This document shows positions 1-64,000 of a stretch of 64,000 nt of DNA, one piece after another; the first letter of the stretch is position 1, and each line of letters starts with the position of its first letter. Location of the stretch: positions 1 through 64,000 of the forward strand of contig JAMLIB010000001.1 in NCBI GenBank assembly GCA_023954415.1. Reading direction: 5' to 3'. The position numbers were made by a program, and so were the translations under genes. A model generated the notes under the pieces. It saw nothing but the letters and a program-made list of their open reading frames with translations. It was not told the DNA's origin and searched no databases. The DNA comes from Trueperaceae bacterium. Lineage in GTDB: Bacteria; Deinococcota; Deinococci; Deinococcales; Trueperaceae.

Positions 1-15
1 GGGGCGCCGGGGTGC

Positions 16-60
16 GGGGGGGGGGGGGGGCGGGGCTCTGCTGTGGGGCCCCCCCCCCCC
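16..60. repeat. G15 / C12 homopolymer pair (possible hairpin)
   Basis: A run of 15 G (16-30), then a short mixed segment, then a run of 12 C (49-60). The two runs can pair into a very GC-rich hairpin lying just downstream of tRNA-Val on the minus strand, so it could end that transcript, but no T-tract follows. Long G and C homopolymers at the extreme edge of a sequence are also a common sequencing or assembly artefact. Confidence 0.5.
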
Positions 61-67
61 GTCCGGA

Positions 68-142
68 TGGTGGGCGATGAGGGGTTCGAACCCCCGACCC
101 TCCGCGTGTAAAGCGGACGCTCTACCGCTGAGCTAATCGCCC
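68..142 (-). tRNA. tRNA-Val (anticodon TAC)
   Basis: The minus strand folds as a complete cloverleaf with a 7-bp acceptor stem (72-78 with 136-142), a D arm, an anticodon loop TTTACAC, a T arm with GGTTCGAACC, and an encoded CCA end at 68-70. Anticodon TAC reads GTA valine codons. A terminator separates it from tRNA-Glu upstream, so it may have its own promoter in 143-255. A 7-bp inverted repeat (176-182 with 198-204) lies there, but I see no convincing -35/-10 pair. Confidence 0.95.
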
Positions 143-255
143 TTGCTGGCGGTAACCGGCATGCCGGCCTCGGCATTATGGCATAGCCGTGTCGTCAGCC
201 ATAAGCTGGTTCGCGGGCGCGGACGGGACGTCTGGTCGGCGAGGAGACTCGAGCG

Positions 256-291
256 AGAAAAATAGCTAAAGGCGCCCTTCGCAGAGCGCCT
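256..291 (-). terminator. Intrinsic terminator after tRNA-Glu
   Basis: On the minus strand the arms AGGCGC (286-291) and GCGCCT (270-275) form a hairpin, followed by TTTAGCTATTTTT reading towards 256. A GC stem with a U-rich tail directly downstream of tRNA-Glu is a standard factor-independent terminator. It is one of the few hairpins in this window with a T-tract. Confidence 0.6.
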
Positions 292-296
292 CTTGC

Positions 297-371
297 TGGT
301 GACCCCTACGGGATTCGAACCCGTGCCGCAACCTTGAAAGGGTTGTGACCTAACCGCTAGTCGAAGGGGCC
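297..371 (-). tRNA. tRNA-Glu (anticodon TTC)
   Basis: Minus-strand cloverleaf with acceptor stem 301-307/365-371 (one G-U pair), anticodon stem CAACC/GGTTG around loop CTTTCAA, a T arm with GGTTCGAATCC and an encoded CCA (297-299). Anticodon TTC reads GAA/GAG. It lies 28 nt downstream of tRNA-Lys and is probably co-transcribed with it. Confidence 0.95.
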
Positions 372-399
372 GCGTGAACGACCGTCCGGCTTGTTCTGT

Positions 400-475
400 T
401 GGTGGGTCGTGCAGGGCTCGAACCTGCGACCCACTGATTAAAAGTCAGTTGCTCTACCGGCTGAGCTAACGACCC
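400..475 (-). tRNA. tRNA-Lys (anticodon TTT)
   Basis: Minus-strand cloverleaf with acceptor stem 404-410/469-475, anticodon stem ACTGA/TCAGT around loop CTTTTAA, T-loop GGTTCGAGCC and an encoded CCA (400-402). Anticodon TTT reads AAA/AAG. It is the first gene after the strong promoter at 490-518. Confidence 0.95.
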
Positions 476-489
476 AACAGCCAAAGCAG

Positions 490-518
490 TATATAGAGGC
501 GGACCGCTGCAGTGTCAA
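490..518 (-). promoter_or_regulatory. Sigma-70 promoter for tRNA-Lys/tRNA-Glu
   Basis: On the minus strand: -35 TTGACA (513-518), an exact 17-bp spacer, -10 TATATA (490-495). This is a near-consensus housekeeping promoter 15 bp upstream of the tRNA-Lys 5' end. Confidence 0.85.
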
Positions 519-653
519 GCGCCGTCCCACGCGCCGCAGACCGCTCGCTCGGAGGCGAGCTAGCCCCTCGCCGGGGGCCGTACCGAGGGCATGGAGACTA
601 ATGCATAGTGCGCAACTATGCTTTGCTGGCCGTGGATTCTCGAACCTCTCACC

Positions 654-682
654 TTGTTGTGTCAGTGCCCCCCTGCTAGACT
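654..682 (+). promoter_or_regulatory. Probable nuo operon promoter
   Basis: TTGTTG (654-659), a 17-bp spacer and TAGACT (677-682) preceded by TG, which gives an extended -10. It would leave a leader of about 110 nt before nuoA. The rest of 519-800 shows no gene or recognised riboswitch. Confidence 0.45.
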
Positions 683-800
683 GTCCGAAGGTAGGTTGTG
701 AAAACGCGCACGAGCGGCAGCGTGTGGTCACGACCACGTCAGGAGCGGTCGTAAGAGGCGCCCATCAACCAGCCGGGCGCTCGCGGAAGGAGCAGCCTCC

Positions 801-1144
801 TTGTATCTAGAGGTCCTCATGATGTTCTTGGCGGCGGGTCTCATCGCGGCCGCCGCCCTCGTCGTAGGCGGGCTCCTCGGGCCGAAGAAGCCGGGCGAGG
901 TGAAGCTGTCGGCCTACGAGTCCGGCGTGCCGGCGGTCGGCAGCGCGCGCGAACGCTTCCCGGTGCACTTCTACCTGGTGGCGATGGTGTTCATCATCTT
1001 CGACCTGGAGACGGCCTTCTTCTACCCGCTCGCGGTGAAGTTCCAGGCCGCGCCGCAGTTCCTGTTCGCCAACGCCGTCATCTTCGTGGCGATCCTTGCC
1101 GTCGGGTACGTGTACCTGCTGCGCAAGGGCGTCCTGAACTGGAA

Positions 1145-1148
<4 letters not shown>
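801..1148 (+). CDS. nuoA: NADH-quinone oxidoreductase subunit A
   Basis: Small membrane subunit of respiratory complex I, next to the quinone site. 115 aa with three hydrophobic helices. The conserved GPKKPG stretch, the YESG loop and [18 protein letters not shown] (about residues 54-71) are diagnostic. I chose the TTG at 801 because AAGGAG lies 8 nt upstream and the N-terminus then matches the family length; the ATG at 819 is the alternative and would shorten helix 1. It is the first gene of the nuo operon, and its stop overlaps the nuoB GTG (GTGA). Confidence 0.93.
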
Positions 1149-1683
<535 letters not shown>

Positions 1684-1687
<4 letters not shown>

Positions 1688-2325
1688 GCGACGCCCTGCT
1701 CGCGGACAGCGTCCCGCTAGGGGCGAACCGGAACGCCGCGCTGGTGGCGCTCGCCGAGCTCGGCGGCGTCGTCCGCGAGGACAAGGAGATGGTCAACGTC
1801 ACCGTCCCCAAGGCCAGGATCGTCGAGGCCCTGCGCGCCTGCCGCGCGGCCGGGCTCGAGATGCTCACCGACGTCTTCGGGATCGACTACCTGACCTACC
1901 CGGGGCACCGCGGCAAGCGCTTCGTCGTCGTCTACAACGTGCACGACGTGCGCGGTACCGATCGGCTCTTCGTACGCGTCGAGGTCGACGACGGCGAGAG
2001 CGTCCCTACCGCCACCGAGGTCTGGCGGGGCGCCGACTTCCTCGAGCGCGAGACGTTCGACATGCTCGGGATCGAGTTCGAAGGCCACCCGAACCTCCGC
2101 AAGCTCCTCACCCCCGAGGACCTCGACGGTCATCCGCACCGCAAGGACTTCCCGCTCGGCGAGACCCCGACGCTCTTCAACGACGGGCGCTTCCTCGACC
2201 CGGCCGCCTTCCGCGCCGGCCTCACGGGGCGGAGCCAGGGCCTCACGGGCTGGATGGGCGGCGCCAGGCGCGGCGTGACCAGCACCGAGGGCACGCTCCC
2301 CGGCGATGGGAGGGGCAAGGCGTGA
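1684..2325 (+). CDS. nuoC: NADH-quinone oxidoreductase subunit C
   Basis: 30-kDa-type subunit of the hydrophilic arm of complex I, 213 aa. It carries the family signature around [20 protein letters not shown] and the [10 protein letters not shown] segment. The reading frame is open far upstream, but the start is ATG 1684, which overlaps the nuoB stop as ATGA. The roughly 40 residues after the signature form a Gly/Arg-rich tail. Confidence 0.95.
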
Positions 2326-3545
2326 GCGTCAAGACGGTCAACCCCCCGCAGGCGGAAGCCGAGCTGCCGGGCTCGTTCTCGACGCGCTACATGCGCATCA
2401 ACGTCGGCCCGCAGCACCCGAGCACCCACGGCGTGCTCCGCCTGGTCGTCGACCTGGACGGCGAGCAGATCGTGTCGCTCAAGCCGCAGGTCGGCTACCT
2501 CCACACGGGCTTCGAGAAGACGATGGAGAACCGCACGTACCAGCAGTGCGTGACCTACTCCAACCGCATGGACTACCTCCACGCGTTCGCCCACGACCTG
2601 GCGTACGTGCTGGCAGTCGAGAAGCTCATGGACGCGCGCGTCCCCGTGCGCGCCCAGCGCGTCAGGGTCATCCTCACCGAGCTGAACCGCATCGCGAGCC
2701 ACCTCGTCTTCTTCGGGACGGGCATGCTCGACATGGGCGCCCTCACCCCGTACTTCTACTGCATGCGCGAGCGCGAGGGCCTGATGGACATCTTCGAGGC
2801 CGTCTCGGGCGTGCGCATGAACTACGGCTACTTCCGCGTCGGCGGTCTCTACCAGGACGTCCCGGACACGTTCGAGCCGATGGTGCGGAAGTGGATCGAC
2901 GCTTTCCCCAAGCACGCCGACGAGTACTACAACCTGTTCATGGCGAACAGCATCCTCAAGGCGCGCACGCAGGGGGTGGCCGTCGTCACGCGCGACATGG
3001 CGATCGACTACGCCCTGACGGGCCCGAGCGCCCGTGCGAGCGGCGTGCCCCTCGACTACCGCAAGGCGGCGCCGTACTCGGGCTACGAGGAGTACGTGTT
3101 CGACGTGCCGACGCGCGAGGAAGGCGACATCTACGCGCGCATGGCCGTGCGCTTCGAGGAGATGCTCGAGAGCTGCAAGATCGTGCGCCAGGCCCTCGAC
3201 ATGCTCGAGCCCGGACCCGTCAAGGACCCCGACAGGCGCATCAGCCTCCCCCCGAGGCGCGAGCTCGAGAACTCGATGGAGGCGGTCATCTTCCACTTCA
3301 AGCTCGTCACGGAAGGCTTCCACCCGCCGAAGGGCGAGGTGTACGTGCCCACGGAGAGCGCCCGCGGCGAGCTCGGCTACTACGTGATAAGCGACGGCGG
3401 CTCGATGCCCTACCGGGTCAAGGTCAAGGCGCCCAGCCTCGCCAACCTCCAGTCGCTCGAACCCTCAAGCATCGGCGGGCTCTTCGCCGACATGGTCATC
3501 AACATCGCCAGCTTCGACCCCGTGCTCGGCGACGTGGACAAGTAA
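2322..3545 (+). CDS. nuoD: NADH-quinone oxidoreductase subunit D
   Basis: 49-kDa subunit that forms the quinone-binding pocket with NuoB; 407 aa, related to the large subunit of NiFe hydrogenases without the metal site. [15 protein letters not shown] near residue 25 and GYLHTGFEK are hallmarks. The start is GTG 2322 overlapping the nuoC stop (GTGA) with GGGAGGGG at 2308-2315 as ribosome site; the frame stays open upstream but is out of register with a real start. Confidence 0.96.
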
Positions 3546-3553
3546 GTGAGCCG

Positions 3554-4153
3554 ATGAACGAGACCCATACTCACACCCAGACGCCATTCTTCGCCGACAA
3601 GCAGGAGAAGCTCGCCGAGATCCTCTCGCGCTACCCGGCCGATGGGCGCCGCAGCGCCCTCATGCCCCTCCTCTGGGAAGTCCAGCGCGAGGAGCGCTAC
3701 GTGAGCGAGGAGCGCATGCGCGAGCTCGCAGAGATCGTCGGCACGACGGCCACGGAAGTCAAGGGCGTCATGTCGTTCTACTCCACCTATCACGACCAGC
3801 CCGTCGGCACGTTCCACATCCAGGTCTGCTCCACGCTCTCGTGCGCCCTGGCGGGCTCCGACGAGCTGTTCGACTTCCTCTCGAACGAGCTCGGCATCGT
3901 CAACGGCGAGACCACGGCGGACGGCAGGTTCAGCCTGCAGAAGGTCGAATGCGTCGGCTCCTGCGGCACCGCGCCCGTCGTGCAGGTGAACGACACCTAC
4001 TTCGAACGCGTCGGCCGCGGGCGCTGCCGGCGCCTCGTCGACGCGCTCAGGCAGGGTGAGATGCCGCCCGTGTGGCGCGAGCGCGGCGGCGACACGGTCG
4101 GTGCCGCCAAGGCCGAGCCGCTCCAGAAGCCGACCGACGTAAGGGAGGGGTGA
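3554..4153 (+). CDS. nuoE: NADH-quinone oxidoreductase subunit E
   Basis: 24-kDa-type subunit binding the [2Fe-2S] cluster N1a in the NADH-dehydrogenase module. 199 aa. The four ligands appear as CSTLSC (CX4C) and CVGSC (CX3C), followed by [10 protein letters not shown]. The C-terminus has about 35 extra polar residues. The start is ATG 3554, 8 nt after the nuoD stop, with AAGTGAG just before it. Confidence 0.95.
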
Positions 4154-4154
4154 C

Positions 4155-5504
4155 GTGAGCGACCAAGCCGCCACCGCGGCGAAGCCGGCCCCCATCCTTA
4201 GCCGGCACGACCCGCGTTACGAGGTCACCATGTACCGCTACGTCGGCGTGGAGGGGGCGCACACGCTCGACTTCTACCGCTCCCACGGCGGTTACGAGGC
4301 GGCCAAGAAGGCTCTGACGGGCATGACGCCCGCCCAGGTCATCGACGAGGTCAAGGCGTCCGGGCTCCGCGGCCGCGGCGGCGCCGGCTTCCCGACGGGC
4401 GTCAAGTGGTCGTTCATGGCCCCGCCCGACGGCAAGCCGCGCTACCTCGTGTGCAACGCCGACGAATCGGAGCCCGGCTCCTTCAAGGACCGCTACATCC
4501 TCGAGGACGACCCGCACCAGCTCGTCGAGGGCATGATCATCGGCGCCTACGCCATGCAGATGACCTTCGGCTTCCTCTACGTGCGCGGTGAGTACTACCT
4601 GGGTACGACGCGCATGGAGGCCGCGATCGCGGAGGCGCGCGCGGCCGGCCTGCTCGGCGAGAACATCCTCGGCACGAACTTCTCCTTCGACATCACGGTC
4701 CACCGGGGCGCCGGCGCCTACATCTGCGGCGAGGAGACGGCCCTCATGAACTCGCTCGAGGGCCTGCGCGCCAACCCGCGCCTCAAGCCGCCCTTCCCGG
4801 CCGCGGCCGGCATGTACGGGCGGCCGACCACCATCAACAACGTCACGAGCCTCACGAGCGCCGTGCACATCATCGACAAGGGCGCCGCCTGGTTCGCTGG
4901 GATGGGCACGGACGACAGCAAGGGCACGAAGCTCTACCAGATCTCCGGGCCCGTCAAGCGCACGGGCGTCTACGAGATGCCCATGGGGGCCACGTTCCGC
5001 GAGCTGATCTACGACTTCGCGGGCGGGCCGACCATGGAGCCGAAGGCGTTCATCCCCGGTGGCTCGTCCACCCCCATGTTCCCGTGGGAGGACCGCTTCC
5101 TCGACATGCCGATGGACTACGGCACGCTGGCCAAGAACGGCTCGATGCTCGGCACGGGCGGCGTGATCGTCATCCCGCGCGACAAGTGCATCGTCGACGC
5201 CCTTTACAACCTCGTGCGCTTCTACGCCCACGAGTCGTGCGGCAAGTGCACCCCGTGCCGCGAGGGCGTCGGTCATTGGCTGCCGCGCATGTACCAGAAG
5301 CTCGTGTCCGGCCTCGGTCAGCCCGAGGACATCGCCCTCCTCGAGAGCGTCGCGAGCAACATCAAAAGCAACGCGTTCTGCCCGCTGGCCGACGCGTGCA
5401 TCGGCCCCGTGCAGGCGAGCCTCAAGTGGTTCAGGGACGAGTACGAGTACCTCGCGGCGAACGGCAAGTCGAAGTACCCCAAGAACGACTGGTGGCAGGC
5501 ATGA
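4155..5504 (+). CDS. nuoF: NADH-quinone oxidoreductase subunit F
   Basis: 51-kDa-type flavoprotein that oxidises NADH. 449 aa. [10 protein letters not shown] (NADH/FMN loop), [13 protein letters not shown] (FMN) and the [4Fe-4S] N3 ligands [11 protein letters not shown] plus the distal Cys in FCPLADAC are present. GTG 4155 lies one base after the nuoE stop. The C-terminal stop overlaps the nuoG ATG. Confidence 0.97.
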
Positions 5505-7948
5505 AGGTACGTGTCAACGACGTCGAACTGGATCTCGCGCCCGGCACCAGCGCCATCGATGCGGTGTTCGCCGCCGGGGGCGACGTGCCGTACTTCTGCA
5601 GCCAGGAGTACATGTCGCCCATCGGAGCGTGCCGCATGTGCCTCGCGCAGGTCGGCGCGCCGCGCAAGGAGCGTGACGGCTCCTGGGTGATGGACGAGGC
5701 GACGGGCCAACCGAAGATCTTCTGGTTCCCGAACCTCATGGCGACGTGCACGACGCAGGTGATGGAGGGCATGGTCATCGACACCCTGTCGGAGCGCGTG
5801 AAGACCGCTCAGAACGGCATGGTCGAGTTCACCCTCATCAACCACCCGCTCGACTGCCCCGTCTGCGACAAGGGCGGCGCCTGCGAGCTGCAGGACCGCT
5901 CCTACGAGTTCGGCGACGGCCTCTCGCGCTTCCAGTTCGACAAGCGCCACAACGAGAAGCACCACCCGCTCTCCGACCTCATCACCCTCGACCGCGAGCG
6001 CTGCATCCAGTGCAAGCGCTGCGTGCGCTACTTCGAGGAGGTCCCCGGCGACGAGGTCCTCGACTTCATCGAGCGGACCGCGCACACCTACATCGGCACG
6101 GCCGACCACGGCCTGCCGAGCAACTTCACGGGCAACATCGCAGACATCTGCCCGGTCGGCGCGCTCCTCGACGCCTCGAGCCGCTTCCGCGGCCGCAACT
6201 GGGAGTACGACCACACGCGCACCACGAGCATGGACGACGCCACCGGCGCCGCCATCATCGTCGACGCGCGGACGGGCCGCATCGAGCGCATCAAGGCCGC
6301 GCTCAACCCCGACGTCAACAAGACCTGGATCGACGACGGCGCGCGCTTCGGTCACGAGTACGTCGACTCGTCCGACCGCCTCACGACGCCCCTCGTCAGG
6401 CGCCAGGGCAAGCTCGAGCCCGCGACCTGGGACGAGGCGACGGCCTTCATCGCCGAGCGCCTGAAGGGGCTCTCCGGCAAGGACGTCGGCATCGCCGTCC
6501 GCGCCGACGCGACGCTCGAGGAGGGCGTGGCCGCCATGGCCCTCGCCGAGGAGCTCGGCACGGGCCAGCTCGACCACGCGCCGCGCCCCGCCGCCACGCT
6601 GATCGGCAACCAGACGGCCACCATCACCGACCTCGCGACGGCGGACGCCATCCTCGTCGTCGGCGACCTCACGGAGGAGGCCGGCATCCTGGACCTGCGC
6701 GTCAAGGACGCGCTCAAGGGCGTCACGCCGCCGACGCTCATGCCGCACGGCGTGCCCATCGCCGACCTGCGCCTCAAGGAGCGCATGCCGCGCCGCCGCG
6801 AGATCCTCGCGGTGGCCGCGCCCTACCGGGTCGACCTCATGCGCCACGCCGGCACCGCCGTCCACTACCCGGCCGGGGGAGAGGCGGCGTTCTTCCGCGC
6901 GCTCGGCAAGCTGGCGGCCGACGCCAACGCCGTGCTGGTCGAGGCCGACGAGGCCGCCACCGGCATGAGCACCGCGCAGGCGCGGGCCCTCGTCGCCCGC
7001 CTGGGCGCCGCCAAGCAGGCCGTCGTCGTGCTGGGCGGGCTCGCCCTCACCCGCCGCGAGTCGGCGGAGGCGGCGCGCGCGTTCATCAAGGCCGTCGGCG
7101 CCAAGGAGCTGGCGGTCGGCCCGATGGCCAACAGCTACGGCCTCGAGCTCCTCGGCGTGCTGCCCAGCCACGAGCGCTACGGTTACGCCGGCATGCTCGA
7201 GGGCTCCAAGGCGCTCATCCTCTCGCACCTGGACCCCGCGCAAGACGGCGAGGTCGCCGAACGGCTGCGCGGCAAGGACCTCCTGGTGGTCCACGACATC
7301 TTCATGACCGAGACGGCCCACCTGGCCGACGTCGTCCTCCCGGCCGCGAGCGTCTACGAGCGCGACGGCACCGTGGTGAACCTCGAAGGGCGCTTCCTGC
7401 CCGTGCGGGCCGCCCCGGTCGACGCCGGCAGCAGCACGGACCTCACGGGCGTCGCGCGCGCGCTCGGCGAGGCCATGGGCAAGCGGCTCGAGGGGCGCAG
7501 CGTGCGCTCCGCGCGCCGCGTCCTCAAGAAACGCTTCGACATCGACTTCGCGGAGCTGCCCGATACCGGGCTGCTCCCGCGCACCAAGGGCAGGGGCCCG
7601 GCCAAGGCCCTCGCCGGCGAGGCGCCCGCCGCCACCGGCAACGTCCTCGTCGTGCCGAGCATGGCCAGGGCCGAGTACCTGAGCCGCAACCGGCACCTCG
7701 CCGCCGCCGTCGGTGGCAACCGCCTCCGCGTCAACCCGGAGGACGCCGCGAAGCACAACCTCACCGCCGGGGCCGAGGTGCGCCTGAAGGTCGGCGGCAC
7801 GTGGCGCCAGGCCGTCGTCCACGTCACGGACGGCGTGCCGCGCGGGCTGATGACCATCCCGAGCCTCCCCGAGCAGCCCGTGGGGCTGGCGCAGGCCGAC
7901 CTGGCGAGCATCGTCGTCGAGCAGGTCCGCTTGGAGGTGGCGTCGTGA
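5501..7948 (+). CDS. nuoG: NADH-quinone oxidoreductase subunit G
   Basis: Largest peripheral subunit, 815 aa. The N-terminal ferredoxin-type [2Fe-2S] domain (FCSQ..GACRMC), the His-Cys loop ([18 protein letters not shown]) and the [4Fe-4S] motif CIQCKRC with a distal CPVGAL occupy about residues 1-230; a molybdopterin-oxidoreductase-like domain without cofactor follows. The start is ATG 5501 overlapping the nuoF stop. An additional Cys-rich motif for cluster N7 (CXXCXXXC further in) is not evident. Confidence 0.95.
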
Positions 7949-8964
7949 CCCACGACCCGCTGTGGATCACGTTCATCAAGGCGCTCGTCGTCTGCGTGCT
8001 GCTCCTCGGGGCGTTCGCATACATGACGCTCATCGAGCGCAAGCTCCTCGGGCGCTTCCAGCACCGCCCCGGCCCGAACATGGTCGGCCCCGGCGGCTGG
8101 CTGCAGCCCATCGCCGACGCCATCAAGACGATCTTCAAGGAAGACCTCAACGTCACGGCCGCCGACAAGTTCGTGCTCGTCCTCGCGCCCGCCATCAGCA
8201 TCGTCTTCGCGCTCTCGGCCTTCGGCGCCATCCCCGCCGGGCCGGCCGGCAGCCTCTTCGGCTTCAACCCGTGGGTGATGGACCTCGACATCGGGCTCCT
8301 CTACATCCTCGCGGCGACGTCGCTGGGCGTGTACGGCATCTTCCTCGGCGGTTGGGCGGCCAACAGCAAGTACGCGCTGCTCGGTAGCCTGCGCTCCAGC
8401 GCCCAGATCATCTCGTACGAGCTCGGCCTGGGCCTGAGCGTGCTCGCGGTCATCATCGTGGCCGGCACGCTCAACCTGCGCGAGATCGTCGAGCTCAACA
8501 TCTGGTCTGTGAGCCCCTGGCTCTGGCCTGGGCTGCTCCTCGCCTTCGCCACGTTCGTCATCTCCGGCACGGCCGAGGTGAACCGCACGCCGTTCGACTT
8601 GCCCGAGGCCGAGCAGGAGCTCGTGGCCGGCTACCTGACGGAGTACTCCTCCATCAAGTGGGCGCTCTACCAGATGGCCGAGTACGTGAACATGCTGACG
8701 GCCTCCGCGTTCATCTCCACGCTCTTCCTCGGCGGCTACCGGGGGCCGCGCTTCCTCGACGCGCTCATCCCCGGCGTCTCGGAGTGGCCGTTCATATGGC
8801 TGTTCGTGAAGATGGCCATCTTCATGTTCATGTTCATCTGGCTCAAGGCGACGCTGCCGCGCCTGCGTTACGACCAGCTCATGCGCTTCGGCTGGATCTA
8901 CGTCTTCGAGTTCGCGTTGGCGGCGGCGCTCATCACGGGGGCGGTGGTCGCGTTTGTCATCTGA
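7945..8964 (+). CDS. nuoH: NADH-quinone oxidoreductase subunit H
   Basis: Membrane subunit connecting the quinone cavity with the proton-pumping arm; 339 aa and about eight helices. Conserved EDLNVT and [19 protein letters not shown] loops are seen. GTG 7945 overlaps the nuoG stop (GTGA). The next gene, nuoI, follows after 42 bp, one of the two largest gaps in the operon. Confidence 0.96.
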
Positions 8965-9006
8965 TCGCGCCACCCAGCCGCTCACCGGTCACGGAGGTAC
9001 TCCAGC

Positions 9007-9534
9007 ATGAGCGTCATCGACATCGCCAAGGGCATGGGGCTGACCCTGGGGTACATGTTCAAGCGCCCCGTGACGGTCCAGTACCCGCGCGACAAGGTCA
9101 CGATCCAGCCGCGCTTCCGCGGCCGGCACCACCTCCTCAGGCACCCTGACACGGGCCTCGAGAAGTGCATCGGCTGCAGCCTGTGCGCCGCGGCCTGCCC
9201 CGCCTACGCCATCTACGTCGAGGCGGCGGAGAACGACCCCGCCGACCCCGTCTCGCCGGGCGAGCGCTACGCGAAGATCTACGAGATCAACATGCTGCGC
9301 TGCATCTTCTGCGGCTTCTGCGAGGAGGCGTGCCCGACCGGGGCCGTCGTGCTCGGCCACGAGTTCGAGATGGCGGACTTCCGCTACCAGGACTTCGTCT
9401 ACCGCAAGGAGGACATGCTCGTAGGCACGAAGGGCGGCAAGTGGCAGCGCCGGGAGGCCGAGGCGAAGGGCAAGGACGTCAAGCTGGGGTTCGAGGCCGG
9501 ACCCCGTCCCGAGCTGGAAGGCGTCGACTACTGA
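9007..9534 (+). CDS. nuoI: NADH-quinone oxidoreductase subunit I
   Basis: TYKY subunit with two [4Fe-4S] clusters (N6a/N6b), 175 aa. Two ferredoxin motifs are visible: [12 protein letters not shown] and [15 protein letters not shown] 9007 is preceded by GGAGG at 8995-8999. Confidence 0.96.
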
Positions 9535-9535
9535 C

Positions 9536-10144
9536 ATGGTCGCCTTCGTCATCCTAGCCGCGCTCATGCTCGCCGGCGGCATCGGGGTCGTGACGCTGCG
9601 GCAGCCGGTCCACGCCGCGCTTGCGCTCGTCGGCACGCTCCTGGCCCTCGCGGTCACTTACGTGACGCTGCAAGCGCACTTCCTCGCCGCCATCCAGGTC
9701 ATCGTCTACGCGGGCGCCATCATGGTGCTCTTCCTCTTCGTGATCATGCTCCTCAACGTGAGCGGCGAGCGGACCGGCGACAAGCTCAAGTGGCTCAAGC
9801 CCGCCGCCTGGGCCAGCGCCGGCGTCACCGTCGCCGGGCTCGTGGTCGTCTACTTCCTGCAGCGGCAGCCGCTGCCCGGTGCCGCCGTCGTCGACGGCGC
9901 CCTTGGCGGCGGCGGCGCCGAGCGCATAGGCGAGGTCCTCTTCACGGACTACCTGCTCGCCTTCCAACTCGTCGGCGTGCTGCTCCTCACGGGCGTGGTC
10001 GCGGCCGTGAGCCTCGTCCAGCGCGCCGCGCCGGAGACGCGCCCCCAGCGGGGCTCCGCCGCGCGCTCGGCGCCGCATGAGCCGACCTCCGCGTCCGTTA
10101 CCGGCGTCGCCCTCGACGACGAGCTCGTGCACGGAGGCCACTGA
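9536..10144 (+). CDS. nuoJ: NADH-quinone oxidoreductase subunit J
   Basis: Membrane subunit, 202 aa, with five predicted helices and the conserved [21 protein letters not shown] helix (about residues 58-78), which contains the pi-bulge region of the family. A polar tail of about 40 residues follows the last helix. It starts one base after nuoI; its stop shares one base with the nuoK ATG. Confidence 0.94.
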
Positions 10145-10464
10145 TGGTCGGCACCGAGTACTACGTCGCCCTCAGCGCCGTCCTCTTCGCCGTCGGCGGC
10201 GTCGGGGTCCTGACGCGGCGGAGCGCCATCATGCTCTTCCTGTCCGTCGAGCTGATGCTCAACGCCGCCAACCTGGCCATGGTCGCCTTCGCCCGCAGCT
10301 GGAGCGCCAGCGGCGCGGCGACGGCCCTCAACGGACAGACGGCGGTGTTCATCGTGCTGGCCGTCGCGGCCGCCGAGGTGGCCGTCGGCTTGGGCATCCT
10401 CGTCGCCATCTTCCGTAACCGCGTGAGCACCGACGTGGACGAGCTATCGGAGGTGCGCGCATGA
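10144..10464 (+). CDS. nuoK: NADH-quinone oxidoreductase subunit K
   Basis: Small antiporter-like subunit, 106 aa and three helices. The conserved membrane Glu sits in [12 protein letters not shown] (about residue 36). The start ATG overlaps the nuoJ stop by one base, and the gene overlaps nuoL by 4 bp (ATGA). Confidence 0.95.
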
Positions 10465-12383
10465 CCGACCTCGTCCAGTGGGCCGCCCTCGCGCCGCTGC
10501 TCGCCCTCGCCGGCGCCTTGGTGAACGGCCTGTTCGGCCGCAGCCTCAAGGAGCCCGCCCCCGGCATCATCGGCAGCGCCGCCGTCGGGGCGGGCTTCGT
10601 CCTCTCGCTCGTCGCCTTCCTCGGCGTCGCCGGCTCCGGCGAGGCCGTGCGCGTCGGCTTCGGCGACTTCCTCACCGCCGGTAGCTTCACCCTCGCGCTC
10701 GGCTTCCACCTCGATCAGCTCAGCGTCCTGATGATGCTGATCATCACGGGCGTCGGGTTCCTCATCCACGTCTACTCGATCGGGTACATGCACGGCGACC
10801 CGGGCTACTCCCGCTACTTCGCCCAGCTCAACCTCTTCGTCGCCTCCATGCTCGTGCTCGTCATGGCCGACTCGTTCGTGCTCATGTTCGTCGGCTGGGA
10901 AGGCGTGGGGGTCTGCTCCTTCCTCCTCATCGGCTTCTGGTACCGCGACCTCGCCAACGCGAGCGCCGGCCGCAAGGCGTTCATCGTCAACCGCGTCGGC
11001 GACGTCGGCTTCCTGCTCGCGATGTTCCTAACCTTCAAGGTCTTCGGCAGCCTCGACATCCAGACGGTCAGCGCCATGGCGCCCACCATGTTGTACGGCT
11101 CCGCCGTGCTCACCGGCATCGGGCTCCTGTACCTGCTCGCCGCGGCCGGCAAGTCGGCGCAACTCCCGCTCCACGTCTGGCTGCCGGACGCCATGGCGGG
11201 CCCGACGCCCGTCTCGGCGCTCATCCACGCGGCCACCATGGTCACGGCCGGCGTCTACCTGATCGCGCGCACCAGCGCCGTGTACGCGGTCGCGCCCGGC
11301 GCGCTCGCCACCGTCGCCTGGGTCGGGGTCCTGACGGCGCTCGTGGCGGCCATCGCGGCCGTCGGGCAGACCGACATCAAGCGCATCCTCGCGTACTCGA
11401 CGATCTCGCAGGTCGGCTTCATGATCGCCGCCGTCGGGGCGGGCGCCTACTGGGCCGGCATCTTCCACGTCCTCACCCACGCCTTCTTCAAGGCGCTCCT
11501 CTTCCTCGGCGCGGGCTCCGTCATCCACGCCCTCGGCGGCGAGCAGGACGTGCGCAAGATGGGCGGCCTCGGCAGGCGGATGAAGGTCACGGGCACGACG
11601 GCGCTCATCGCTACCCTCGCCATCGCGGGCGTGCCGTTCCTGTCGGGCTTCTTCAGCAAGGACACCATCGTGGTCGCCACCTTCACGAGCGGCGTGCTCG
11701 CCGGGGTGGGCGGCGAGGTGCTCTACGCCCTCCTGATGGTCACGGCCGGCATCACGGCGTTCTACATGTTCCGCTGGTACTACCTCGTCTTCGCAGGCGA
11801 GGAGCGCATGGAGCGCGGCGTGAGCGCCAAGGTCCACGAGTCGCCGAGCGTCATGACCGTGCCGCTCGTGATCCTCGCCGTCGGCAGCGTCCTCGTCGGC
11901 TACCTCGGGCTGCCGGCCTTCCTGGCCGACAACCGCATCGGCGCCTGGCTCGGCCACGCCACGGCCGCCGGCGAGTTCTCGCACCCGAGCGTCGCCACCG
12001 AGTGGCTGCTGCTCCTCGCCTCGGTGGTGGTGGCCTTCATCGGCCTCGCCCTCGGGTACTGGGTCTACGTTCTCGGTAAGGGCGCCCTGGCCAAGCGCCT
12101 CGGCGGCACGCCCCTGGCAAGCGCCTCGCGCGGGGCCTTCGGCGTGGACGGCCTCTACAAGGCCCTGTTCGTCGACACCGGCAGCGGCACGGCCGAGGCC
12201 GTCACGCTCTTCGACCGCGAGGTCGTCGACCGCGGCCTCCTGGGTCTGAGCGGCGTCGTGCCGCTCATCGGTGGCCTTTTGCGGCGCGTTCAGTCCGGCC
12301 GGGTGCGCGCCTACGCCTTCGCGATGCTGCTCGGAGCGGCAGGCCTAGTAGCGGCCGCCGCCCTCGTGGGGGTGCTCAAGTGA
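10461..12383 (+). CDS. nuoL: NADH-quinone oxidoreductase subunit L
   Basis: Largest antiporter-like proton-pumping subunit, 640 aa and about 16 helices. [18 protein letters not shown] (helix 5 Glu), [31 protein letters not shown] and [10 protein letters not shown] are typical. The C-terminal lateral helix and final helix are present, so the protein is full length. Confidence 0.96.
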
Positions 12384-13855
12384 CCGCCGTCCTCACCATC
12401 CTCGTCCCCCTGGTCACCGCCGCGCTCGTGCTGCTGCTGAGGGGCTCGACGCTCCTCACGCGGCTCGTCGCCATGGCGGGCGCCGTCGCCACGCTCGTGC
12501 TCGCCGTCCTCCTGCCAGGCTCGCGGCCGTTCTCCGCCGAGTGGCTCCCCGGCCTGGGCGTGAGCTTCAGCGTCGACGGCAACGGCGCTGCTTCGGTGCT
12601 CGTCTTCGCCGTCGCGCTGATGATGATCCCGGCCCTCCTCGTCGCCCTCACACGCGTCGAGAAGGGCGCCGCCGGCTTCGCCGCGCTCCTGCTGGCGGCC
12701 GAGGCCGGGCTCGCGGGCATCTTCATGGCGCGCGACCTCATCGTCTTCTACGTCTTCTGGGAGGCCACGCTCGTGCCCGGCCTCCTCCTCCTCGGGCTCT
12801 ACGGGGGCGAGAAGCGCCGCGAGGCGACGGCCAAGTACCTCGTGTACGCCGTCACGGGCTCCTTCTTCATGCTCGTCGGCATCCTCGCCCTGAAGACGCT
12901 CTCCGGCGCGGCGTCGTTCGACGTCATCGACCTCATGCTCGTCACGCCCGACCTGCCGGTCGCCACGCAGACGTGGCTCTTCATCGGCCTGGCGGTCGGG
13001 ATGGCCGTCAAGCTCCCCATCTGGCCGCTGCACTCCTGGCTGGTCGACCTGAACGAGCAGAACCACCCGTCCGGCGCCGCCGACGTGCTCGGCTCGCTCT
13101 ACAAGGTCGGGGCGTTCGGCTTCTTCGCCTGGGGCATACCGCTCCTGCCAGCCGGCGCCTTGCGCGTCGGGCCCATCCTCCTGGCCCTGGCCGCCGTCAC
13201 GGCCCTCTACGGCGCGTTCGGCGCCATCGGCTCGACGCACCTGAAGCGCTTCCTCGCCTACGGGTCGCTCTCCCACATGGGCATAATCGGCGTCGGCATC
13301 TTCGGCATGCACCTGGCCGGCCTCAACGGCGCCATGTACTTCCTGGCAGCCCAGATGGTCTCGACCGGCGGGCTCTTCCTCGTAGGCGGCATGCTCTACC
13401 ACCGCCGGCGCACCTTCGACCTGCGCGACTACGGCGGCCTCGCCAAGTCCGCGCCCGCGCTCGCCGCCCTCGGCCTGCTCGTCATCTTCGCCTTCATCGG
13501 GGTGCCCGGCCTCTCCAACTTCCCTGGCGAGTTCATGTCGCTCATGGGCGCCTTCCAGAACGCGCCATGGCCGGCCGCCGTCGCCACCCTCGCCGTCATC
13601 GCGGCGGGCGTGTACGGCGTGAACCTCTACCAGCGCGTCTTCCAGGGGGATGGCGAAGCGCCGGTCAAGGACCTCGACGCTCTGGAGATGTACGTGCTGC
13701 TGCCCGTCGTCGTCGGCGTGCTCTGGTTCGGGGTGATGGCGGCCCCGCAGCTGCGCCGCATCGAGGCGCAGTCGCAGCTCACGACCCTGCAGCTCGAGCG
13801 GGTAGCAACGCCGCCCATGCCCGGGGAGACGTTGAGCCTCGGAGGTGCCAAGTGA
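12380..13855 (+). CDS. nuoM: NADH-quinone oxidoreductase subunit M
   Basis: Second antiporter-like subunit, 491 aa. FYVFWEATLVPGLLLLGLYGG carries the conserved Glu. Where most NuoM proteins read HTWLPDAHTEAPTAGS, this one reads HSWLVDLNEQNHPSGAADVL; I recall a similar Asn-His-Pro-Ser variant in Thermus Nqo13. GTG 12380 overlaps the nuoL stop. Confidence 0.95.
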   Translation: MTAVLTILVPLVTAALVLLLRGSTLLTRLVAMAGAVATLVLAVLLPGSRPFSAEWLPGLGVSFSVDGNGAASVLVFAVALMMIPALLVALTRVEKGAAGFAALLLAAEAGLAGIFMARDLIVFYVFWEATLVPGLLLLGLYGGEKRREATAKYLVYAVTGSFFMLVGILALKTLSGAASFDVIDLMLVTPDLPVATQTWLFIGLAVGMAVKLPIWPLHSWLVDLNEQNHPSGAADVLGSLYKVGAFGFFAWGIPLLPAGALRVGPILLALAAVTALYGAFGAIGSTHLKRFLAYGSLSHMGIIGVGIFGMHLAGLNGAMYFLAAQMVSTGGLFLVGGMLYHRRRTFDLRDYGGLAKSAPALAALGLLVIFAFIGVPGLSNFPGEFMSLMGAFQNAPWPAAVATLAVIAAGVYGVNLYQRVFQGDGEAPVKDLDALEMYVLLPVVVGVLWFGVMAAPQLRRIEAQSQLTTLQLERVATPPMPGETLSLGGAK

Positions 13856-15309
13856 GCTTCCCCGGCGTCCTCGACATCGACTGGAACGTCATGGCCCCGG
13901 CCGTGGCGCTCCTGATCACGGCCATCGCGGCGCTCGTCTTCGGCCTGTCCTCGCGCGACTCGCGCGGTCCGGCGGCCGTGGCGCTCCTCGGCGTCCTCAC
14001 CGCCGCGATCTTCACCGTCGCGCACCTCTTCTCGGGCAACGAGGGCGCGGCCAGCTTCGGGCTGCGCTACCTCGGCGACGTGCCCGCGACGGCCCTCACG
14101 CTCGTCATCCTGGTCGGCACGGCCATCGCGATCCTCGTTAGCTGGGACCAGCTCGAGCGGGGCGGCATGGGCCAACCCGAGTACTACCCGCTCATGGTCC
14201 TCTCCGCCCTCGGCGCCGTCGTCATGGCGTCGGCCGGCGACCTCATCACGCTGATCCTCGGCCTCGAGATCATGTCCTTGCCCGCCTACGCCCTGTCCGC
14301 CTGGCGGACGCGCGACAGGCAGTCCGAGGAGGCCGGCATGAAGTACTTCCTGCTCGGCGCCTTCGGCTCGGCCATGCTCATCTACGGCACGGCCCTCCTG
14401 TACGGCGCGAGCGGCTCCTTCGTGTACGGCACCGTGGCGGCCTCCCTGACAGGGGGCGGCCTCACGCTCCTCGCGACAGCCGGTGGCGCGCTCGTCCTCG
14501 CCGGCCTCGGGTTCAAGGCCGCCCTCGCGCCGTTCCACCAGTGGGCGCCCGACGTGTACACGGGCGCTCCGACCGTGGTCGTCACGTTCATGAGCGTGGT
14601 CATCAAGGTCGGCGCCTTCGCCGCCCTCCTGCGCATCGCCGCGACCGTGTTCCCGGCGCTGCAGCCGTGGCTCCTCACCGCCCTGGCCGTCATCGTCGCC
14701 CTCACGCTCGTCGTCGGCAACCTCACGGCCCTCATGCAGCGCGGCGTGAAGCGCATGCTCGCCTACTCGTCCGTCGCCCACGCCGGCTACCTTGGCCTCG
14801 CCCTGCTGGCCGCCAACCACGGCGGCGTGGCCGCGGCCGCCTTCTACCTGAGCGTGTACGCCCTCATGAACGCGGGCGCGTTCGCCGTGCTCACCCTCGT
14901 GATGGACGCGAGCGACCAGGGCGACGACCTCGAGCGCTTCGCCGGCCTCGGCAGGACGCGCCCCGGGCTCGCCGCCGCGATGGCCGTGTTCATGCTCAGC
15001 CTCGGGGGCATCCCGCTCCTCGGCGGGTTCACGGGCAAGGTCCTCGTGTTCCAGGCGGCCATCGACGCCGGCTACGTTTGGCTCGCCGTGCTCGGCATCG
15101 CCACGAGCGTCGTGGCCCTCTTCTACTACTTCCGCGTGATCGCGTACATGTACTTCAGGGAGAGCTCGCACGCGCCGCACACCTTCCGGTCGGCACCCGC
15201 GCGCGTCGCCATCGTCATCGCGCTGGCCGGCACCGTGCTGCTCGGCATCCTGCCGGGCTGGTGGCATACGCTCCTCAGCGTCGGGCCGCGCTTCCTGGCC
15301 GGTAACTGA
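13852..15309 (+). CDS. nuoN: NADH-quinone oxidoreductase subunit N
   Basis: Third antiporter-like subunit and last gene of the operon, 485 aa. LEIMSLPAYALSAW, KAALAPFHQWAPDVYTGAPT and KRMLAYSSVAHAGY mark the channel helices. The start is GTG 13852 (GTGA overlap with nuoM) with GGAGG 10 bases upstream. A GC hairpin follows 15 bp after the stop. Confidence 0.96.
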   Translation: MSFPGVLDIDWNVMAPAVALLITAIAALVFGLSSRDSRGPAAVALLGVLTAAIFTVAHLFSGNEGAASFGLRYLGDVPATALTLVILVGTAIAILVSWDQLERGGMGQPEYYPLMVLSALGAVVMASAGDLITLILGLEIMSLPAYALSAWRTRDRQSEEAGMKYFLLGAFGSAMLIYGTALLYGASGSFVYGTVAASLTGGGLTLLATAGGALVLAGLGFKAALAPFHQWAPDVYTGAPTVVVTFMSVVIKVGAFAALLRIAATVFPALQPWLLTALAVIVALTLVVGNLTALMQRGVKRMLAYSSVAHAGYLGLALLAANHGGVAAAAFYLSVYALMNAGAFAVLTLVMDASDQGDDLERFAGLGRTRPGLAAAMAVFMLSLGGIPLLGGFTGKVLVFQAAIDAGYVWLAVLGIATSVVALFYYFRVIAYMYFRESSHAPHTFRSAPARVAIVIALAGTVLLGILPGWWHTLLSVGPRFLAGN

Positions 15310-15324
15310 GCTTCCGAGGACCAC

Positions 15325-15374
15325 GCGGCCGAGGCGGAAGGCCCAGCTCATGCTCGGCCGCCCGCCTCGGCCGC
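15325..15374 (+). terminator. GC hairpin ending the nuo operon
   Basis: A perfect 13-bp inverted repeat: GCGGCCGAGGCGG (15325-15337) and its complement (15362-15374) around a 24-nt loop. There is no T-tract, so it is either a T-less terminator or a 3'-stabilising structure. Confidence 0.55.
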
Positions 15375-15405
15375 ACCCGTAAGAACCCCGTCAGCCTCCC
15401 GTTGC

Positions 15406-15411
15406 TACGCT
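15406..15411 (+). promoter_or_regulatory. Extended -10 before the HD-GYP gene
   Basis: TGCTACGCT gives an extended -10 (TACGCT at 15406-15411). No good -35 is seen. It would give a leader of about 60 nt. Confidence 0.3.
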
Positions 15412-15476
15412 CCTGCGCGAGAGACCACGCCTGCCAGGGGGCATGCGTGCCGGGGGGAGATGGGGAGTTTTAAGCA

Positions 15477-16556
15477 GTGTTAGCGACTGCGGCGCCATAT
15501 CATGCGGGGGCAGTGGATCTGACGGGCATGCGCATACTTCTCGTGGATGACGAGGAGTCCGCGCTGGTACTCGTGCGCGGGCTGCTCACGCGGGCGGGCT
15601 ACAGCGACGTGCGCACGTGCGAGTCGCCGTTCGACGCGGCCGCGCGTTTCGTCGAGGAGCAGCCGGACCTGCTGGTCATCGACCAGCACATGCCCGGCAA
15701 GGACGGGCTCTCCGTGTTGGCCGAGTTGGGAACACGGCTGCCCGAGGCGTTCCCGGTCCTGATGATCACCGGCGATTCGCGCACTGAGCTGCGCGAGTCC
15801 GCTCTCGCGAGCGGCGTCAAGGACTTCCTCACCAAGCCTTTCAACCCCACCGAGGTCAGGCTGCGCATCCGCAACCTCCTCGAGACGCGCCACTATCAGC
15901 GCGAACTGGTCAAGCACAACGAGCGCCTCGAGGCCGCCGTCAGGCGCCGGACCCAGGAGCTGGAGCTCTCCCAGCTCGAGATGCTCGTGCGGCTCGCGCG
16001 CGCCGCCGAGTACCGCGACGACTCCACCGGCGAGCACACTTGGCGCGTGGCGCACATGTGCGGCGTCCTCGCCAGGGAGCTCGGCATGGCGACGCCCGAG
16101 GTCGAGCTCCTCCTGCGCGCGGCCAGGCTCCACGACGTCGGCAAGATCACCATCCCCGACGGCATCCTCCTCAAGGCCGGGCGCCTCACCGACGCGGAGT
16201 TCTCCGTCGTCAAGGGCCACGCTCGCGCCGGTGCCGAGCTCCTCTCCGGCAGCCGCTCGCCCATGATGCGGCTCGCCGAGACGATCGCCCTGACGCACCA
16301 CGAATGGTGGGACGGGCGGGGCTACCCCCAAGGCCTGGCCGGCGAGGCCATCCCCGTCGAATCGCGCGTGTTGGCGGTGGCGGACGCCTTCGACGCTCTC
16401 GTCAACGACCATGCCCACCGCAAGGCGAAGAGCCCGGCCGAGGCCGCGGCGGAGATCCGCGCCGGCTCCGGCACCCAGTTCGACCCCACGGTGGTGGCTG
16501 CGTTCGAGCGGGCCTTCGCGGCCGGCACCTTCATGCCGCAGCTGAACTTCGGTTGA
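15477..16556 (+). CDS. Response regulator with HD-GYP domain (c-di-GMP phosphodiesterase)
   Basis: 359-aa RpfG-like protein. A receiver domain covers about residues 18-135 with acidic pocket Asp24/25, phospho-acceptor Asp69 and Lys120. A coiled linker (140-170) leads to an HD-GYP domain with His219-Asp220 (LHDVGK), HH274-275 and GYP at 282-284, so catalytic residues for hydrolysing cyclic di-GMP are in place. GTG 15477 has GGGGAG 8 nt upstream; GTG 15513 or ATG 15528 would also keep the receiver domain intact. No partner kinase adjoins it. The GGDEF gene at 60976 is the likely opposing activity in this genome. Confidence 0.88.
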   Translation: MLATAAPYHAGAVDLTGMRILLVDDEESALVLVRGLLTRAGYSDVRTCESPFDAAARFVEEQPDLLVIDQHMPGKDGLSVLAELGTRLPEAFPVLMITGDSRTELRESALASGVKDFLTKPFNPTEVRLRIRNLLETRHYQRELVKHNERLEAAVRRRTQELELSQLEMLVRLARAAEYRDDSTGEHTWRVAHMCGVLARELGMATPEVELLLRAARLHDVGKITIPDGILLKAGRLTDAEFSVVKGHARAGAELLSGSRSPMMRLAETIALTHHEWWDGRGYPQGLAGEAIPVESRVLAVADAFDALVNDHAHRKAKSPAEAAAEIRAGSGTQFDPTVVAAFERAFAAGTFMPQLNFG

Positions 16557-16578
16557 GCTCGGGCGCCGCGCGGCGCTG

Positions 16579-16584
16579 TACCCT
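16579..16584 (+). promoter_or_regulatory. Leaderless-type -10 (TACCCT)
   Basis: TACCCT ends 6 nt before ATG 16591; transcription would begin at or next to the start codon. Confidence 0.5.
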
Positions 16585-16590
16585 AGGCCT

Positions 16591-17064
16591 ATGGCAGACG
16601 AACGCGCCGCGCAGCCGGCGAGCGACCAGGGTGACCCGATAGGCGTCTTGCAGGCGACCCCGTTGCGGCTGGCCGTGCTGGTCGAGACGAACTCCCCGAG
16701 CTGGCTGGAGGAGCCATACGGGCCCGGCAAGTGGCGCAGGCGCGAGGTCATCGCGCACCTGGCCGACGTCGAGCTGGCCTTCTCCTACCGGATGCGCCAG
16801 GCGGCCGGTGAGCCCGGCTCCAGGTTCGTACCGTTCGATCAGGACGTGTGGGCGAGCCGCAACGTCCGCATCGACGCCGGCGTCGCGCTCGAGGCGTTCC
16901 GTGCCCTGCGTGCGCTCAACCTCGCCTGGCTCTCCGGCCTCGACCTGCAGGGCTGGCTCTCCGAGGGCCTCCACCCCGCGCACGGCCAGCAGAGCATCGA
17001 CGACCTCGTGCGTTACCTCGCCGCTCACGACCTCAACCATCTGGAGCAGTTGGAGCGGGTTTAG
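16591..17064 (+). CDS. DinB/YfiT-family putative metalloenzyme
   Basis: 157-aa protein of the DinB_2 four-helix-bundle superfamily, whose members bind a divalent metal through three His and often act as thiol-dependent transferases. The likely ligands are the His in VIAHLADVE and the two in HDLNHLEQL at the C-terminus. The substrate cannot be told from sequence. It lies between the HD-GYP gene and ndk with its own -10 box, so it is probably expressed alone. Confidence 0.8.
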   Translation: MADERAAQPASDQGDPIGVLQATPLRLAVLVETNSPSWLEEPYGPGKWRRREVIAHLADVELAFSYRMRQAAGEPGSRFVPFDQDVWASRNVRIDAGVALEAFRALRALNLAWLSGLDLQGWLSEGLHPAHGQQSIDDLVRYLAAHDLNHLEQLERV

Positions 17065-17106
17065 CGGCTCTTCGAGCCCGCGGCCGGCGTGATATCGTCA
17101 GCCGTT

Positions 17107-17523
17107 ATGGCAGTCGAACGCACTTTCGCAATGGTCAAGCCCGACGGCGTCCGCCGCCGGCTCGTCGGCAACGTCGTCTCTCGCATCGAGGCCAAAGGCT
17201 ACGCCATCGTCGGCCTCAAGCAGCTCACCATCAGCCGCGAGCTGGCCGAGCGCCATTACGGCGAGCACAAGGGCAAGCCGTTCTTCGAAGGGCTCGTCTC
17301 GTTCATCACGTCCGGCCCCGTGGTGGCCATGGTGCTGGAGGGCGAGAACGCCATCGCCGGTTGGCGCGGCATGATGGGCCCGACGAACCCCAAGGACGCC
17401 CCGTGCGGCACCGTGCGCGGCGACTTCGCCACGACCATCGACGAGAACGTGGCCCACGGCTCCGATGCGCCGGCCACGGCCGAGCGAGAGATAGGCATCT
17501 TCTTCCCGGAACTGCAGGGCTGA
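17107..17523 (+). CDS. ndk: Nucleoside-diphosphate kinase
   Basis: Transfers the gamma-phosphate from ATP to nucleoside diphosphates through a phospho-His intermediate. 138 aa, normal family length, with [12 protein letters not shown] at the N-terminus and the active His117 in NVAHGSD. The start is ATG 17107; TATCGT at 17093-17098 lies 8 nt upstream, so an upstream in-frame GTG is unlikely. aspC starts 2 bp after the stop, so the two form an operon. Confidence 0.97.
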
Positions 17524-17525
17524 GC

Positions 17526-18680
17526 GTGCCGGGGCTCGCCGAGCGCGTCAACTCGCTGAAGGCGTCTTCCACCGTGGCGTTCGCTGCCCGCGCCAAGGAG
17601 CTCGCGCGCCAGGGCGTCGACGTCATCTCCATGACCGCGGGGGAGCCCGACTTCCTCCCTCCCGAGCACGTCCTCGAGGCGGCTCGCGAGGCCCTGAGGC
17701 TCGGCCTCACCAAGTACACGGCCACCGAGGGCACGGCCGAGCTGCGCGAGGCCGTCGCCGCCAAGTTCAAGCGCGAGAACGGCCTCACCTACGCCCCGGA
17801 CCAGGTCCTCGTCAGCAACGGCGGCAAGCAGACGCTGTACAACGCGTTCATGTCCGTCATCGAGCCGGGCGACGAGGTCGTCATGGTGGCGCCCTACTGG
17901 GTGAGCTACCCGGCCCAGGTCCAGCTCGCCGGCGGCGTCCCCGTGGTCGTCACCGCGCGCGCCGAGGACGGCTTCGTGCCCGACCTCGCCGACGTGCGCG
18001 CCGCCATCACCCCGCGCACCAAGGTCCTGCTGATCAACTCCCCGTCCAACCCGACGGGCGCCGTGTTCCCGCCGGAGCTCGTGCGCGGCTTCGCGGAGCT
18101 CGCCGAGGAGCACGACCTGTGGCTCTTCTCCGACGACCTGTACGAGCACCTCGTCTACGACGGGAAGTTCACCACGGCCGCAGCCTACGTGCCGCACCGC
18201 ACGCTCGTCGTGCATGGCGCCAGCAAGGGCTACGCGCTCACGGGCTGGCGCATCGGCTTCGGGGCCGGCCCCAAGCCGCTCATCGCCGCCATGAACCGAC
18301 TTCAGGGGCAGTCCACGTCGGGCGCGAACTCGCTCGCCCAGCACGCCACCGTCGCGGCCCTCAACGAGGTCGAGAAGACGGCCGCCTTCCAGGCCATGAC
18401 GCGCGCGGCGTACCGCGAGCGGCGCGACGTCCTCGTGACCGGCTTGAACCGCCTGGGCTTGAGCACGCCGCTGCCGGCGGGCGCCTTCTACGTCATGACG
18501 GACACCACCGCCATCGACCCGGACGAGGAGCGCGCCGCCATCAAGCTCCTCGACGAGGCGCGGGTAGCGGTCGTGCCTGGCACGGACTTCCTCGCGCCCG
18601 GCAAGGTGCGCATGAGCTACGCCACGAGCCTCGAGCAGGTGCGTGAGGCGTTGCAGAGGATAGAGGCGCTGCTGGGCTGA
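17526..18680 (+). CDS. aspC: Aspartate (prephenate-type) aminotransferase, class I
   Basis: PLP enzyme moving amino groups between aspartate/glutamate and 2-oxo acids; Thermus homologues of this subgroup also use prephenate. 384 aa. TAGEPDF, SPSNPTGA (about residues 172-179) and the PLP Lys234 in GASKGYALTGWR are present, and the alignment to the Thermus enzyme I remember runs end to end. GTG 17526 follows ndk directly. Confidence 0.92.
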   Translation: MPGLAERVNSLKASSTVAFAARAKELARQGVDVISMTAGEPDFLPPEHVLEAAREALRLGLTKYTATEGTAELREAVAAKFKRENGLTYAPDQVLVSNGGKQTLYNAFMSVIEPGDEVVMVAPYWVSYPAQVQLAGGVPVVVTARAEDGFVPDLADVRAAITPRTKVLLINSPSNPTGAVFPPELVRGFAELAEEHDLWLFSDDLYEHLVYDGKFTTAAAYVPHRTLVVHGASKGYALTGWRIGFGAGPKPLIAAMNRLQGQSTSGANSLAQHATVAALNEVEKTAAFQAMTRAAYRERRDVLVTGLNRLGLSTPLPAGAFYVMTDTTAIDPDEERAAIKLLDEARVAVVPGTDFLAPGKVRMSYATSLEQVREALQRIEALLG

Positions 18681-18753
18681 GGCCTTGCCCGGTGGCTGAC
18701 GTTGCGCTCGGCCCCGAACCCGCTCGGCCGAGCGACTTGGAGGGGGAGTACCT

Positions 18754-20163
18754 ATGGCCCGCAGCAGCGTCGACCCGCAGTTCCACACCATCATCGAGCC
18801 GTTTCGCATCAAGTCCGTCGAGCCGATCCGCTTCACCACCGCCGCGGAGCGGGAACGGGCGCTGGAGGCGGCGGGCTACAACCCGTTCAACCTCCACGCC
18901 GACGACGTCCTCATCGACCTGCTGACCGACTCGGGCACGGGAGCCATGTCGAGCGAGCAGTGGGCCGCCATGATGCGCGGCGACGAGAGCTACGCCGGCA
19001 GCCGCTCCTTCGACCGGTTCGAGGCGGCCGTCAAGGGCATCACGGGCCTCAAGCACATCTTCCCGACCCACCAGGGCAGGGCGGCCGAGCGCATCCTCTG
19101 CGGCGCCGCGCTCGAGCCCAAGGACATCGTGCCGAGCAACACGCACTTCGACACGACGCGCGCCAACATCGAGGCCGTCGGAGCGGTGGCCGTCGACCTG
19201 CCGCTGCCCGAGGCCCGCCACCCCGAGGTGCTGCACCCCTTCAAGGGGAACATGGACGTCGACGCGCTACGCCTGCTCCTCGAAGAGGACCGCGACCGGG
19301 TGCCGTTCGTCATGCTCACCGTCACGAACAACTCCGGCGGCGGCCAACCCGTCTCCATGGAGAACGTCCGCGCCGTGAGCGCCCTCTGCCGCCGGTTCGG
19401 CGTGCCGCTCATGCTCGACTGCTGCCGCTACGCCGAGAACGCCTACTTCATCAAGCTGCGTGAGCCGGGTTACCAGGACAAGAGCCCGCGCGAGATAGCC
19501 CAGGAGATGTTCGGCTACGTCGACGGCGCCACCATGAGCGCCAAGAAGGACGGCATGGCGAACATCGGCGGCTTCCTCGCCCTCAACGACGCCGAGCTCG
19601 CGCAGCGCGCCCGCAACCTCCTGATCCTCGGAGAGGGGTTCCCCACCTACGGCGGGCTGGCCGGTTACGACCTCGACGCGCTCGCCGTCGGCTTCGGTGA
19701 GGCTCTCGAGGAGTCGTACCTGCGTTACCGCCTGCGCTCCATCGAGTACCTGGGCGAGCGGTTGCTGGCGGCCGACATCCCCATCATCCAACCGACGGGC
19801 GGTCACGCCGTCTACATCGATGCCGGCAAGCTCCTGAGCCACGTTCCGGCCTCGCAGTACCCGGCCTGGGCGCTCTCGTGCGTTCTCTACCTCGTAGGCG
19901 GCGTGCGCTCCGTAGAGATCGGCTCCGTGATGTTCGGGCTGCAGCCTGACGGCAGCGAGAAGCCGGCACCCCTCGAGCTAGTCAGGCTCGCGTTCCCCCG
20001 CCGCACCTACACCCAGAGCCACGTCGACTACCTGGCCGAGGTCCTCCTCCACGTCGGCTCGCTGCGTGACCGCGTGCGCGGCGTGCGCATCGTCGAGGCG
20101 CCGCCGGTGCTCAGGCACTTCAGCGCGCGCTTCGAGCCGGTGGAAGGCGCGCTCATCGGCTAG
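18754..20163 (+). CDS. tnaA: Tryptophanase (tryptophan indole-lyase)
   Basis: PLP beta-eliminating lyase: tryptophan to indole, pyruvate and ammonia. 469 aa, full length, with LLTDSGTGA, MMRGDESYAGSRS and the PLP Lys265 in SAKKD. The family also includes tyrosine phenol-lyase. Here the position of its substrate Arg is Ile389 (SVEIGS) and the C-terminal motif has His455 (LRHFSARF) rather than Phe, both favouring tryptophanase. The segment NIGGFL after the Lys looks more like the tyrosine enzyme. ATG 18754 follows GGAGGGGG. No TnaC-like leader peptide is seen upstream. Confidence 0.88.
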   Translation: MARSSVDPQFHTIIEPFRIKSVEPIRFTTAAERERALEAAGYNPFNLHADDVLIDLLTDSGTGAMSSEQWAAMMRGDESYAGSRSFDRFEAAVKGITGLKHIFPTHQGRAAERILCGAALEPKDIVPSNTHFDTTRANIEAVGAVAVDLPLPEARHPEVLHPFKGNMDVDALRLLLEEDRDRVPFVMLTVTNNSGGGQPVSMENVRAVSALCRRFGVPLMLDCCRYAENAYFIKLREPGYQDKSPREIAQEMFGYVDGATMSAKKDGMANIGGFLALNDAELAQRARNLLILGEGFPTYGGLAGYDLDALAVGFGEALEESYLRYRLRSIEYLGERLLAADIPIIQPTGGHAVYIDAGKLLSHVPASQYPAWALSCVLYLVGGVRSVEIGSVMFGLQPDGSEKPAPLELVRLAFPRRTYTQSHVDYLAEVLLHVGSLRDRVRGVRIVEAPPVLRHFSARFEPVEGALIG

Positions 20164-20238
20164 GCGGCCGGCCGCCCAGTGTTCGCCGGGCTCGTGCGGC
20201 TGCCGGCCGGGCCCGCTAGGGTGGACCCTGGCAGCCGC
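20163..20238 (+). terminator. GC inverted repeats after tnaA
   Basis: A 14-bp self-complementary block (20163-20176) starts at the tnaA stop codon, and a second stem pairs 20196-20204 with 20230-20238 (9 bp, 25-nt loop). No T-tract. It is plausibly the end of the ndk-aspC-tnaA unit. Confidence 0.35.
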
Positions 20239-20273
20239 GCCGCGCCCCTTCCGCTACCGCCGGGGCGAGCGTG

Positions 20274-20279
20274 TATGCT
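20274..20279 (+). promoter_or_regulatory. Leaderless-type -10 (TATGCT)
   Basis: TATGCT ends 6 nt before ATG 20286 and supports that start over the in-frame GTG at 20271. Confidence 0.55.
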
Positions 20280-20285
20280 CCTCGG

Positions 20286-21029
20286 ATGCGCATCGCAGTA
20301 GAGGTGGTACCGCGCAGCGAGGAGAGCCTGGCCGCACAGCTGGCGGACGTCGGGCGCCTGCGTCGCGTGGACGCCGTGAACGTGCCCGACCTCACCCAGT
20401 TCGAGCTCAAGGGCTGGGAGGCGGCGCTCAGGCTGCGGGCCAGCCACCCGCGTCTCGCGGCCGTGCCGCACGTGCGCGCCATGGAGGTCGAGCTGCATAG
20501 GCCTTGGACGCCCGGCGCGAAGCTCGAGGCGGCCGGCGTGAACGAGGTCCTCGTCGTGGCGGGCGACCCGCCGGCCACGATGGCCAGGCCCATAACGGGG
20601 GCCCACCCGACCGACGTCATCCGCGCCTTCAAGGCCGCGCACCCTGGCTGGCGCGTGTACGCCGCGCTCGATCCGTACCGGTCCGGCTTCAGCCAGGAGC
20701 TCGAGTACGCCGTGCGCAAGCTCGAGGCCGGCGCCGACGGCTTCTTCACCCAGCCGTTCTTCGACACCAGGCTCATGGGCGTGTGGCGTGAGCTGCTGCC
20801 CGGCGTGCCCGTGTTCTGGGGTCTGACGAGCGTGACGAGCAAGCGCGCCATGAACTACTGGCTGACGCGCAACCGTGCCGTCTTCCCGGCCGGCTTCGAG
20901 ACGACGATGGCGTGGCATACGCGCTTCGCGGCCGAGGCCATCGAGTTCGCCGCCCGGTACGACGCCAACCTCTACTTCATGCCCATCAACGTTGACATCG
21001 GGGCGTGGCTGGGCGAGCTGCTCGCCTGA
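20286..21029 (+). CDS. Methylenetetrahydrofolate reductase-like (MetF family)
   Basis: 247 aa, shorter than the usual 290-300 of MetF, which reduces 5,10-methylene-THF to 5-methyl-THF, the methyl donor used by MetH. The Glu of the first strand (VEVVP), the AGDPP loop (Asp equivalent of RGDLP) and GADGFFTQPFFD, equivalent to the TQ motif, fit the FAD-binding TIM barrel. Convergent with metH 8 bp away, which agrees with a folate/methionine role. The divergent N-terminus and short length leave room for a related but different reductase. Confidence 0.65.
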   Translation: MRIAVEVVPRSEESLAAQLADVGRLRRVDAVNVPDLTQFELKGWEAALRLRASHPRLAAVPHVRAMEVELHRPWTPGAKLEAAGVNEVLVVAGDPPATMARPITGAHPTDVIRAFKAAHPGWRVYAALDPYRSGFSQELEYAVRKLEAGADGFFTQPFFDTRLMGVWRELLPGVPVFWGLTSVTSKRAMNYWLTRNRAVFPAGFETTMAWHTRFAAEAIEFAARYDANLYFMPINVDIGAWLGELLA

Positions 21030-21037
21030 GGTCGGCC

Positions 21038-24718
<3,681 letters not shown>

Positions 24719-24726
24719 GAGGGGCA

Positions 24727-24732
24727 ATAGTA
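24727..24732 (-). promoter_or_regulatory. -10 box of metH (TACTAT)
   Basis: TACTAT read on the minus strand, 8 nt from ATG 24718; it places transcription start at or just before the codon and argues against the TTG at 24727 as start. Confidence 0.5.
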
Positions 24733-24797
24733 ACCCCGTTCGCCGTTCGGGCCGGTGGCGGCGCTGCGCGGGGCTGCGGCGTAGTGTTGCGCGGCGC

Positions 24798-24803
24798 TAT
24801 GAT
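24798..24803 (+). promoter_or_regulatory. Leaderless-type -10 (TATGAT)
   Basis: TATGAT ends 5 nt before ATG 24809, divergent from the metH -10 about 70 bp away. Confidence 0.5.
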
Positions 24804-24808
24804 GGCGC

Positions 24809-25822
24809 ATGTCGCACGACGGTGAGCAGTCGCCTCCCACTGGGCAGGTCGTTCCTTCAAGGGGTCTTGCGGACGGCGGGTCCGGTGGATCCGGGGCGGC
24901 CGGGACGGGTCGGGCCGCTGCCGTCGGGCCCGGTCAGACCGCCGCGGAGGCCCGGCACGCAGTGGAGCCGAGGCAGCCGGCGGAGCACGGGCACGCGGAC
25001 GCCTACGGCGATAGCCCGGTACTGAACCCGAACCTCATCTACAACAACCCGGAGAAGTGGCGCATCGGTCGCGAGATCCTGGAGCGCTACACGGGCGCGG
25101 CCCCCGAGGCGTTGCAGAAGCAGATCCTGCTCACGAACTTCCAGTACTACCTCGACCGCTTCGAGGGCATGGCCGACGACGTCGTCACGACGCGCGGCTC
25201 CGCCATGATGGCGCGCCACAGCGCCAAGCTGGGCGTGTCGATCATCAACTTCTCCGTCGGCTCACCGGTGGCGGCGCTCATCATCGAGGTGCTCGCCACC
25301 GCCGACCCGAAGGCGGTCCTGTTCCTCGGCATGTGCGGCGGCCTGCACCGGTCGCTGCAGATCGGCGACTTCGTGCTGCCCACGGCCGCCATCCGCGACG
25401 AGGGCGCCTCCACGCACTTCATGCCGCCGCAGGTGCCGGCCCTGCCGACGTTCAAGGTGCAGAAGTTCGTCTCGCAGATCATCGTCGAGCGCGGCTTCGA
25501 CTACCGCACGGGCGTGGTCCACACGACCGACTACCGCTTCTGGGAGTTCGACGAGGGGTTCAAGCAGCAGCTCTACGACGAGCGGGCGCTCGGGATAGAC
25601 ATGGAGACGGCCACGCTCTTCTCCGTGGGCTTCGCGAGCAAGGTGCCCATTGGGGCGCTCCTCCTCGTCTCCGACCTACCCCTGCGGAAGGACGGCATCA
25701 AGACGAAGGACTCCGCCCGGGCCGTCTTCCGCGAGTTCACGGACAGGCACATCGAGATCGGCATCCAGTCCATGAGCGAGATCGCGGAGCGTGGGGAGCA
25801 TATTCGGCATTATCGGTGGTGA
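24809..25822 (+). CDS. amn: AMP nucleosidase, short type
   Basis: Cleaves AMP to adenine and ribose 5-phosphate; phosphorylase-superfamily fold. 337 aa. The catalytic part from about residue 75 matches the roughly 260-aa AMP nucleosidases of Bacteroidetes and relatives, with GSPVAALIIEVL, VLFLGMCGGLHRSLQIGD, GIDMETATLFSVGFA and the Asp in LVSDLP. The first 65-70 residues are Gly/Ala/Pro-rich and have no counterpart. The -10 at 24798 supports ATG 24809, but internal starts such as GTG 24961 cannot be excluded. Confidence 0.85.
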   Translation: MSHDGEQSPPTGQVVPSRGLADGGSGGSGAAGTGRAAAVGPGQTAAEARHAVEPRQPAEHGHADAYGDSPVLNPNLIYNNPEKWRIGREILERYTGAAPEALQKQILLTNFQYYLDRFEGMADDVVTTRGSAMMARHSAKLGVSIINFSVGSPVAALIIEVLATADPKAVLFLGMCGGLHRSLQIGDFVLPTAAIRDEGASTHFMPPQVPALPTFKVQKFVSQIIVERGFDYRTGVVHTTDYRFWEFDEGFKQQLYDERALGIDMETATLFSVGFASKVPIGALLLVSDLPLRKDGIKTKDSARAVFREFTDRHIEIGIQSMSEIAERGEHIRHYRW

Positions 25823-26309
25823 GCGGCAACCCTGTATGCAAGGGTCGTGAAGCGAGGTTGCTACGTCCCAGTTCATTCGGGGTTTTGGCTGGCCCGCCGC
25901 TACGGAAGCAGGCTAGGCGCGCGGTGTCATGCGCGGTGGGCCCTGGTCGCCGACCATACGTGGGTCCGAGTGCACAGGGTTGCCACCGTCGAGGTTGGCG
26001 TTCGGTCCTATTAAGCGCATCCCGCAACGTATGCGTGGGGAACGAAGTTAAGGTACGCGGTGAGCCGCTTGGAGTCGGGCTCTAGCGAGCCCTGCCGTAT
26101 CGGCCCGCGGGGTAGGGCGGGTACGGACTGGATGTGAAGCTAGTTGGTCGGGCAAGAGTCATGCGCAAGATCCGGTGGGGGCCTCGCCGAACCAAGGAAC
26201 TGGCGGAGACGCGCGGCGAGTATCGAGCTAGAGTCCGCTAACGACGCGATCTCACGGCGCGATCTCACGGCGCGATGACACGAAACCGTACGAGCGTTGC
26301 TCATGCCGC
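25823..26309. other. 487-bp region without a convincing gene
   Basis: No reading frame here has both a plausible start and a recognisable product. It contains two perfect tandem copies of a 13-bp unit GCGATCTCACGGC (26246-26258, 26259-26271) followed by a partial third. Base composition is more AT-rich than around the housekeeping genes. It marks the left edge of the accessory stretch. Confidence 0.5.
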
Positions 26310-26315
26310 TATCGT
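26310..26315 (+). promoter_or_regulatory. Leaderless-type -10 (TATCGT)
   Basis: TATCGT ends 6 nt before GTG 26322 and is the main reason to treat that small frame as a gene. Confidence 0.45.
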
Positions 26316-26321
26316 GTCGGA

Positions 26322-26606
26322 GTGACGGACCGTAGCCCAAGGCGCATCGGCGTTCACCTGGAGGCGGACGCAGACGGCTACCTGCAATGTGTCGCGAAGG
26401 ACCGGCCCGTCCAGGTGCCTTGGGACGCTGCCGTGACCGGTGTGGAAGTCGGCACGGTGTCGTTCGAAGCGGTAGCCGACGGCGCCGGGCCAGACGCGTT
26501 CGTCCTAAAGGTCGAGTCCGGCTGCGTGTATGGGAAGGACCTGGCCGAGCGTATCGAGCCGTTCAAGCTTGGAACGGGTATCGCGTTTCAAACGTTACTT
26601 CCGTAG
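26322..26606 (+). CDS. Small hypothetical protein
   Basis: 94 aa, not recognised. It is acidic overall, has no membrane segment or signal peptide, and looks like a small beta-rich soluble domain (alternating VHLEAD, VEVGTVSFEAV, FVLKVESG). GTG start set by the TATCGT box. It stands alone, with about 145 bp of nothing recognisable before the convergent toxin gene. Confidence 0.5.
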   Translation: MTDRSPRRIGVHLEADADGYLQCVAKDRPVQVPWDAAVTGVEVGTVSFEAVADGAGPDAFVLKVESGCVYGKDLAERIEPFKLGTGIAFQTLLP

Positions 26607-26750
26607 ACACCTGGGGACGTTCTTGCGGGAGTACCCCGCCGAGCCCTCAGCGGGCAGGCCGGCGTTCCTGGTATGGATCCTACGGCGGTTCCTCAGGCTG
26701 GGGGTTGGAGGGCCTGAGGTGAAGTGGCCGGCTCCTCTGGTGCAGCCAAG

Positions 26751-27092
26751 CTACCGTCGTAGCGTCGCGCCCACGTTGTCGAGCACCTCGTCGAGGATGT
26801 CGCCGCGCAGACGACCGATCTGATCCGCTTGCGTGCCCTTGATCGTGGCGATCTTCGCCGTCCTGACCAGTGACGGCGCGGGCAGGCCCATCTCCCTATG
26901 CCGCTCACCCACATCCACATCTCCTGGCCAGCGACGGTTCTCTGCACTTGTGATCATCAACACCCACAAGAGACTCTGGTTCTCACCCACGCCTGTACTG
27001 GAGACCACGAGAGTGGGACGGTACTGGCGTACGGGTCTATCGGTGTAGGGGAACGGAACGCGGATGACGGCGCCTTGCTCAAAGGTCGGCAT
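26751..27092 (-). CDS. MazF/PemK-type mRNA interferase toxin
   Basis: 113 aa from ATG 27092 (120 aa from GTG 27113). The family core is visible: QGAVIRVPFPYTD near the N-terminus, RPTLVVSS, VLMITSAENRRWPGDV and a C-terminal LVRTAKIATIKG segment followed by the dimer helix. Such toxins cleave RNA at specific short motifs as dimers. It overlaps the antitoxin gene by 14 bp (ATG start), the usual coupled arrangement. It looks intact. Confidence 0.85.
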   Translation of the reverse strand: MPTFEQGAVIRVPFPYTDRPVRQYRPTLVVSSTGVGENQSLLWVLMITSAENRRWPGDVDVGERHREMGLPAPSLVRTAKIATIKGTQADQIGRLRGDILDEVLDNVGATLRR

Positions 27093-27294
27093 AGGCGCGC
27101 TGGTCTGCCTCACTGGCCCACTCCTCGAACGTGACGAACGGGTCTTCGCTGTGGGAGGGCTGTGCCTTGCGAAGGATGACGTAACCGTCCATCAACTCGA
27201 ACTCGAGTGCGTCACCTTCGCGGAGCTGCAGCCCTTGGCGCACGCTTCTCGGGATGGTCGTCTGACCTTTGCTGGTAAGGCGGCTAGTGACCAT
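27079..27294 (-). CDS. AbrB/MazE-type antitoxin
   Basis: 71 aa. The N-terminal swapped-hairpin DNA-binding domain shows SRLTSKGQTTIPRSVRQGL and GDALEFELMDGYVILRKA; the C-terminal acidic tail (about residues 47-71) would wrap and neutralise the toxin. Antitoxin first, toxin second, overlapping. ATG 27294 has AGGAGG 5 nt upstream. The promoter immediately upstream contains a perfect palindrome, so the pair is probably autoregulated. Confidence 0.9.
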   Translation of the reverse strand: MVTSRLTSKGQTTIPRSVRQGLQLREGDALEFELMDGYVILRKAQPSHSEDPFVTFEEWASEADQRAYADL

Positions 27295-27310
27295 GAAGAC
27301 CTCCTAGGAC

Positions 27311-27330
27311 ATTGTAAGGAGCTTCCTTAC
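27311..27330 (-). promoter_or_regulatory. Promoter and palindromic operator of the mazEF-like pair
   Basis: TACAAT on the minus strand (27311-27316) is a good -10 about 17 nt before the antitoxin ATG. It overlaps a perfect 7-bp inverted repeat, GTAAGGA (27314-27320) and TCCTTAC (27324-27330), with a 3-bp centre, the expected layout for antitoxin binding that blocks polymerase. Confidence 0.55.
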
Positions 27331-27401
27331 TTGGCGCCAGGGTCGGTTGCCTAGCAGGGCTCTGTGGCTCGATCCGGTTTATATAGCGTCGTCCGGCGAA
27401 C

Positions 27402-27599
27402 CTAGGCTCTCGGAAGTTTCGGGAGGCGCTTGCGGATCAGCCGGATCTGCCCTCGATGCGAGAGTTCGTCCTCCATGACGTGGAACCACTTCCAGTAGTT
27501 GTTCGCCAAAGCCCCATCGCGGAAGGGAGTGGCTTCCAAGAGCCATGCATCGTCGCGCTTCGCGAACTCCCCCAGGGTCCTCGAGCGAACTACCGCCAT
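27402..27599 (-). pseudogene. Remnant of a DinB-superfamily gene
   Basis: The 65 codons end with NYWKWFHVMEDELSHRGQIR, the C-terminal metal-binding helix typical of DinB/DUF664 proteins, which are normally 150-170 aa. The same frame stays open another 70-80 bases upstream (reading VRNQPLEYYLGR) but reaches a stop with no good start codon, and the N-terminal helices with the first His are absent. It is probably a 5'-truncated remnant. Confidence 0.6.
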
Positions 27600-27673
27600 G
27601 CGCCCCAGGTAGTACTCGAGGGGTTGGTTGCGAACGCTGCTCCGGGCCTCGGCGCCCAGATCGGCACCGAGAC

Positions 27674-27937
27674 GTGAGCGCTATCGGCTCTTCGCTCTGG
27701 TCGGCGCTGGCGTTGGTTGGGATGGTGGCCTGGCAGCTGGGTGCCGGTTACCTGGCGGTCGCGGCGCTCTCGCTCACCCGGGATCTGCTCGGTCGACCTG
27801 GGGAGCCGGCTCCGCTTCAAGCCGGCTTCTGGTACGGGCTCTCCGACGCTCTGCAGTACGTCCTTCCGGCCCTACTACTCGGTGCGGTCGTGGTCATCCA
27901 GCGCAGGCTGGACGAGGGTGGGCCGGGGCGGGGCTAG
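27674..27937 (+). CDS. Small two-helix membrane protein
   Basis: 87 aa from GTG 27674. Two hydrophobic stretches (about residues 5-30 and 52-75) separated by a short polar loop, with a charged C-terminus. No family recognised. The start is uncertain because the frame is open upstream over the DinB remnant, and the ribosome site is weak. Confidence 0.45.
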   Translation: MSAIGSSLWSALALVGMVAWQLGAGYLAVAALSLTRDLLGRPGEPAPLQAGFWYGLSDALQYVLPALLLGAVVVIQRRLDEGGPGRG

Positions 27938-28070
27938 GGTCGGATCGGCGCGTCGGCGCTGCTGCCTTGTGGCGCCGAGAAGTCGATTACCCGGCGCACC
28001 CTCGACGCAGCTCCAGTAACGTAAGCTTGGCATTGCGCTAAGTCTAGTTAATGACATAGGATGTTTACAT

Positions 28071-28412
28071 ATGGCCACCCCTCATCGTCCGTCCTTAGCG
28101 GTGCGCCGCGCCTTGCGAGAGCTTGGGCACGACGTTAAGGTGGCCCGCCTGCGGCGGAACCTCACGATGGATACCGTTGCCGAGCGCGCGTTCACCAGCC
28201 GCCCAACGCTCCAGCGTTTAGAGGCTGGCGACCCCGGAGTCGGCATGGGGATCTACGCGAGTGTCCTTCAAGCGCTGGGCCTCCTCGAGAACCTCGGCAA
28301 GCTTGCTGGTCCAGGAGTCGACGAGATCGGGCTGGCCCATGCCGAGCAGGCGCTTCCTCGGCGAGCCAGGTCGAAGCGGAACACGTCGAAGGGTGCTAGC
28401 GATGAAGGATGA
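28071..28412 (+). CDS. HTH regulator, HipB-like antitoxin
   Basis: 113 aa. A Cro/C1-type helix-turn-helix covers about residues 18-70 (KVARLRRNLTMDTVAERAFTSRPTLQRLE in pieces). The C-terminal 40 residues are basic and low in complexity. It overlaps a HipA-like frame by 11 bp, the usual antitoxin-toxin coupling. ATG 28071 lies 8 nt after TAGGAT (28057-28062). Its partner is broken, so it may persist as an orphan regulator. Confidence 0.75.
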   Translation: MATPHRPSLAVRRALRELGHDVKVARLRRNLTMDTVAERAFTSRPTLQRLEAGDPGVGMGIYASVLQALGLLENLGKLAGPGVDEIGLAHAEQALPRRARSKRNTSKGASDEG

Positions 28413-29051
28413 GATCGAGGTCTTCATCCAACAAGCTGGCGAGGACTATCTCGTAGGCTCACTGTATCGACGACCGCATAAAGGATTCGAAGCTAGCGGC
28501 TTCAGGTACGCGTCGTCTTGGCTTGCGAACCCGAATGCGTTTTCCCCCCGACCGACACTTCGGCTAGATCCTGCCCCCGTTCGTGCCAAACCGGGGACAG
28601 GTGGTGTTAGGGGCGTTCGGCGATTCAGCGCCAGATACCTGGGGGCGCAGCCTGCTGCGGCGAGCCGAGCGCAGAAACGCGAGACGCGAGAACCGTCCCG
28701 TCCGCGCCCTGCAAGAACTCGACGTCCTCCTTGGTGTGTCGGACCAGGCGAGGATGGACGCTCTCGCCGGCCTACGACTTGAACCCCACGCCAGCCGATG
28801 TCCGGCCTAGGGTTCTGACGACGGCCATCGACGGTGAGGAGCGCGTTTGCGATCTGGAACTCGCGCTCGGATCGGCTCGATACTTCGGGTTGAGTCCTCA
28901 GGCTGCGAGCGAGATCGTTAAGGAAGTCGGGCGCGCGACTCGGACTTGGCGCGACGTGGCTGCGGGCCTTGGGGCGCCGGGCTACGAGATTGAACGCATG
29001 AGCACCGCGTTCGAGCACGAAGACCTACGGTTGGCGCTGCGCACCAGCTAG
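28402..29051 (+). pseudogene. Broken hipA (frameshift plus loss of kinase core)
   Basis: Three consecutive frames together spell parts of one HipA-family toxin kinase. Frame 1 from ATG 28402 gives the N-terminal domain (VGSLYRRPHKGFEASGFRY, up to about 28555). Frame 2 (about 28565-28745) continues with VVLGAFGDSAPDTWGRSLL and LLGVSDQARMDAL. Frame 3 (about 28756-29051) resumes at LSPAYDLNPTP and runs to a normal-looking C-terminus. The roughly 200 residues that normally lie between the last two, with the ATP site and catalytic Asp, are missing. The first shift lies near a run of six C. It cannot encode an active kinase. Confidence 0.8.
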
Positions 29052-29121
29052 CCGCTGACACGTCCTCCAACGTGCGCCGGGCAGCACCACCTAAGTCCCT
29101 AGACGACATCACCGACCGTGC

Positions 29122-29127
29122 TAACCT
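29122..29127 (+). promoter_or_regulatory. Extended -10 of the S41 peptidase gene
   Basis: TGCTAACCT gives an extended -10 about 29 nt before TTG 29156, which itself has GGAGGT 5 nt upstream. Confidence 0.4.
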
Positions 29128-29155
29128 CCAAGAAACCCCAGCTCGGAGGTACGAC

Positions 29156-30495
29156 TTGACTAGGGACGATGCGCTTGCTGATATCAGCTTCCTGGAGCAT
29201 GTCTTGGAGGACCGCTTCGCATACTTGGATGTTGGTTCCACTGATCACCGTGTCCTCTTCGAGGACCTGCGCCTTGCGCTACCGGCCGAGTTGGAAACGT
29301 CGTGGCTAGGCCTTAGGCTGCAGAAGCTGATGGCCAGGTTCATCGACGGTCACGCGGCGGTCAACGCCCCGCCCCACCCGCGCGGCTTTCTGCCGTTCCT
29401 GACCGGCTGGACGGGCGACACCCTCGTAGCGTTCGAGGCCGACCGCTCCGCCTTGCTGGACCCCGAGCGGCCGTATCTCGTCGCCATCGACGGCGTGGAC
29501 GTCGCGAGTTGGCTCACCGCGGCCGCGGCTTACGTGCCGGCGGGTTCGCCGCAGTTCGTGAAACGCGGCTCGCTGCGGTGGTTGCGAGCCGTGCAGATGT
29601 TGCGGGCCGATCTCGGGCTGCCGCAAGTCGAGGACGTGGCGGTGACCGTGGCGGGGGCGGGCGGCGCGTCCAAGCGAACGTTGCGACTAGCCGTTGCGGA
29701 TAGGGCGCCTCAGTTCGGCACATGGCCACGTGGCGAGTCGCGAACGCTCGATGGCAACGTGGGCTATCTGCGTCTGGAGACCATGACGAGCGAGGCGGCG
29801 GAAGACTCCCGGGTTCGATGGCGCGGTTCGCCCGGACCGACGGGCTCGTGATCGACGTGCGCGGCAACGGCGGTGGCAGCCGCGAGGCGCTGCGGGCGCT
29901 CGTGCCGCTGCTCATGCGGCCGCAGGCGGAGCCGCGCGTGGCGAACGTGGCTGCTTACCGCGCTTGGGAAGGGTTCCCGGCGGACCATCTGGCCAACCGG
30001 TATCTGTTCCCGGTAGCTTCGGACCACTGGTCAGCGCCTGAGAGGGAGGCGCTGGAGCTGTTCTTGGTCGGTTTCATGCCGGAGTGGTCGCCGCCTGCTG
30101 AACGGTTCAGTCCATGGCATGCGATGGTGGTGTCGCCCGGTCAGGCGGACGAGAGGTCGCGTTACCTTGGTCGACCCGTGGTCGTACTGATGGACGCGGC
30201 CTGCTTCAGCGCCACGGACGTGTTCCTGTCGACTCTCAAGGGTTTGCCGAACGTGACGCTGATGGGAGAGGCGAGCGGAGGCGGCAGCGCTAGGGCGCAG
30301 GTGGTCGAGTTGCCAACCTCGGGCCTCAAGGTCCGTTTCGCGTCCATGGCGTCGTTCCAGGCATCGGGCGAGCTGTTCGACGGACGGGGCGTCCTGCCGG
30401 ACGTGGTCGCGACGCCGGCCTACGAGTTCTTCCTCGTCGGAGGCGCGGACGCGGTCCTCGAGAAGGGGTTGGAAGTCGTCGCCGGAGCGGCATGA
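29156..30495 (+). pseudogene. S41 (tail-specific-like) peptidase, frameshifted
   Basis: Two frames make one protein of about 446 residues. Frame 1 from TTG 29156 carries an N-terminal helical region and PDZ-like strand (YLVAIDGVDVASW) up to YLRLETMTSEAAEDS near 29810. The following frame continues with TDGLVIDVRGNGGGSREAL and VVLMDAACFSATDVFLSTL, where the Ser is the likely nucleophile, and ends at 30495. The shift is equivalent to one missing base in the CTCCCGGG stretch around 29808-29818. It could be a real mutation, a sequencing error or, less likely, programmed. No signal peptide is visible. Confidence 0.7.
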
Positions 30496-30604
30496 GAGCC
30501 TTACCCCGCGCCGGTCTCCGCTCGACCTGCCTTGTGAAGAGGGTTGGCCCCGACAGGCAAGACGCCCTGGCCTAGAGTCCCTCCGCAGCCGGCCGGGCTC
30601 ACGG

Positions 30605-31282
30605 TCACCCCGCGAGGCCCAAGAACCGCCACTTCCCCTCTGACACGACTTCGACGGCGCCGTCGACCACCTTGATGGCGGTGTCGTCGTCCATCACGTA
30701 GGCCGGCACTCCCAGCCACGAGGCCCAAGCTTCGGCGGCGGCCATCGTGTTGGACGGCAGCATCGGATGGTCAAGGTGCGGGAAGATCGAGAAGTCGACC
30801 ATCCCAAGCGCCCGGTCGTCGCCGGTGAGGGGCGGTTTCATCGCGATGAACTCCTCGCCTATGCGGGGCGTCATCACCATGCTGCCGGCGCTGAGTCCGA
30901 CCCAGACGAGGTTGTCGAGCGACGGCATGAGGTCGGCCAGGCCGGACTCGCGCAGCCAGTGGCATAGGTAGAGCGCATCGCCGCTGTCCACCAGCAGCGC
31001 GTCGGTCTCCTTGACCCAGGGAACCCAGCGCTCGGCCCCGATGCTGGGCAGCGCCGTGAGCTCCAGCATCCCCACGGAGTTCCACCCTAGGTCGCACATC
31101 GGCGCGGGGGAGTTCCCGCTGATGAAGCGCCATGTCCCTTGCGGCTTGACCCACGGATGCCCATAGGAGGCTGTGGGTATGCATAGCGCGTTCGACTCGG
31201 CGATCGGTTTGCCAAGCAGGTCGACGAGCGCGTCGTTGATGCTCTTGTTCTTGACCCCGCCGGAGGTGAGAAGGAGTCGCAT
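30605..31282 (-). CDS. Peptidase E-like (family S51)
   Basis: 225 aa, related to dipeptidase E, which cleaves Asp-Xaa dipeptides. The class-I-glutaminase-like fold shows the nucleophile elbow in WVGLSAGSMVM (about residue 129) and DALLVDSGDALYL before it. ATG 31282 is preceded by AGGAAAGG, and TATAGT on the same strand (31316-31321) is a likely -10. It appears intact and stands alone. Confidence 0.85.
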   Translation of the reverse strand: MRLLLTSGGVKNKSINDALVDLLGKPIAESNALCIPTASYGHPWVKPQGTWRFISGNSPAPMCDLGWNSVGMLELTALPSIGAERWVPWVKETDALLVDSGDALYLCHWLRESGLADLMPSLDNLVWVGLSAGSMVMTPRIGEEFIAMKPPLTGDDRALGMVDFSIFPHLDHPMLPSNTMAAAEAWASWLGVPAYVMDDDTAIKVVDGAVEVVSEGKWRFLGLAG

Positions 31283-31425
31283 GAGGTCCTTTCCTGGCCG
31301 TGATGCGGTTCGCCGACTATAGCGCCGATCCAGCCGGTGCCGAGGCGCGGACGAAGCGGCCCTCTGAAAGATCCCCCGGCGGTGCTACCTTGTCTCTCGA
31401 CCAAGGGACGGGAGGTGCCGACGCT

Positions 31426-32055
31426 ATGGCCGAACTGAACGTGATACTGGCGACAACGCTTGACGGTTTCATCGCCGGTGAGGACGGCAGCCTGGACTGG
31501 CTCATCATGGGTGACGAGCGCGCGGACTACATGGCCGAGTGGAGCAAGCGTGCCGACACGCTCCTCTTGGGGCGTCGGAGCTACCAAGGCTTCATCACGT
31601 TCTGGCCGGGCGCTCCGAATAACCCTAATGCAACGCCGGCGGAGAAGACCATCGGGCAGCACTACAACGCCATGCGGAAGGTCTTGTTCTCCACGACTCT
31701 GACGAGAGCCGACTGGCTCGAGACGACCGTCATGCACAGCATCGAGCCCGACCGCGTCCGCGAACTCAAGGCGGAGTCGAAGAAGGGTGTCCGCGTCGAC
31801 GGCAGCATAAGTGTCGTGCAGCAGCTAACTAAGCTGGGCTTGATAGACGAGTACCGGCTCATGGTCCATCCGGTCGCGCTAGGGCGTGGTCGACCGCTGT
31901 TCACCGAGCGGGTCGACCTGGACCTGGTCGAATCCGAGCGCTGGAGGAACGGCGTCGTTGTGCATACCTACAGGTTGGCGTCCGGCGCTGCGGTCGAGTC
32001 GGTTGGATTCACGCGGCCGGAAGTCCAGGGCGATCCTCCGCATGACGGCGAGTGA
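31426..32055 (+). CDS. RibD C-terminal / DHFR-fold reductase
   Basis: 209 aa. Starts with the typical LNVILATTLDGFIAGEDGSLDW and contains LLLGRRSYQGF and the C-terminal IDEYRLMVHPVALGRGRPLF; such proteins bind NADPH but their substrates are mostly unknown. ATG 31426 has GGGAGGT nine bases upstream. The last 47 bp overlap the end of the truncated hipA on the other strand. A second, distinct member is at 40204. Confidence 0.85.
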   Translation: MAELNVILATTLDGFIAGEDGSLDWLIMGDERADYMAEWSKRADTLLLGRRSYQGFITFWPGAPNNPNATPAEKTIGQHYNAMRKVLFSTTLTRADWLETTVMHSIEPDRVRELKAESKKGVRVDGSISVVQQLTKLGLIDEYRLMVHPVALGRGRPLFTERVDLDLVESERWRNGVVVHTYRLASGAAVESVGFTRPEVQGDPPHDGE

Positions 32056-32218
32056 GCTTCGGGCGAGGCTGCGTGAGCGGGGCGGCTACGGAAAGAATCA
32101 AGCTATCGATGCCGAAGGTTCTGAGAGCGTCGGAAGTGGCGATGAAGTCGAACGCGCTTCGTTCTTCACGGAGCACGCCAACCTGCACTCCGTACAGCTC
32201 CACCACCAACTCAGGCAT
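32009..32218 (-). pseudogene. Truncated hipA (N-terminal domain only)
   Basis: The first 48 or so residues (LVVELYGVQVGVL, FDFIATSDALRTFGIDSLILSVAAPL) are those of the N-terminal subdomain of HipA kinases. The rest of the frame, about 20 residues, is unrelated and ends inside the convergent reductase gene. Some 350 residues with the whole kinase domain are lost. ATG 32218 overlaps the hipB stop by 8 bp. It belongs to a different HipA subtype from the remnant at 28402. Confidence 0.75.
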
Positions 32219-32450
32219 CGTGATCGCCCGTCGTTATCGTGGCGGTCAGCTCGACCCCGGTCTCCTTCATCATCGCGAAGAGGCGCTCGACGAATATGGA
32301 GGGCTTGCCGGCCTCCATCTCCCAAACGTAGCGCTGGGTCGTCCCGAGGCGCTTGGCCAGCTCGCGCTGGCTAAGCCCTCCGAGCAACCTGGCCTGCTGC
32401 AGGATCCTTCCCAGCGATTCTGGACCGGTGACCTTCCCGCTGTACTTCAC
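32211..32450 (-). CDS. hipB: HipB-like antitoxin / XRE regulator
   Basis: 79 aa, Cro/C1 helix-turn-helix over about residues 12-65 (LGRILQQARLLGGLSQRELAKRL, split by the turn, then TQRYVWEMEAGKPS). HipB proteins dimerise, bind operator pairs and neutralise HipA. GTG 32450 has AGGAGG 4-5 nt upstream. Its promoter and operators look intact although the toxin gene is not. Confidence 0.85.
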   Translation of the reverse strand: MKYSGKVTGPESLGRILQQARLLGGLSQRELAKRLGTTQRYVWEMEAGKPSIFVERLFAMMKETGVELTATITTGDHDA

Positions 32451-32459
32451 GCCGCCTCC

Positions 32460-32507
32460 TGACTACTACATCGTAGTCAGAGTAGTCGACTACTAAACGG
32501 TAGTCAA
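32460..32507 (-). promoter_or_regulatory. hipB promoter with paired operators
   Basis: On the minus strand: -35 TTGACT (32502-32507), an exact 17-bp spacer, -10 TACTCT (32479-32484). Two copies of GACTAC-N6-GTAGTC lie at 32461-32478 and 32488-32505, 27 bp apart centre to centre, and a 14-bp perfect palindrome (32481-32494) lies between them over the spacer. One operator covers the -35 and the other lies just downstream of the -10. Confidence 0.75.
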
Positions 32508-32512
32508 GCGCC

Positions 32513-34174
32513 TCAAACCAACTTCCCCCGCAACCAGGAGGACACGAAGTCGATGATGTTCACCACGATCACGATGGCGATGATGGCGATGATCATCTGG
32601 TCGTACTTACCGGAGGCCATCTTGTCCTGGATGAAGAAGCCGATGCCACCGGCGCCAACGAGGCCGAGGACGATCGAGACGCGGAAGTTGATCTCGAAGC
32701 GGTAGAGGGTCCAGCCGAGGAACAGGGGCGACACCTGGGGGAGGATGGCCCAGCGGACCACGTTGCTGCCAGCGGCCCCTACGGACTCGAGCGCCTCGAT
32801 GGGGCCTCGGTCGACGTTCTCGATGGACTCCGAGTAGAGCTTGCCGAGGTCCGCGATCGAGTGGATGGCCATGGCGAGCACGCCGGCCAGCGGCCCCAGC
32901 CCGACGGCGGCGACGAAGATCAGGGCGAGGATCAGCGTGTCGACCCCGCGGTCCAGGTTGAAGAAGCCGCGCGTGATCACGAACGCGGCGCGCATGAGCG
33001 GGTTGCCGGACGTGAGGTTGCGGGCGGCGAGGAAGCTCAAGGGAACGGCGAAGATGGCGCCGAGGAACGTGCCGACGAGCGCGATCTCCAGCGTTATCAG
33101 CATCTGGCTCGCGACCTCTTGCAGCGGGAAGAGGCCGAACTGCCCGTAGCTCGGGTCCGCGAGGAGCGGGGGCCACGCGCGGTCGAGGAAGTTGAGGAGG
33201 AACGGCCAGCCCTCGACGATCTTCCCCAGGCTGAACCTCGTAGAGGCGAACGCGGGGGCGAGGACGACGAGCGCGGCGGCGTACACCAGGCCGGTCACGA
33301 GGTCGTTACCGCTCTTGAGCTTGGGTCTGGCGGCCAGCATGGCGCCGCTGCCGAGCAGCAGCCCGCAGAGGAGGAAGGCAACGCCGACGCCGTAGCCGCC
33401 CTCCGCCGGCCTGAGCATCCGGTAGCCGGTCGCGGCCGCCTCCTCGGGCAGGCGCTCGGTGGCGAGCCCCGCCGTGCTCTCGATGGGCGGCAGCGGGCGC
33501 AGGCCGATGCGTTGGCGCTGCGCATTGGTGACGTCGAGGTTGGCGTTGTAAGCCTCGACGATGGTCTCCTGCTCGTTCGCGGACGTCTTCGTCACGAGCC
33601 GGTAGTAGCCGACCGCGTTGGGGAACAGCCGATGGCCGGCGGGTGAGAGGAGCAGGACGCCGGCGAGGACGCCCACCACGAGCCCGAGCCCCAGGAGCGG
33701 CCAACGTAGGCGTCGCGCGCCCCAGCCGGCTGCCGCGATGGCCGCACCGAGCACCGCCGCCGTGAGCACCTCCATGAGGCCGCCGAGCGGGAGCAGGTGG
33801 ACGAGCACGGGCGTCTGGGCGCGCCAGACCAGGATCGCCGCCAGGCTCGCGGCGGCCGCTATCACGGCGACGAGCCCTCCAGCGCGCGGGCTCCGCAGTG
33901 CCACCACCAGGGCGACAAGGGCGGCCAGGAGGACGACCGCCAGGAGCGGCTGCAACGGTGTCAGCCCTAAGAGGGTCGGCCGGATGGTGTCGCGGCTGAC
34001 GAAGCCGACGGTGGTGGAGAACGGGAAGGCGAGATAGGCGACGATCAGCGCGAGGCTAGCCGTCACCACGAGGCGGCGCATCGAAGCGCGCGCGAACCCG
34101 GCCAGTACGGCCACGAGCGCGCCGACCGCCAACGCGCCCCACATCAGCGGACCGCCTTCGTCGGCGAGCTGCAC
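32513..34174 (-). CDS. phnE: PhnE-type ABC permease with long N-terminal membrane extension
   Basis: 553 aa, about twice the usual 260-290. The C-terminal 260 residues are a standard phosphonate-type permease (SQMLITLEIALVGTFLGAIFAVPLSFLAARNL, split here across its helices, and the EAA-like loop IEALESVGA). The N-terminal 275 residues have about six extra helices and a 75-residue soluble stretch (SANEQETIVEAYN region) before the last of them. It follows phnC by 21 bp. The importer probably takes up phosphonate, phosphite or phosphate ester, but no catabolic phn genes are near. Confidence 0.85.
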   Translation of the reverse strand: MQLADEGGPLMWGALAVGALVAVLAGFARASMRRLVVTASLALIVAYLAFPFSTTVGFVSRDTIRPTLLGLTPLQPLLAVVLLAALVALVVALRSPRAGGLVAVIAAAASLAAILVWRAQTPVLVHLLPLGGLMEVLTAAVLGAAIAAAGWGARRLRWPLLGLGLVVGVLAGVLLLSPAGHRLFPNAVGYYRLVTKTSANEQETIVEAYNANLDVTNAQRQRIGLRPLPPIESTAGLATERLPEEAAATGYRMLRPAEGGYGVGVAFLLCGLLLGSGAMLAARPKLKSGNDLVTGLVYAAALVVLAPAFASTRFSLGKIVEGWPFLLNFLDRAWPPLLADPSYGQFGLFPLQEVASQMLITLEIALVGTFLGAIFAVPLSFLAARNLTSGNPLMRAAFVITRGFFNLDRGVDTLILALIFVAAVGLGPLAGVLAMAIHSIADLGKLYSESIENVDRGPIEALESVGAAGSNVVRWAILPQVSPLFLGWTLYRFEINFRVSIVLGLVGAGGIGFFIQDKMASGKYDQMIIAIIAIVIVVNIIDFVSSWLRGKLV

Positions 34175-34195
34175 GCTATCGGCAGGCTACCCATA

Positions 34196-34945
<750 letters not shown>

Positions 34946-35023
34946 GTGATGGGCTGGGTCAGTTGCGGCATGGGATCCGACGTGTGAGAGCGGTCATCGT
35001 GTGCGCGTGCCGGCCAGGGAGCG

Positions 35024-35067
35024 ACGCGGGGTGGGCGCCACTGTCACAAGTGGCGCCCACCCCGCGT
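35024..35067 (-). terminator. 19-bp perfect hairpin between phnD and phnC
   Basis: Positions 35024-35042 and 35049-35067 are perfect reverse complements around a 6-nt loop. The structure begins 11 bp after the phnD stop. As in other binding-protein operons it may cause partial termination or protect the phnD message, so that more binding protein than transporter is made. No T-tract follows. Confidence 0.7.
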
Positions 35068-35077
35068 CCGCCGTCGG

Positions 35078-35968
35078 CTACTGGTCGAGCCCCAGGATGC
35101 GACGGGTGTCGCGCACCACGGCGTAGTCGGAGCTGTCCGCCGGGATCATGTAGTCGATGCGGTAGAGGTCGGTGAGCAGGTTGTTGTCGGGCGCCTTGAT
35201 GGTGGCGATGGCCGCGGCGATCTGGTAGGTAAGGGCCGGGTGCTCCGAGGCGAACTGTTGCGAGACGCTGAACGTGTCGCCGGGGATGGGCCGCGTGTAG
35301 AAGATCGCGGTGATCTGGCTGGCCTGGTCGGCGTCGAGGAACTGCGTCCAGGCGCCGGAGATGTTCTGGTCGTCGTTCGCGAAGGTGGCCGCCGCGTCGA
35401 CGGAGCCGTTGAGGACGGCCAGAACGGCGGCGTCGTGCCCGCCGGCGTAGACCTGGTTGCTGAAGAAGTCGTCCGGGTTGATGCCGGCCGTGATCAGTTC
35501 GGCGCGCGGGAACGTGTAGCCGGCGGCCGAGTTCGGGTCGATCCAGGCGATGGACTTGCCTTCGAGGTCGCCGATGTTCTCGATGCCGCTGTCCTTGCGC
35601 ACGACTATGGCGGACCAGTAGTACGGGTTGCCTGAGCGCACGGACTTGAGGAGGACCATGGCGCCGACTTCCTGGTTCGCCACCACGAAGCCGTCGGGTG
35701 GGAAGAAGGCGAAGTCGAGGTTGCCGGAGCCCATGGCCTCGATCAGGCCGCGGTAGTCCGTGGGGATGAAGACCTGCACTTCGACGGCGCCGCCCAACTG
35801 GGACTCGAGGTAGTTGGCGATGCCCTCGGAGGCGGCGGTCAGCAGGTCGGAGTTCTGGGTCGGGTTGAAACCGATCCTCACCGTTATAGGGGCCTGAGCG
35901 ATCGCGACGGAGAACAGCGTGGTGATCGCCGCGGCAAGGAACACGAGCTTGACGAGGGCCTGTTTCAT
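35078..35968 (-). CDS. phnD: PhnD-type periplasmic substrate-binding protein
   Basis: 296 aa with an N-terminal signal peptide (LVFLAAAITTLFSVAIAQA, cleavage about residue 25). The mature part starts ITVRIGFNPTQN and contains YRGLIEAMGSGNLDFAFFPPDGFV and DPNSAAGYTFPRAEL, the ligand-binding segments of the phosphonate/phosphite family. ATG 35968 has GGGAGG 8 nt upstream. TACAGT on this strand (36027-36032, TG-extended) is a possible -10. Confidence 0.9.
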   Translation of the reverse strand: MKQALVKLVFLAAAITTLFSVAIAQAPITVRIGFNPTQNSDLLTAASEGIANYLESQLGGAVEVQVFIPTDYRGLIEAMGSGNLDFAFFPPDGFVVANQEVGAMVLLKSVRSGNPYYWSAIVVRKDSGIENIGDLEGKSIAWIDPNSAAGYTFPRAELITAGINPDDFFSNQVYAGGHDAAVLAVLNGSVDAAATFANDDQNISGAWTQFLDADQASQITAIFYTRPIPGDTFSVSQQFASEHPALTYQIAAAIATIKAPDNNLLTDLYRIDYMIPADSSDYAVVRDTRRILGLDQ

Positions 35969-36117
35969 TGAACGCCTCCCAGGTTCAACGACTTGCGTTG
36001 CGCTTATGGATGCTTTTCGCAGGGAGACTGTAGCACGGGGGCAGTCGGCGGCTGCCGTGACGGCCATGCCGCGTCGGGCGCGCGGCCAACGGACATGCTT
36101 CACTCGCTCCCGCGCGG

Positions 36118-36834
36118 TCAGAGCGGCTCCTTGTCCCCTCCGAGGCCCGCCTCCCGCGCCTTCGCGGCCGCCTCCTGCCGAGTGCTGACCCCGAGCTTGC
36201 CGATGACGTTGGACACGTGGTTCCTCACGGTCTTGGTCGTCACCCGCAGCTCCCTGGCCAGCGCGGGGTTGCGCAGGCCGCGTGCCAGGAGCGCCAGCAC
36301 TTCGCGCTCGCGTGGCGTCAGGTCGAACGGTAGGGCGCCGCTCGCCGCGCCGGCCGCGAAGTAGCGGCTGAACCGTTCCACGATGTCGTGGTCGAACAGA
36401 GCCTCGCCGTTCGCCGCCGCCATGATCGCCCGCTCCAGCTCGGCCTTCGAGGCGCCCTTCAGGACGTAGCCCTTGGCGCCCGCGCGCATGGCGTGGAAGA
36501 CGAGCTCGTCGTCCGCGAACATCGTCACCATCACGACGGCCGTTCCCGGGAGCTCCGCCACCAGGTGGGCGATGGCCTCCGGCCCCGACAGCCGGGGCAT
36601 GCGCGCGTCCATGAGGACTACGCGAGGAGACAGCCGCTTGGCCAGCTCGACGGCTTGAGCGCCGTCGTGCGCCGTCCCGACGACCTCGCAGCCGGGCATG
36701 GCGGCGACGAGCAGGGAGAGGCCTTCGAGGAACAGCTCGTGGTCGTCTGCCACCAGGACGGTGACGGGAACGGTCGCGTCGGGTCCGGCCACGGGCATGC
36801 CGAGCCCCGCCCGGGTGGTACCCGGCTCCCTCAC
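36118..36834 (-). CDS. NarL/FixJ-family response regulator
   Basis: 238 aa from GTG 36834, which overlaps the kinase stop (GTGA); ATG 36798 would give 226 aa. A receiver domain with DDHE, the phospho-acceptor in VVLMDARMP and the Lys in VLKGASK precedes a LuxR-type helix-turn-helix (LTPREREVLALLARG, TTKTVRNHVSNVIGKL). Partner of the kinase just upstream. Being next to the phn operon, it may regulate it, but no binding site is evident. Confidence 0.9.
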   Translation of the reverse strand: MREPGTTRAGLGMPVAGPDATVPVTVLVADDHELFLEGLSLLVAAMPGCEVVGTAHDGAQAVELAKRLSPRVVLMDARMPRLSGPEAIAHLVAELPGTAVVMVTMFADDELVFHAMRAGAKGYVLKGASKAELERAIMAAANGEALFDHDIVERFSRYFAAGAASGALPFDLTPREREVLALLARGLRNPALARELRVTTKTVRNHVSNVIGKLGVSTRQEAAAKAREAGLGGDKEPL

Positions 36835-37595
36835 GGTAGGCGGCGCTCGAGCGGCTGAGGGTGCTGCCCACGCCTCGCGCGTGTCGCCGGTAGCAGCGGC
36901 AGCGTCACCGAGAGACACGACCCGCCGGCCGGCGAGGGAAGCAAGTGGGCCGTGCCGCCGAGCAGTCGTGCCGTGCGGCGCAGCGAGGCGAGGCCGAGGC
37001 CGCGCCGACCGGCGCGGACGCCGTGCGAGGCGCCGGCGGGGCCGATACCGTCGTCGCGTACTTGGAAGCAAATGGAGGTGGGGCCGAAGCGCAGCGTCAC
37101 CGAGCAGCGACTGGCTTCGGCGTGGCGCGCCACGTTGGCGATCCCTTCGAGCGCCGCGCGGTAGAGCAGCTCGGCGAGCGCGGCCGAGGGCTCGCACGGT
37201 GTGCCTACGATGCGGAGCCCTACGCGCAGGCCGGGCCGTTCGGCACCGTGGCAGGCCTCGGAGATGGCTGCGACCAGCCCCATGCCGAGCGGCGCGGGCG
37301 GCTCGTCGTGCACGATGCGGCGGAGCTCACGAACCAGTCGGCCGGCGTCGAGCCTCAGCGCGGCCACGTCGGCGGCGATGGGCAGCCCCTCCGCGGTCAC
37401 CTCGAGGAGCTCGAGCCTCACCTCGAGGTTGGCCAGGCCGGGGCCGAGGCGGTCGTGCAGAGCGCAGCGCAGGTCGTCCGGTTGTGGTTGGGTCGAAGCG
37501 GCGCTCGCGGCTACGTCGCGTGGCCGATCGGCATGGCACGGTTGGCGGGCCCGGTTCGGGCGGCTGAAGGGGGCGCGTTCTAACACCTGGGTCAC
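36831..37595 (-). CDS. Soluble HisKA_3-type histidine kinase
   Basis: 254 aa. The dimerisation/phospho-acceptor helix contains ALHDRLGPGLANLEVRLELL (His about residue 47) and the ATPase part has GIANVARHAEA (N box), VRDDGIGP (G1) and GLGLASLRRTARLLGG (G2). There is no transmembrane or recognisable sensor domain, so the signal must come from a partner protein or the cytoplasm. GTG 37595 lies very close to AAGGAG; GTG 37586 is an alternative. Confidence 0.85.
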   Translation of the reverse strand: MTQVLERAPFSRPNRARQPCHADRPRDVAASAASTQPQPDDLRCALHDRLGPGLANLEVRLELLEVTAEGLPIAADVAALRLDAGRLVRELRRIVHDEPPAPLGMGLVAAISEACHGAERPGLRVGLRIVGTPCEPSAALAELLYRAALEGIANVARHAEASRCSVTLRFGPTSICFQVRDDGIGPAGASHGVRAGRRGLGLASLRRTARLLGGTAHLLPSPAGGSCLSVTLPLLPATRARRGQHPQPLERRLP

Positions 37596-37636
37596 CGCTC
37601 CTTAAGCGACGCCCAGGCTACGCCCGGAACATGAGA

Positions 37637-37668
37637 GCGAGGGTACGGATGAGGCTCCGTACCCTCGC
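37637..37668 (-). terminator. 12-bp GC hairpin
   Basis: GCGAGGGTACGG (37637-37648) pairs perfectly with 37657-37668 around an 8-nt loop, 22 bp after the stop of the cupredoxin-like gene and 41 bp before the kinase gene. It lacks a T-tract. Probable terminator of the upstream gene. Confidence 0.55.
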
Positions 37669-37690
37669 GGCTGCGGAACGGGCTACGCGC

Positions 37691-38584
37691 TCAGTCGACG
37701 ACGAACTCCTCGATCATCCCTTCCATGTAATGCGCCGTAGAAGGGTCGTGCATGTCCGGCACGAAGCAGACGGCCACCCAGGTGCCGGCGGAGAAGTCGA
37801 GGGGCAGGTAGACGGTGGCTCCTGGGGTAAGCGCCTCGATGCTCAGGTCCGTGCCGGTGTCGAACGGCGGCGGCGTGCTCTCGTCCGTGGCGCCGTTGAG
37901 GAACGCCTCGAGATCGGCGGTCGTCTTGCCGGGCAGGAGTTTGAAGAAGGCCGCGATGTGCGGCTGCGCGCCCGTGTTACTCACTTCCCAGAGGTTCTCG
38001 CCCGCCGCTATGGTAGCCGGGAAGTCGAAGGCGAAGTCCGAGAGGTGCACCACGTTGGCCACCTCGGGGGCCGTGCCCTGATCGCCGCCCTCCGTGACCA
38101 TGAAGGAGGTGTACACCGGCTTGCTCGCGTCGTTCCCGTCAACGCTCGCCGATACGACGTACGTCCCTTCCTCTAGGTCGACGAACATGTCGGTCTCGTC
38201 ACGCGCCTTCACGACGGTGCCGCCGAGGGCGTCGGCCTGCTCCATGAACGCCTGCATCGCCGCGACCGAGGCGTCCGTCTGGGCCTGGAGCGCCGCTTGC
38301 AGTGTGGCGTCGGTCTGCTCGAACGCCCCGAGCCCGACGCCATCGTGCAACCGGTACACGTTGAAAGTGACGGCCTCCGCGCTCTCGTTGACCAGCCCGA
38401 CGGAATGGAAGCCCTCCCCGGCGTACACCTGAGGCCCCCGCAGGCTGCCGTCGGCGTACTCGGTGCGTACATCGGCTGCCGCGTGCGCGAGGCCGGAGGC
38501 CAGCGCGACGGTGAGGAATGGAAGCCACGCGAACCGCGCGGCCAGCGCGCGTGGCGCATGGTGATCTGTCTGACGGTCGTACAT
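37691..38584 (-). CDS. Secreted protein with C-terminal cupredoxin-like domain
   Basis: 297 aa. A signal peptide (about residues 15-38, ending LASGLAHAAA) leads to an N-terminal region with a beta-sandwich look (YAGEGFHSVGLVNES), a middle helix rich in Ala/Gln (about 90-125) and a C-terminal domain. There PHIAAFFKL and, near the end, CFVPDMHDPSTAHYMEGM place His, Cys, His and Met as in blue copper sites. ATG 38584 has GGAGGT 7 nt upstream. Copper binding is inferred only from this spacing. Divergent from the GH5 gene. Confidence 0.65.
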   Translation of the reverse strand: MYDRQTDHHAPRALAARFAWLPFLTVALASGLAHAAADVRTEYADGSLRGPQVYAGEGFHSVGLVNESAEAVTFNVYRLHDGVGLGAFEQTDATLQAALQAQTDASVAAMQAFMEQADALGGTVVKARDETDMFVDLEEGTYVVSASVDGNDASKPVYTSFMVTEGGDQGTAPEVANVVHLSDFAFDFPATIAAGENLWEVSNTGAQPHIAAFFKLLPGKTTADLEAFLNGATDESTPPPFDTGTDLSIEALTPGATVYLPLDFSAGTWVAVCFVPDMHDPSTAHYMEGMIEEFVVD

Positions 38585-38747
38585 GATCAGTACCTCCGAA
38601 CGCGCATACTCTGCGCCCGGGAGTCCCGGTGTCATGGGGCCGTGTCCCGGTCCTGGCCGGGACGCGTCCTAGCTCGCACCGGCGGCGAGGCCGCCGTACG
38701 GGTCGAAAGCCGCGTCGGCGGTGGGCTCGCACGCACTTCGCCGGTCT

Positions 38748-38753
38748 TATACT
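38748..38753 (+). promoter_or_regulatory. Leaderless-type -10 (TATACT)
   Basis: TATACT ends 5 nt before ATG 38759 and fixes that start, which also gives a proper lipoprotein signal. Confidence 0.55.
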
Positions 38754-38758
38754 CGCCC

Positions 38759-40174
38759 ATGCGCAAGGAACCGCGTCGCGTCGCCGCCCTGGCCGTCGCA
38801 TTCAGCCTCACCCTCGCCCTTACGCTTCTCGTCGCTTGTGCCGGCCAGCCGCTCCCGCCTCCCGGCGGCGGCGTGCCAGAGCCCTTCGGCCGCGGCATCA
38901 ACTTCGCCAACGCCCTCGAGGCGCCGAACGAAGGCGACTGGGGCGTCACGTTGCAAGAAGGCTACGCTGAGGCCGTCGGGAGCGCCGGTTTCCAGACGGT
39001 CAGGTTGCCGATCAAGTGGTCGGCGCACGCTTCCGCCGCCGCACCGTACACCGTCGATCCCGACTTCTTCGCCCGCGTTGACGAGGTCGTCGGCTGGATC
39101 GTCGAGCGCGGCATGAACGTCATCGTCGACTTTCACCATTACGACGAGCTGCACGAGGACCCGGGCGGCCACACGGAGCGGTGGCTCGCCATCTGGCGGC
39201 AGATCGCCGAGCATTACCGGGACGCCCCTGACGGCGTCCTCTTCGAGCTCCTCAACGAGCCGCACGACGCCTTGGACGACGCGACCTGGAACGCCCTCGT
39301 CTCCCAGGCGCTGGCCGTGGTGCGCGAGACCAACCCGACCCGCTGGGTCGTGGTCGGACCGACGGGCTTCAACGGCATCGGCAACCTGCCGGGTCTCGCG
39401 TGGCCGGACGACGACCGTCTCGTTCTCACCGTGCACTACTACGACCCGTTCTACTTCACGCACCAAGGTGCCGAGTGGGTCGAGCCCGCGCCGCCCGTCG
39501 GCACGACCTGGACCGGCTCGCGGCTGACGCCGAACCCGGCCTGGGCCGACTGGTCGTGGGACACGACGCGGGATTACGGCGACGAGCTCACGCTCACCTT
39601 CGACGCCGGTTGGGCGGGCTATTACCTGCAACCGTTCGGGGCTCTACTCGGCTACGACCGGCTCGCGTTCACGACGTCGCGCGCCGTGGAGCTCCTGGTC
39701 GCCTGCGGGCCGGAAGCCGACAACGCGACGGTGCCGGTGGACACCGAGGCCGGCGTCGAGACGGTCGTAGACCTGGCGGAGTGTGGCGGCGCAGGAGGGG
39801 TGGAGCGGGTCATCCTCCAGAACCGCACGGCCGTGCCCCAGACGCCCTTCGTCCTGCAAGGCCTCGAGCTCAGGGCGGACGGGCAGCGCCTGCCGCTTCT
39901 CGTCACCGAGACCGAGGCGGTGGAGGCGGCTTTCGACTTCGTGAGGGAGTGGGCGGAAGCGCACGGCGCCCCACCCGTTCTCGTCGGCGAGTTCGGAGCG
40001 TACGGCAAGGCCGACACGGCCTCGCGCGTCCGGTGGACCCGCGCCGTTCGCCAGGCGGCCGAGGCGCGCGGTCTCAACTGGGCGTACTGGGAGTTCGCGG
40101 ACGGCTTCGGGGCGTACGACCCGGTGGCCGGCGCGTGGCGCACCGGGCTGCTCGGGGCGCTCGTCGGGGACTGA
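38759..40174 (+). CDS. GH5-family glycoside hydrolase lipoprotein with inserted domain
   Basis: 471 aa. The lipoprotein signal ends LLVACAGQ (lipid-bearing Cys27). The catalytic barrel starts FGRGINFANALEAP, with FQTVRLPIKW, acid/base Glu167 in LLNEPHD and nucleophile Glu411 in VGEFGAYG. Between TTWTGS (about 253) and the penultimate strand (about 378) sits a roughly 125-residue insert, mostly beta, that resembles a carbohydrate-binding sandwich (LTLTFDAGW, GGVERVILQNR). It would degrade a beta-glucan or mannan-type polymer at the cell surface; the exact substrate is unknown. Divergently transcribed from the cupredoxin-like gene. Confidence 0.85.
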   Translation: MRKEPRRVAALAVAFSLTLALTLLVACAGQPLPPPGGGVPEPFGRGINFANALEAPNEGDWGVTLQEGYAEAVGSAGFQTVRLPIKWSAHASAAAPYTVDPDFFARVDEVVGWIVERGMNVIVDFHHYDELHEDPGGHTERWLAIWRQIAEHYRDAPDGVLFELLNEPHDALDDATWNALVSQALAVVRETNPTRWVVVGPTGFNGIGNLPGLAWPDDDRLVLTVHYYDPFYFTHQGAEWVEPAPPVGTTWTGSRLTPNPAWADWSWDTTRDYGDELTLTFDAGWAGYYLQPFGALLGYDRLAFTTSRAVELLVACGPEADNATVPVDTEAGVETVVDLAECGGAGGVERVILQNRTAVPQTPFVLQGLELRADGQRLPLLVTETEAVEAAFDFVREWAEAHGAPPVLVGEFGAYGKADTASRVRWTRAVRQAAEARGLNWAYWEFADGFGAYDPVAGAWRTGLLGALVGD

Positions 40175-40203
40175 CGCCGCTTCGACAACTTTGGAGGCTG
40201 CCC

Positions 40204-40812
40204 TTGCGCAAGGTCGTCGTCAACAACTTCGCGACCCTGGACGGTTACTACGAGGCGCTCGACAAGAGCATCGAGCCGTTCTTCGAGTACTTCCACCCCG
40301 ACTACCGGGGTGACGGGGCGTTCGACCACTACAACGTCGAGCGCCTCGGCGCGGCCGACACCCTGTTGCTGAGCGGCAGGACCTCGTTCCTGGGCAACTA
40401 CGCGTACTGGACGGGCGTCGAGGCGGACCCGGCCGCCACGCCCGTGAGGCGAGAGTTCGCCAGGCTCATCCGGGAAGTGGAGAAGGTGGCCGTCTCGGAC
40501 AAGCTGGCCGGCGGCGACCTCGCCGCCTGGCGAGGCACGACCACCGTCGTGCCCGTCGCGGACGCCGTCGCTCACGTCGCGGCGCTCAAGACCGGTGAGG
40601 GACGCGACATCCTCGTCCTGATGGGGCGGTTGCTCTGGAACCACCTGCTGGCCGAGGCTCTCGTCGACGAGCTGCACATCACCTACTTCCCCCTGGTGGC
40701 GGGCGGCGGCGTGCCCCTGTTCGAGCGCCGGCCCGAAGTGCCCTTCAAGCTCTTGGACGTGAGGACGTACCCGGGTTCCGGGATAGTGACCCACCGCTAC
40801 GAAGTCGGTTGA
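40204..40812 (+). CDS. RibD C-terminal / DHFR-fold reductase, second copy
   Basis: 202 aa from TTG 40204, which has GGAGG 6 nt upstream. LRKVVVNNFATLDGYYEA, TLLLSGRTSFLGN and the C-terminal VDELHITYFPLVAGGGVPLF are typical of the family. It follows the GH5 gene by 29 bp and may be co-transcribed. Substrate unknown. Only distantly similar to the protein at 31426. Confidence 0.85.
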   Translation: MRKVVVNNFATLDGYYEALDKSIEPFFEYFHPDYRGDGAFDHYNVERLGAADTLLLSGRTSFLGNYAYWTGVEADPAATPVRREFARLIREVEKVAVSDKLAGGDLAAWRGTTTVVPVADAVAHVAALKTGEGRDILVLMGRLLWNHLLAEALVDELHITYFPLVAGGGVPLFERRPEVPFKLLDVRTYPGSGIVTHRYEVG

Positions 40813-40848
40813 CCGGTCTTCGGCGCGCGGCGACGCCGCCGCCGCCCG

Positions 40849-40880
40849 GGGCGACCGTCGGGTAGAGGGTCCGGTCGCCC
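40849..40880. terminator. Bidirectional GC hairpin between convergent genes
   Basis: GGGCGACCG (40849-40857) and its complement (40872-40880) form a 9-bp stem with a 14-nt loop, midway between two converging genes. No T-tract on either side. Confidence 0.5.
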
Positions 40881-40901
40881 TGGCGACGGCTCGGCCGGCG
40901 C

Positions 40902-41852
40902 TCAGCTGGGCGGAAGCGAGTCCTGGTGTGCCGGCGCCTGCGGCTTGCCCCATATGAGCGAGGCCACGACGCTGAGCGCGAGGATGCCGACGACCACCGC
41001 GAGCGACACGAGGCTCGGTATGTGCAAGACGTCGAGGAGCAACATCTTGGCGCCTATGTAGACGAGGATGATCGCCAGGCCGGTCTTCAGGTAGACGAAG
41101 CGGTGGACGACGTGCGCGAGGAGGAAGTACATGGAGCGCAGGCCGAGCACCGCCATGATGCTGGCCGTGAACACGATGAAGCCGTCGGTGGTCACCGCGA
41201 AGATGGCCGGGATGGAGTCGACGGCGAAGAGCAGGTCGGTGAACTCGATGACCACCAGCACGAGGAGCAGCGGCGTCGCCATGCGCACGCCGTTCCTGAT
41301 CGTGAAGAACTTCTGGCCGTCGTACTCGGCGCTCACCGGCATGAGGCGCTTGACCAGGCGCAGGGCGGGGTTCTTCTCGAGGTCCGATTCGCCGTCGCCC
41401 TTCTGGAAGAGCATCCGCGCGCCGGTGAAGAGGAGGAAGGCGCCGAAGATGTAGAGCACCCAACTGAACGCCTGGATGAGCGTGGCGCCGACCACGATCA
41501 TGATGCCCCGCAGCAGGAGCGCGCCGACGATGCCCCACAGAAGGACGCGCTGCTGGTACTTGAAGGGCGTCTTGAAGTACGAGAACACGAGCACGAACAC
41601 GAAGATGTTGTCGACGGACAACGACCACTCGAGCACGTACCCCGTCACGTACTGGATGGCCTTCTCGGGGCCGAGCCAGAAGTTGAAGGCCAGTCCGAGG
41701 AGGAGCGACAGGCTCACCCAGACGCCGGTCCAGAGCGCGGCCTCCTGGGGCTTGACGACGTGCGCCTTGCGCTGGAAGACGCCGAGATCGATGGCAAGCA
41801 TCGCGAAGACGAAGCCGATGAAGGCGAACCAGGCCCATAGCGGTTCGGTCAT
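40902..41852 (-). CDS. TerC/Alx-family membrane protein
   Basis: 316 aa with about nine helices. Conserved acidic motifs are seen: LEWSLSVDNIFVF in helix 3 and VVIEFTDLLFAVDSIPAIFAV in helix 7, with a cytoplasmic loop (KGDGESDLEKNP) between. Members act in metal handling; E. coli Alx, which is under the same riboswitch class, is linked to Mn2+ export. ATG 41852 has GGGAGG 7 nt upstream. The yybP-ykoY riboswitch in its leader supports a manganese role here. Confidence 0.92.
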   Translation of the reverse strand: MTEPLWAWFAFIGFVFAMLAIDLGVFQRKAHVVKPQEAALWTGVWVSLSLLLGLAFNFWLGPEKAIQYVTGYVLEWSLSVDNIFVFVLVFSYFKTPFKYQQRVLLWGIVGALLLRGIMIVVGATLIQAFSWVLYIFGAFLLFTGARMLFQKGDGESDLEKNPALRLVKRLMPVSAEYDGQKFFTIRNGVRMATPLLLVLVVIEFTDLLFAVDSIPAIFAVTTDGFIVFTASIMAVLGLRSMYFLLAHVVHRFVYLKTGLAIILVYIGAKMLLLDVLHIPSLVSLAVVVGILALSVVASLIWGKPQAPAHQDSLPPS

Positions 41853-41865
41853 GATGACCTCCCGT

Positions 41866-41962
41866 TAGGGTCTCGCCTGAACGCGCGCCACCGGACGACC
41901 TTTGGTCGCCGTGTTGACGATGGCGGGCTCCCGCGGGGTGCGGGCGGCTACTCCCCCTCAAC
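41866..41962 (-). ncRNA. yybP-ykoY (Mn2+) riboswitch
   Basis: The minus strand carries the class landmarks in order: GGGGGAGTAGCC (about 41946-41957), a first hairpin arm, CATCGTCAACACGG (about 41908-41921), a second hairpin, and the 3' GGCGAGACCCT (about 41867-41877). The CCC of the 3' strand can pair with the 5' AGGG (closing stem) or with the GGG of the ribosome site four bases on. Mn2+ binding would then free the site and turn terC on; the mechanism is inferred. A TACACT -10 lies at 41971-41976. Confidence 0.82.
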
Positions 41963-41970
41963 GGCCAACG

Positions 41971-41976
41971 AGTGTA
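41971..41976 (-). promoter_or_regulatory. -10 box upstream of the riboswitch
   Basis: TACACT on the minus strand, placed so that transcription would begin just before the conserved 5' strand of the riboswitch. No clear -35. Confidence 0.4.
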
Positions 41977-42088
41977 ACCCGTGGACAGGGGGGAGCGAGC
42001 GAGCGGACCGACACGTGGCCCATGCGGCACGTCCGGCCACCGGATGCGGCAGGTTGTAACCTGGGAGCAAGTCGAGCGGAGGCAGGCC

Positions 42089-43747
42089 ATGGCTACCGAG
42101 AAGCAGGTGCGGCTCACGTTGGAGGAGCTGCGGGCCGACGTCATAGGCGAGGGGGCGTGTTTCGCGACGCCCTTCGGGGCACGGCGCCTCACCTACGCCG
42201 ACCATATCGCCTCGGGCCGCCCGCTCGCGTCCATCGAGGAGGCGTTGGCGCGCGCCGTGCTCCCTCTATACGCCAACACCCACACCGAGGACAGCGCCAC
42301 GGGCGCCCATACGACGGAGCTGACTGAGTCGGCGCGCGCCTACCTCAAGCGCCGGCTCGGCGGCGGTGAGCGCCACAAGCTCATCTTCGCCGGCACCGGC
42401 GCCACCGGCGCGCTCAAGCGGCTGCAGGAAGTGCTCGGCGTCAGCGTGGCTCCGCACTTGCGCGACAAGGTCGTCGGCATGCTCGAGCCGCACGACCGCT
42501 GGGTCGTCTTCGTCGGGCCTTACGAGCATCACTCGAACGACGTCTCGTGGCGCGAATCGTTGGCCGAGCGGGTGCCGATCCCGTTGGCGCGCGATGGCAC
42601 GCTCGACCTCGCCGCGTTGCGGCGCGCGCTCAGCGATCCACGCTACCTGAACCGGCCGCGCCTAGGGTCGTTCTCGGCGGCCAGCAACGTGACCGGTCTC
42701 CTGACCGACGTAAGGGCGGTGGCCAAGCTGCTTCACGAGCACGGCGCCCTCGCCGCCTTCGATTTCGCCGCCAGCGCGCCATACGTGCAAATCGACGTGG
42801 GCGAGTCGGCTCCCGGCGCGAACGATGGCCTGGACGCCGTGGTGCTGAGCCCCCACAAGCTCCTCGGCGGCCCGGGCTCCACGGGGCTGCTCCTCATCCA
42901 CGAGTCGCTGTACTCGCTCAGTTGCCCGACGACGGCCGGCGGCGGCACGGTCACCTTCGTCAACCGCGATCAGCAGCGCTACGTCGCCGACGTGGAGACG
43001 AGGGAGGACGCCGGCACGCCCGGCATCCTGCAGAAGCTCCGCGCCGCCATGGCCTTCCGCGTGAAAGAGCGCGTCGGTGAGGACCTGATCGCCGAGCGCG
43101 AGGAGGCTTACATCCGCCGGGCCATCGCGCGGCTCGTCGGCAACCCCAAGGTCGAGATCCTGGGGAACCTGGAGGCGCCGCGCCTGGCCGTGGTGTCGTT
43201 CCTCCTGAAGCCCGCCGGACGCTACCTCCACCCGCGTTTCGTCGTCAGGCTCCTCTCGGACCTCTTCGGCATCCAGGGGCGGGCCGGCTGTTCCTGCGCC
43301 GGCCCTTACGGACACGACCTCCTCGGGATCGACGAGACGGTCTCGAACAGGTACCTGGGACAGATCGAGGCCGGCTACGACGGCCTGAAGCCTGGGTGGT
43401 GCCGGTTGAGCTTCCACTTCATGATCGACGAGGCGGAGTTCGATTTCCTCCTGTCGGCCGTCGAGTTCCTGGCCGAGGAGGGTGACGCGTTCCTACCCCT
43501 CTACGACTTCGACTGGCGTAGCGGCGCGTGGCGGCATGCGTCCAGGGCGGGCGACGGGTATGCGGAAGGGGCGTTCGAGCCGGAGTCCTGGGCGCCCGTC
43601 GCGACCTCCCCGCGCAGACGCCCCGAGGACTACGCTGCTTACCTCGCCGAAGCGCGGCGTTTGGCGGCCCAACTGCGCATCGCCCCGCCCGTCGCCCCGG
43701 ACCGCGCCACTGCGGCCGACACCGCGTTAGCGCGGTTCCAGTACTGA
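42089..43747 (+). CDS. Class V aminotransferase (cysteine desulfurase-like)
   Basis: 552 aa, longer than the roughly 400 of IscS/SufS. The PLP Lys257 is in SPHKLLGG, with HHSND (about 152) and a Cys-rich loop RAGCSCAGPYGH (about 412) where desulfurases have their active Cys. The last 100 residues form an extra helical tail. This long subgroup is widespread but its substrate is not settled; it may be a sulfur-mobilising or kynureninase-like enzyme. ATG 42089 follows GGAGG. It is convergent with the transporter gene. Confidence 0.75.
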   Translation: MATEKQVRLTLEELRADVIGEGACFATPFGARRLTYADHIASGRPLASIEEALARAVLPLYANTHTEDSATGAHTTELTESARAYLKRRLGGGERHKLIFAGTGATGALKRLQEVLGVSVAPHLRDKVVGMLEPHDRWVVFVGPYEHHSNDVSWRESLAERVPIPLARDGTLDLAALRRALSDPRYLNRPRLGSFSAASNVTGLLTDVRAVAKLLHEHGALAAFDFAASAPYVQIDVGESAPGANDGLDAVVLSPHKLLGGPGSTGLLLIHESLYSLSCPTTAGGGTVTFVNRDQQRYVADVETREDAGTPGILQKLRAAMAFRVKERVGEDLIAEREEAYIRRAIARLVGNPKVEILGNLEAPRLAVVSFLLKPAGRYLHPRFVVRLLSDLFGIQGRAGCSCAGPYGHDLLGIDETVSNRYLGQIEAGYDGLKPGWCRLSFHFMIDEAEFDFLLSAVEFLAEEGDAFLPLYDFDWRSGAWRHASRAGDGYAEGAFEPESWAPVATSPRRRPEDYAAYLAEARRLAAQLRIAPPVAPDRATAADTALARFQY

Positions 43748-43775
43748 CCGGGCCGGGGTTCCGGCGTCCCGGAAG

Positions 43776-45095
43776 CTAGCGTCCGGCCAGGGCAGCGGTC
43801 TCGCGCCGCAGGTTGACGCTCAGCCAGACCACCTGTGCCAGCGTGGCGACCACGAACGCGAACATCGCGACGGGCAGGGCCGGGAAGCGTTGGACAACGA
43901 TGCCGGCTACGAGCAGGGCCGCGCTGACACCGAGGAAGACGACGGTAGCCGAGCCGATGACGGCCGTGCGCTTGGCATGCACGGCCACGCCTTGTAGGAG
44001 GTTGCGGAAGGCGTCGAGGGACGGCCAGAGGAGCGCCCAGGTGAACCCGACGGTCGCGAGGGCGGCCAGGGACGGGCTGAGGCCCGAGACCGTCCCGAAC
44101 CAAAAGCGGGAGAGGGGCGTGAACGCGACCGCCAGCATGATCAGCAGGAGAGAGCCTCCCAGTAGCCACGTGAAGCGCCGCAGCGTGCGGTAGGCACCGG
44201 GACGGTCTAGGAGCGCGACGACCACCTCGTTGAGGGCGAACGCCACCGACCGCAGCATGAACAGTAGGCCGTTCGCGATCGGCCAGACCGCGAGCGACGC
44301 GAGCGCCTCCGGCATCCTCGCCAGCGCCGCGCTGCCTAGCGGCTGCACGAGGAGCGACAGGAGGCTCGTGAGGAGCAGGGGGAGGAAGAAGGCCAGGAAG
44401 GCGCCGACGGTCAAGGGAGGCGTGACGGTCACGGCCTGGTCGAGCTGCTTGCGCACTACGGGTAGGGCGGCGAGACCGCTGTAAAGCGCCTCCACCGTCA
44501 CGCCGCAGATGACAGCCAACGTCGCGGTCACCACGCCGGGGGCGCCGAGCGCGAAGCCGAGGAAGGCCGCCGCGCCGACGACGGTAACGAGGCGCAGCGC
44601 CGTGCCGATGGTGACGTGGTGAGAACGCCCGAACCGGATCAACAGACCCTGATGGAACCGCCGATAGGCGATCGCCCACGTCCAGGGGAGCATCAGCTTC
44701 AGGCCCAGCCTGGCCGGCTCGACGACGCTCGCGGGTGGCCCGAGTAGCGGGACGATGACGAGGTCGAAGAGGGGCGTGAACGCCAGCAAGGCGTGCAGCG
44801 CCGTCAGCCCCACGCCGAGCGCCATCATGAAACGGTAGATGAGTCGGTGGGAGGCCCGGTCTCTGGCCAGGGCCACACTGGCGGCCAGCAGCATCATCAC
44901 GGGCGCCTCGATGATGAGCGAGACGGGGAGGACCACGCCGCCGTAAGCCGCGAGGTGCAGCTCCGGGTCGGTGAGGCGCGTCACGGTGGCGCTGACCGCC
45001 GGCAGTTCCATGGCCATCACCAACCAGCTCGCCGCGAGCGGGAGCCACGTCCTGAAGACGTCTCCCAAGCGGACGGGCTGGCCGGCTTCTGTCAC
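43776..45095 (-). CDS. MOP-superfamily (MATE/ANK-like) membrane transporter
   Basis: 439 aa from GTG 45095, with about 12 hydrophobic helices and few charges. The arrangement, and the segment IAYRRFHQGLLIRFGRS, recall MATE exporters and the progressive ankylosis (ANK) branch. Substrate not predictable. TACAGT at 45104-45109 on this strand, 8 nt upstream, favours GTG 45095 over GTG 45143. The SufR-like gene is upstream on the same strand, about 100 bp away. Confidence 0.7.
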   Translation of the reverse strand: MTEAGQPVRLGDVFRTWLPLAASWLVMAMELPAVSATVTRLTDPELHLAAYGGVVLPVSLIIEAPVMMLLAASVALARDRASHRLIYRFMMALGVGLTALHALLAFTPLFDLVIVPLLGPPASVVEPARLGLKLMLPWTWAIAYRRFHQGLLIRFGRSHHVTIGTALRLVTVVGAAAFLGFALGAPGVVTATLAVICGVTVEALYSGLAALPVVRKQLDQAVTVTPPLTVGAFLAFFLPLLLTSLLSLLVQPLGSAALARMPEALASLAVWPIANGLLFMLRSVAFALNEVVVALLDRPGAYRTLRRFTWLLGGSLLLIMLAVAFTPLSRFWFGTVSGLSPSLAALATVGFTWALLWPSLDAFRNLLQGVAVHAKRTAVIGSATVVFLGVSAALLVAGIVVQRFPALPVAMFAFVVATLAQVVWLSVNLRRETAALAGR

Positions 45096-45196
45096 TGGCG
45101 AGAACTGTACATCCGCCGTGGGGTCGCGGGTGGCTTGCGCCACCGGGAGTTACGTCGCGCTGCCCGTCCGGCCTTCGAGGAGGCGCTGGAGTCGGC

Positions 45197-45841
45197 CTAC
45201 CTCAGCGTGAACACGCAAGCGGCCGAACCGTCGGTGATGCAGGCCAGCTGATCGACCTCGTCGCCCAGCAATCGCCTCAGTAGGACATGGTCGTACCGGC
45301 ACACTGCCTGGCTAGAGTGGGCGAGTCGGTGGAACACGCAGTTGGCGGCCAGCAGTCGACCGCCCTCGTCGACGGAGGCCTCGTAACCGAGCTCGTGAAG
45401 GATGGCCGCGACCTCGGCGATCCGCTCACCACCCTGCTTGCCGGCCAGCCGTGGCTCCAGCTCGTTCGCGACCTCGTCCGCCATCTTCACCAGCATCTGA
45501 TCGAGCCCGCTCTCGCCGAACAGCTCGCGCACGTTGCGCAGCATGTCGTCAGCGAGCTTCGCATAACTCCGGGGGAAGAGCTCGAGCGCGGCCTCGGTCA
45601 ACGTGAACGCCCGACCTGGCCGACCCCCGGTCGTGCGGTGTCCGAGGACGCGGAGGAGACCGTCCCGTTCGAGCGAGGTGACATGTTGCTGCACGGCGTT
45701 GCGGGATACCGACAAGGCTTCCGCCAACTCCTCGACGGTCTGACCGCGATCGCGGTGGCGCAGTACCTGGCCGAGGAGGCGCCACCGTGCCTCGGAGAGG
45801 TGGCGGTTCGTCGGGATCCTGCGAGTGTCGGTCTGGTTCAT
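45197..45841 (-). CDS. SufR-like iron-sulfur transcription regulator
   Basis: 214 aa. A winged helix-turn-helix (about residues 18-80: LGQVLRHRDRGQTVEELAEAL, with a turn, NAVQQHVTSLERDGLL) is followed by a helical domain with Cys168, Cys181, Cys201 and Cys209 in NCVFH, CRYDH, ACITDGSAACVF. SufR repressors hold an Fe-S cluster with Cys of this kind and control Fe-S assembly genes. The neighbouring long class V aminotransferase would be a logical but unproven target. ATG 45841. Confidence 0.8.
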   Translation of the reverse strand: MNQTDTRRIPTNRHLSEARWRLLGQVLRHRDRGQTVEELAEALSVSRNAVQQHVTSLERDGLLRVLGHRTTGGRPGRAFTLTEAALELFPRSYAKLADDMLRNVRELFGESGLDQMLVKMADEVANELEPRLAGKQGGERIAEVAAILHELGYEASVDEGGRLLAANCVFHRLAHSSQAVCRYDHVLLRRLLGDEVDQLACITDGSAACVFTLR

Positions 45842-45959
45842 CGTCCTGGTGGGCCGTAGCGAGACGAGCTACGCCTGCGCCTTCCGGGGCATCATGGCAT
45901 GTGCGCTTGTCCTCATGTCGGCGCGGTGTACGTACGCGGCGCCGCTCATGAGCCTCTGG

Positions 45960-45965
45960 TAGCCT
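45960..45965 (+). promoter_or_regulatory. Leaderless-type -10 (TAGCCT)
   Basis: TAGCCT ends 6 nt before ATG 45972. Confidence 0.5.
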
Positions 45966-45971
45966 CGGGCC

Positions 45972-46529
45972 ATGACGCGAACCAGCGCTACTACAACTGA
46001 GAGGCGTACGACGGGCCGGCGAACGGGGCGCTCGTACCTCACCGCGTTAGCCTTCGTCGCGCTCGCGCTGGCGGTGGCGGCGTGCGCTCCAGCGACCTCC
46101 AGCTCGAGCTTCACGCCGATAGTCGTGGCCGGCTCCTCGATCAGGGTCGAGCAGGGCCAGACCTACTACCTACGCTTCGATCACTCTTTGGCCCAGTTCG
46201 ACCTGGCGCCGAAGGACCTCGAGGTCAGCCTGTGGGTGCCGTCCGGCTACAACGCGTCGCGCGGCGACGCCGCCAGCATGTTCGGTCTCCTCGACGCGCG
46301 CGTGGCGGACGGCTGGCAGGTGACGCTCAGTAACGTGATGGTGGAGCAGCGCAACTCGACGAGCGCGTCGTTCAACACCACTACGACCGACTACTCGTTA
46401 TGGTCCGTGGTGAAGGTCGTGGTGCCGCAGGACATCATCCCGGGCCCCTACCGCTTGCGCGCCACGTTGCAGGCGCGCGGCGGCAAGAGCGTGCCGCTCG
46501 CCGCCACGCTGGACGTGCAGCCGAAGTAG
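45972..46529 (+). CDS. Hypothetical lipoprotein
   Basis: 185 aa. The N-terminus has several Arg/Thr, then a hydrophobic stretch ending AVAACAP, with lipidated Cys near residue 38. The exported part is about 145 residues, beta-rich and Ser/Thr/Asn-rich (ASMFGLLDARVADGW, SASFNTTTTDYSLW), with no recognised domain. Divergent from the SufR-like gene and expressed from its own -10. Confidence 0.7.
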   Translation: MTRTSATTTERRTTGRRTGRSYLTALAFVALALAVAACAPATSSSSFTPIVVAGSSIRVEQGQTYYLRFDHSLAQFDLAPKDLEVSLWVPSGYNASRGDAASMFGLLDARVADGWQVTLSNVMVEQRNSTSASFNTTTTDYSLWSVVKVVVPQDIIPGPYRLRATLQARGGKSVPLAATLDVQPK

Positions 46530-46539
46530 CAGTCAACGG

Positions 46540-46965
46540 CTATAGGTCGACGCCCTCACGCGCCACGCCGCTGAGGCACCACATGCCGGCGCGTTCGCCG
46601 AAGCGCGCCCTCGCCACGGCCACGATGTAGGTCACCGTGCCGGCCCCCGCGTCCACCGCAAGCGTCGCCCTCGCGCTATCGCCGACCTGTCTGACCTCCG
46701 TGAGCCTGGCGGCGTTGCCGTGCGCGAGGGGGGCGAAGCGCTCGTTGGTGAACGCGCGCACGAAATGCGTCTCGCTGCCGAGCGCTCCGCGCATCCGGTC
46801 GGAAGCGTGCGCGTAGAAGTGCGCGGCCGCCTTCTCCCCGCCGCCCACTGCCGCCGCCAGCCCGCTGAGCAGCGCCATGGCCTCGCCGGCCACCCCGCCG
46901 TCTCCGTCTGCGCCGGTGCCGTCCGGCTCGCCGGCTGCCGCCCCCGCGACATAGCGGTCGCTCAA
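46540..46965 (-). CDS. Small hypothetical protein, coupled to the aldehyde dehydrogenase
   Basis: 141 aa from TTG 46965, which overlaps the dehydrogenase stop (TTGA). The C-terminal 90 residues look like the DUF4864/NTF2-type fold: FYAHASDRMRGALGSETHFVRAF, FAPLAHGNAARLTEV, and a final strand ending WCLSGVAREGVDL. The first 45 residues are Gly/Ala/Asp-rich. Function unknown; family assignment is tentative. Confidence 0.55.
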   Translation of the reverse strand: MSDRYVAGAAAGEPDGTGADGDGGVAGEAMALLSGLAAAVGGGEKAAAHFYAHASDRMRGALGSETHFVRAFTNERFAPLAHGNAARLTEVRQVGDSARATLAVDAGAGTVTYIVAVARARFGERAGMWCLSGVAREGVDL

Positions 46966-48401
46966 GCCCGCCCGAGCCCCATGGCCACGTACTTGACGCT
47001 CAGGTACTCGTGGATGCCCCATGGCCCGCCCTCACGCCCGATGCCGGACTGCTTCACCCCTCCGAACGGCGCGTACGGTGCGGACGGCACGCCGTCGTTG
47101 ACGCCGACGATGCCGTACTCCAGGGCCTCCGAGACGCGGAAGGCGCGCCCGAGGTCGCGCGTGTACAAGTAGGCGGCCAGGCCGAAGGGCGTGTCGTTGG
47201 CGAGCCTCACGGCCTCGTCCTCAGTCTCGAACGCCGCGATGGGCGCCACCGGCCCGAACGTCTCCTCGCGCATGAGCAGCGCGTCGCGCCGTACACCCGC
47301 CAGCACCGTGGGAGCGTGGTAGAGCCCGTCGAGTCGCTTCCCGCCTGTCACGATCCGCGCACCGCCGCCGACCGCCTCGGCGACGTGGCGCTCGACCTTC
47401 GCGACCGCCTGGGCGTCGACGAGCGGACCGACGTCGGTCGCTGCGTCCAAGGGGTCGCCGACCACGAGACGCGCGGCCGCGGCCGCGTACCGCTCGGTGA
47501 ACTCCTCGACTACCGAGGAGTGGACGTAGATCCGGTTGGCGCACACGCAGGTCTGCCCGGCGTTGCGGAACTTGCTGGCCATCACCTGCGCGACGGCGTC
47601 GTCGAGGTCGGCGTCCGCGAAGACGAGGAACGGGGCGTGGCCGCCGAGCTCGAGCGAGATGCGCTTCACCGTGGCGGCCGCCTGGGCGTAGAGGATGCGT
47701 CCGACCTCGGTCGAGCCGGTGAACGTCAGCTTGCGGATGCGCGGGTCCTCTATGAGCACGGTGGAGAGGGGCGCCGGATCGGACGTGGGCAGCACCTGGA
47801 GCGTACCGGCGGGCCCGCCGGCCGCCAGCCACAGGTCGGCGAGGAGGAGCGCGGAGACGGGCGACTGCTCCGCCGGCTTGAGCACGAACGTGCAGCCGGC
47901 GGCGAGCGCGGGTGCCGCCTTGCGCGTGACCATGGCCAGCGGGAAGTTCCACGGGGTGATGGCGAAGGCCGGGCCGACGGGCTGCGGGACGGCGAGCAGC
48001 CGCTTGCTCGGGTCCTGGGCGGGGAAGAGGTCGCCGTAGACGCGCTTGGCCTCCTCCGCGTACCACCTGACGAAGCCGGCGGCGTACTTGACCTCCCCGC
48101 GGGACTCCTTCAGGGGCTTGCCCATCTCGCGCGTCATGGTCGTCGCGAGCGCCTCGGTGTTCTCGATGATCAGGTCATGCCAGCGGGTGAGCACGTCCGA
48201 GCGTTCGAACGCGCTCGTGGCCCGCCATTTCTCGAAGGCCCCCCACGCCACGTCGGCGGCCCGGCGGGCCGTCTGCGCGTCGCAGTCGGCGACGTTGGCG
48301 AGCACCTTGCCCGAGGCCGGCTCGACGACCTCGAAGGTCCTCGTTGCGGCCTGCCATTCGTCGGTGAGGTACTTGGCGGTGACGTCGGCGAGCGTCTTCA
48401 T
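46962..48401 (-). CDS. gabD: NAD(P)-dependent succinate-semialdehyde dehydrogenase-type ALDH
   Basis: 479 aa. ITPWNFPLAM (cofactor), LELGGHAPF with the general-base Glu and GQTCVCANR with the nucleophile Cys are intact. Sequence style (PFGGVKQSGIGREGG) fits the GabD subgroup that oxidises succinate semialdehyde, though other short-chain semialdehydes are possible. No GABA transaminase is nearby. Start ATG 48401. Confidence 0.85.
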   Translation of the reverse strand: MKTLADVTAKYLTDEWQAATRTFEVVEPASGKVLANVADCDAQTARRAADVAWGAFEKWRATSAFERSDVLTRWHDLIIENTEALATTMTREMGKPLKESRGEVKYAAGFVRWYAEEAKRVYGDLFPAQDPSKRLLAVPQPVGPAFAITPWNFPLAMVTRKAAPALAAGCTFVLKPAEQSPVSALLLADLWLAAGGPAGTLQVLPTSDPAPLSTVLIEDPRIRKLTFTGSTEVGRILYAQAAATVKRISLELGGHAPFLVFADADLDDAVAQVMASKFRNAGQTCVCANRIYVHSSVVEEFTERYAAAAARLVVGDPLDAATDVGPLVDAQAVAKVERHVAEAVGGGARIVTGGKRLDGLYHAPTVLAGVRRDALLMREETFGPVAPIAAFETEDEAVRLANDTPFGLAAYLYTRDLGRAFRVSEALEYGIVGVNDGVPSAPYAPFGGVKQSGIGREGGPWGIHEYLSVKYVAMGLGRA

Positions 48402-48512
48402 GCTGCCGGTTCACGATCGGGGTTGAGTCGGCGCGGTTCCATGGTCCGAGTGTAGCGCCGCGGCCAGTCCCGGGTCGCGGCGATCTGGGCGCCGGCCGTG
48501 CCCGCCTGGGCT

Positions 48513-48560
48513 GGTCTTCCGGCCGGTCTTCCGGCCGGGCGTCCAGCCGGGCGTCCAGCC
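48513..48560. repeat. 12-bp tandem repeats, 2+2 copies
   Basis: Two identical copies of GGTCTTCCGGCC (48513-48536) followed by two of GGGCGTCCAGCC (48537-48560), in the 184-bp gap between lysA and gabD. The two units differ at four positions and so form a four-copy degenerate array. Nothing else is seen in this gap. Confidence 0.8.
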
Positions 48561-48585
48561 GCCGGACCCGCCAAGCGCCCGGCGC

Positions 48586-49797
48586 TTACGCCTCGTCTTC
48601 CAGGCGCCAGAGGTCTTCGGGCCGCTCCCGCCGGCGCACGAGGCGCGCCTCGCCCGCGCGCACGGCGACCTCGGCGGGGCGCAGGCTCCCGGCGTAGTTC
48701 GACGCCATGGCGAAGCCGTAGGCGCCCGCGGTCCCTACGGCCAGGAGGTCGCCCGCCGCGGCTGCGGGGAGCTCGACGTCCTGGCCTAGGCGGTCGGCGT
48801 TCTCGCATAGGGGCCCGTCGACGTCCGTCGGCAGACCGCTCTGGACGCCCCCGCGGCCGCCCTCCTCGACGCTGCTGCCCTCGCTCCCGCGGGAGCCTCC
48901 CCCGGCCTCGACGAGGTGGACCGGATGGCGGGCGCCGTAGAGCGCCGGTCGCAGGAGGTCGGCCATGCCGGCGTCGGCGATGACGTGCCGCCTCGCGCCC
49001 TCCTTGACGTGCAGCACGCGGGTGAGGAGCGTGCCCGCCTCGGCGATCACGAAGCGGCCCGGCTCGAGCAGCACGCGTTTGCCGGAGCGCTCGACGAACC
49101 GCTCGTAAGCCGCCGCGAAGCCCACGAGGGGCGCGTGCGGCACGGCGAGCCCGCCCCCGAAGTCCACGAGGTCGGCATCCGGGAAGTCCGCGTAGAGCGG
49201 CTCGAGGGCGGCGACCACCAGGTCGGCCACCGTCTCGTCGTCGAGCATCGAGCCGGCGTGGACGTGGAAGCCGGCCAAGCGACCGGTCGCTGCCACCTCG
49301 CCGGCTACCGCGAGGGCGGCCGCGGCCGGCTCGCCGAACTTGGAGGTGGCGGCGGCCGTGGCTAGGTGCTCGTGCGTATGGGGGTCGAAGCCGGGGTTGA
49401 CGCGCACGAGGAAACGCGTGTCGGGCGCGTCCGCCTCGCGCCAGACCCGCCAGACTCCGACCGAGTCGAGGCTGACGAGTCCGACGCCGGCCTCCGCAGC
49501 CCTCCGCGCGAGCGCGGGGGTATGCCCGGGGCCGCCGAGGACGATGCGCGCCGGAGCGAAGCCCGCGCGCAGCGCGCGCTCCAGCTCGCCCTCGGTGAGG
49601 GCCTCGGCGCCGACTCCCAGGGAGACGAGGTGCCGAAGCAGCGCGCCGTTGGCGTTGGCCTTCACGGCGTACCTTATGTCCGCGAAGGGGAACGCGGCTG
49701 CGAGGCGCGCGACCTGCTCGGTCACGACGTCCAGGTCGTAGACGTAGGTGGGGGTGCCGAAGCGTCCTGCAATGAGGCTCAACAAGGCGTCCGTCAT
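48586..49797 (-). CDS. lysA: Diaminopimelate decarboxylase
   Basis: Last step of lysine synthesis: meso-diaminopimelate to lysine, PLP-dependent. 403 aa. PLP Lys46 in YAVKANAN, HVHAGS, VDFGGGLAVPH and EPGRFVIAEAG are present, and the active-site Cys is in GPLCENADRL. Between the HPVHLVEA strand and that Cys motif is a Gly/Ser/Glu-rich insert of about 25 residues not usual in the family. Start ATG 49797, about 10 nt after TAGGCT on this strand. Confidence 0.9.
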   Translation of the reverse strand: MTDALLSLIAGRFGTPTYVYDLDVVTEQVARLAAAFPFADIRYAVKANANGALLRHLVSLGVGAEALTEGELERALRAGFAPARIVLGGPGHTPALARRAAEAGVGLVSLDSVGVWRVWREADAPDTRFLVRVNPGFDPHTHEHLATAAATSKFGEPAAAALAVAGEVAATGRLAGFHVHAGSMLDDETVADLVVAALEPLYADFPDADLVDFGGGLAVPHAPLVGFAAAYERFVERSGKRVLLEPGRFVIAEAGTLLTRVLHVKEGARRHVIADAGMADLLRPALYGARHPVHLVEAGGGSRGSEGSSVEEGGRGGVQSGLPTDVDGPLCENADRLGQDVELPAAAAGDLLAVGTAGAYGFAMASNYAGSLRPAEVAVRAGEARLVRRRERPEDLWRLEDEA

Positions 49798-49860
49798 CGG
49801 TTGCGCGAGCCTAGCACGGCGCCGCGGAGCCCGGACCGCGAGGCTCCGAGGCCGTCCGGT

Positions 49861-49866
49861 TATGCT
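49861..49866 (+). promoter_or_regulatory. Leaderless-type -10 (TATGCT)
   Basis: TATGCT ends 6 nt before ATG 49873. Confidence 0.55.
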
Positions 49867-49872
49867 ACCGGC

Positions 49873-50466
49873 ATGAACCGACAGCTGCGCAGAGCGCAGG
49901 CGAAGCTCGACGAGAAGGCCGCCAAGGAGAAGGACAGGAAGCGCCAGGAGCGCCGTGCGCGGCTCGCCGCGCTGAGGGCCCAGCGCGGCGCCAGGTCCAC
50001 CAAGAGCGGGGCGAAGGCGGCCGCGAAGGCCGGCGGCGAAGCCGCGCCCGACCTGAAGACCGTGAACGTCAAGTCGCTAACTCCGGAGCAGCGCAAGCGC
50101 CTGCCGGGGCGCTTCTCCGGCGCGCTCATGATCGCCACCGTCTTCTTCATCGTCCTGCAAGCGGCCGTGCCCCCCACCGAGAGCACCGTCGGAACGAGCC
50201 TCACGGGCGCCGGCTTCTACCTCCTGTTCGGTTACTTCTCCGTGCTGTTCCAGCTCCGCCAAGGGCGCGGCAACGCCCTGACCTTCACGCTCATCACGGG
50301 TCTCGCCCTCACGCTCGGCATGCTCGCCACCAGGCTCTTCGGGCCGAACGCCGGCTTCGATCTCAACTTCCTCCTGCTCGTCGGTGTCGGAGCCGTCGGC
50401 GTCGTGGCCGGCGCCTACCTCGGGCGCCTCGTCTTCTACGCCGCGCCGCCCGCACCGCGCCGCTGA
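49873..50466 (+). CDS. Hypothetical membrane protein with basic N-terminal helix
   Basis: 197 aa. The first 50 residues form a strongly basic, Lys/Arg/Ala-rich helix, probably a cytosolic coil that could contact nucleic acid or ribosomes. Four hydrophobic helices follow (about 82-100, 107-125, 135-155, 163-185). The family is not recognised with certainty. It is 3 bp upstream of mtnN and likely co-transcribed. Confidence 0.7.
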   Translation: MNRQLRRAQAKLDEKAAKEKDRKRQERRARLAALRAQRGARSTKSGAKAAAKAGGEAAPDLKTVNVKSLTPEQRKRLPGRFSGALMIATVFFIVLQAAVPPTESTVGTSLTGAGFYLLFGYFSVLFQLRQGRGNALTFTLITGLALTLGMLATRLFGPNAGFDLNFLLLVGVGAVGVVAGAYLGRLVFYAAPPAPRR

Positions 50467-50469
50467 CCG

Positions 50470-51198
50470 GTGCCGACTGAGACCGCCTGCCGCCCTACGG
50501 CGGTCATAGGCGCCATGACCGAGGAGGTCGCGCGGTTGCGCGCCGGCCTGGCGGACGCGGCGGCCGCTCGTTGCGGGCCGTTCGCTTGGGAGAGCGGGTC
50601 GCTCGAGGGCGTGCCCGTTCTGCTCGCCGAATGCGGCGTAGGCAAGGTCAACGCCGCCGCCCTCACGCAAGCGCTCCTGGCCGCCGGGGCTGCTCGCGTC
50701 GTGTTCACCGGGGTGGCCGGCGCGGTCGCCGACTCGCTGCGCATCGGCGACGTGGTCGTGAGCTCGGACGCCGTGCAGCACGACGTCGACGTCACCGGCC
50801 TCGGCTACGAGCCTGGCGAGGTGCCCGGGGTTGGGAAGGTATGGGGGGCCGACCCCGCGCTGCGCTCCGCGGCGCTGGCGGCGGCGCGCGCGCTGGCGGG
50901 CGTGCGGGTCGTCGAGGGCCGGGTAGCGTCCGGCGACGCCTTCGTCTCCGACCCCGCGCGCGTGCTGCAACTGCGGCAGACCTTCGGCGCCGCGTGCGCG
51001 GAGATGGAGGGGGCCGCCGTGGCACAGGTCTGCGCTCGGTGGGGCGTGCCGTTCGTGATAGTCAGGAGCATCTCCGACACGGCCGACCATTCGGCAGGCG
51101 TCGACTTCAGGGCCTTCACGCGCGTGGCCGCCGAGCGCGCCGAAAGCGTGGTGCGAGGGTTGTTGCGACGCCTGGCCGCCGGAGACCCGCCGTGCTGA
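50470..51198 (+). CDS. mtnN: 5'-methylthioadenosine/S-adenosylhomocysteine nucleosidase
   Basis: Removes adenine from MTA and SAH, linking to the methionine cycle (metH elsewhere in this window). 242 aa. AVIGAMTEEV at the start, LLAECGVGKVNAA, VFTGVAGAVADSL, CAEMEGAAVAQVC (catalytic Glu) and SISDTAD (catalytic Asp) are complete. GTG 50470 is 3 bp after the previous gene. Confidence 0.92.
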   Translation: MPTETACRPTAVIGAMTEEVARLRAGLADAAAARCGPFAWESGSLEGVPVLLAECGVGKVNAAALTQALLAAGAARVVFTGVAGAVADSLRIGDVVVSSDAVQHDVDVTGLGYEPGEVPGVGKVWGADPALRSAALAAARALAGVRVVEGRVASGDAFVSDPARVLQLRQTFGAACAEMEGAAVAQVCARWGVPFVIVRSISDTADHSAGVDFRAFTRVAAERAESVVRGLLRRLAAGDPPC

Positions 51199-51384
51199 CG
51201 TAGTGGTGAAACGTTTAACCGGAACGCGGAAACCGAGCCCCCGATGGCGTAACATGGTCTGACTGCGGCGCCGACCGCTGGTCGGGCCGATGCGTGACGC
51301 GCGTGGGGCCGGTCTCGGGCGAGACCTGCTCGAGCGGCTGGAAGGCCGCCCCCAGGCGAGGGTGCGCACGAGAAGGTGATGAGA

Positions 51385-54111
51385 ATGGCTGACGTCCTGG
51401 ATCGACTACTAGACCTGGACCGCTCCCAGTTGGCGCCGGACGAGCTCACGCAGCTCAACGCCGTCGAACTGCGCGAGTGGTTGGAGTCGCTCGACTACGT
51501 TCTCGCCAGCGGCGGCGCCGGACGCGTCGTCGAGATCCTGGAGCGGCTCGAGGCGCACGCGGAGAAGTACGGCATCCGCCTGCCCTTCGAGTCCGACACG
51601 TCCTACGTCAACACCATCAGCGTCGAGGAGCAGCCGGAGTACCCGGGCGATCTCGCGCTGGAACGCAAGATCACGAACCTCATCCGCTGGAACGCGATGG
51701 CCATGGTCGTGCAGGCGAACAAGCACTCGCCCGGCATCGGCGGGCACATCGCCACCTACGCGTCGGCCGCCATCCTCTACGAGGTCGGCTTCAACCACTT
51801 CTTCCGCGGTCCGAAGCTGGGGCCGGACTCCGACTTCGTCTACTTCCAGGGTCACGCGAGCCCGGGCATCTACGCCCGCTCCTACCTGGAGCATCGCTTC
51901 GACGACGCCCAGATGCACAACTTCCGCCGTGAGCTGCAGGCAGGCCCGGGCCTCTCGTCCTACCCGCACCCCTGGCTCATGCCGGACTACTGGAGCTACC
52001 CCACTGTCTCCATGGGCCTCGGCCCCATAACGTCCATCTACCAGGCGCGGTTCAGGCGCTACCTGGAGGACCGCGGCCTGTACCCGAAGGGCACGGGCAA
52101 GGTGTGGGCGTTCATCGGCGACGGCGAGACCGACGAGCCGGAGACGCTCGGCGCCATCCGCGTCGCGTCCCGCAGCAAGCTCGACAACCTGATCTGGGTG
52201 CTGAACGCCAACCTCCAGCGCCTCGACGGGCCCGTGTTCGGCAACGGCCAGATCATCCAGGAGCTCGAGGGCATCTTCCGCGGCTCGGGCTGGAACGTCA
52301 TCAAGGTGGCGTGGGGCAGCGCCTGGGACGACCTGCTCAAGCGCGACACGCAAGGCATCGTCGTGAAGCGCTTCGAGGAGCTCGTCGACGGGGAGTCGCA
52401 GCGCTACGCGGCTTTCGGCGGCCAGGAGTTGAAGGAGCGGTTCTTCAACACGCCGGAGCTCAAGGAGCTCGTCAGCGACTGGACCGACGCGGACTTCGCC
52501 AAGCTCAACCGCGGCGGTCACGACCCGGTCAAGGTGTACGCGGCCTTCGACCGCGCGGTCAAGCACAAGGGCCAGCCGACGGTCATCATCGCCCGCACGG
52601 TCAAGGGCTACGGCCTCGGCACGGCCGGTGAGGCGCAGAACATCACGCACCAGCAGAAGAAGCTCGACGAGAACGAGATGCGCGCGTTCCGCGACCGCTT
52701 CAACCTGCCCATCACCGACGACCAGATCGCCAACGAGCCGTTCCACCGCCCGGCGGAGGACAGCCCCGAGCACCAGTACCTCGTCGAGCATCGCGAGAAG
52801 CTAGGCGGCTTCCTGCCCGCCAGGAGCGTGCAGTCCGAGCCGCTGGCCCCCCCGCCCGCCGAAGCCTTCGAGGAGTTCATGGCCTCGAGCGGCGATCACA
52901 CCGTCTCGACGACCATGGTGATCGTGAACATCATGCGCAAGCTCCTGCGCGACCCGAACTGGAGCAAGCTCGTCGTGCCGATCATCCCCGACGAGGCGCG
53001 CACCTTCGGCATGGAGGCGTTCTTCAGGCAGATCGGCATCTACTCGCCCGTCGGGCAGCTGTACGAGCCCGTCGACAGCGCGCACCTCATGTACTACAAG
53101 GAGTCGCGCGACGGTCAGATCCTCGAGGAAGGCATCACCGAGGCCGGCGGCATGGCCTCGTTCATAGCGGCCGGCACCGCCTACGCGAACTACGGTGTCA
53201 ACACGGTGCCCTTCTACCTCTACTACTCGATGTTCGGCTACCAGCGCGTTGGCGATCTCATCTGGCTTGCCGGCGACAGCCACGCGAGGGGCTTCCTCGT
53301 CGGCGCCACCGCCGGTCGCACGACGCTCGCGGGCGAGGGCCTGCAGCACCAGGACGGCCACTCCCACGTCCTCACCTACCCCGTCCCTAACCTCCTCTCG
53401 TACGACCCGGCGTTCGGGCACGAGCTCGCCATCATCGTCCGCGACGGCTTGCGCCGCATGTACCAGGAGCAGGAGAAGGTCTTCTACTACGTCACGGTCG
53501 GCAACGAGAACTACCTGCAGCCGGGCGCGCCCGCCCACCTCTCGCGCGAGGCCCTCGAGGAGGGCGTCCTCAAGGGCATGTACCTCTTCCGCCCCGCCAG
53601 CCGGAAGCGCAGCAAGCTGCACGCCCAGCTCTTCGGCAGCGGCAGCATCATGACCTGCGTGCTCGAGGCCCAGGAGATCCTGGAACGCGACTACGGCGTC
53701 GCGACCAACGTCTGGAGCGTCACCTCCTACAAGGAGCTCCACCGCGACGCCCTGCAGGTCGAGCGCTACAACCGCCTCAACCCGGACCAGGAGCAGCACA
53801 AGCCGTACGTCACGGAGCTGCTCGAGGGGGCGAAGGGCGTGCTCGTGGCCGCCTCGGACTACATGAAGATCCTCCCCGACTCGCTTGCCGCCTACCTACC
53901 CCGCCCGATGCTCTCCCTCGGCACGGACGGTTACGGTAGGAGCGAGGCGCGCAGCGAGCTCCGCGACTTCTTCGAGGTCGACGCCCGCCACATCGTCTAC
54001 GCCACGCTGACCGCCCTGCACCGCGACGGGCTCGTCGACACCGCCGCGCTCGTCGCGGCCCGCGACGCCCTCGAGATCGAGCCGGCCAAGGCCGACCCCT
54101 ACGTCGACTGA
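51385..54111 (+). CDS. aceE: Pyruvate dehydrogenase E1 component, homodimeric type
   Basis: Thiamine-diphosphate enzyme that decarboxylates pyruvate and loads acetyl groups on the E2 lipoyl arm. 908 aa. The N-terminal part has [15 protein letters not shown] and the ThDP motif GDGETDEPE...; the second half has the transketolase-like [15 protein letters not shown] region and [15 protein letters not shown] 51385 is chosen for AGAAGG 8 nt upstream; GTG 51376 and ATG 51379 are in frame. The 186-bp upstream region has a possible -10 (TAACAT, 51250-51255). Confidence 0.95.
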
Positions 54112-54133
54112 AGCACGCCGAAAGGAACCGCTC

Positions 54134-55495
54134 GTGCCAACTGAAGTGAAGCTGCCCGACATCGGCGAAGGTATCGAGAAGGGCACCGTCGTCGGCGTCC
54201 TCGTGAAGGTCGGCGACACGGTCGCGAAGGACCAGCCGCTCGTCGAGCTGGAGACCGACAAGGCCGTCGTGGAGATCCCCTCGTCGGCCAGCGGTGTCGT
54301 GAGCAAGATCAACGTCAGCGAGAACCAGGAAGCGCGGGTAGGCTCCGTGCTCGTCGTCGTCGACGAGGAGGCCTCCGCGCAGGCCGTGAGCCCGGCGCCG
54401 GTCGCGCCGGCCACCGCCCCTGCCGCCCCAGCCACCACGTCGAGCGCGGAACCGGCCCCCGTTACACCTGCCTCCCGGCCCCCCGCGCAAGAAGCCCCGG
54501 CCCCAGAACAGGCCGACCCGGCCGCGAAGCCGGCCGCCGCGCCGGCGCACGAGACCGGCGGGACGGTGCCGGCGGCGCCGTCCGTCAGGCGGCTCGCCCG
54601 GGAGCTCGGGGTCGACATCCGCGCCGTGCCAGGCAGCGGCGTCCTCGGCCGCATCTCGGCCGCCGACGTGCGCGCGTACGCGGACGGCGGCGCCGTAGCG
54701 CCGACCGTCGCGGGCGCCGAGGCCGCCTCCCCGGCGGCTGCGCCCGCCGCGGTGCAGCCGGTCGCGCTGCCCGACTTCTCGCGCTGGGGCGAGACGGAGC
54801 GCTCGCCCATGAGCGGCGTGCGCAAGGCCACCGTGCGGTCGATGACTAACGCCTGGTCGAGCGTGCCGATGGTCACCCAGTTCGACAAGGCCGACATCAC
54901 GGAGCTGGAGGTCGTCCGCAAGCGCTACCAGCCGAAGGCCGAGGCCCTCGGCGCGAAGCTGACCCCCACCGCCATCCTGCTCAAGGTCGTGGCCGGCGCC
55001 CTCAGGCGCTTCCCGGACTTCAACGCCAGCATCGACGTCGCCGCGCAGGAGGTCGTCCACAAGCGCTACGTGAACGTCGGGGTGGCCGTCGACACGGACG
55101 CGGGCCTCCTCGTGCCGGTCGTGAAGAACGCCGATCGCAAGAACATGCTCGAGCTGGCCGTCGAACTCGGCGAGCTGGCCGTCAAGGCGCGGAACCGCAA
55201 GCTCTCGCCGGACGAGATGCAGGGCGGCAACTTCTCCATCTCGAACCTCGGCGGCATCGGCGGGTACGGCTTCACGCCGATCGTCAACCCGCCGGACGTG
55301 GCCATCCTCGGCGTCTCGCGCTCGAGCATGGAGCCCGTATGGAACGCCGCCACCGGCGAGTTCGAGCCGCGCCTCATGCTGCCCATGTCGCTCACCTACG
55401 ATCACCGGCTCATCGATGGCGCCGCCGCCGCCCGGTTCCTGCGCTGGGTCTGCACCGCACTCGAGGACCCGTTCCTCATCGCGCTGGAGGGCTGA
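54134..55495 (+). CDS. aceF: Dihydrolipoyl acetyltransferase (PDH E2)
   Basis: 453 aa. One lipoyl domain (residues 1-80, lipoylated Lys43 in ETDKAVVE), a long Ala/Pro linker (about 82-150), the peripheral subunit-binding domain (about 152-187, VRRLARELGVDIRAVPGSG) and a catalytic domain ending with SLTYDHRLIDGAAAARFL, whose His and Asp are the active residues. GTG 54134 has AAAGGA upstream, 22 bp after aceE. The E3 gene is not in the window. Confidence 0.95.
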   Translation: MPTEVKLPDIGEGIEKGTVVGVLVKVGDTVAKDQPLVELETDKAVVEIPSSASGVVSKINVSENQEARVGSVLVVVDEEASAQAVSPAPVAPATAPAAPATTSSAEPAPVTPASRPPAQEAPAPEQADPAAKPAAAPAHETGGTVPAAPSVRRLARELGVDIRAVPGSGVLGRISAADVRAYADGGAVAPTVAGAEAASPAAAPAAVQPVALPDFSRWGETERSPMSGVRKATVRSMTNAWSSVPMVTQFDKADITELEVVRKRYQPKAEALGAKLTPTAILLKVVAGALRRFPDFNASIDVAAQEVVHKRYVNVGVAVDTDAGLLVPVVKNADRKNMLELAVELGELAVKARNRKLSPDEMQGGNFSISNLGGIGGYGFTPIVNPPDVAILGVSRSSMEPVWNAATGEFEPRLMLPMSLTYDHRLIDGAAAARFLRWVCTALEDPFLIALEG

Positions 55496-55541
55496 CCCGG
55501 CCGTACGAAGAGCTTCACCCGGCTCTCACGACCTCGCGTGA

Positions 55542-55547
55542 TACCAT
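55542..55547 (+). promoter_or_regulatory. -10 box (TACCAT) of lptB
   Basis: TACCAT ends 8 nt before ATG 55556 and overlaps the in-frame GTG at 55538, so 55556 is the better start. Confidence 0.45.
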
Positions 55548-55555
55548 GCCCCGGT

Positions 55556-56329
55556 ATGCGGGCCGTTGCTAGCGTCTCCAACGGTGTCTCGCCGGCCCCG
55601 AACGGGGTAGAGCTGCGCGCGAGCGGCCTAGTGAAGCGCTACGGCAGGCGTAGGGTCGTCGACGGGGTCGACCTGGTGCTCAGGCGGGGCGAGATCGTCG
55701 CGCTTCTCGGCCCCAACGGCGCGGGGAAGACGACGAGCTTCTACATGGTCGTCGGCTTCGTGCGCCCCAACTCGGGCCGCATAACGTTGGGCGGCCGGGA
55801 CATAACGGCTTGGCCCATGCACGAGCGCGCGCGGATCGGCCTCGGCTACCTGGCGCAAGAACCGAGCGCCTTCCGGCGCCTGAGCGTCCTCGACAACCTC
55901 CTAGCCATCCTCGAGTTCCAGGGCCTCGGTCGCGCCGAGCAAGAGGAGCGCGCCAAGGCGCTCCTAGAGGAGTTCCATATCGCCCACCTGGCCAGGAGCC
56001 GGGCCGACACGCTGTCGGGCGGCGAGCGCAGGCGCCTGGAGATCGCCAGGAGCCTGACCGTCGACCCCGACTTCCTGCTGCTCGACGAGCCGTTCACCGG
56101 CGTGGACCCCAAGTCCATCAGGGAGATCCAGACCATAGTCCGAGACCTGCGCGACAGGCGTGGGCTCGGCGTGCTCCTCACCGACCACAGCGTGAGGGAG
56201 ACCCTCGCCATCGCCGATCGCGTCGTGCTGATGTTCGACGGCCGCGTCCGCTTCGACGGCACACCAGCGGACTTCGCCGCCGACCCGGACGTCCGCACGT
56301 ACTATCTCGGTAATGAGTTCCAGCTCTGA
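55556..56329 (+). CDS. lptB: LptB-type ABC transporter ATPase
   Basis: 257 aa. Walker [20 protein letters not shown]-loop [14 protein letters not shown], signature [15 protein letters not shown] and Walker [14 protein letters not shown] match LptB, which powers lipopolysaccharide export in diderm bacteria. Some Deinococcota with an outer membrane keep lpt-like genes without classical LPS, so the substrate may be another envelope lipid. No other lpt genes are adjacent; a DUF3084-like gene follows after 45 bp. Confidence 0.88.
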
Positions 56330-56374
56330 CCGCGGCGTAAGGGGCGATGAGCCCGGCGCGCGCGGGGCCAAGGC

Positions 56375-58210
56375 ATGACCCTCGTAGCCCTGCTCGTCCT
56401 CCTGCTCGTCCTCCTGGCAGGCGTCATCGCCTACCTGGGCGACCGCCTCGGCACGTACGTCGGCAGGCGGCGTCTCAGCCTCTTCGGCACGCGGCCGCGC
56501 ACGACGGGCCAACTCGTCGGCGTCCTGTCCGGCATCCTGATCATGCTCACGACCATCGGCGTGCTCGCGCTGGCGTTCCAGAACGCCACGCGTACGATCC
56601 TCAACGTGCAGCGCACGTTGGACGAGCTCAACCAGCTCAGGGCCCAGCAGCGCGTGCTCAACCAGAACGTGGCCGACGCCAACCAGCAGCTTGCCGAGGT
56701 GGAGAGCCAACTCGAGGAGGCGCAGCGGACCATCGCGACCGCCGAGGCGCAGCGCGACGCCGCGCAAGAGGCGCGCGACACCGCCATGCAGGAGCGCGAC
56801 GCCCTCCAGACGCAGCGCGACGACCTGGCGAGCCAGGTGGCCGACGCCGAGCAGCGCGTGGTGAACGCGGATGCGGAGGTCAAGGCCGCCGAGGAGCGGC
56901 TGCGCGACACGCAGATCGAGCTGGACGACGCCACCGCGGCCCTCGGCGACGCCAGGGCGGACCGCGACAGGGCCATGTCGGAGGCCGACGAGGCGCGCGC
57001 GGCCGCGGCGCAGGCTCAGGAGGAGACGGCGACGTTGGAACTCGGCCTGGCGGATGCCAGGTCGCAGTTGGCGGACGCCAACACCGAGCTCACACGCCTG
57101 CAGGACGACCTCGTCGACGTCGAGTTGCGCCTGGCCACGGCCGAGCAGCAGGTCAGGAGCGCTCAACAGGACCTCGAAGCCGCGCGCGTGGCGCGCGACG
57201 CCGCGTTGGCCGACCGTGACGCCGCTCTCGCCGATCGCGAGGCCGCCGTCGCCGATCGTGACGCCGCGAACCTGGAGCGCGACGCCGCCCTCGCCCAGGC
57301 GGCTGACCTCTCGGACAGGCTAGTAGACCTGAACGCCGAGGTCGGGGCGCTCGAGGCGAGCGCGGAGGAGCTCCGCAAGCAGGCCCAGGCCCTGCGCGAC
57401 GAGAACACGAACCTGAACTCCGCGAACGAGCTCCTGGCGAGCGAGAACACGCGGATCCAGCAGCAGAACAACTCGCTCGCCGAGCTGAACCTCAGCCTCG
57501 AGAACCAGATCAGGGAGCGCAACGCTACCGTCCAGGACCTGCAATCCACGGTGGACGGGCTCCTGCGCGACGTCGAGAGCCAGGCGCGCGATCTGGCGGA
57601 GCTGCAGCAGCAGTACGAGCGCTTCGAGGGCGGCGAGGTCTACTTCGTCAAGGACCAGCTCATCTACTCCGGCGCCATCTACGCGCAGGAGCCGGCCGCC
57701 ATCCGCGAGGAGCTGGCCGCCTTCATCAACGACGCCACGGCTTTCGTCGCGAGGCGCGGCGTGGAGCGCGTGCGGGTCACCACGGAGCAGTTCAACGTCC
57801 TGGTCGACGAGATCGGGCAGACTTCCGGCCCGGACCTCGTGCGCCTGATCTCGCCGAGCAACCAGATCAGCTCGACCATCGACGTGCTCGTCGAAGCCAT
57901 AGAGAACACCGAGCTGTACGCCAAGGGGCAGCTGGTCGTGAGCCACGGCCTCCACCTCGGCTCGCCCGAACTGCCGGCCAGCCAGGGGGAGATACGTACG
58001 GCCATCGCGCAACTGAAGGCCGACGCGGTGCGCGAGCTGCGCCGCGCCGGCCTCGACGACGGCCAACTCCCCGACTTCGGGCCAGTCACGGAAGAGATGT
58101 TCACGAACTTGCTGTTGCGCCTGGTGGGGCCGGTCACGATCGGTTTCGTGGCGACAGAAGAAGTGTGGCGCGCCGGCCCCGCCAATCTCGAACTGATGAT
58201 CCTTTACTGA
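56375..58210 (+). CDS. DUF3084-like coiled-coil membrane protein
   Basis: 611 aa. Two N-terminal helices (about 2-22, 48-70) anchor a very long coiled coil (about 75-420) rich in Ala/Gln/Glu, followed by a compact C-terminal domain (about 425-611: EVYFVKDQLIYSGAIYAQEP, VGPVTIGFVATEEVW). This layout is that of DUF3084 proteins. The coil contains a run of imperfect seven-residue units of the form DRDAALA (about 57190-57300). Function unknown; an envelope-spanning role is plausible given lptB next to it. Confidence 0.8.
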   Translation: MTLVALLVLLLVLLAGVIAYLGDRLGTYVGRRRLSLFGTRPRTTGQLVGVLSGILIMLTTIGVLALAFQNATRTILNVQRTLDELNQLRAQQRVLNQNVADANQQLAEVESQLEEAQRTIATAEAQRDAAQEARDTAMQERDALQTQRDDLASQVADAEQRVVNADAEVKAAEERLRDTQIELDDATAALGDARADRDRAMSEADEARAAAAQAQEETATLELGLADARSQLADANTELTRLQDDLVDVELRLATAEQQVRSAQQDLEAARVARDAALADRDAALADREAAVADRDAANLERDAALAQAADLSDRLVDLNAEVGALEASAEELRKQAQALRDENTNLNSANELLASENTRIQQQNNSLAELNLSLENQIRERNATVQDLQSTVDGLLRDVESQARDLAELQQQYERFEGGEVYFVKDQLIYSGAIYAQEPAAIREELAAFINDATAFVARRGVERVRVTTEQFNVLVDEIGQTSGPDLVRLISPSNQISSTIDVLVEAIENTELYAKGQLVVSHGLHLGSPELPASQGEIRTAIAQLKADAVRELRRAGLDDGQLPDFGPVTEEMFTNLLLRLVGPVTIGFVATEEVWRAGPANLELMILY

Positions 58211-58234
58211 ACCTGTACGGTCCGAGCCTCAGGC

Positions 58235-58660
58235 TCAGCGCTTCTTGAGCTCGTCGCGGATCTCGGTGAGGAGCTTGACCTCGGCGCTCGGCTCGGCCGG
58301 GGCGGCGGGCGCAGCGGGCTTCTCGAACGCCTTCTTGGCCTGGTTGAAGGCCTTCACGATGAAGAAGAGCACGATGGCGATGAGCAAGAAGTTGATGACG
58401 GTGTTCAGGAAGGCGCCGTACTGGAGGACCGGGGCGCCGGCCGCTACGGCGTCGGCGACGCTGGCGTACTGGTCGCGGTCCTTCATGATGATGCCCAAGT
58501 TGCTGAAGTCGGCACCGCCGAGGATCAGGCCGATGACCGGCATGATGACCTGGTTCACCAGCGACGTCGTGATCGCACCGAAGGCGCCGCCGATGATGAC
58601 GGCGACGGCCAGGTCGAGGACATTGCCCCGGTTGATGAAATCGCGGAACTCCTTGATCAT
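58235..58660 (-). CDS. mscL: Large-conductance mechanosensitive channel
   Basis: 141 aa. FRDFINRGNVLDLAVAVIIGGAFGAI (first helix, with the Gly/Ala gate), YGAFLNTVINFLLIAIVLFF (second helix) and a charged C-terminal bundle (LLTEIRDELKKR) are typical. It opens under high membrane tension to release osmolytes. ATG 58660 has AGGAGG 4 nt upstream, and TAGACT on this strand (58685-58690) is a likely -10, so it is a leadered gene. Confidence 0.96.
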   Translation of the reverse strand: MIKEFRDFINRGNVLDLAVAVIIGGAFGAITTSLVNQVIMPVIGLILGGADFSNLGIIMKDRDQYASVADAVAAGAPVLQYGAFLNTVINFLLIAIVLFFIVKAFNQAKKAFEKPAAPAAPAEPSAEVKLLTEIRDELKKR

Positions 58661-58723
58661 GCAGCCTCCTGGGAACTTCCGGACGAGTCTACCGGTCGCG
58701 CGCTATGAGGGTGCGGGATTACG

Positions 58724-58729
58724 TAAGCT
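58724..58729 (+). promoter_or_regulatory. Leaderless-type -10 (TAAGCT)
   Basis: TAAGCT ends 6 nt before GTG 58736. Confidence 0.5.
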
Positions 58730-58735
58730 TGAGAG

Positions 58736-59137
58736 GTGAGCGAGCCGGAGAGAAGGACGACCATCCTCGTCGCGGACGACGCAGAAGGCCAGCGGCTGGT
58801 CCTCGAGATGCTCCTGTCGGTCGACGGGTACGAGGTCGTCAAGGTCGAGGACGGTAGGGAAGCCCTCGAGTACCTGAAGGACAACACGCCCGACCTGGCC
58901 ATCCTCGACGTGAAGATGCCCAACCTTGGCGGCCTGGAGGTCTGCCACAGGATGAAGCGGATCCCGCGCCTCAAGGACGTCCCTGTGCTCGTCCTGACGG
59001 CGATGCGCGACGAGGAGACCTTGACGCACGCGCGCATGGCGCACGCCGACGCCGTCATCTTCAAGCCGCTCGAGGGGAAGGACTTCCGCGAGGCGGTGCG
59101 TAGCCTGCTAGCCGGCGCTTCCCCGCCGCTGCCTTGA
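58736..59137 (+). CDS. Single-domain (CheY-like) response regulator
   Basis: 133 aa, receiver domain only. Acidic pair Asp14-Asp15, phospho-acceptor Asp58 (LAILDVKMPN), Thr in VLVLTAM and Lys110 (IFKPLEG) are present. With no output domain it must act by protein contact. No kinase adjoins. Its last 30 bp overlap the 3' end of the convergent methyltransferase gene. Confidence 0.9.
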   Translation: MSEPERRTTILVADDAEGQRLVLEMLLSVDGYEVVKVEDGREALEYLKDNTPDLAILDVKMPNLGGLEVCHRMKRIPRLKDVPVLVLTAMRDEETLTHARMAHADAVIFKPLEGKDFREAVRSLLAGASPPLP

Positions 59138-59962
59138 TGCCTCGAAGAGGAGCAGCGCCCCCGTAACGGAGACGTTGAGGCTATCCGCCGCCGTGCTTCG
59201 CATGGGCACCTGGACCTGCTCGTCAGCGTGCTCGAGCCACCAGTCCGACAGGCCATCGTGCTCACGCCCGAGGAGGATGGCCACCCCCGCCGTCAGGTCG
59301 CAGTCCCATACGGTGGTCGTCGCGGCCGGGCTGGTGGCTACCAGGTGGAGCCCTGCCGCTCGGACGGCGGACAGTACCTCCTCGCGCGTGCCGACCCCGA
59401 CGGACAAGGTGAAGGAGCTGCCCATGGCGGCCCTGATCAAGTTGGGGTTCTCGAGGTCGGCACCGGTGGCGCTGCCGGCAGCGCCACCGGGCCCGTCCTG
59501 GTCGGGGCACATGAACACGGCGTCGGCGCCGAAGGCGTCGGCGCTGCGCAGCAGGGCTCCGACGTTGCCCGGCTTCTCGAGCCCGGCGAGCACGAGTACG
59601 AGCGCGCCGGACGGCAGGCGCACCTGCGCGGGCGGCGTTCTGCGCGTGCGGACGACGAGCAGGACGCCGTCCGGGTTCTCGCGCATGCTCACGCGCTTGA
59701 ACGCGCTCGCGCTGGCGGTGCAGAACGCCGCGCCCACCGCCTCCGCGCGTGCCTGCCACGCCTCGACGCTCGACCCGCCCGGCAGGAGCGACGGGGCCAC
59801 GAGCACCTGCGCCGCGTCCACCCGCGCGTCGAGCGCGCGCGCCGCCTCCCGCCGGCCCTCCACGAGGTAGGTGCCGCTGCGTTCACGCGCGCGCCTGTCC
59901 TTCAGTGCGGCGAGCTCCTTGACGAGGGGGTTGGCGGCGCTCTCCACGTGTCTAGGGGCCAT
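59108..59962 (-). CDS. TrmH/SpoU-family RNA 2'-O-methyltransferase
   Basis: 284 aa. An N-terminal RNA-binding domain (NPLVKELAALKDRRARERSGTYLVEGRR, split across its strands) precedes the SPOUT knot with VLVLAGLEKPGNVGALLRSADAFGADA, ILLGREHDGLS and a final SLNVSVTGALLLFEASRQR. It methylates ribose in rRNA or tRNA with AdoMet; the site is not predictable. The start is ATG 59962, 6 nt after TATGAT on this strand. Confidence 0.9.
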   Translation of the reverse strand: MAPRHVESAANPLVKELAALKDRRARERSGTYLVEGRREAARALDARVDAAQVLVAPSLLPGGSSVEAWQARAEAVGAAFCTASASAFKRVSMRENPDGVLLVVRTRRTPPAQVRLPSGALVLVLAGLEKPGNVGALLRSADAFGADAVFMCPDQDGPGGAAGSATGADLENPNLIRAAMGSSFTLSVGVGTREEVLSAVRAAGLHLVATSPAATTTVWDCDLTAGVAILLGREHDGLSDWWLEHADEQVQVPMRSTAADSLNVSVTGALLLFEASRQRRGSAG

Positions 59963-59968
59963 TCGGGC

Positions 59969-59974
59969 ATCATA
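59969..59974 (-). promoter_or_regulatory. Leaderless-type -10 (TATGAT)
   Basis: Read on the minus strand, TATGAT ends 6 nt before ATG 59962. A divergent -10 for the sulfurtransferase lies 16 bp away. Confidence 0.55.
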
Positions 59975-59989
59975 GCGGGGCCTTGGGTA

Positions 59990-59995
59990 TACACT
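59990..59995 (+). promoter_or_regulatory. Leaderless-type -10 (TACACT)
   Basis: TACACT ends 5 nt before ATG 60001; overlapping TATACA (59988-59993) is an equal alternative, 7 nt away. Confidence 0.5.
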
Positions 59996-60000
59996 CCCGC

Positions 60001-60876
60001 ATGCCCACGATCGAGCCACTCATCTCGGGCGAGGAGCTGGTAGCCGCGCTCGAGGCCGCTGACCCGCGCCTTCGCGTAGTTGACGCCCGCTTCGAGCTCT
60101 CGGACCCCGCCTTCGGCAAGGCCGCCTACGCCGCCGGTCACGTCCCGGGAGCGGTCCACCTCGACCTCGACCTCGACCTCTCCGGCCCCAAGGGCGTCCA
60201 CGGCGGCCGGCACCCGCTCCCCGACCTCGGCGAGCTGGCCGACAAGCTCGGCGCGCTCGGCATCGGAGACGAGCACTCCGTCGTCGTGTACGACCACGCC
60301 GGTGGCATGTACGCCGGTCGGGCGGTGTGGCTGCTGCGCTTCGCCGGGCACGACGACGTTCGGCTCCTCGACGGGGGGCTCGACGCGTACGTGGCGGCCG
60401 GCGGCCGGTTGACGACCGCGCAGCCCGAGCACGCGCGCGCTACGTTCAGCGTCGAGCCGCGGCCGGAGATGGTCGTCGACGCCGAGGACGTGGCCGCCGC
60501 CATCGGCAGCGACGACGTGGTGGTGCTCGACGCTCGGGCCCCCGAGCGGTACCGGGGCGACGCGGAGCCGCTCGACCCCAAGGCCGGTCACATCCCCGGC
60601 GCCCTCAACCGCTTCTTCGCGGCCAACCTGCGAGACGGGCGCTTCTTCACCGCGGCGGAGCTCCGCGAGCGCCTCGACCTGCCGGCGGGCGTCGCGGACG
60701 GCTCCAAGACGGTGATCGCCTACTGCGGCTCGGGGGTGACCGGCGCCCACCTCGTGCTGGCGTTGGAGCTCGCCGGTTACCCCGGAGCGAAGCTGTACGC
60801 GGGCTCGTGGAGCGACTGGTCGTCGCGCGATCTGCCGGTCGCCGTGGGCGAGGAAGGGCCGAGCGCGGGGGGCTGA
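60001..60876 (+). CDS. sseA: Two-domain sulfurtransferase (3-mercaptopyruvate type)
   Basis: 291 aa, tandem rhodanese domains (about 7-130 and 155-285). The catalytic Cys242 lies in CGSGVTG, the loop type of mercaptopyruvate sulfurtransferases rather than the CRKGVT loop of thiosulfate enzymes. Domain 1 lacks the Cys, as usual. An unusual DLDLDLD stretch follows GAVHL in domain 1. The start is fixed by the -10 box. Confidence 0.9.
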   Translation: MPTIEPLISGEELVAALEAADPRLRVVDARFELSDPAFGKAAYAAGHVPGAVHLDLDLDLSGPKGVHGGRHPLPDLGELADKLGALGIGDEHSVVVYDHAGGMYAGRAVWLLRFAGHDDVRLLDGGLDAYVAAGGRLTTAQPEHARATFSVEPRPEMVVDAEDVAAAIGSDDVVVLDARAPERYRGDAEPLDPKAGHIPGALNRFFAANLRDGRFFTAAELRERLDLPAGVADGSKTVIAYCGSGVTGAHLVLALELAGYPGAKLYAGSWSDWSSRDLPVAVGEEGPSAGG

Positions 60877-60975
60877 ACGGGCGCTCGAGCGGAGCGCCGC
60901 GAGAGGCACGAGCCGGCTCGGGGTCCCCTCTCATGTGATGTAGGTCCCCTAACGGTGATTATCATGAGGGGAAGC

Positions 60976-61905
60976 ATGGAGAGCGTACACGGCCCACCAA
61001 CTCTGACGCTCGGCGAACGCTTGTGGGAAGGGTACTTCCACAACGCGCCGCACGGCATGGTCCTCTTCAAGGCCGTGCGAACCGAGGCGGGTAGGCTCGA
61101 TGACTTCGAATGGTGCGACCTGAACGAGAGCGCCGCTACGGCGCTGGAGATCGACCCCGTGGCGGTCGTCGGCAGCGCCGCCCGCTCCGTGCGCGAGTCG
61201 CCGTTCGACCCCCGGGTGTACCGGCGTCTGGTGACGGCCCACGTGACCAAGCGGGTCCAGGAGTTCGAGCAGGTCTTCCCGACCGCGCCGGCCGCCGGCG
61301 CCCAGGACGGCCTCACCCGCGAGGGACGCGAGAACCTCATGTGGTACGCGGTGACGGTCATCCCACTCGACGACCAGTACCTGATCGTGCAGTTCAGGAG
61401 CATCACGCACTACAAGTCGGTGCTGCGCCAGGCGGTCGAGCTCCTCAACCGCGATGACCTGACGGGCCTCGCCAACCGTCGCCACCTGAAGACGCGCTTC
61501 TGGGTCCTGCGCCGGCGCAGCGTGCCGATGGCCCTCCTGTACTTCGACCTGAACGGCTTCAAGGCCGTCAACGACACGTACGGCCACGAGGTCGGCGACC
61601 AGGTGCTCAGCATCATCGGCCAGCGCCTGACCACGAAGGTGCGGCCGGACGAGATGGTGGCGCGCTTGGGCGGCGACGAGTTCGCCGTCCTGCTGGCCGG
61701 CGGCGACCTCAGCGCCGTCGACCGCGTGACGGGCCGCCTCATCGAGGTCGTCGAGGAGCCCATCCACCTCGAGCCGGGCACCGTGCGGCTCTCGGCCAGC
61801 GTCGGCGCGGCGCTCTACCCCGACGACGCCGAGTCGTTCGAGGCGCTCGTAAGCCGAGCGGACGCCCGCATGTACGAACAGAAGCGCAAGCGCACGCTCC
61901 ACTGA
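60976..61905 (+). CDS. Diguanylate cyclase with N-terminal PAS-like domain
   Basis: 309 aa from ATG 60976 (ATG 60964 and GTG 60955 are in frame). An N-terminal PAS-like sensory domain (about 8-135) precedes a GGDEF domain: DDLTGLANRRHL, LYFDLNGFKAVNDTYGHEVGD and GGDEF at 232-236. The active loop is intact, so it should make cyclic di-GMP; the usual RxxD inhibitory site is not evident. It opposes the HD-GYP protein at 15477. TATCAT (60960-60965) is a possible -10. Confidence 0.9.
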   Translation: MESVHGPPTLTLGERLWEGYFHNAPHGMVLFKAVRTEAGRLDDFEWCDLNESAATALEIDPVAVVGSAARSVRESPFDPRVYRRLVTAHVTKRVQEFEQVFPTAPAAGAQDGLTREGRENLMWYAVTVIPLDDQYLIVQFRSITHYKSVLRQAVELLNRDDLTGLANRRHLKTRFWVLRRRSVPMALLYFDLNGFKAVNDTYGHEVGDQVLSIIGQRLTTKVRPDEMVARLGGDEFAVLLAGGDLSAVDRVTGRLIEVVEEPIHLEPGTVRLSASVGAALYPDDAESFEALVSRADARMYEQKRKRTLH

Positions 61906-61917
61906 GGGGCGGCGCCC

Positions 61918-62871
61918 CTAGTCGAAGTCGCGGCTCAGGAACCACCAGAAGAGGATGGCGCCGAACAGCACGGCGTAGCCCGCCATGACGAGCGCGGAGT
62001 GCCCGAGGGTCATCCCCGTTCCGAGTAGGGTGGCGAAGGGACCGCTGCCGCTCAGCTCTCCGCTTACGCCGATCTGGCCGAGCAGCTCGCCGGAAGCCTG
62101 CCTGCCCGGGTTGTAGAGGTTGCTCGTGAAGAAGTACTTGGGCAGCGCCTGCCACGTGTTCTGGATGCGCAGCGCCTGGAAGATGGCGTTGATCCGGTTG
62201 AGCGGCTGGAGCTGCGCGATGGTGTTGAGCACGGTGTAGAGCGTCTCGATGAGGCTCGGCAGGAACAGGACCATCACGACGCCGAGCACGCCGGAGCGCA
62301 CGAGCGTGATGAGCAGGAAGGCGAGGAGGACCGGGGCGAGCAGCTGCGCGAGCTGGAGCAGGTAGAGCCCGGCGAGGGGCGGCCAGGCGCCGCTGAAGTC
62401 GGTCGGCAGGAACGTCGTGCCGACGGCGCCGAACAGGAAGCCGAAGACGGCGGCGCCGAGCATGAGGGCCGCGAGCGCGCCCATCGTGACGACGATCTTG
62501 CCGGCCAGCACGGCCCAGCGCTTGGGTTGTACGACCAGGACGGTCTTCCACATGTTCTGCGAGCGCTCGTCGCCGATCAGTAGGGCGGCGAGTAGCGTGA
62601 CGGCCACGATGTACAGCGTCGGGCTCGTGAACGCGGGGGCGGAGAGCGCGAGGCGCGCGATGCCGATCGGCGAGGCGAAGAACTGGAGCCCCTGGTCGAC
62701 CGTGCCGCCGTCGTTGGCGAACGAGCCGGCCAGGTTCACGTGCACGACGCGCGCCACGATCAGGACGAGCGCCGGGAGCAGGACCCAGTAGAGGGCGGCG
62801 AGCACGTAGAGGCGCCGCTTGCGAAGGACCTTGAACGTCTCGGCCCTGATTACGTCGAGCAGTGCGCTCAC
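61918..62871 (-). CDS. ABC-2 type permease
   Basis: 317 aa with about six helices. The N-terminus (LLDVIRAETFKVLRKRRLYVLAAL) and LIGDERSQNMWKTVLVVQPKRW are typical of ABC-2 permeases paired with CcmA/NatA-like ATPases. Substrate unknown; drug, lipid or bacteriocin-type export are common. It overlaps the ATPase gene by 4 bp. Confidence 0.88.
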   Translation of the reverse strand: MSALLDVIRAETFKVLRKRRLYVLAALYWVLLPALVLIVARVVHVNLAGSFANDGGTVDQGLQFFASPIGIARLALSAPAFTSPTLYIVAVTLLAALLIGDERSQNMWKTVLVVQPKRWAVLAGKIVVTMGALAALMLGAAVFGFLFGAVGTTFLPTDFSGAWPPLAGLYLLQLAQLLAPVLLAFLLITLVRSGVLGVVMVLFLPSLIETLYTVLNTIAQLQPLNRINAIFQALRIQNTWQALPKYFFTSNLYNPGRQASGELLGQIGVSGELSGSGPFATLLGTGMTLGHSALVMAGYAVLFGAILFWWFLSRDFD

Positions 62872-63779
62872 GCTGGCCTCCCTTGGCCGTTGACGAGCTT
62901 GAGGTAGGCGGCCTCGAGGTCGTCGCCGTGCACGCTGGCGGCGAGCACCCTGACACCCTGGGCAACCAGGTCGCTTACCAGGCCCTCGGAGCGGTCGCGG
63001 GCGACCAGCACATCGGCGCCGTCCGAGCCGTTCGGCGTGTAGCCAAGGCCGAGCCGCTCCAGGGCGGCGACGAGCGCCGCCCGGTCGGCGGCCCGCACGG
63101 TGTAGCGCACTTGCTGCTCCCCCATCCTGGCCAGCAGGTCCGTCAGCCTGCCGTCGAACCTCAGGACGCCCTTGTCGATCGCGAGCACGCGGTCGACGAA
63201 CTTCTCGACCTCGGCGAGGATGTGGCTCGAGACCAGGACGGTGGTGCCTTCGGCCGCCACCTCCTTGAGGGACTCGCGGAACTCGGCGATGCCCGTCGGG
63301 TCGAGCCCGTTGGTCGGCTCGTCGAGGAGCAGGACCTGGGGGCGCCAGAGGAGCGCACGGGCGAGCGCCAGGCGTTGGCGCATGCCCTGCGAGTAGGCCT
63401 TGACCTTCTTGGAGGCGGCGTCCTGCATGCGGACGAAGGCGAGCGCCTCGTCGACACGCCCATCGGGCACGTCGCCGTGCAGCAAGGCGGCATGGCGCAG
63501 GTTGGCGCGCCCCGACAGGTACGGGTAGAAGGTCGGCTCCTCGATCATGGTGCCGACGCGCCGCAGCGTGGTGCCCGGCACCTCGGCACCGAGGACCTGG
63601 CAGGTGCCGGAGGTCGGTTTGACCAGCCCGGCGAGCATGCGCAGGGTGGTCGTCTTGCCGGCGCCGTTCGGGCCGAGGAAGCCGACGATCTCGCCCTGGG
63701 CGATGTCGAAGCTCAGTTCCGACACGGCGGCGACCGCCCCGTACCGTTTCGTGAGGCCGGTGGCCGTGATCGCGCTCAT
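62868..63779 (-). CDS. ABC transporter ATP-binding protein (NatA/CcmA-like)
   Basis: 303 aa. Walker [19 protein letters not shown], signature YSQGMRQRLALARAL, Walker B VLLLDEPTNGLDP and the switch His in LVSSHIL are intact; the last 80 residues form the usual accessory domain. It partners the ABC-2 permease downstream (4-bp overlap) and overlaps the gpsA stop as ATGA. Confidence 0.92.
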   Translation of the reverse strand: MSAITATGLTKRYGAVAAVSELSFDIAQGEIVGFLGPNGAGKTTTLRMLAGLVKPTSGTCQVLGAEVPGTTLRRVGTMIEEPTFYPYLSGRANLRHAALLHGDVPDGRVDEALAFVRMQDAASKKVKAYSQGMRQRLALARALLWRPQVLLLDEPTNGLDPTGIAEFRESLKEVAAEGTTVLVSSHILAEVEKFVDRVLAIDKGVLRFDGRLTDLLARMGEQQVRYTVRAADRAALVAALERLGLGYTPNGSDGADVLVARDRSEGLVSDLVAQGVRVLAASVHGDDLEAAYLKLVNGQGRPA

Positions 63780-64000
63780 TCCGCTCTCTCCGCTCTCGTC
63801 ATCAGGCTGCTTATCGCGTCCCGCGGGTCCTTCGCCTCGAACACCACGCTATAGACCTCGCGGCTGATCGGGAGCTCGACGCCGCTCCCAAGGATGGCGC
63901 CGTGGAGCGCCTTGACCGTCGGGACGCCCTCGGCGGTCAGGCCGCTCGCCTCGATCTCGGCGAGCGTGGCCCCATCGGCCAGGAGCACCCCGACCTTGTG
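63776..64000 (-). CDS. gpsA: Glycerol-3-phosphate dehydrogenase [NAD(P)+], C-terminal part
   Basis: 74 codons of the C-terminus; the gene continues beyond the window. GATLAEIEASGLTAEGVPTVKAL and VELPISREVYSVVFEAKDPRDAISSLM fit the C-terminal helical domain of GpsA, which makes sn-glycerol 3-phosphate for phospholipids. Its stop overlaps the ABC ATPase start, so the three genes form an operon. Confidence 0.8.
   Translation of the reverse strand, partial: HKVGVLLADGATLAEIEASGLTAEGVPTVKALHGAILGSGVELPISREVYSVVFEAKDPRDAISSLMTRAERAE

Follow-up and report, generated by a model that had tools for sequence, protein, structure and literature searches.

The hipB locus

Within the 64,000-nucleotide stretch of Trueperaceae DNA analyzed here (hereafter, the window), phnE ends at position 32513 on the minus strand, and a 79-aa open reading frame begins 62 bp further on. 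The interval between the two genes contains a pair of exact GACTAC-N6-GTAGTC dyads, O1 and O2, a putative promoter and a ribosome binding site, and the open reading frame is followed by the beginning of a hipA gene (Table 1).

Table 1. Features of the hipB locus in the window.
Feature	Position	Strand	Basis
phnE stop/hip cassette joint	32508-32515		Comparison with relatives lacking hip
Putative -35 element, TTGACT	32502-32507	-	Direct reading and comparison with relatives
Candidate operator O2, GACTACCGTTTAGTAGTC on the minus strand	32488-32505	-	Exact GACTAC-N6-GTAGTC dyad
14-bp perfect palindrome, AGTAGTCGACTACT	32481-32494		Direct sequence reading
Putative -10 element, TACTCT (TAnnnT class)	32479-32484	-	Comparison with relatives
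Candidate operator O1, GACTACGATGTAGTAGTC on the minus strand	32461-32478	-	Exact GACTAC-N6-GTAGTC dyad
Ribosome binding site, AGGAGG	32455-32460	-	Direct reading; similar in relatives
hipB-like antitoxin gene (79 aa, GTG start at 32450)	32211-32450	-	Open reading frame, domain and profile searches, prediction
hipA remnant (first 49 codons, then non-homologous)	32009-32218	-	Comparison with relatives

The open reading frame encodes a small HTH protein of the Xre/Cro-like type, with known HipB among its relatives. It contains an HTH_3 domain (E=1.2e-9), and an alignment-profile search, which reached solved HipB structures, matched E. coli HipB over residues 6-69 (about 2e-5); a single-sequence search of the PDB yielded no match, and HipB was reached with the alignment profile only. 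The predicted structure consists of four helices flanked by strands (pLDDT 89.9), and a Foldseek search against the PDB placed HipB entries near the top, lending weak support (E about 0.03-0.1, rmsd near 7, none with E<=0.001). Across 31 sequences, the recognition-helix residues Q39, Y41, W43 and E44 do not vary. The score against TIGR03070 (Y4mF family antitoxin), 36.7 bits, is below the curated cut-off of 71.65, and the protein is therefore not assigned to the Y4mF subfamily.

O1 and O2 had been described, in a prediction made from this DNA alone, as two identical 18-bp palindromes; the arms are indeed identical, but the six-base cores differ (TACATC versus TAAACG). The 27-bp start-to-start pitch and the coordinates given in that original prediction are correct by direct reading of the sequence, with a gap of 9 bp between the dyads, and O1 forms the centre of a 20-mer, TGACTAC-N6-GTAGTCA, at 32460-32479. 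The genome scan for GACTAC-N6-GTAGTC that had been proposed yielded three exact matches in 3.2 Mb, two of which are O1 and O2, and a tandem arrangement is found just once genome-wide, at the hipB promoter. The third exact match lies inside a CarD-like coding gene, where it is read as D-Y-L-K-V-V codons. With up to one mismatch, the genome contains 12 matches, two of them the operators, against 6 for a reversed-pattern control, and with up to two mismatches shuffled sequence gives 1.14 dyad matches per window. Given the 12 versus 6 matches and the position of the third exact match in a coding gene, we do not claim a wider regulon in this genome. The tandem motif was absent from the viral contigs searched, and the plasmids searched contained distant HipB only (<60% identity).

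Linkage of the operators to hipB across genomes

Loci for comparison were gathered by a HipB protein search in which the DNA motif was not used, and the upstream regions were examined afterwards. The search returned 51 loci, those at least about 60% identical belonging to Actinobacteria, including Nocardioides, Nocardia, Frankia, Isoptericola and Microlunatus, and to a few Trueperaceae/Deinococcota MAGs. Sites are present upstream of hipB in 41 homologous loci from Actinobacteria and Trueperaceae, with the consensus TGACTAC G(A/T)4 C GTAGTCA (the central four bases being 93% A/T), and the distance between neighbouring sites is exactly 27 bp in 70 of 75 cases. Three sites were counted in 30 of 42 loci, two in nine, four in two and one in one, at a threshold of 9 of 14 letters at which shuffles give 0.25 matches per locus and a few counted sites are noise, one of them at -159 in the window itself. 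Judged from these upstream regions, the usual array is one of three operators, and the window has two. The HipB of locus L091, which is 50% identical, is preceded by three sites at the 27-bp pitch with the half-site TGACGGC; in this one case, the pitch seems to outlast the half-site letters. Separately, a HipB paralogue, L095 (G151:C47:50637-50822; 39% identical), has TGATATC-type repeats upstream instead, which suggests another operator type.

Scans that started from the pattern agree with the protein search. The tandem motif, with up to three mismatches allowed, was found in five of 111 Deinococcota genomes, G000, G003, G004, G027 and G030, which are exactly the genomes with a close HipB (76-99% identical); it was absent from G101 and G103, both with weak HipB-like matches. 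It occurred in the seed genome only among 396 actinobacterial genomes and, within the G151 family (150 genomes), in G151 only, the sole genome there with a close HipB, that is, in the two seeds only among about 545 actinobacterial genomes in all. No false positive was seen in these scans, in which the genomes are related and hence are not independent trials. Conservation within the lineage of the window would be weak proof alone, as the identity between G000 and G003 in this region is about 97%. The original prediction depended on the palindromes being related to hipB in relatives, and in this respect it was strongly borne out, by the 41 loci and by the pattern-first scans alike.

Given that the sites are flanked by phnE and hipB, with the end of phnE only a few bases upstream, the palindromes might instead serve another regulator, for example, of the phosphonate ABC operon upstream, with hipB merely adjacent. 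However, where phnE lacks hip behind it, in G001, G004 and G005, homology to the window stops at 32508-32523, which is the phnE stop, and phnE in sister genomes lacking hip at this place has no sites after its stop, the homology ending at the joint. Furthermore, in all other loci, the sites go with hipB and not with phnE, so that we give this explanation almost no credence. The end of homology at the phnE stop indicates that, in the lineage of G000 and G003, the hip cassette was attached immediately behind phnE. The third operator, O3, is missing here because the cassette boundary just upstream of O2 leaves no room for it; three sites were counted in each of L009, L027 and L042, which are Trueperaceae relatives.

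Placement of the operators on the hipB promoter

The putative -35 element lies within the 5' arm of O2, with which it shares bases, the 17-bp spacer between TTGACT and TACTCT runs over O2, and the -10 element occupies the O2-O1 gap, ending in the T with which the O1 20-mer begins. O1 itself sits between the -10 element and the ribosome binding site, across the likely transcription start. A generic sigma-70 promoter scan of the region called no promoter, because TACTCT fits TATAAT at only three of six positions, and the promoter call rests on comparison with relatives, which supports it. Letters specific to a promoter are expected at O2/O1 and should be absent from the O3/O2 interval, which is equal in other respects. 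O2 is preceded by the T needed to complete TTGAC in 29 of 42 loci, and O3 in 6 of 30 (p=4.6e-5), and TA occupies the -10 place in 23 of 42 O2-O1 spacers versus 2 of 30 O3-O2 spacers (p=1.5e-5), both p values ignoring shared ancestry; the full combination of TTGAC and TAnnnT is found in 17 of 42 loci at O2/O1 versus 2 of 31 at O3/O2. Since the promoter letters are concentrated at O2/O1, the 27-bp pitch fits the promoter. Comparison across 42 loci thus upholds the proposal that the operators cover the -35 element and the region just past the -10 element of a promoter with a 17-bp spacer, and repeated dyads overlap the hipB promoter, as in multi-operator HipB autoregulation.

The 14-bp perfect palindrome that was reported between the dyads exists in the window as a result of the sequence of its 9-bp spacer, GACTACTCT. 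As AGTAGTCGACTACT is composed of half-site letters, it could be taken for a second, mutually exclusive register, with HipB toggling between two arrangements, in line with the claim that the inner half-sites pair in two ways to give two alternative palindromes. However, the palindrome is found in 2 of 42 loci, the window and its sister L013, and the O2-O1 spacer is otherwise free apart from the -10 element. Moreover, the palindrome is everted, with half-sites that face outward, unlike those of GACTAC-N6-GTAGTC, and is therefore not an operator in that sense. The alternative pairing, being confined to two loci and joining outward-facing half-sites, is not supported by the comparison; the inner palindrome is probably incidental, and a toggle is highly improbable.

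Truncation of hipA

In the sister locus L013, phnE and hipB are followed by an intact hipA of 410 aa, which encodes Couple_hipA and HipA_C domains, and then by a DUF2785 gene. In the window, hipA runs past codon 49 into the apparent start of a DUF2785 gene, with the deletion junction at about 32073-32078, within CTCACG, which is common to both sides. On this comparison, the C-terminal kinase part of hipA is gone by deletion, and 49 codons lie directly downstream of hipB in place of the full-length HipA kinase gene of a hipBA type II module. Another full-length HipA was sought in the genome and none was found, the remaining HipA_C matches being partial; with hipA cut and no full-length HipA elsewhere, HipB is therefore a solitary antitoxin here. 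The region had been called a compact repression switch, which fits the candidate HipB operators over the hipB promoter, but as a toxin-antitoxin switch it is incomplete, with hipA truncated after codon 49. Among 40 assessable loci, hipA is intact in 28 and broken or missing, with the operators kept, in 12 (the window, L014, L021, L022, L024, L025, L027, L033, L037, L041, L047 and L052), a count biased by the use of hipB as the query and drawn in part from draft assemblies, with L033 and L052 possibly assembly-limited or partial.

Several further features were observed around these genes. At 31300-32055 on the plus strand, the window has a RibD_C gene where L013 has the DUF2785 gene (4109-5011, minus strand), and the two share their first codons (MAELNV), which suggests that the two sisters underwent different deletions or insertions. 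Another hipBA-like remnant, distinct from the first, lies 3.5 kb away, at 28071-29051 on the plus strand, and consists of an HTH open reading frame (28071-28412) followed by a frame-broken hipA-like gene with a HipA_C tail (28731-29051). Elsewhere in the genome, and in G003 too, a 205-aa open frame (locus L109, G000:C2:88471-88947) matches HipA_C positions 55-213 only and represents a truncated or split kinase.

Proposed working of the locus

We consider it very probable that O1 and O2 are HipB autorepression operators from an acquired hipBA cassette, from which hipA was later cut, leaving an autoregulated solitary antitoxin. The linkage of the operators to hipB, the 27-bp pitch, the promoter placement and the loss of hipA come from sequence comparison, and HipB autorepression, in which we infer binding and repression, is by far the best reading. 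A HipB dimer, encoded 10 bp downstream, would bind each 18-bp dyad (TGACTAC-N6-GTAGTCA, with an AT-rich centre). With O2 over the -35 element and O1 just past the -10 element and over the likely start, bound HipB would exclude RNA polymerase and hold its own expression low. The operator array would have arrived with the hipBA cassette when this was acquired horizontally and came to lie immediately behind phnE, and a later deletion would have cut hipA after codon 49. Neighbouring HipB dimers may help each other in binding, as the cooperative binding of E. coli HipB to its four sites suggests. In structure work on HipBA-promoter complexes, part of this cooperation reportedly runs through HipA; with hipA lost, any HipA-mediated part cannot operate in this genome.

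The same sites could have a different role at present, as a decaying relic in which hipB and the operators are unused and persist because the deletion is recent. Such decay would agree with the truncation of hipA, with the lack of any other full-length HipA in the genome and with the sister DNA, about 97% identical, which implies that little time has elapsed. Nevertheless, the half-sites are unchanged, and 11 other loci keep hipB and the operators with a broken or missing hipA, a number that the search with hipB as the query favours; between the hipB genes of the window and L013, there are two silent and one replacement codon changes, too few to judge. A relic is thus a real possibility that falls somewhat short of being probable.

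Under HipB autorepression, the window locus is a natural case of a HipB circuit with the toxin removed. The operator string was not found in the open-licence papers searched; the multi-operator HipB plan is known already, and what is new lies in the operator letters, in the strictness of the 27-bp pitch and in the host range. The comparison provides a testable operator, TGACTAC-N6-GTAGTCA at a 27-bp pitch, for a widespread, apparently unstudied hipBA subfamily and suggests that half-site letters change with no shift in operator pitch. As speculation that is unlikely to hold in full, we also raise that Actinobacteria and Deinococcota have in common a HipB subfamily whose operators move with it at a fixed 27-bp pitch, and that this HipB has repeatedly been kept as a solitary, autoregulated antitoxin after hipA loss (12 of the 40 assessable loci); it might, for instance, protect against related incoming HipA or serve simply as a regulator.

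Comparison with known HipB systems

Legionella pneumophila HipBST has three evenly spaced, HipB-bound 18-nt inverted-repeat operators with 6-nt arms (PMC10653801), but the gaps are 53 bp there and 9 bp here. HipBST is also tripartite, with a split kinase, whereas the relatives of the window locus have one full-length HipA, and the sister HipA holds the N-terminal and C-terminal domains in one chain. In Caulobacter crescentus, the promoter regions of hipBA1 and hipBA2 are reported to contain three palindromic operators (PMC8545095), the same number as in the usual array here. E. coli HipB binds four sites cooperatively (PMC3376134, PMC3920265), compared with two or three operators in this group. 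The half-site in E. coli K-12 is TATCC and that here is TGACTAC, the locus thus falling outside the E. coli hipBA operator class (TATCC-N8-GGATA there, TGACTAC-N6-GTAGTCA here), and hipA is deleted in the window genome. The two systems nevertheless share an Xre/Cro-like HTH antitoxin encoded upstream of hipA and tandem 18-bp dyads over the promoter, with the two dyads of the E. coli O1O2 oligonucleotide lying at a pitch of 28 bp, as counted from the printed sequence (PMC3376134), versus 27 bp here.

Follow-up and report, generated by a model that had tools for sequence, protein, structure and literature searches.

The gene at 38759-40174 of the window (the whole stretch of 64,000 nucleotides analysed here) encodes a GH5 hydrolase in which 244 residues separate the two catalytic glutamates, E167 and E411. 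What occupies the interval between them, and what does it do for the enzyme? The original prediction had placed there a beta-sandwich domain, at about residues 253-378, inserted inside the catalytic barrel. The positions below are aligned to MtGlu5 of the related hot-spring bacterium Meiothermus taiwanensis WR-220, a GH5_25 endoglucanase reported to carry a CBM29-like jelly roll in its barrel (Ye et al. 2022, PMC9063844). MtGlu5 numbering was taken via L084, the insert region of which is identical to the 7vt8 sequence.

38759-40174, + strand: GH5 endoglucanase gene, MtGlu5-type, 471 aa plus stop, ATG at 38759
38759-38839, + strand: N-terminal signal with lipobox-like LLVAC ending at residue 27, putative lipoprotein (sequence reading)
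38876-39511, + strand: catalytic barrel, first part, residues 40-251 (Pfam, MtGlu5 alignment, model, fold comparison)
39257-39259, + strand: E167, general acid/base, equivalent to MtGlu5 E149 (alignment)
39512-39904, + strand: inserted carbohydrate-binding module, residues 252-382, equivalent to MtCBM 236-365 (homology, model, fold comparison)
39551-39553, + strand: W265, sugar-platform residue, equivalent to MtGlu5 W249 (alignment)
39557-39559, + strand: W267, sugar-platform residue, equivalent to MtGlu5 W251 (alignment)
39611-39613, + strand: W285, sugar-platform residue, equivalent to MtGlu5 W270 (alignment)
39704-39706, + strand: C316, invariant in all 16 insert-bearing rows (alignment columns)
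39782-39784, + strand: C342, second invariant cysteine, 16/16 insert-bearing rows (alignment columns)
39818-39820, + strand: Q354, equivalent to MtGlu5 Q337, a proposed sugar hydrogen bond (alignment)
39905-40171, + strand: catalytic barrel, second part, residues 383-471 (MtGlu5 alignment, model, fold comparison)
39989-39991, + strand: E411, nucleophile, equivalent to MtGlu5 E393 (alignment)

The window protein was searched against Pfam, where PF00150 (Cellulase) is found in two stretches (E 4.8e-47, 161.2 bits for a curated cut-off of 23.5) and no second family at E up to 1, insert included. In NCBIfam all matches stayed below threshold, and the highest-scoring reached 33.9 bits for a cut-off of 700. 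In GH5 enzymes the acid/base glutamate stands within an NEP motif and the nucleophile glutamate on the next-to-last barrel strand. N166-E167 and E411 are kept in 16/16 insert-bearing rows, and in the predicted model E411 falls within strand 407-412. These residues correspond to E149 and E393 of MtGlu5, reported as acid/base and nucleophile respectively (PMC9063844). Leaving aside rows that end or are misaligned ahead of the second glutamate, the Glu-Glu spacing among related proteins from 99 loci is 240-252 in 14 distinct insert-bearing proteins and 114-119 in the 28 insert-free rows where the second glutamate could be aligned. The separation of 244 residues is thus unusually wide, as the original prediction had it. 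Since MtGlu5 is stated to belong to GH5_25, the window protein would be placed in the same subfamily.

At the N-terminus a helix (6-28 in the model) covers the signal, and the N-termini are similar in many relatives. We read LLVAC as lipobox-like, and the protein is probably secreted and anchored to lipid. Nine nearby ORFs were scanned. Those downstream include a RibD_C protein, a TerC protein and a class-V aminotransferase, and those upstream a two-component pair. No glycan-degrading gene appears among the nine, and there is therefore no operon evidence. Directly upstream and divergent, 37691-38635 (- strand) encodes a 314-aa protein that matched nothing in Pfam at E 0.001.

The extra segment is real coding sequence, because the insert is kept in orthologues whose proteins are 93, 86 and 61-63% identical to it and because its GC by codon position (0.73/0.51/0.90) is similar to that of the catalytic parts. 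Its limits, by homology to MtCBM 236-365, are about 252-382, near those first proposed. The structure was predicted with AlphaFold2 on a 43-row alignment (A4), which replaced a discarded single-sequence prediction (mean pLDDT 46.2). The resulting model has a mean pLDDT of 92.7, with block means of 91-98 for residues 241-390, and contains a chain of strands (256-383) outside the barrel elements, between beta-6 and alpha-6. As anticipated, the segment stops just ahead of the helix (384-401) that precedes the nucleophile strand (407-412). The TTWTG motif, by contrast, had been read as a strand and actually lies in the beta6-alpha6 loop of the model.

Structural comparison placed 7vt4 and 7vt8, both MtGlu5, at the top (Z 53-54, rmsd 1.4-1.6 Å, 431 residues; by VIA, 7vt8 has Z 53.4 and rmsd 1.6 Å over 431 residues). 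Foldseek aligned the model with 7vt8 at E 3.6e-63 (TM 0.88 for the query, 0.95 for the target). The proposed beta-sandwich thus agrees with a high-confidence predicted beta jelly roll and with MtGlu5 as the top fold match. The next-ranked structures are of the Cel5A type without insert, aligned over about 305 residues. One of them, TmCel5A of Thermotoga maritima (3amc, 3mmu), has a similar barrel (3amc: Z 46.6, rmsd 1.1 Å over 303 residues) but, unlike the window protein, no insert. The query of the fold search was the whole protein and not the insert alone, so the absence of CBM29, CBM8 and CBM11 from its matches carries no weight. By sequence, the PDB search retrieved 7vt8 and 7vt4 at E 7.4e-141 to 2e-140, unbroken through the insert, as well as the insert-deleted forms 7vt5-7vt7.

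MtGlu5 was crystallised (PDB 7vt4-7vt8), and its insert, which was deleted and transplanted, is described as a CBM that extends the substrate groove (PMC9063844). Without module 236-365 the Km rose nearly ninefold and the kcat fell more than tenfold, while the barrel stayed intact (rmsd 0.28 Å); the authors ascribe the kcat drop to loop perturbation (PMC9063844). By calorimetry, the CBM-deleted inactive enzyme showed no significant binding of CMC, for a Kd of 5.7e-6 with the full-length inactive enzyme (PMC9063844). Put into TmCel5A at the equivalent place, the module tripled activity on regenerated amorphous cellulose; at a site ten residues off it failed (PMC9063844). Single Trp-to-Ala mutants of W249, W251 or W270 retained about 40% of activity, with a Km increased 15-17-fold and a rising kcat, and W192 and E216 had little effect (PMC9063844). 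In the authors' model a single chain of 12-14 sugars runs through both domains, and the sugar contacts proposed for R303 and Q337 likewise come from modelling (PMC9063844). These results are restated in a 2025 review (PMC12484212). The original prediction considered an interstitial CBM unusual. This is true and stated in print, and the exact case was published in 2022 (PMC9063844). The layout is unusual among cellulases, but as an architecture it is already known, with its structure solved and its function tested.

MtGlu5 is collinear with residues 31-469 of the window protein, at about 50% identity. Both have the GH5 barrel, the insertion point, the jelly-roll insert, both catalytic glutamates, the three platform tryptophans and Gln337. 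Identical in both are W43, H108, H109, E149, Y212, W224, W249, W251, W270, Q337 and E393 (MtGlu5 numbering). The window protein differs at W188 (F204), W192 (G208), E216 (Y232) and R303 (P318). Of the polar contacts proposed from the published model, Q337 is thus kept as Q354 and R303 is replaced by P318.

The analysis itself establishes the homology to MtGlu5, the point of insertion, the predicted fold and which residues the two proteins share. By analogy with MtGlu5, the window GH5 very probably cuts beta-glucan with the Trp strip of the insert prolonging the groove of the barrel, so that the chain lies across both domains. The barrel would cut the chain, E167 acting as acid/base and E411 as nucleophile, and the strip W265/W267/W285 would continue the barrel groove formed by W61, F204 and W240. 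One glucan chain could then be held across both domains, giving tight binding of long beta-glucan chains. What counts for this mechanism is the conservation in place of both catalytic glutamates and of all three MtCBM tryptophans; against it count the identity of about 50% and the changes R303 to P318 and W188 to F204 at proposed sugar contacts. As the MtGlu5 residues are mostly identical, and W192 and E216 are of little effect, the mechanism should transfer by homology. Groove extension, affinity gain and activity loss on deletion are carried over from MtGlu5 and would be expected here.

Other explanations of the segment were weighed. Two genes fused through an assembly error or a frameshift artefact have next to no chance of being the answer: the same collinear gene occurs in 14 other Deinococcota genome assemblies, a collinear solved protein exists in MtGlu5, and nothing was found in favour of a fusion, which relatives and solved structures refute. 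In G061 one TAG was flagged, outside the insert stretch; the open frame has 472 residues and the insert is without stops. A negligible probability also attaches to enlarged barrel loops in place of a separate domain, an alternative raised with the original prediction and checked by structure prediction, in which the segment forms a separate strand block. It is a jelly roll in 7vt8, the insert-deleted barrel of MtGlu5 is intact (PMC9063844), and in GH44 and GH8 proteins homologous modules lie apart from the catalytic domain, even if the segment does come after a loop already bearing the substrate-binding W240. For MtGlu5 the enlarged-loop reading is refuted by the crystal structures.

The jelly roll might, on the other hand, bind little sugar by itself and serve mainly to stabilise the barrel or the beta6-alpha6 loop. 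This agrees with the behaviour of isolated MtCBM, which as a GST fusion bound CMC weakly (Kd 4.56e-2) and without GST was unstable, and with the lowered kcat on deletion, ascribed to loop perturbation (PMC9063844). Two relatives, moreover, have an insert without aromatic platform. However, W265, W267 and W285 are all present in the window protein, and the Trp mutants of MtGlu5, in which Km and kcat both increased, denote an effect on binding (PMC9063844). We consider a mainly stabilising role of the window insert highly unlikely, and retain a module that prolongs the groove of the barrel.

The distribution of the inserted form was then examined with the insert profile. In Deinococcota the profile was found within a full-length GH5 gene in 15 of the 111 genomes searched; G040 has an insert-free copy in addition, and G051 a fragment. 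Among genomes of the class to which the Acidimicrobiales genome G111 (a MAG) belongs, it matched in 3/296. The matches of G111 and G683 extend over the full GH5 protein, giving the inserted form in 2/296 genomes, whereas the remaining one (L138) is another kind of protein, which has the module close to its N-terminus. The insert of L139 is deduced from a tblastn match spanning query 47-468; this locus is absent from all column counts, as the motif used for extraction did not retrieve it. For the class that includes the Chloroflexota genome G114, the profile matched in 41/298 genomes. For the strong GH5 matches of this 298-genome sample (E <1e-60) the barrel pieces are at most 66 nt apart in 38/38 rows, and these 38 matches therefore have no insert. 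The insertion is not common in a named GH5 subfamily: MtGlu5 is classed as GH5_25 (PMC9063844), and most homologues found are insert-free. No paper on GH5_25 with 'inserted' and 'Deinococc' came out of the literature search. The architecture itself is already known, and the general understanding of cellulases is unchanged; what is new here is the distribution, the CBM8 link by profiles and the platform loss in two relatives. A published curiosity known from one enzyme is thereby extended to homologues in Deinococcota and Acidimicrobiia.

A tree was built from barrel sequences minus the insert, with 43 rows (16 insert-bearing and 27 insert-free). Insert-free rows entered the tree and A4 when the second glutamate came 110-125 residues after the first and no fewer than 278 residues were aligned; the remaining homologues of the 99-locus set, aligned over the first part only, were left out of both. 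All 16 insert-bearing rows fall into one group, which also takes in two insert-free rows (support 80/82); the well supported branches require three changes. This tree is compatible with one gain and two losses as well as with several gains. The insert-free GH5 of Albitalea (L035:3989-4972, + strand) has a beta6-alpha6 loop, NPVLPIGV, resembling the loops of insert-bearing proteins, and from its sequence looks like a loss of the module. The loop of L096 (LGTKW) is of the ordinary insert-free type, so that the nesting of this row may reflect an artefact or a replacement.

To which family does the module belong? Three profiles were used: A1 from the insert only, A5 from 12 Chloroflexota modules, and A6 from the pooled sequences. 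Against the PDB, A1 finds MtGlu5 clearly, CBM29 only at E 0.23-1.6, and does not reach the CBM8 structure 7t7y at E up to 10. For A5 the match to 7t7y has E 4.6e-15 and that to the MtGlu5 insert E 1.7e-13, and the comparison of A5 with A1 by hhalign gives a probability of 99.8 (E 1.2e-27). A6 reaches CBM8 at 4.2e-6 and, weakly but in register, CBM29 at 0.0028-0.027. The profiles thus suggest a link of the insert to CBM8 through the Chloroflexota modules, an indirect one since A1 alone misses 7t7y. CBM29-2 is not known as an insert within a catalytic domain. The module is called CBM29-like by Ye et al. (2022, PMC9063844), and CBM29-2 of Piromyces equi (1gwk-1gwm) shares with MtCBM the jelly roll and an aromatic platform, whereas the profiles point via the Chloroflexota modules to CBM8. 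In the report on 7t7y and 7t7z, the CBM8 of Dictyostelium discoideum, the binding face is described as planar, the same three aromatics and Gln positions are noted in CBM8 and CBM29-2, and common ancestry of the two is judged hard to infer (PMC9079177). No mention in print of a CBM8 link for the insert was found in the literature searched.

The Chloroflexota loci L117-L137 hold CBM8-like modules, to which no clear Pfam family corresponds, at the termini of GH44, GH8 and GDPD proteins. Nineteen module proteins from the class of G114 were scanned (L117-L137 minus L124 and L136, whose hit-holding frames were not extracted). The module is near the N-terminus of GH44 in 6/19 and of GH8 in 5/19; two others have GDPD, one (L133) has the module after a weak GH5 match, and the rest have other or no families. 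Several Chloroflexota genomes have multi-copy arrays of the module in frames of about 1190-1385 aa. These GH44 and GH8 modules are homologous to the insert, yet N-terminal or in tandem and not inserted. The cysteine pair C316/C342 is present in 16/16 inserted modules and 0/12 terminal relatives, the Chloroflexota modules having a single cysteine in 1/12. A C316-C342 disulfide is possible; 'disulfide' is absent from the main text of the MtGlu5 paper (PMC9063844).

The platform positions are all aromatic in 14/16 insert-bearing rows. The other two, L089:1495-2811 (- strand) and L090:1489-2805 (+ strand), are insert-bearing GH5 genes from two genomes of one genus. Their residues at the three positions are Q/Q, Q/K and D/E, with K at the Q354 position. 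From these sequences it is unlikely that the two inserts bind glucan as MtCBM does; the insert therefore need not bind glucan alike in every member. Tentatively, the Deinococcota and Acidimicrobiia inserts may be a branch of a widespread CBM8-like family whose other members are terminal or in tandem arrays (GH44, GH8 and others in Chloroflexota); this branch would have moved into the GH5 loop, gained the cysteine pair, been lost in at least one line (L035) and, in L089 and L090, shed its platform with the insertion retained, a history that we hold possible but somewhat doubtful. If it is true, the module of L089 and L090 may have another ligand or a purely structural role. The inserted module is in any case tied by sequence to CBM8-like terminal modules, and terminal, inserted, and inserted with platform lost make up a natural series in which to study the incorporation of a binding module into an active-site groove. 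In Deinococcota, genome G014, of the same family, has a GH44 protein whose N-terminal module is a relative of the GH5 insert (L115:1-1803, - strand).
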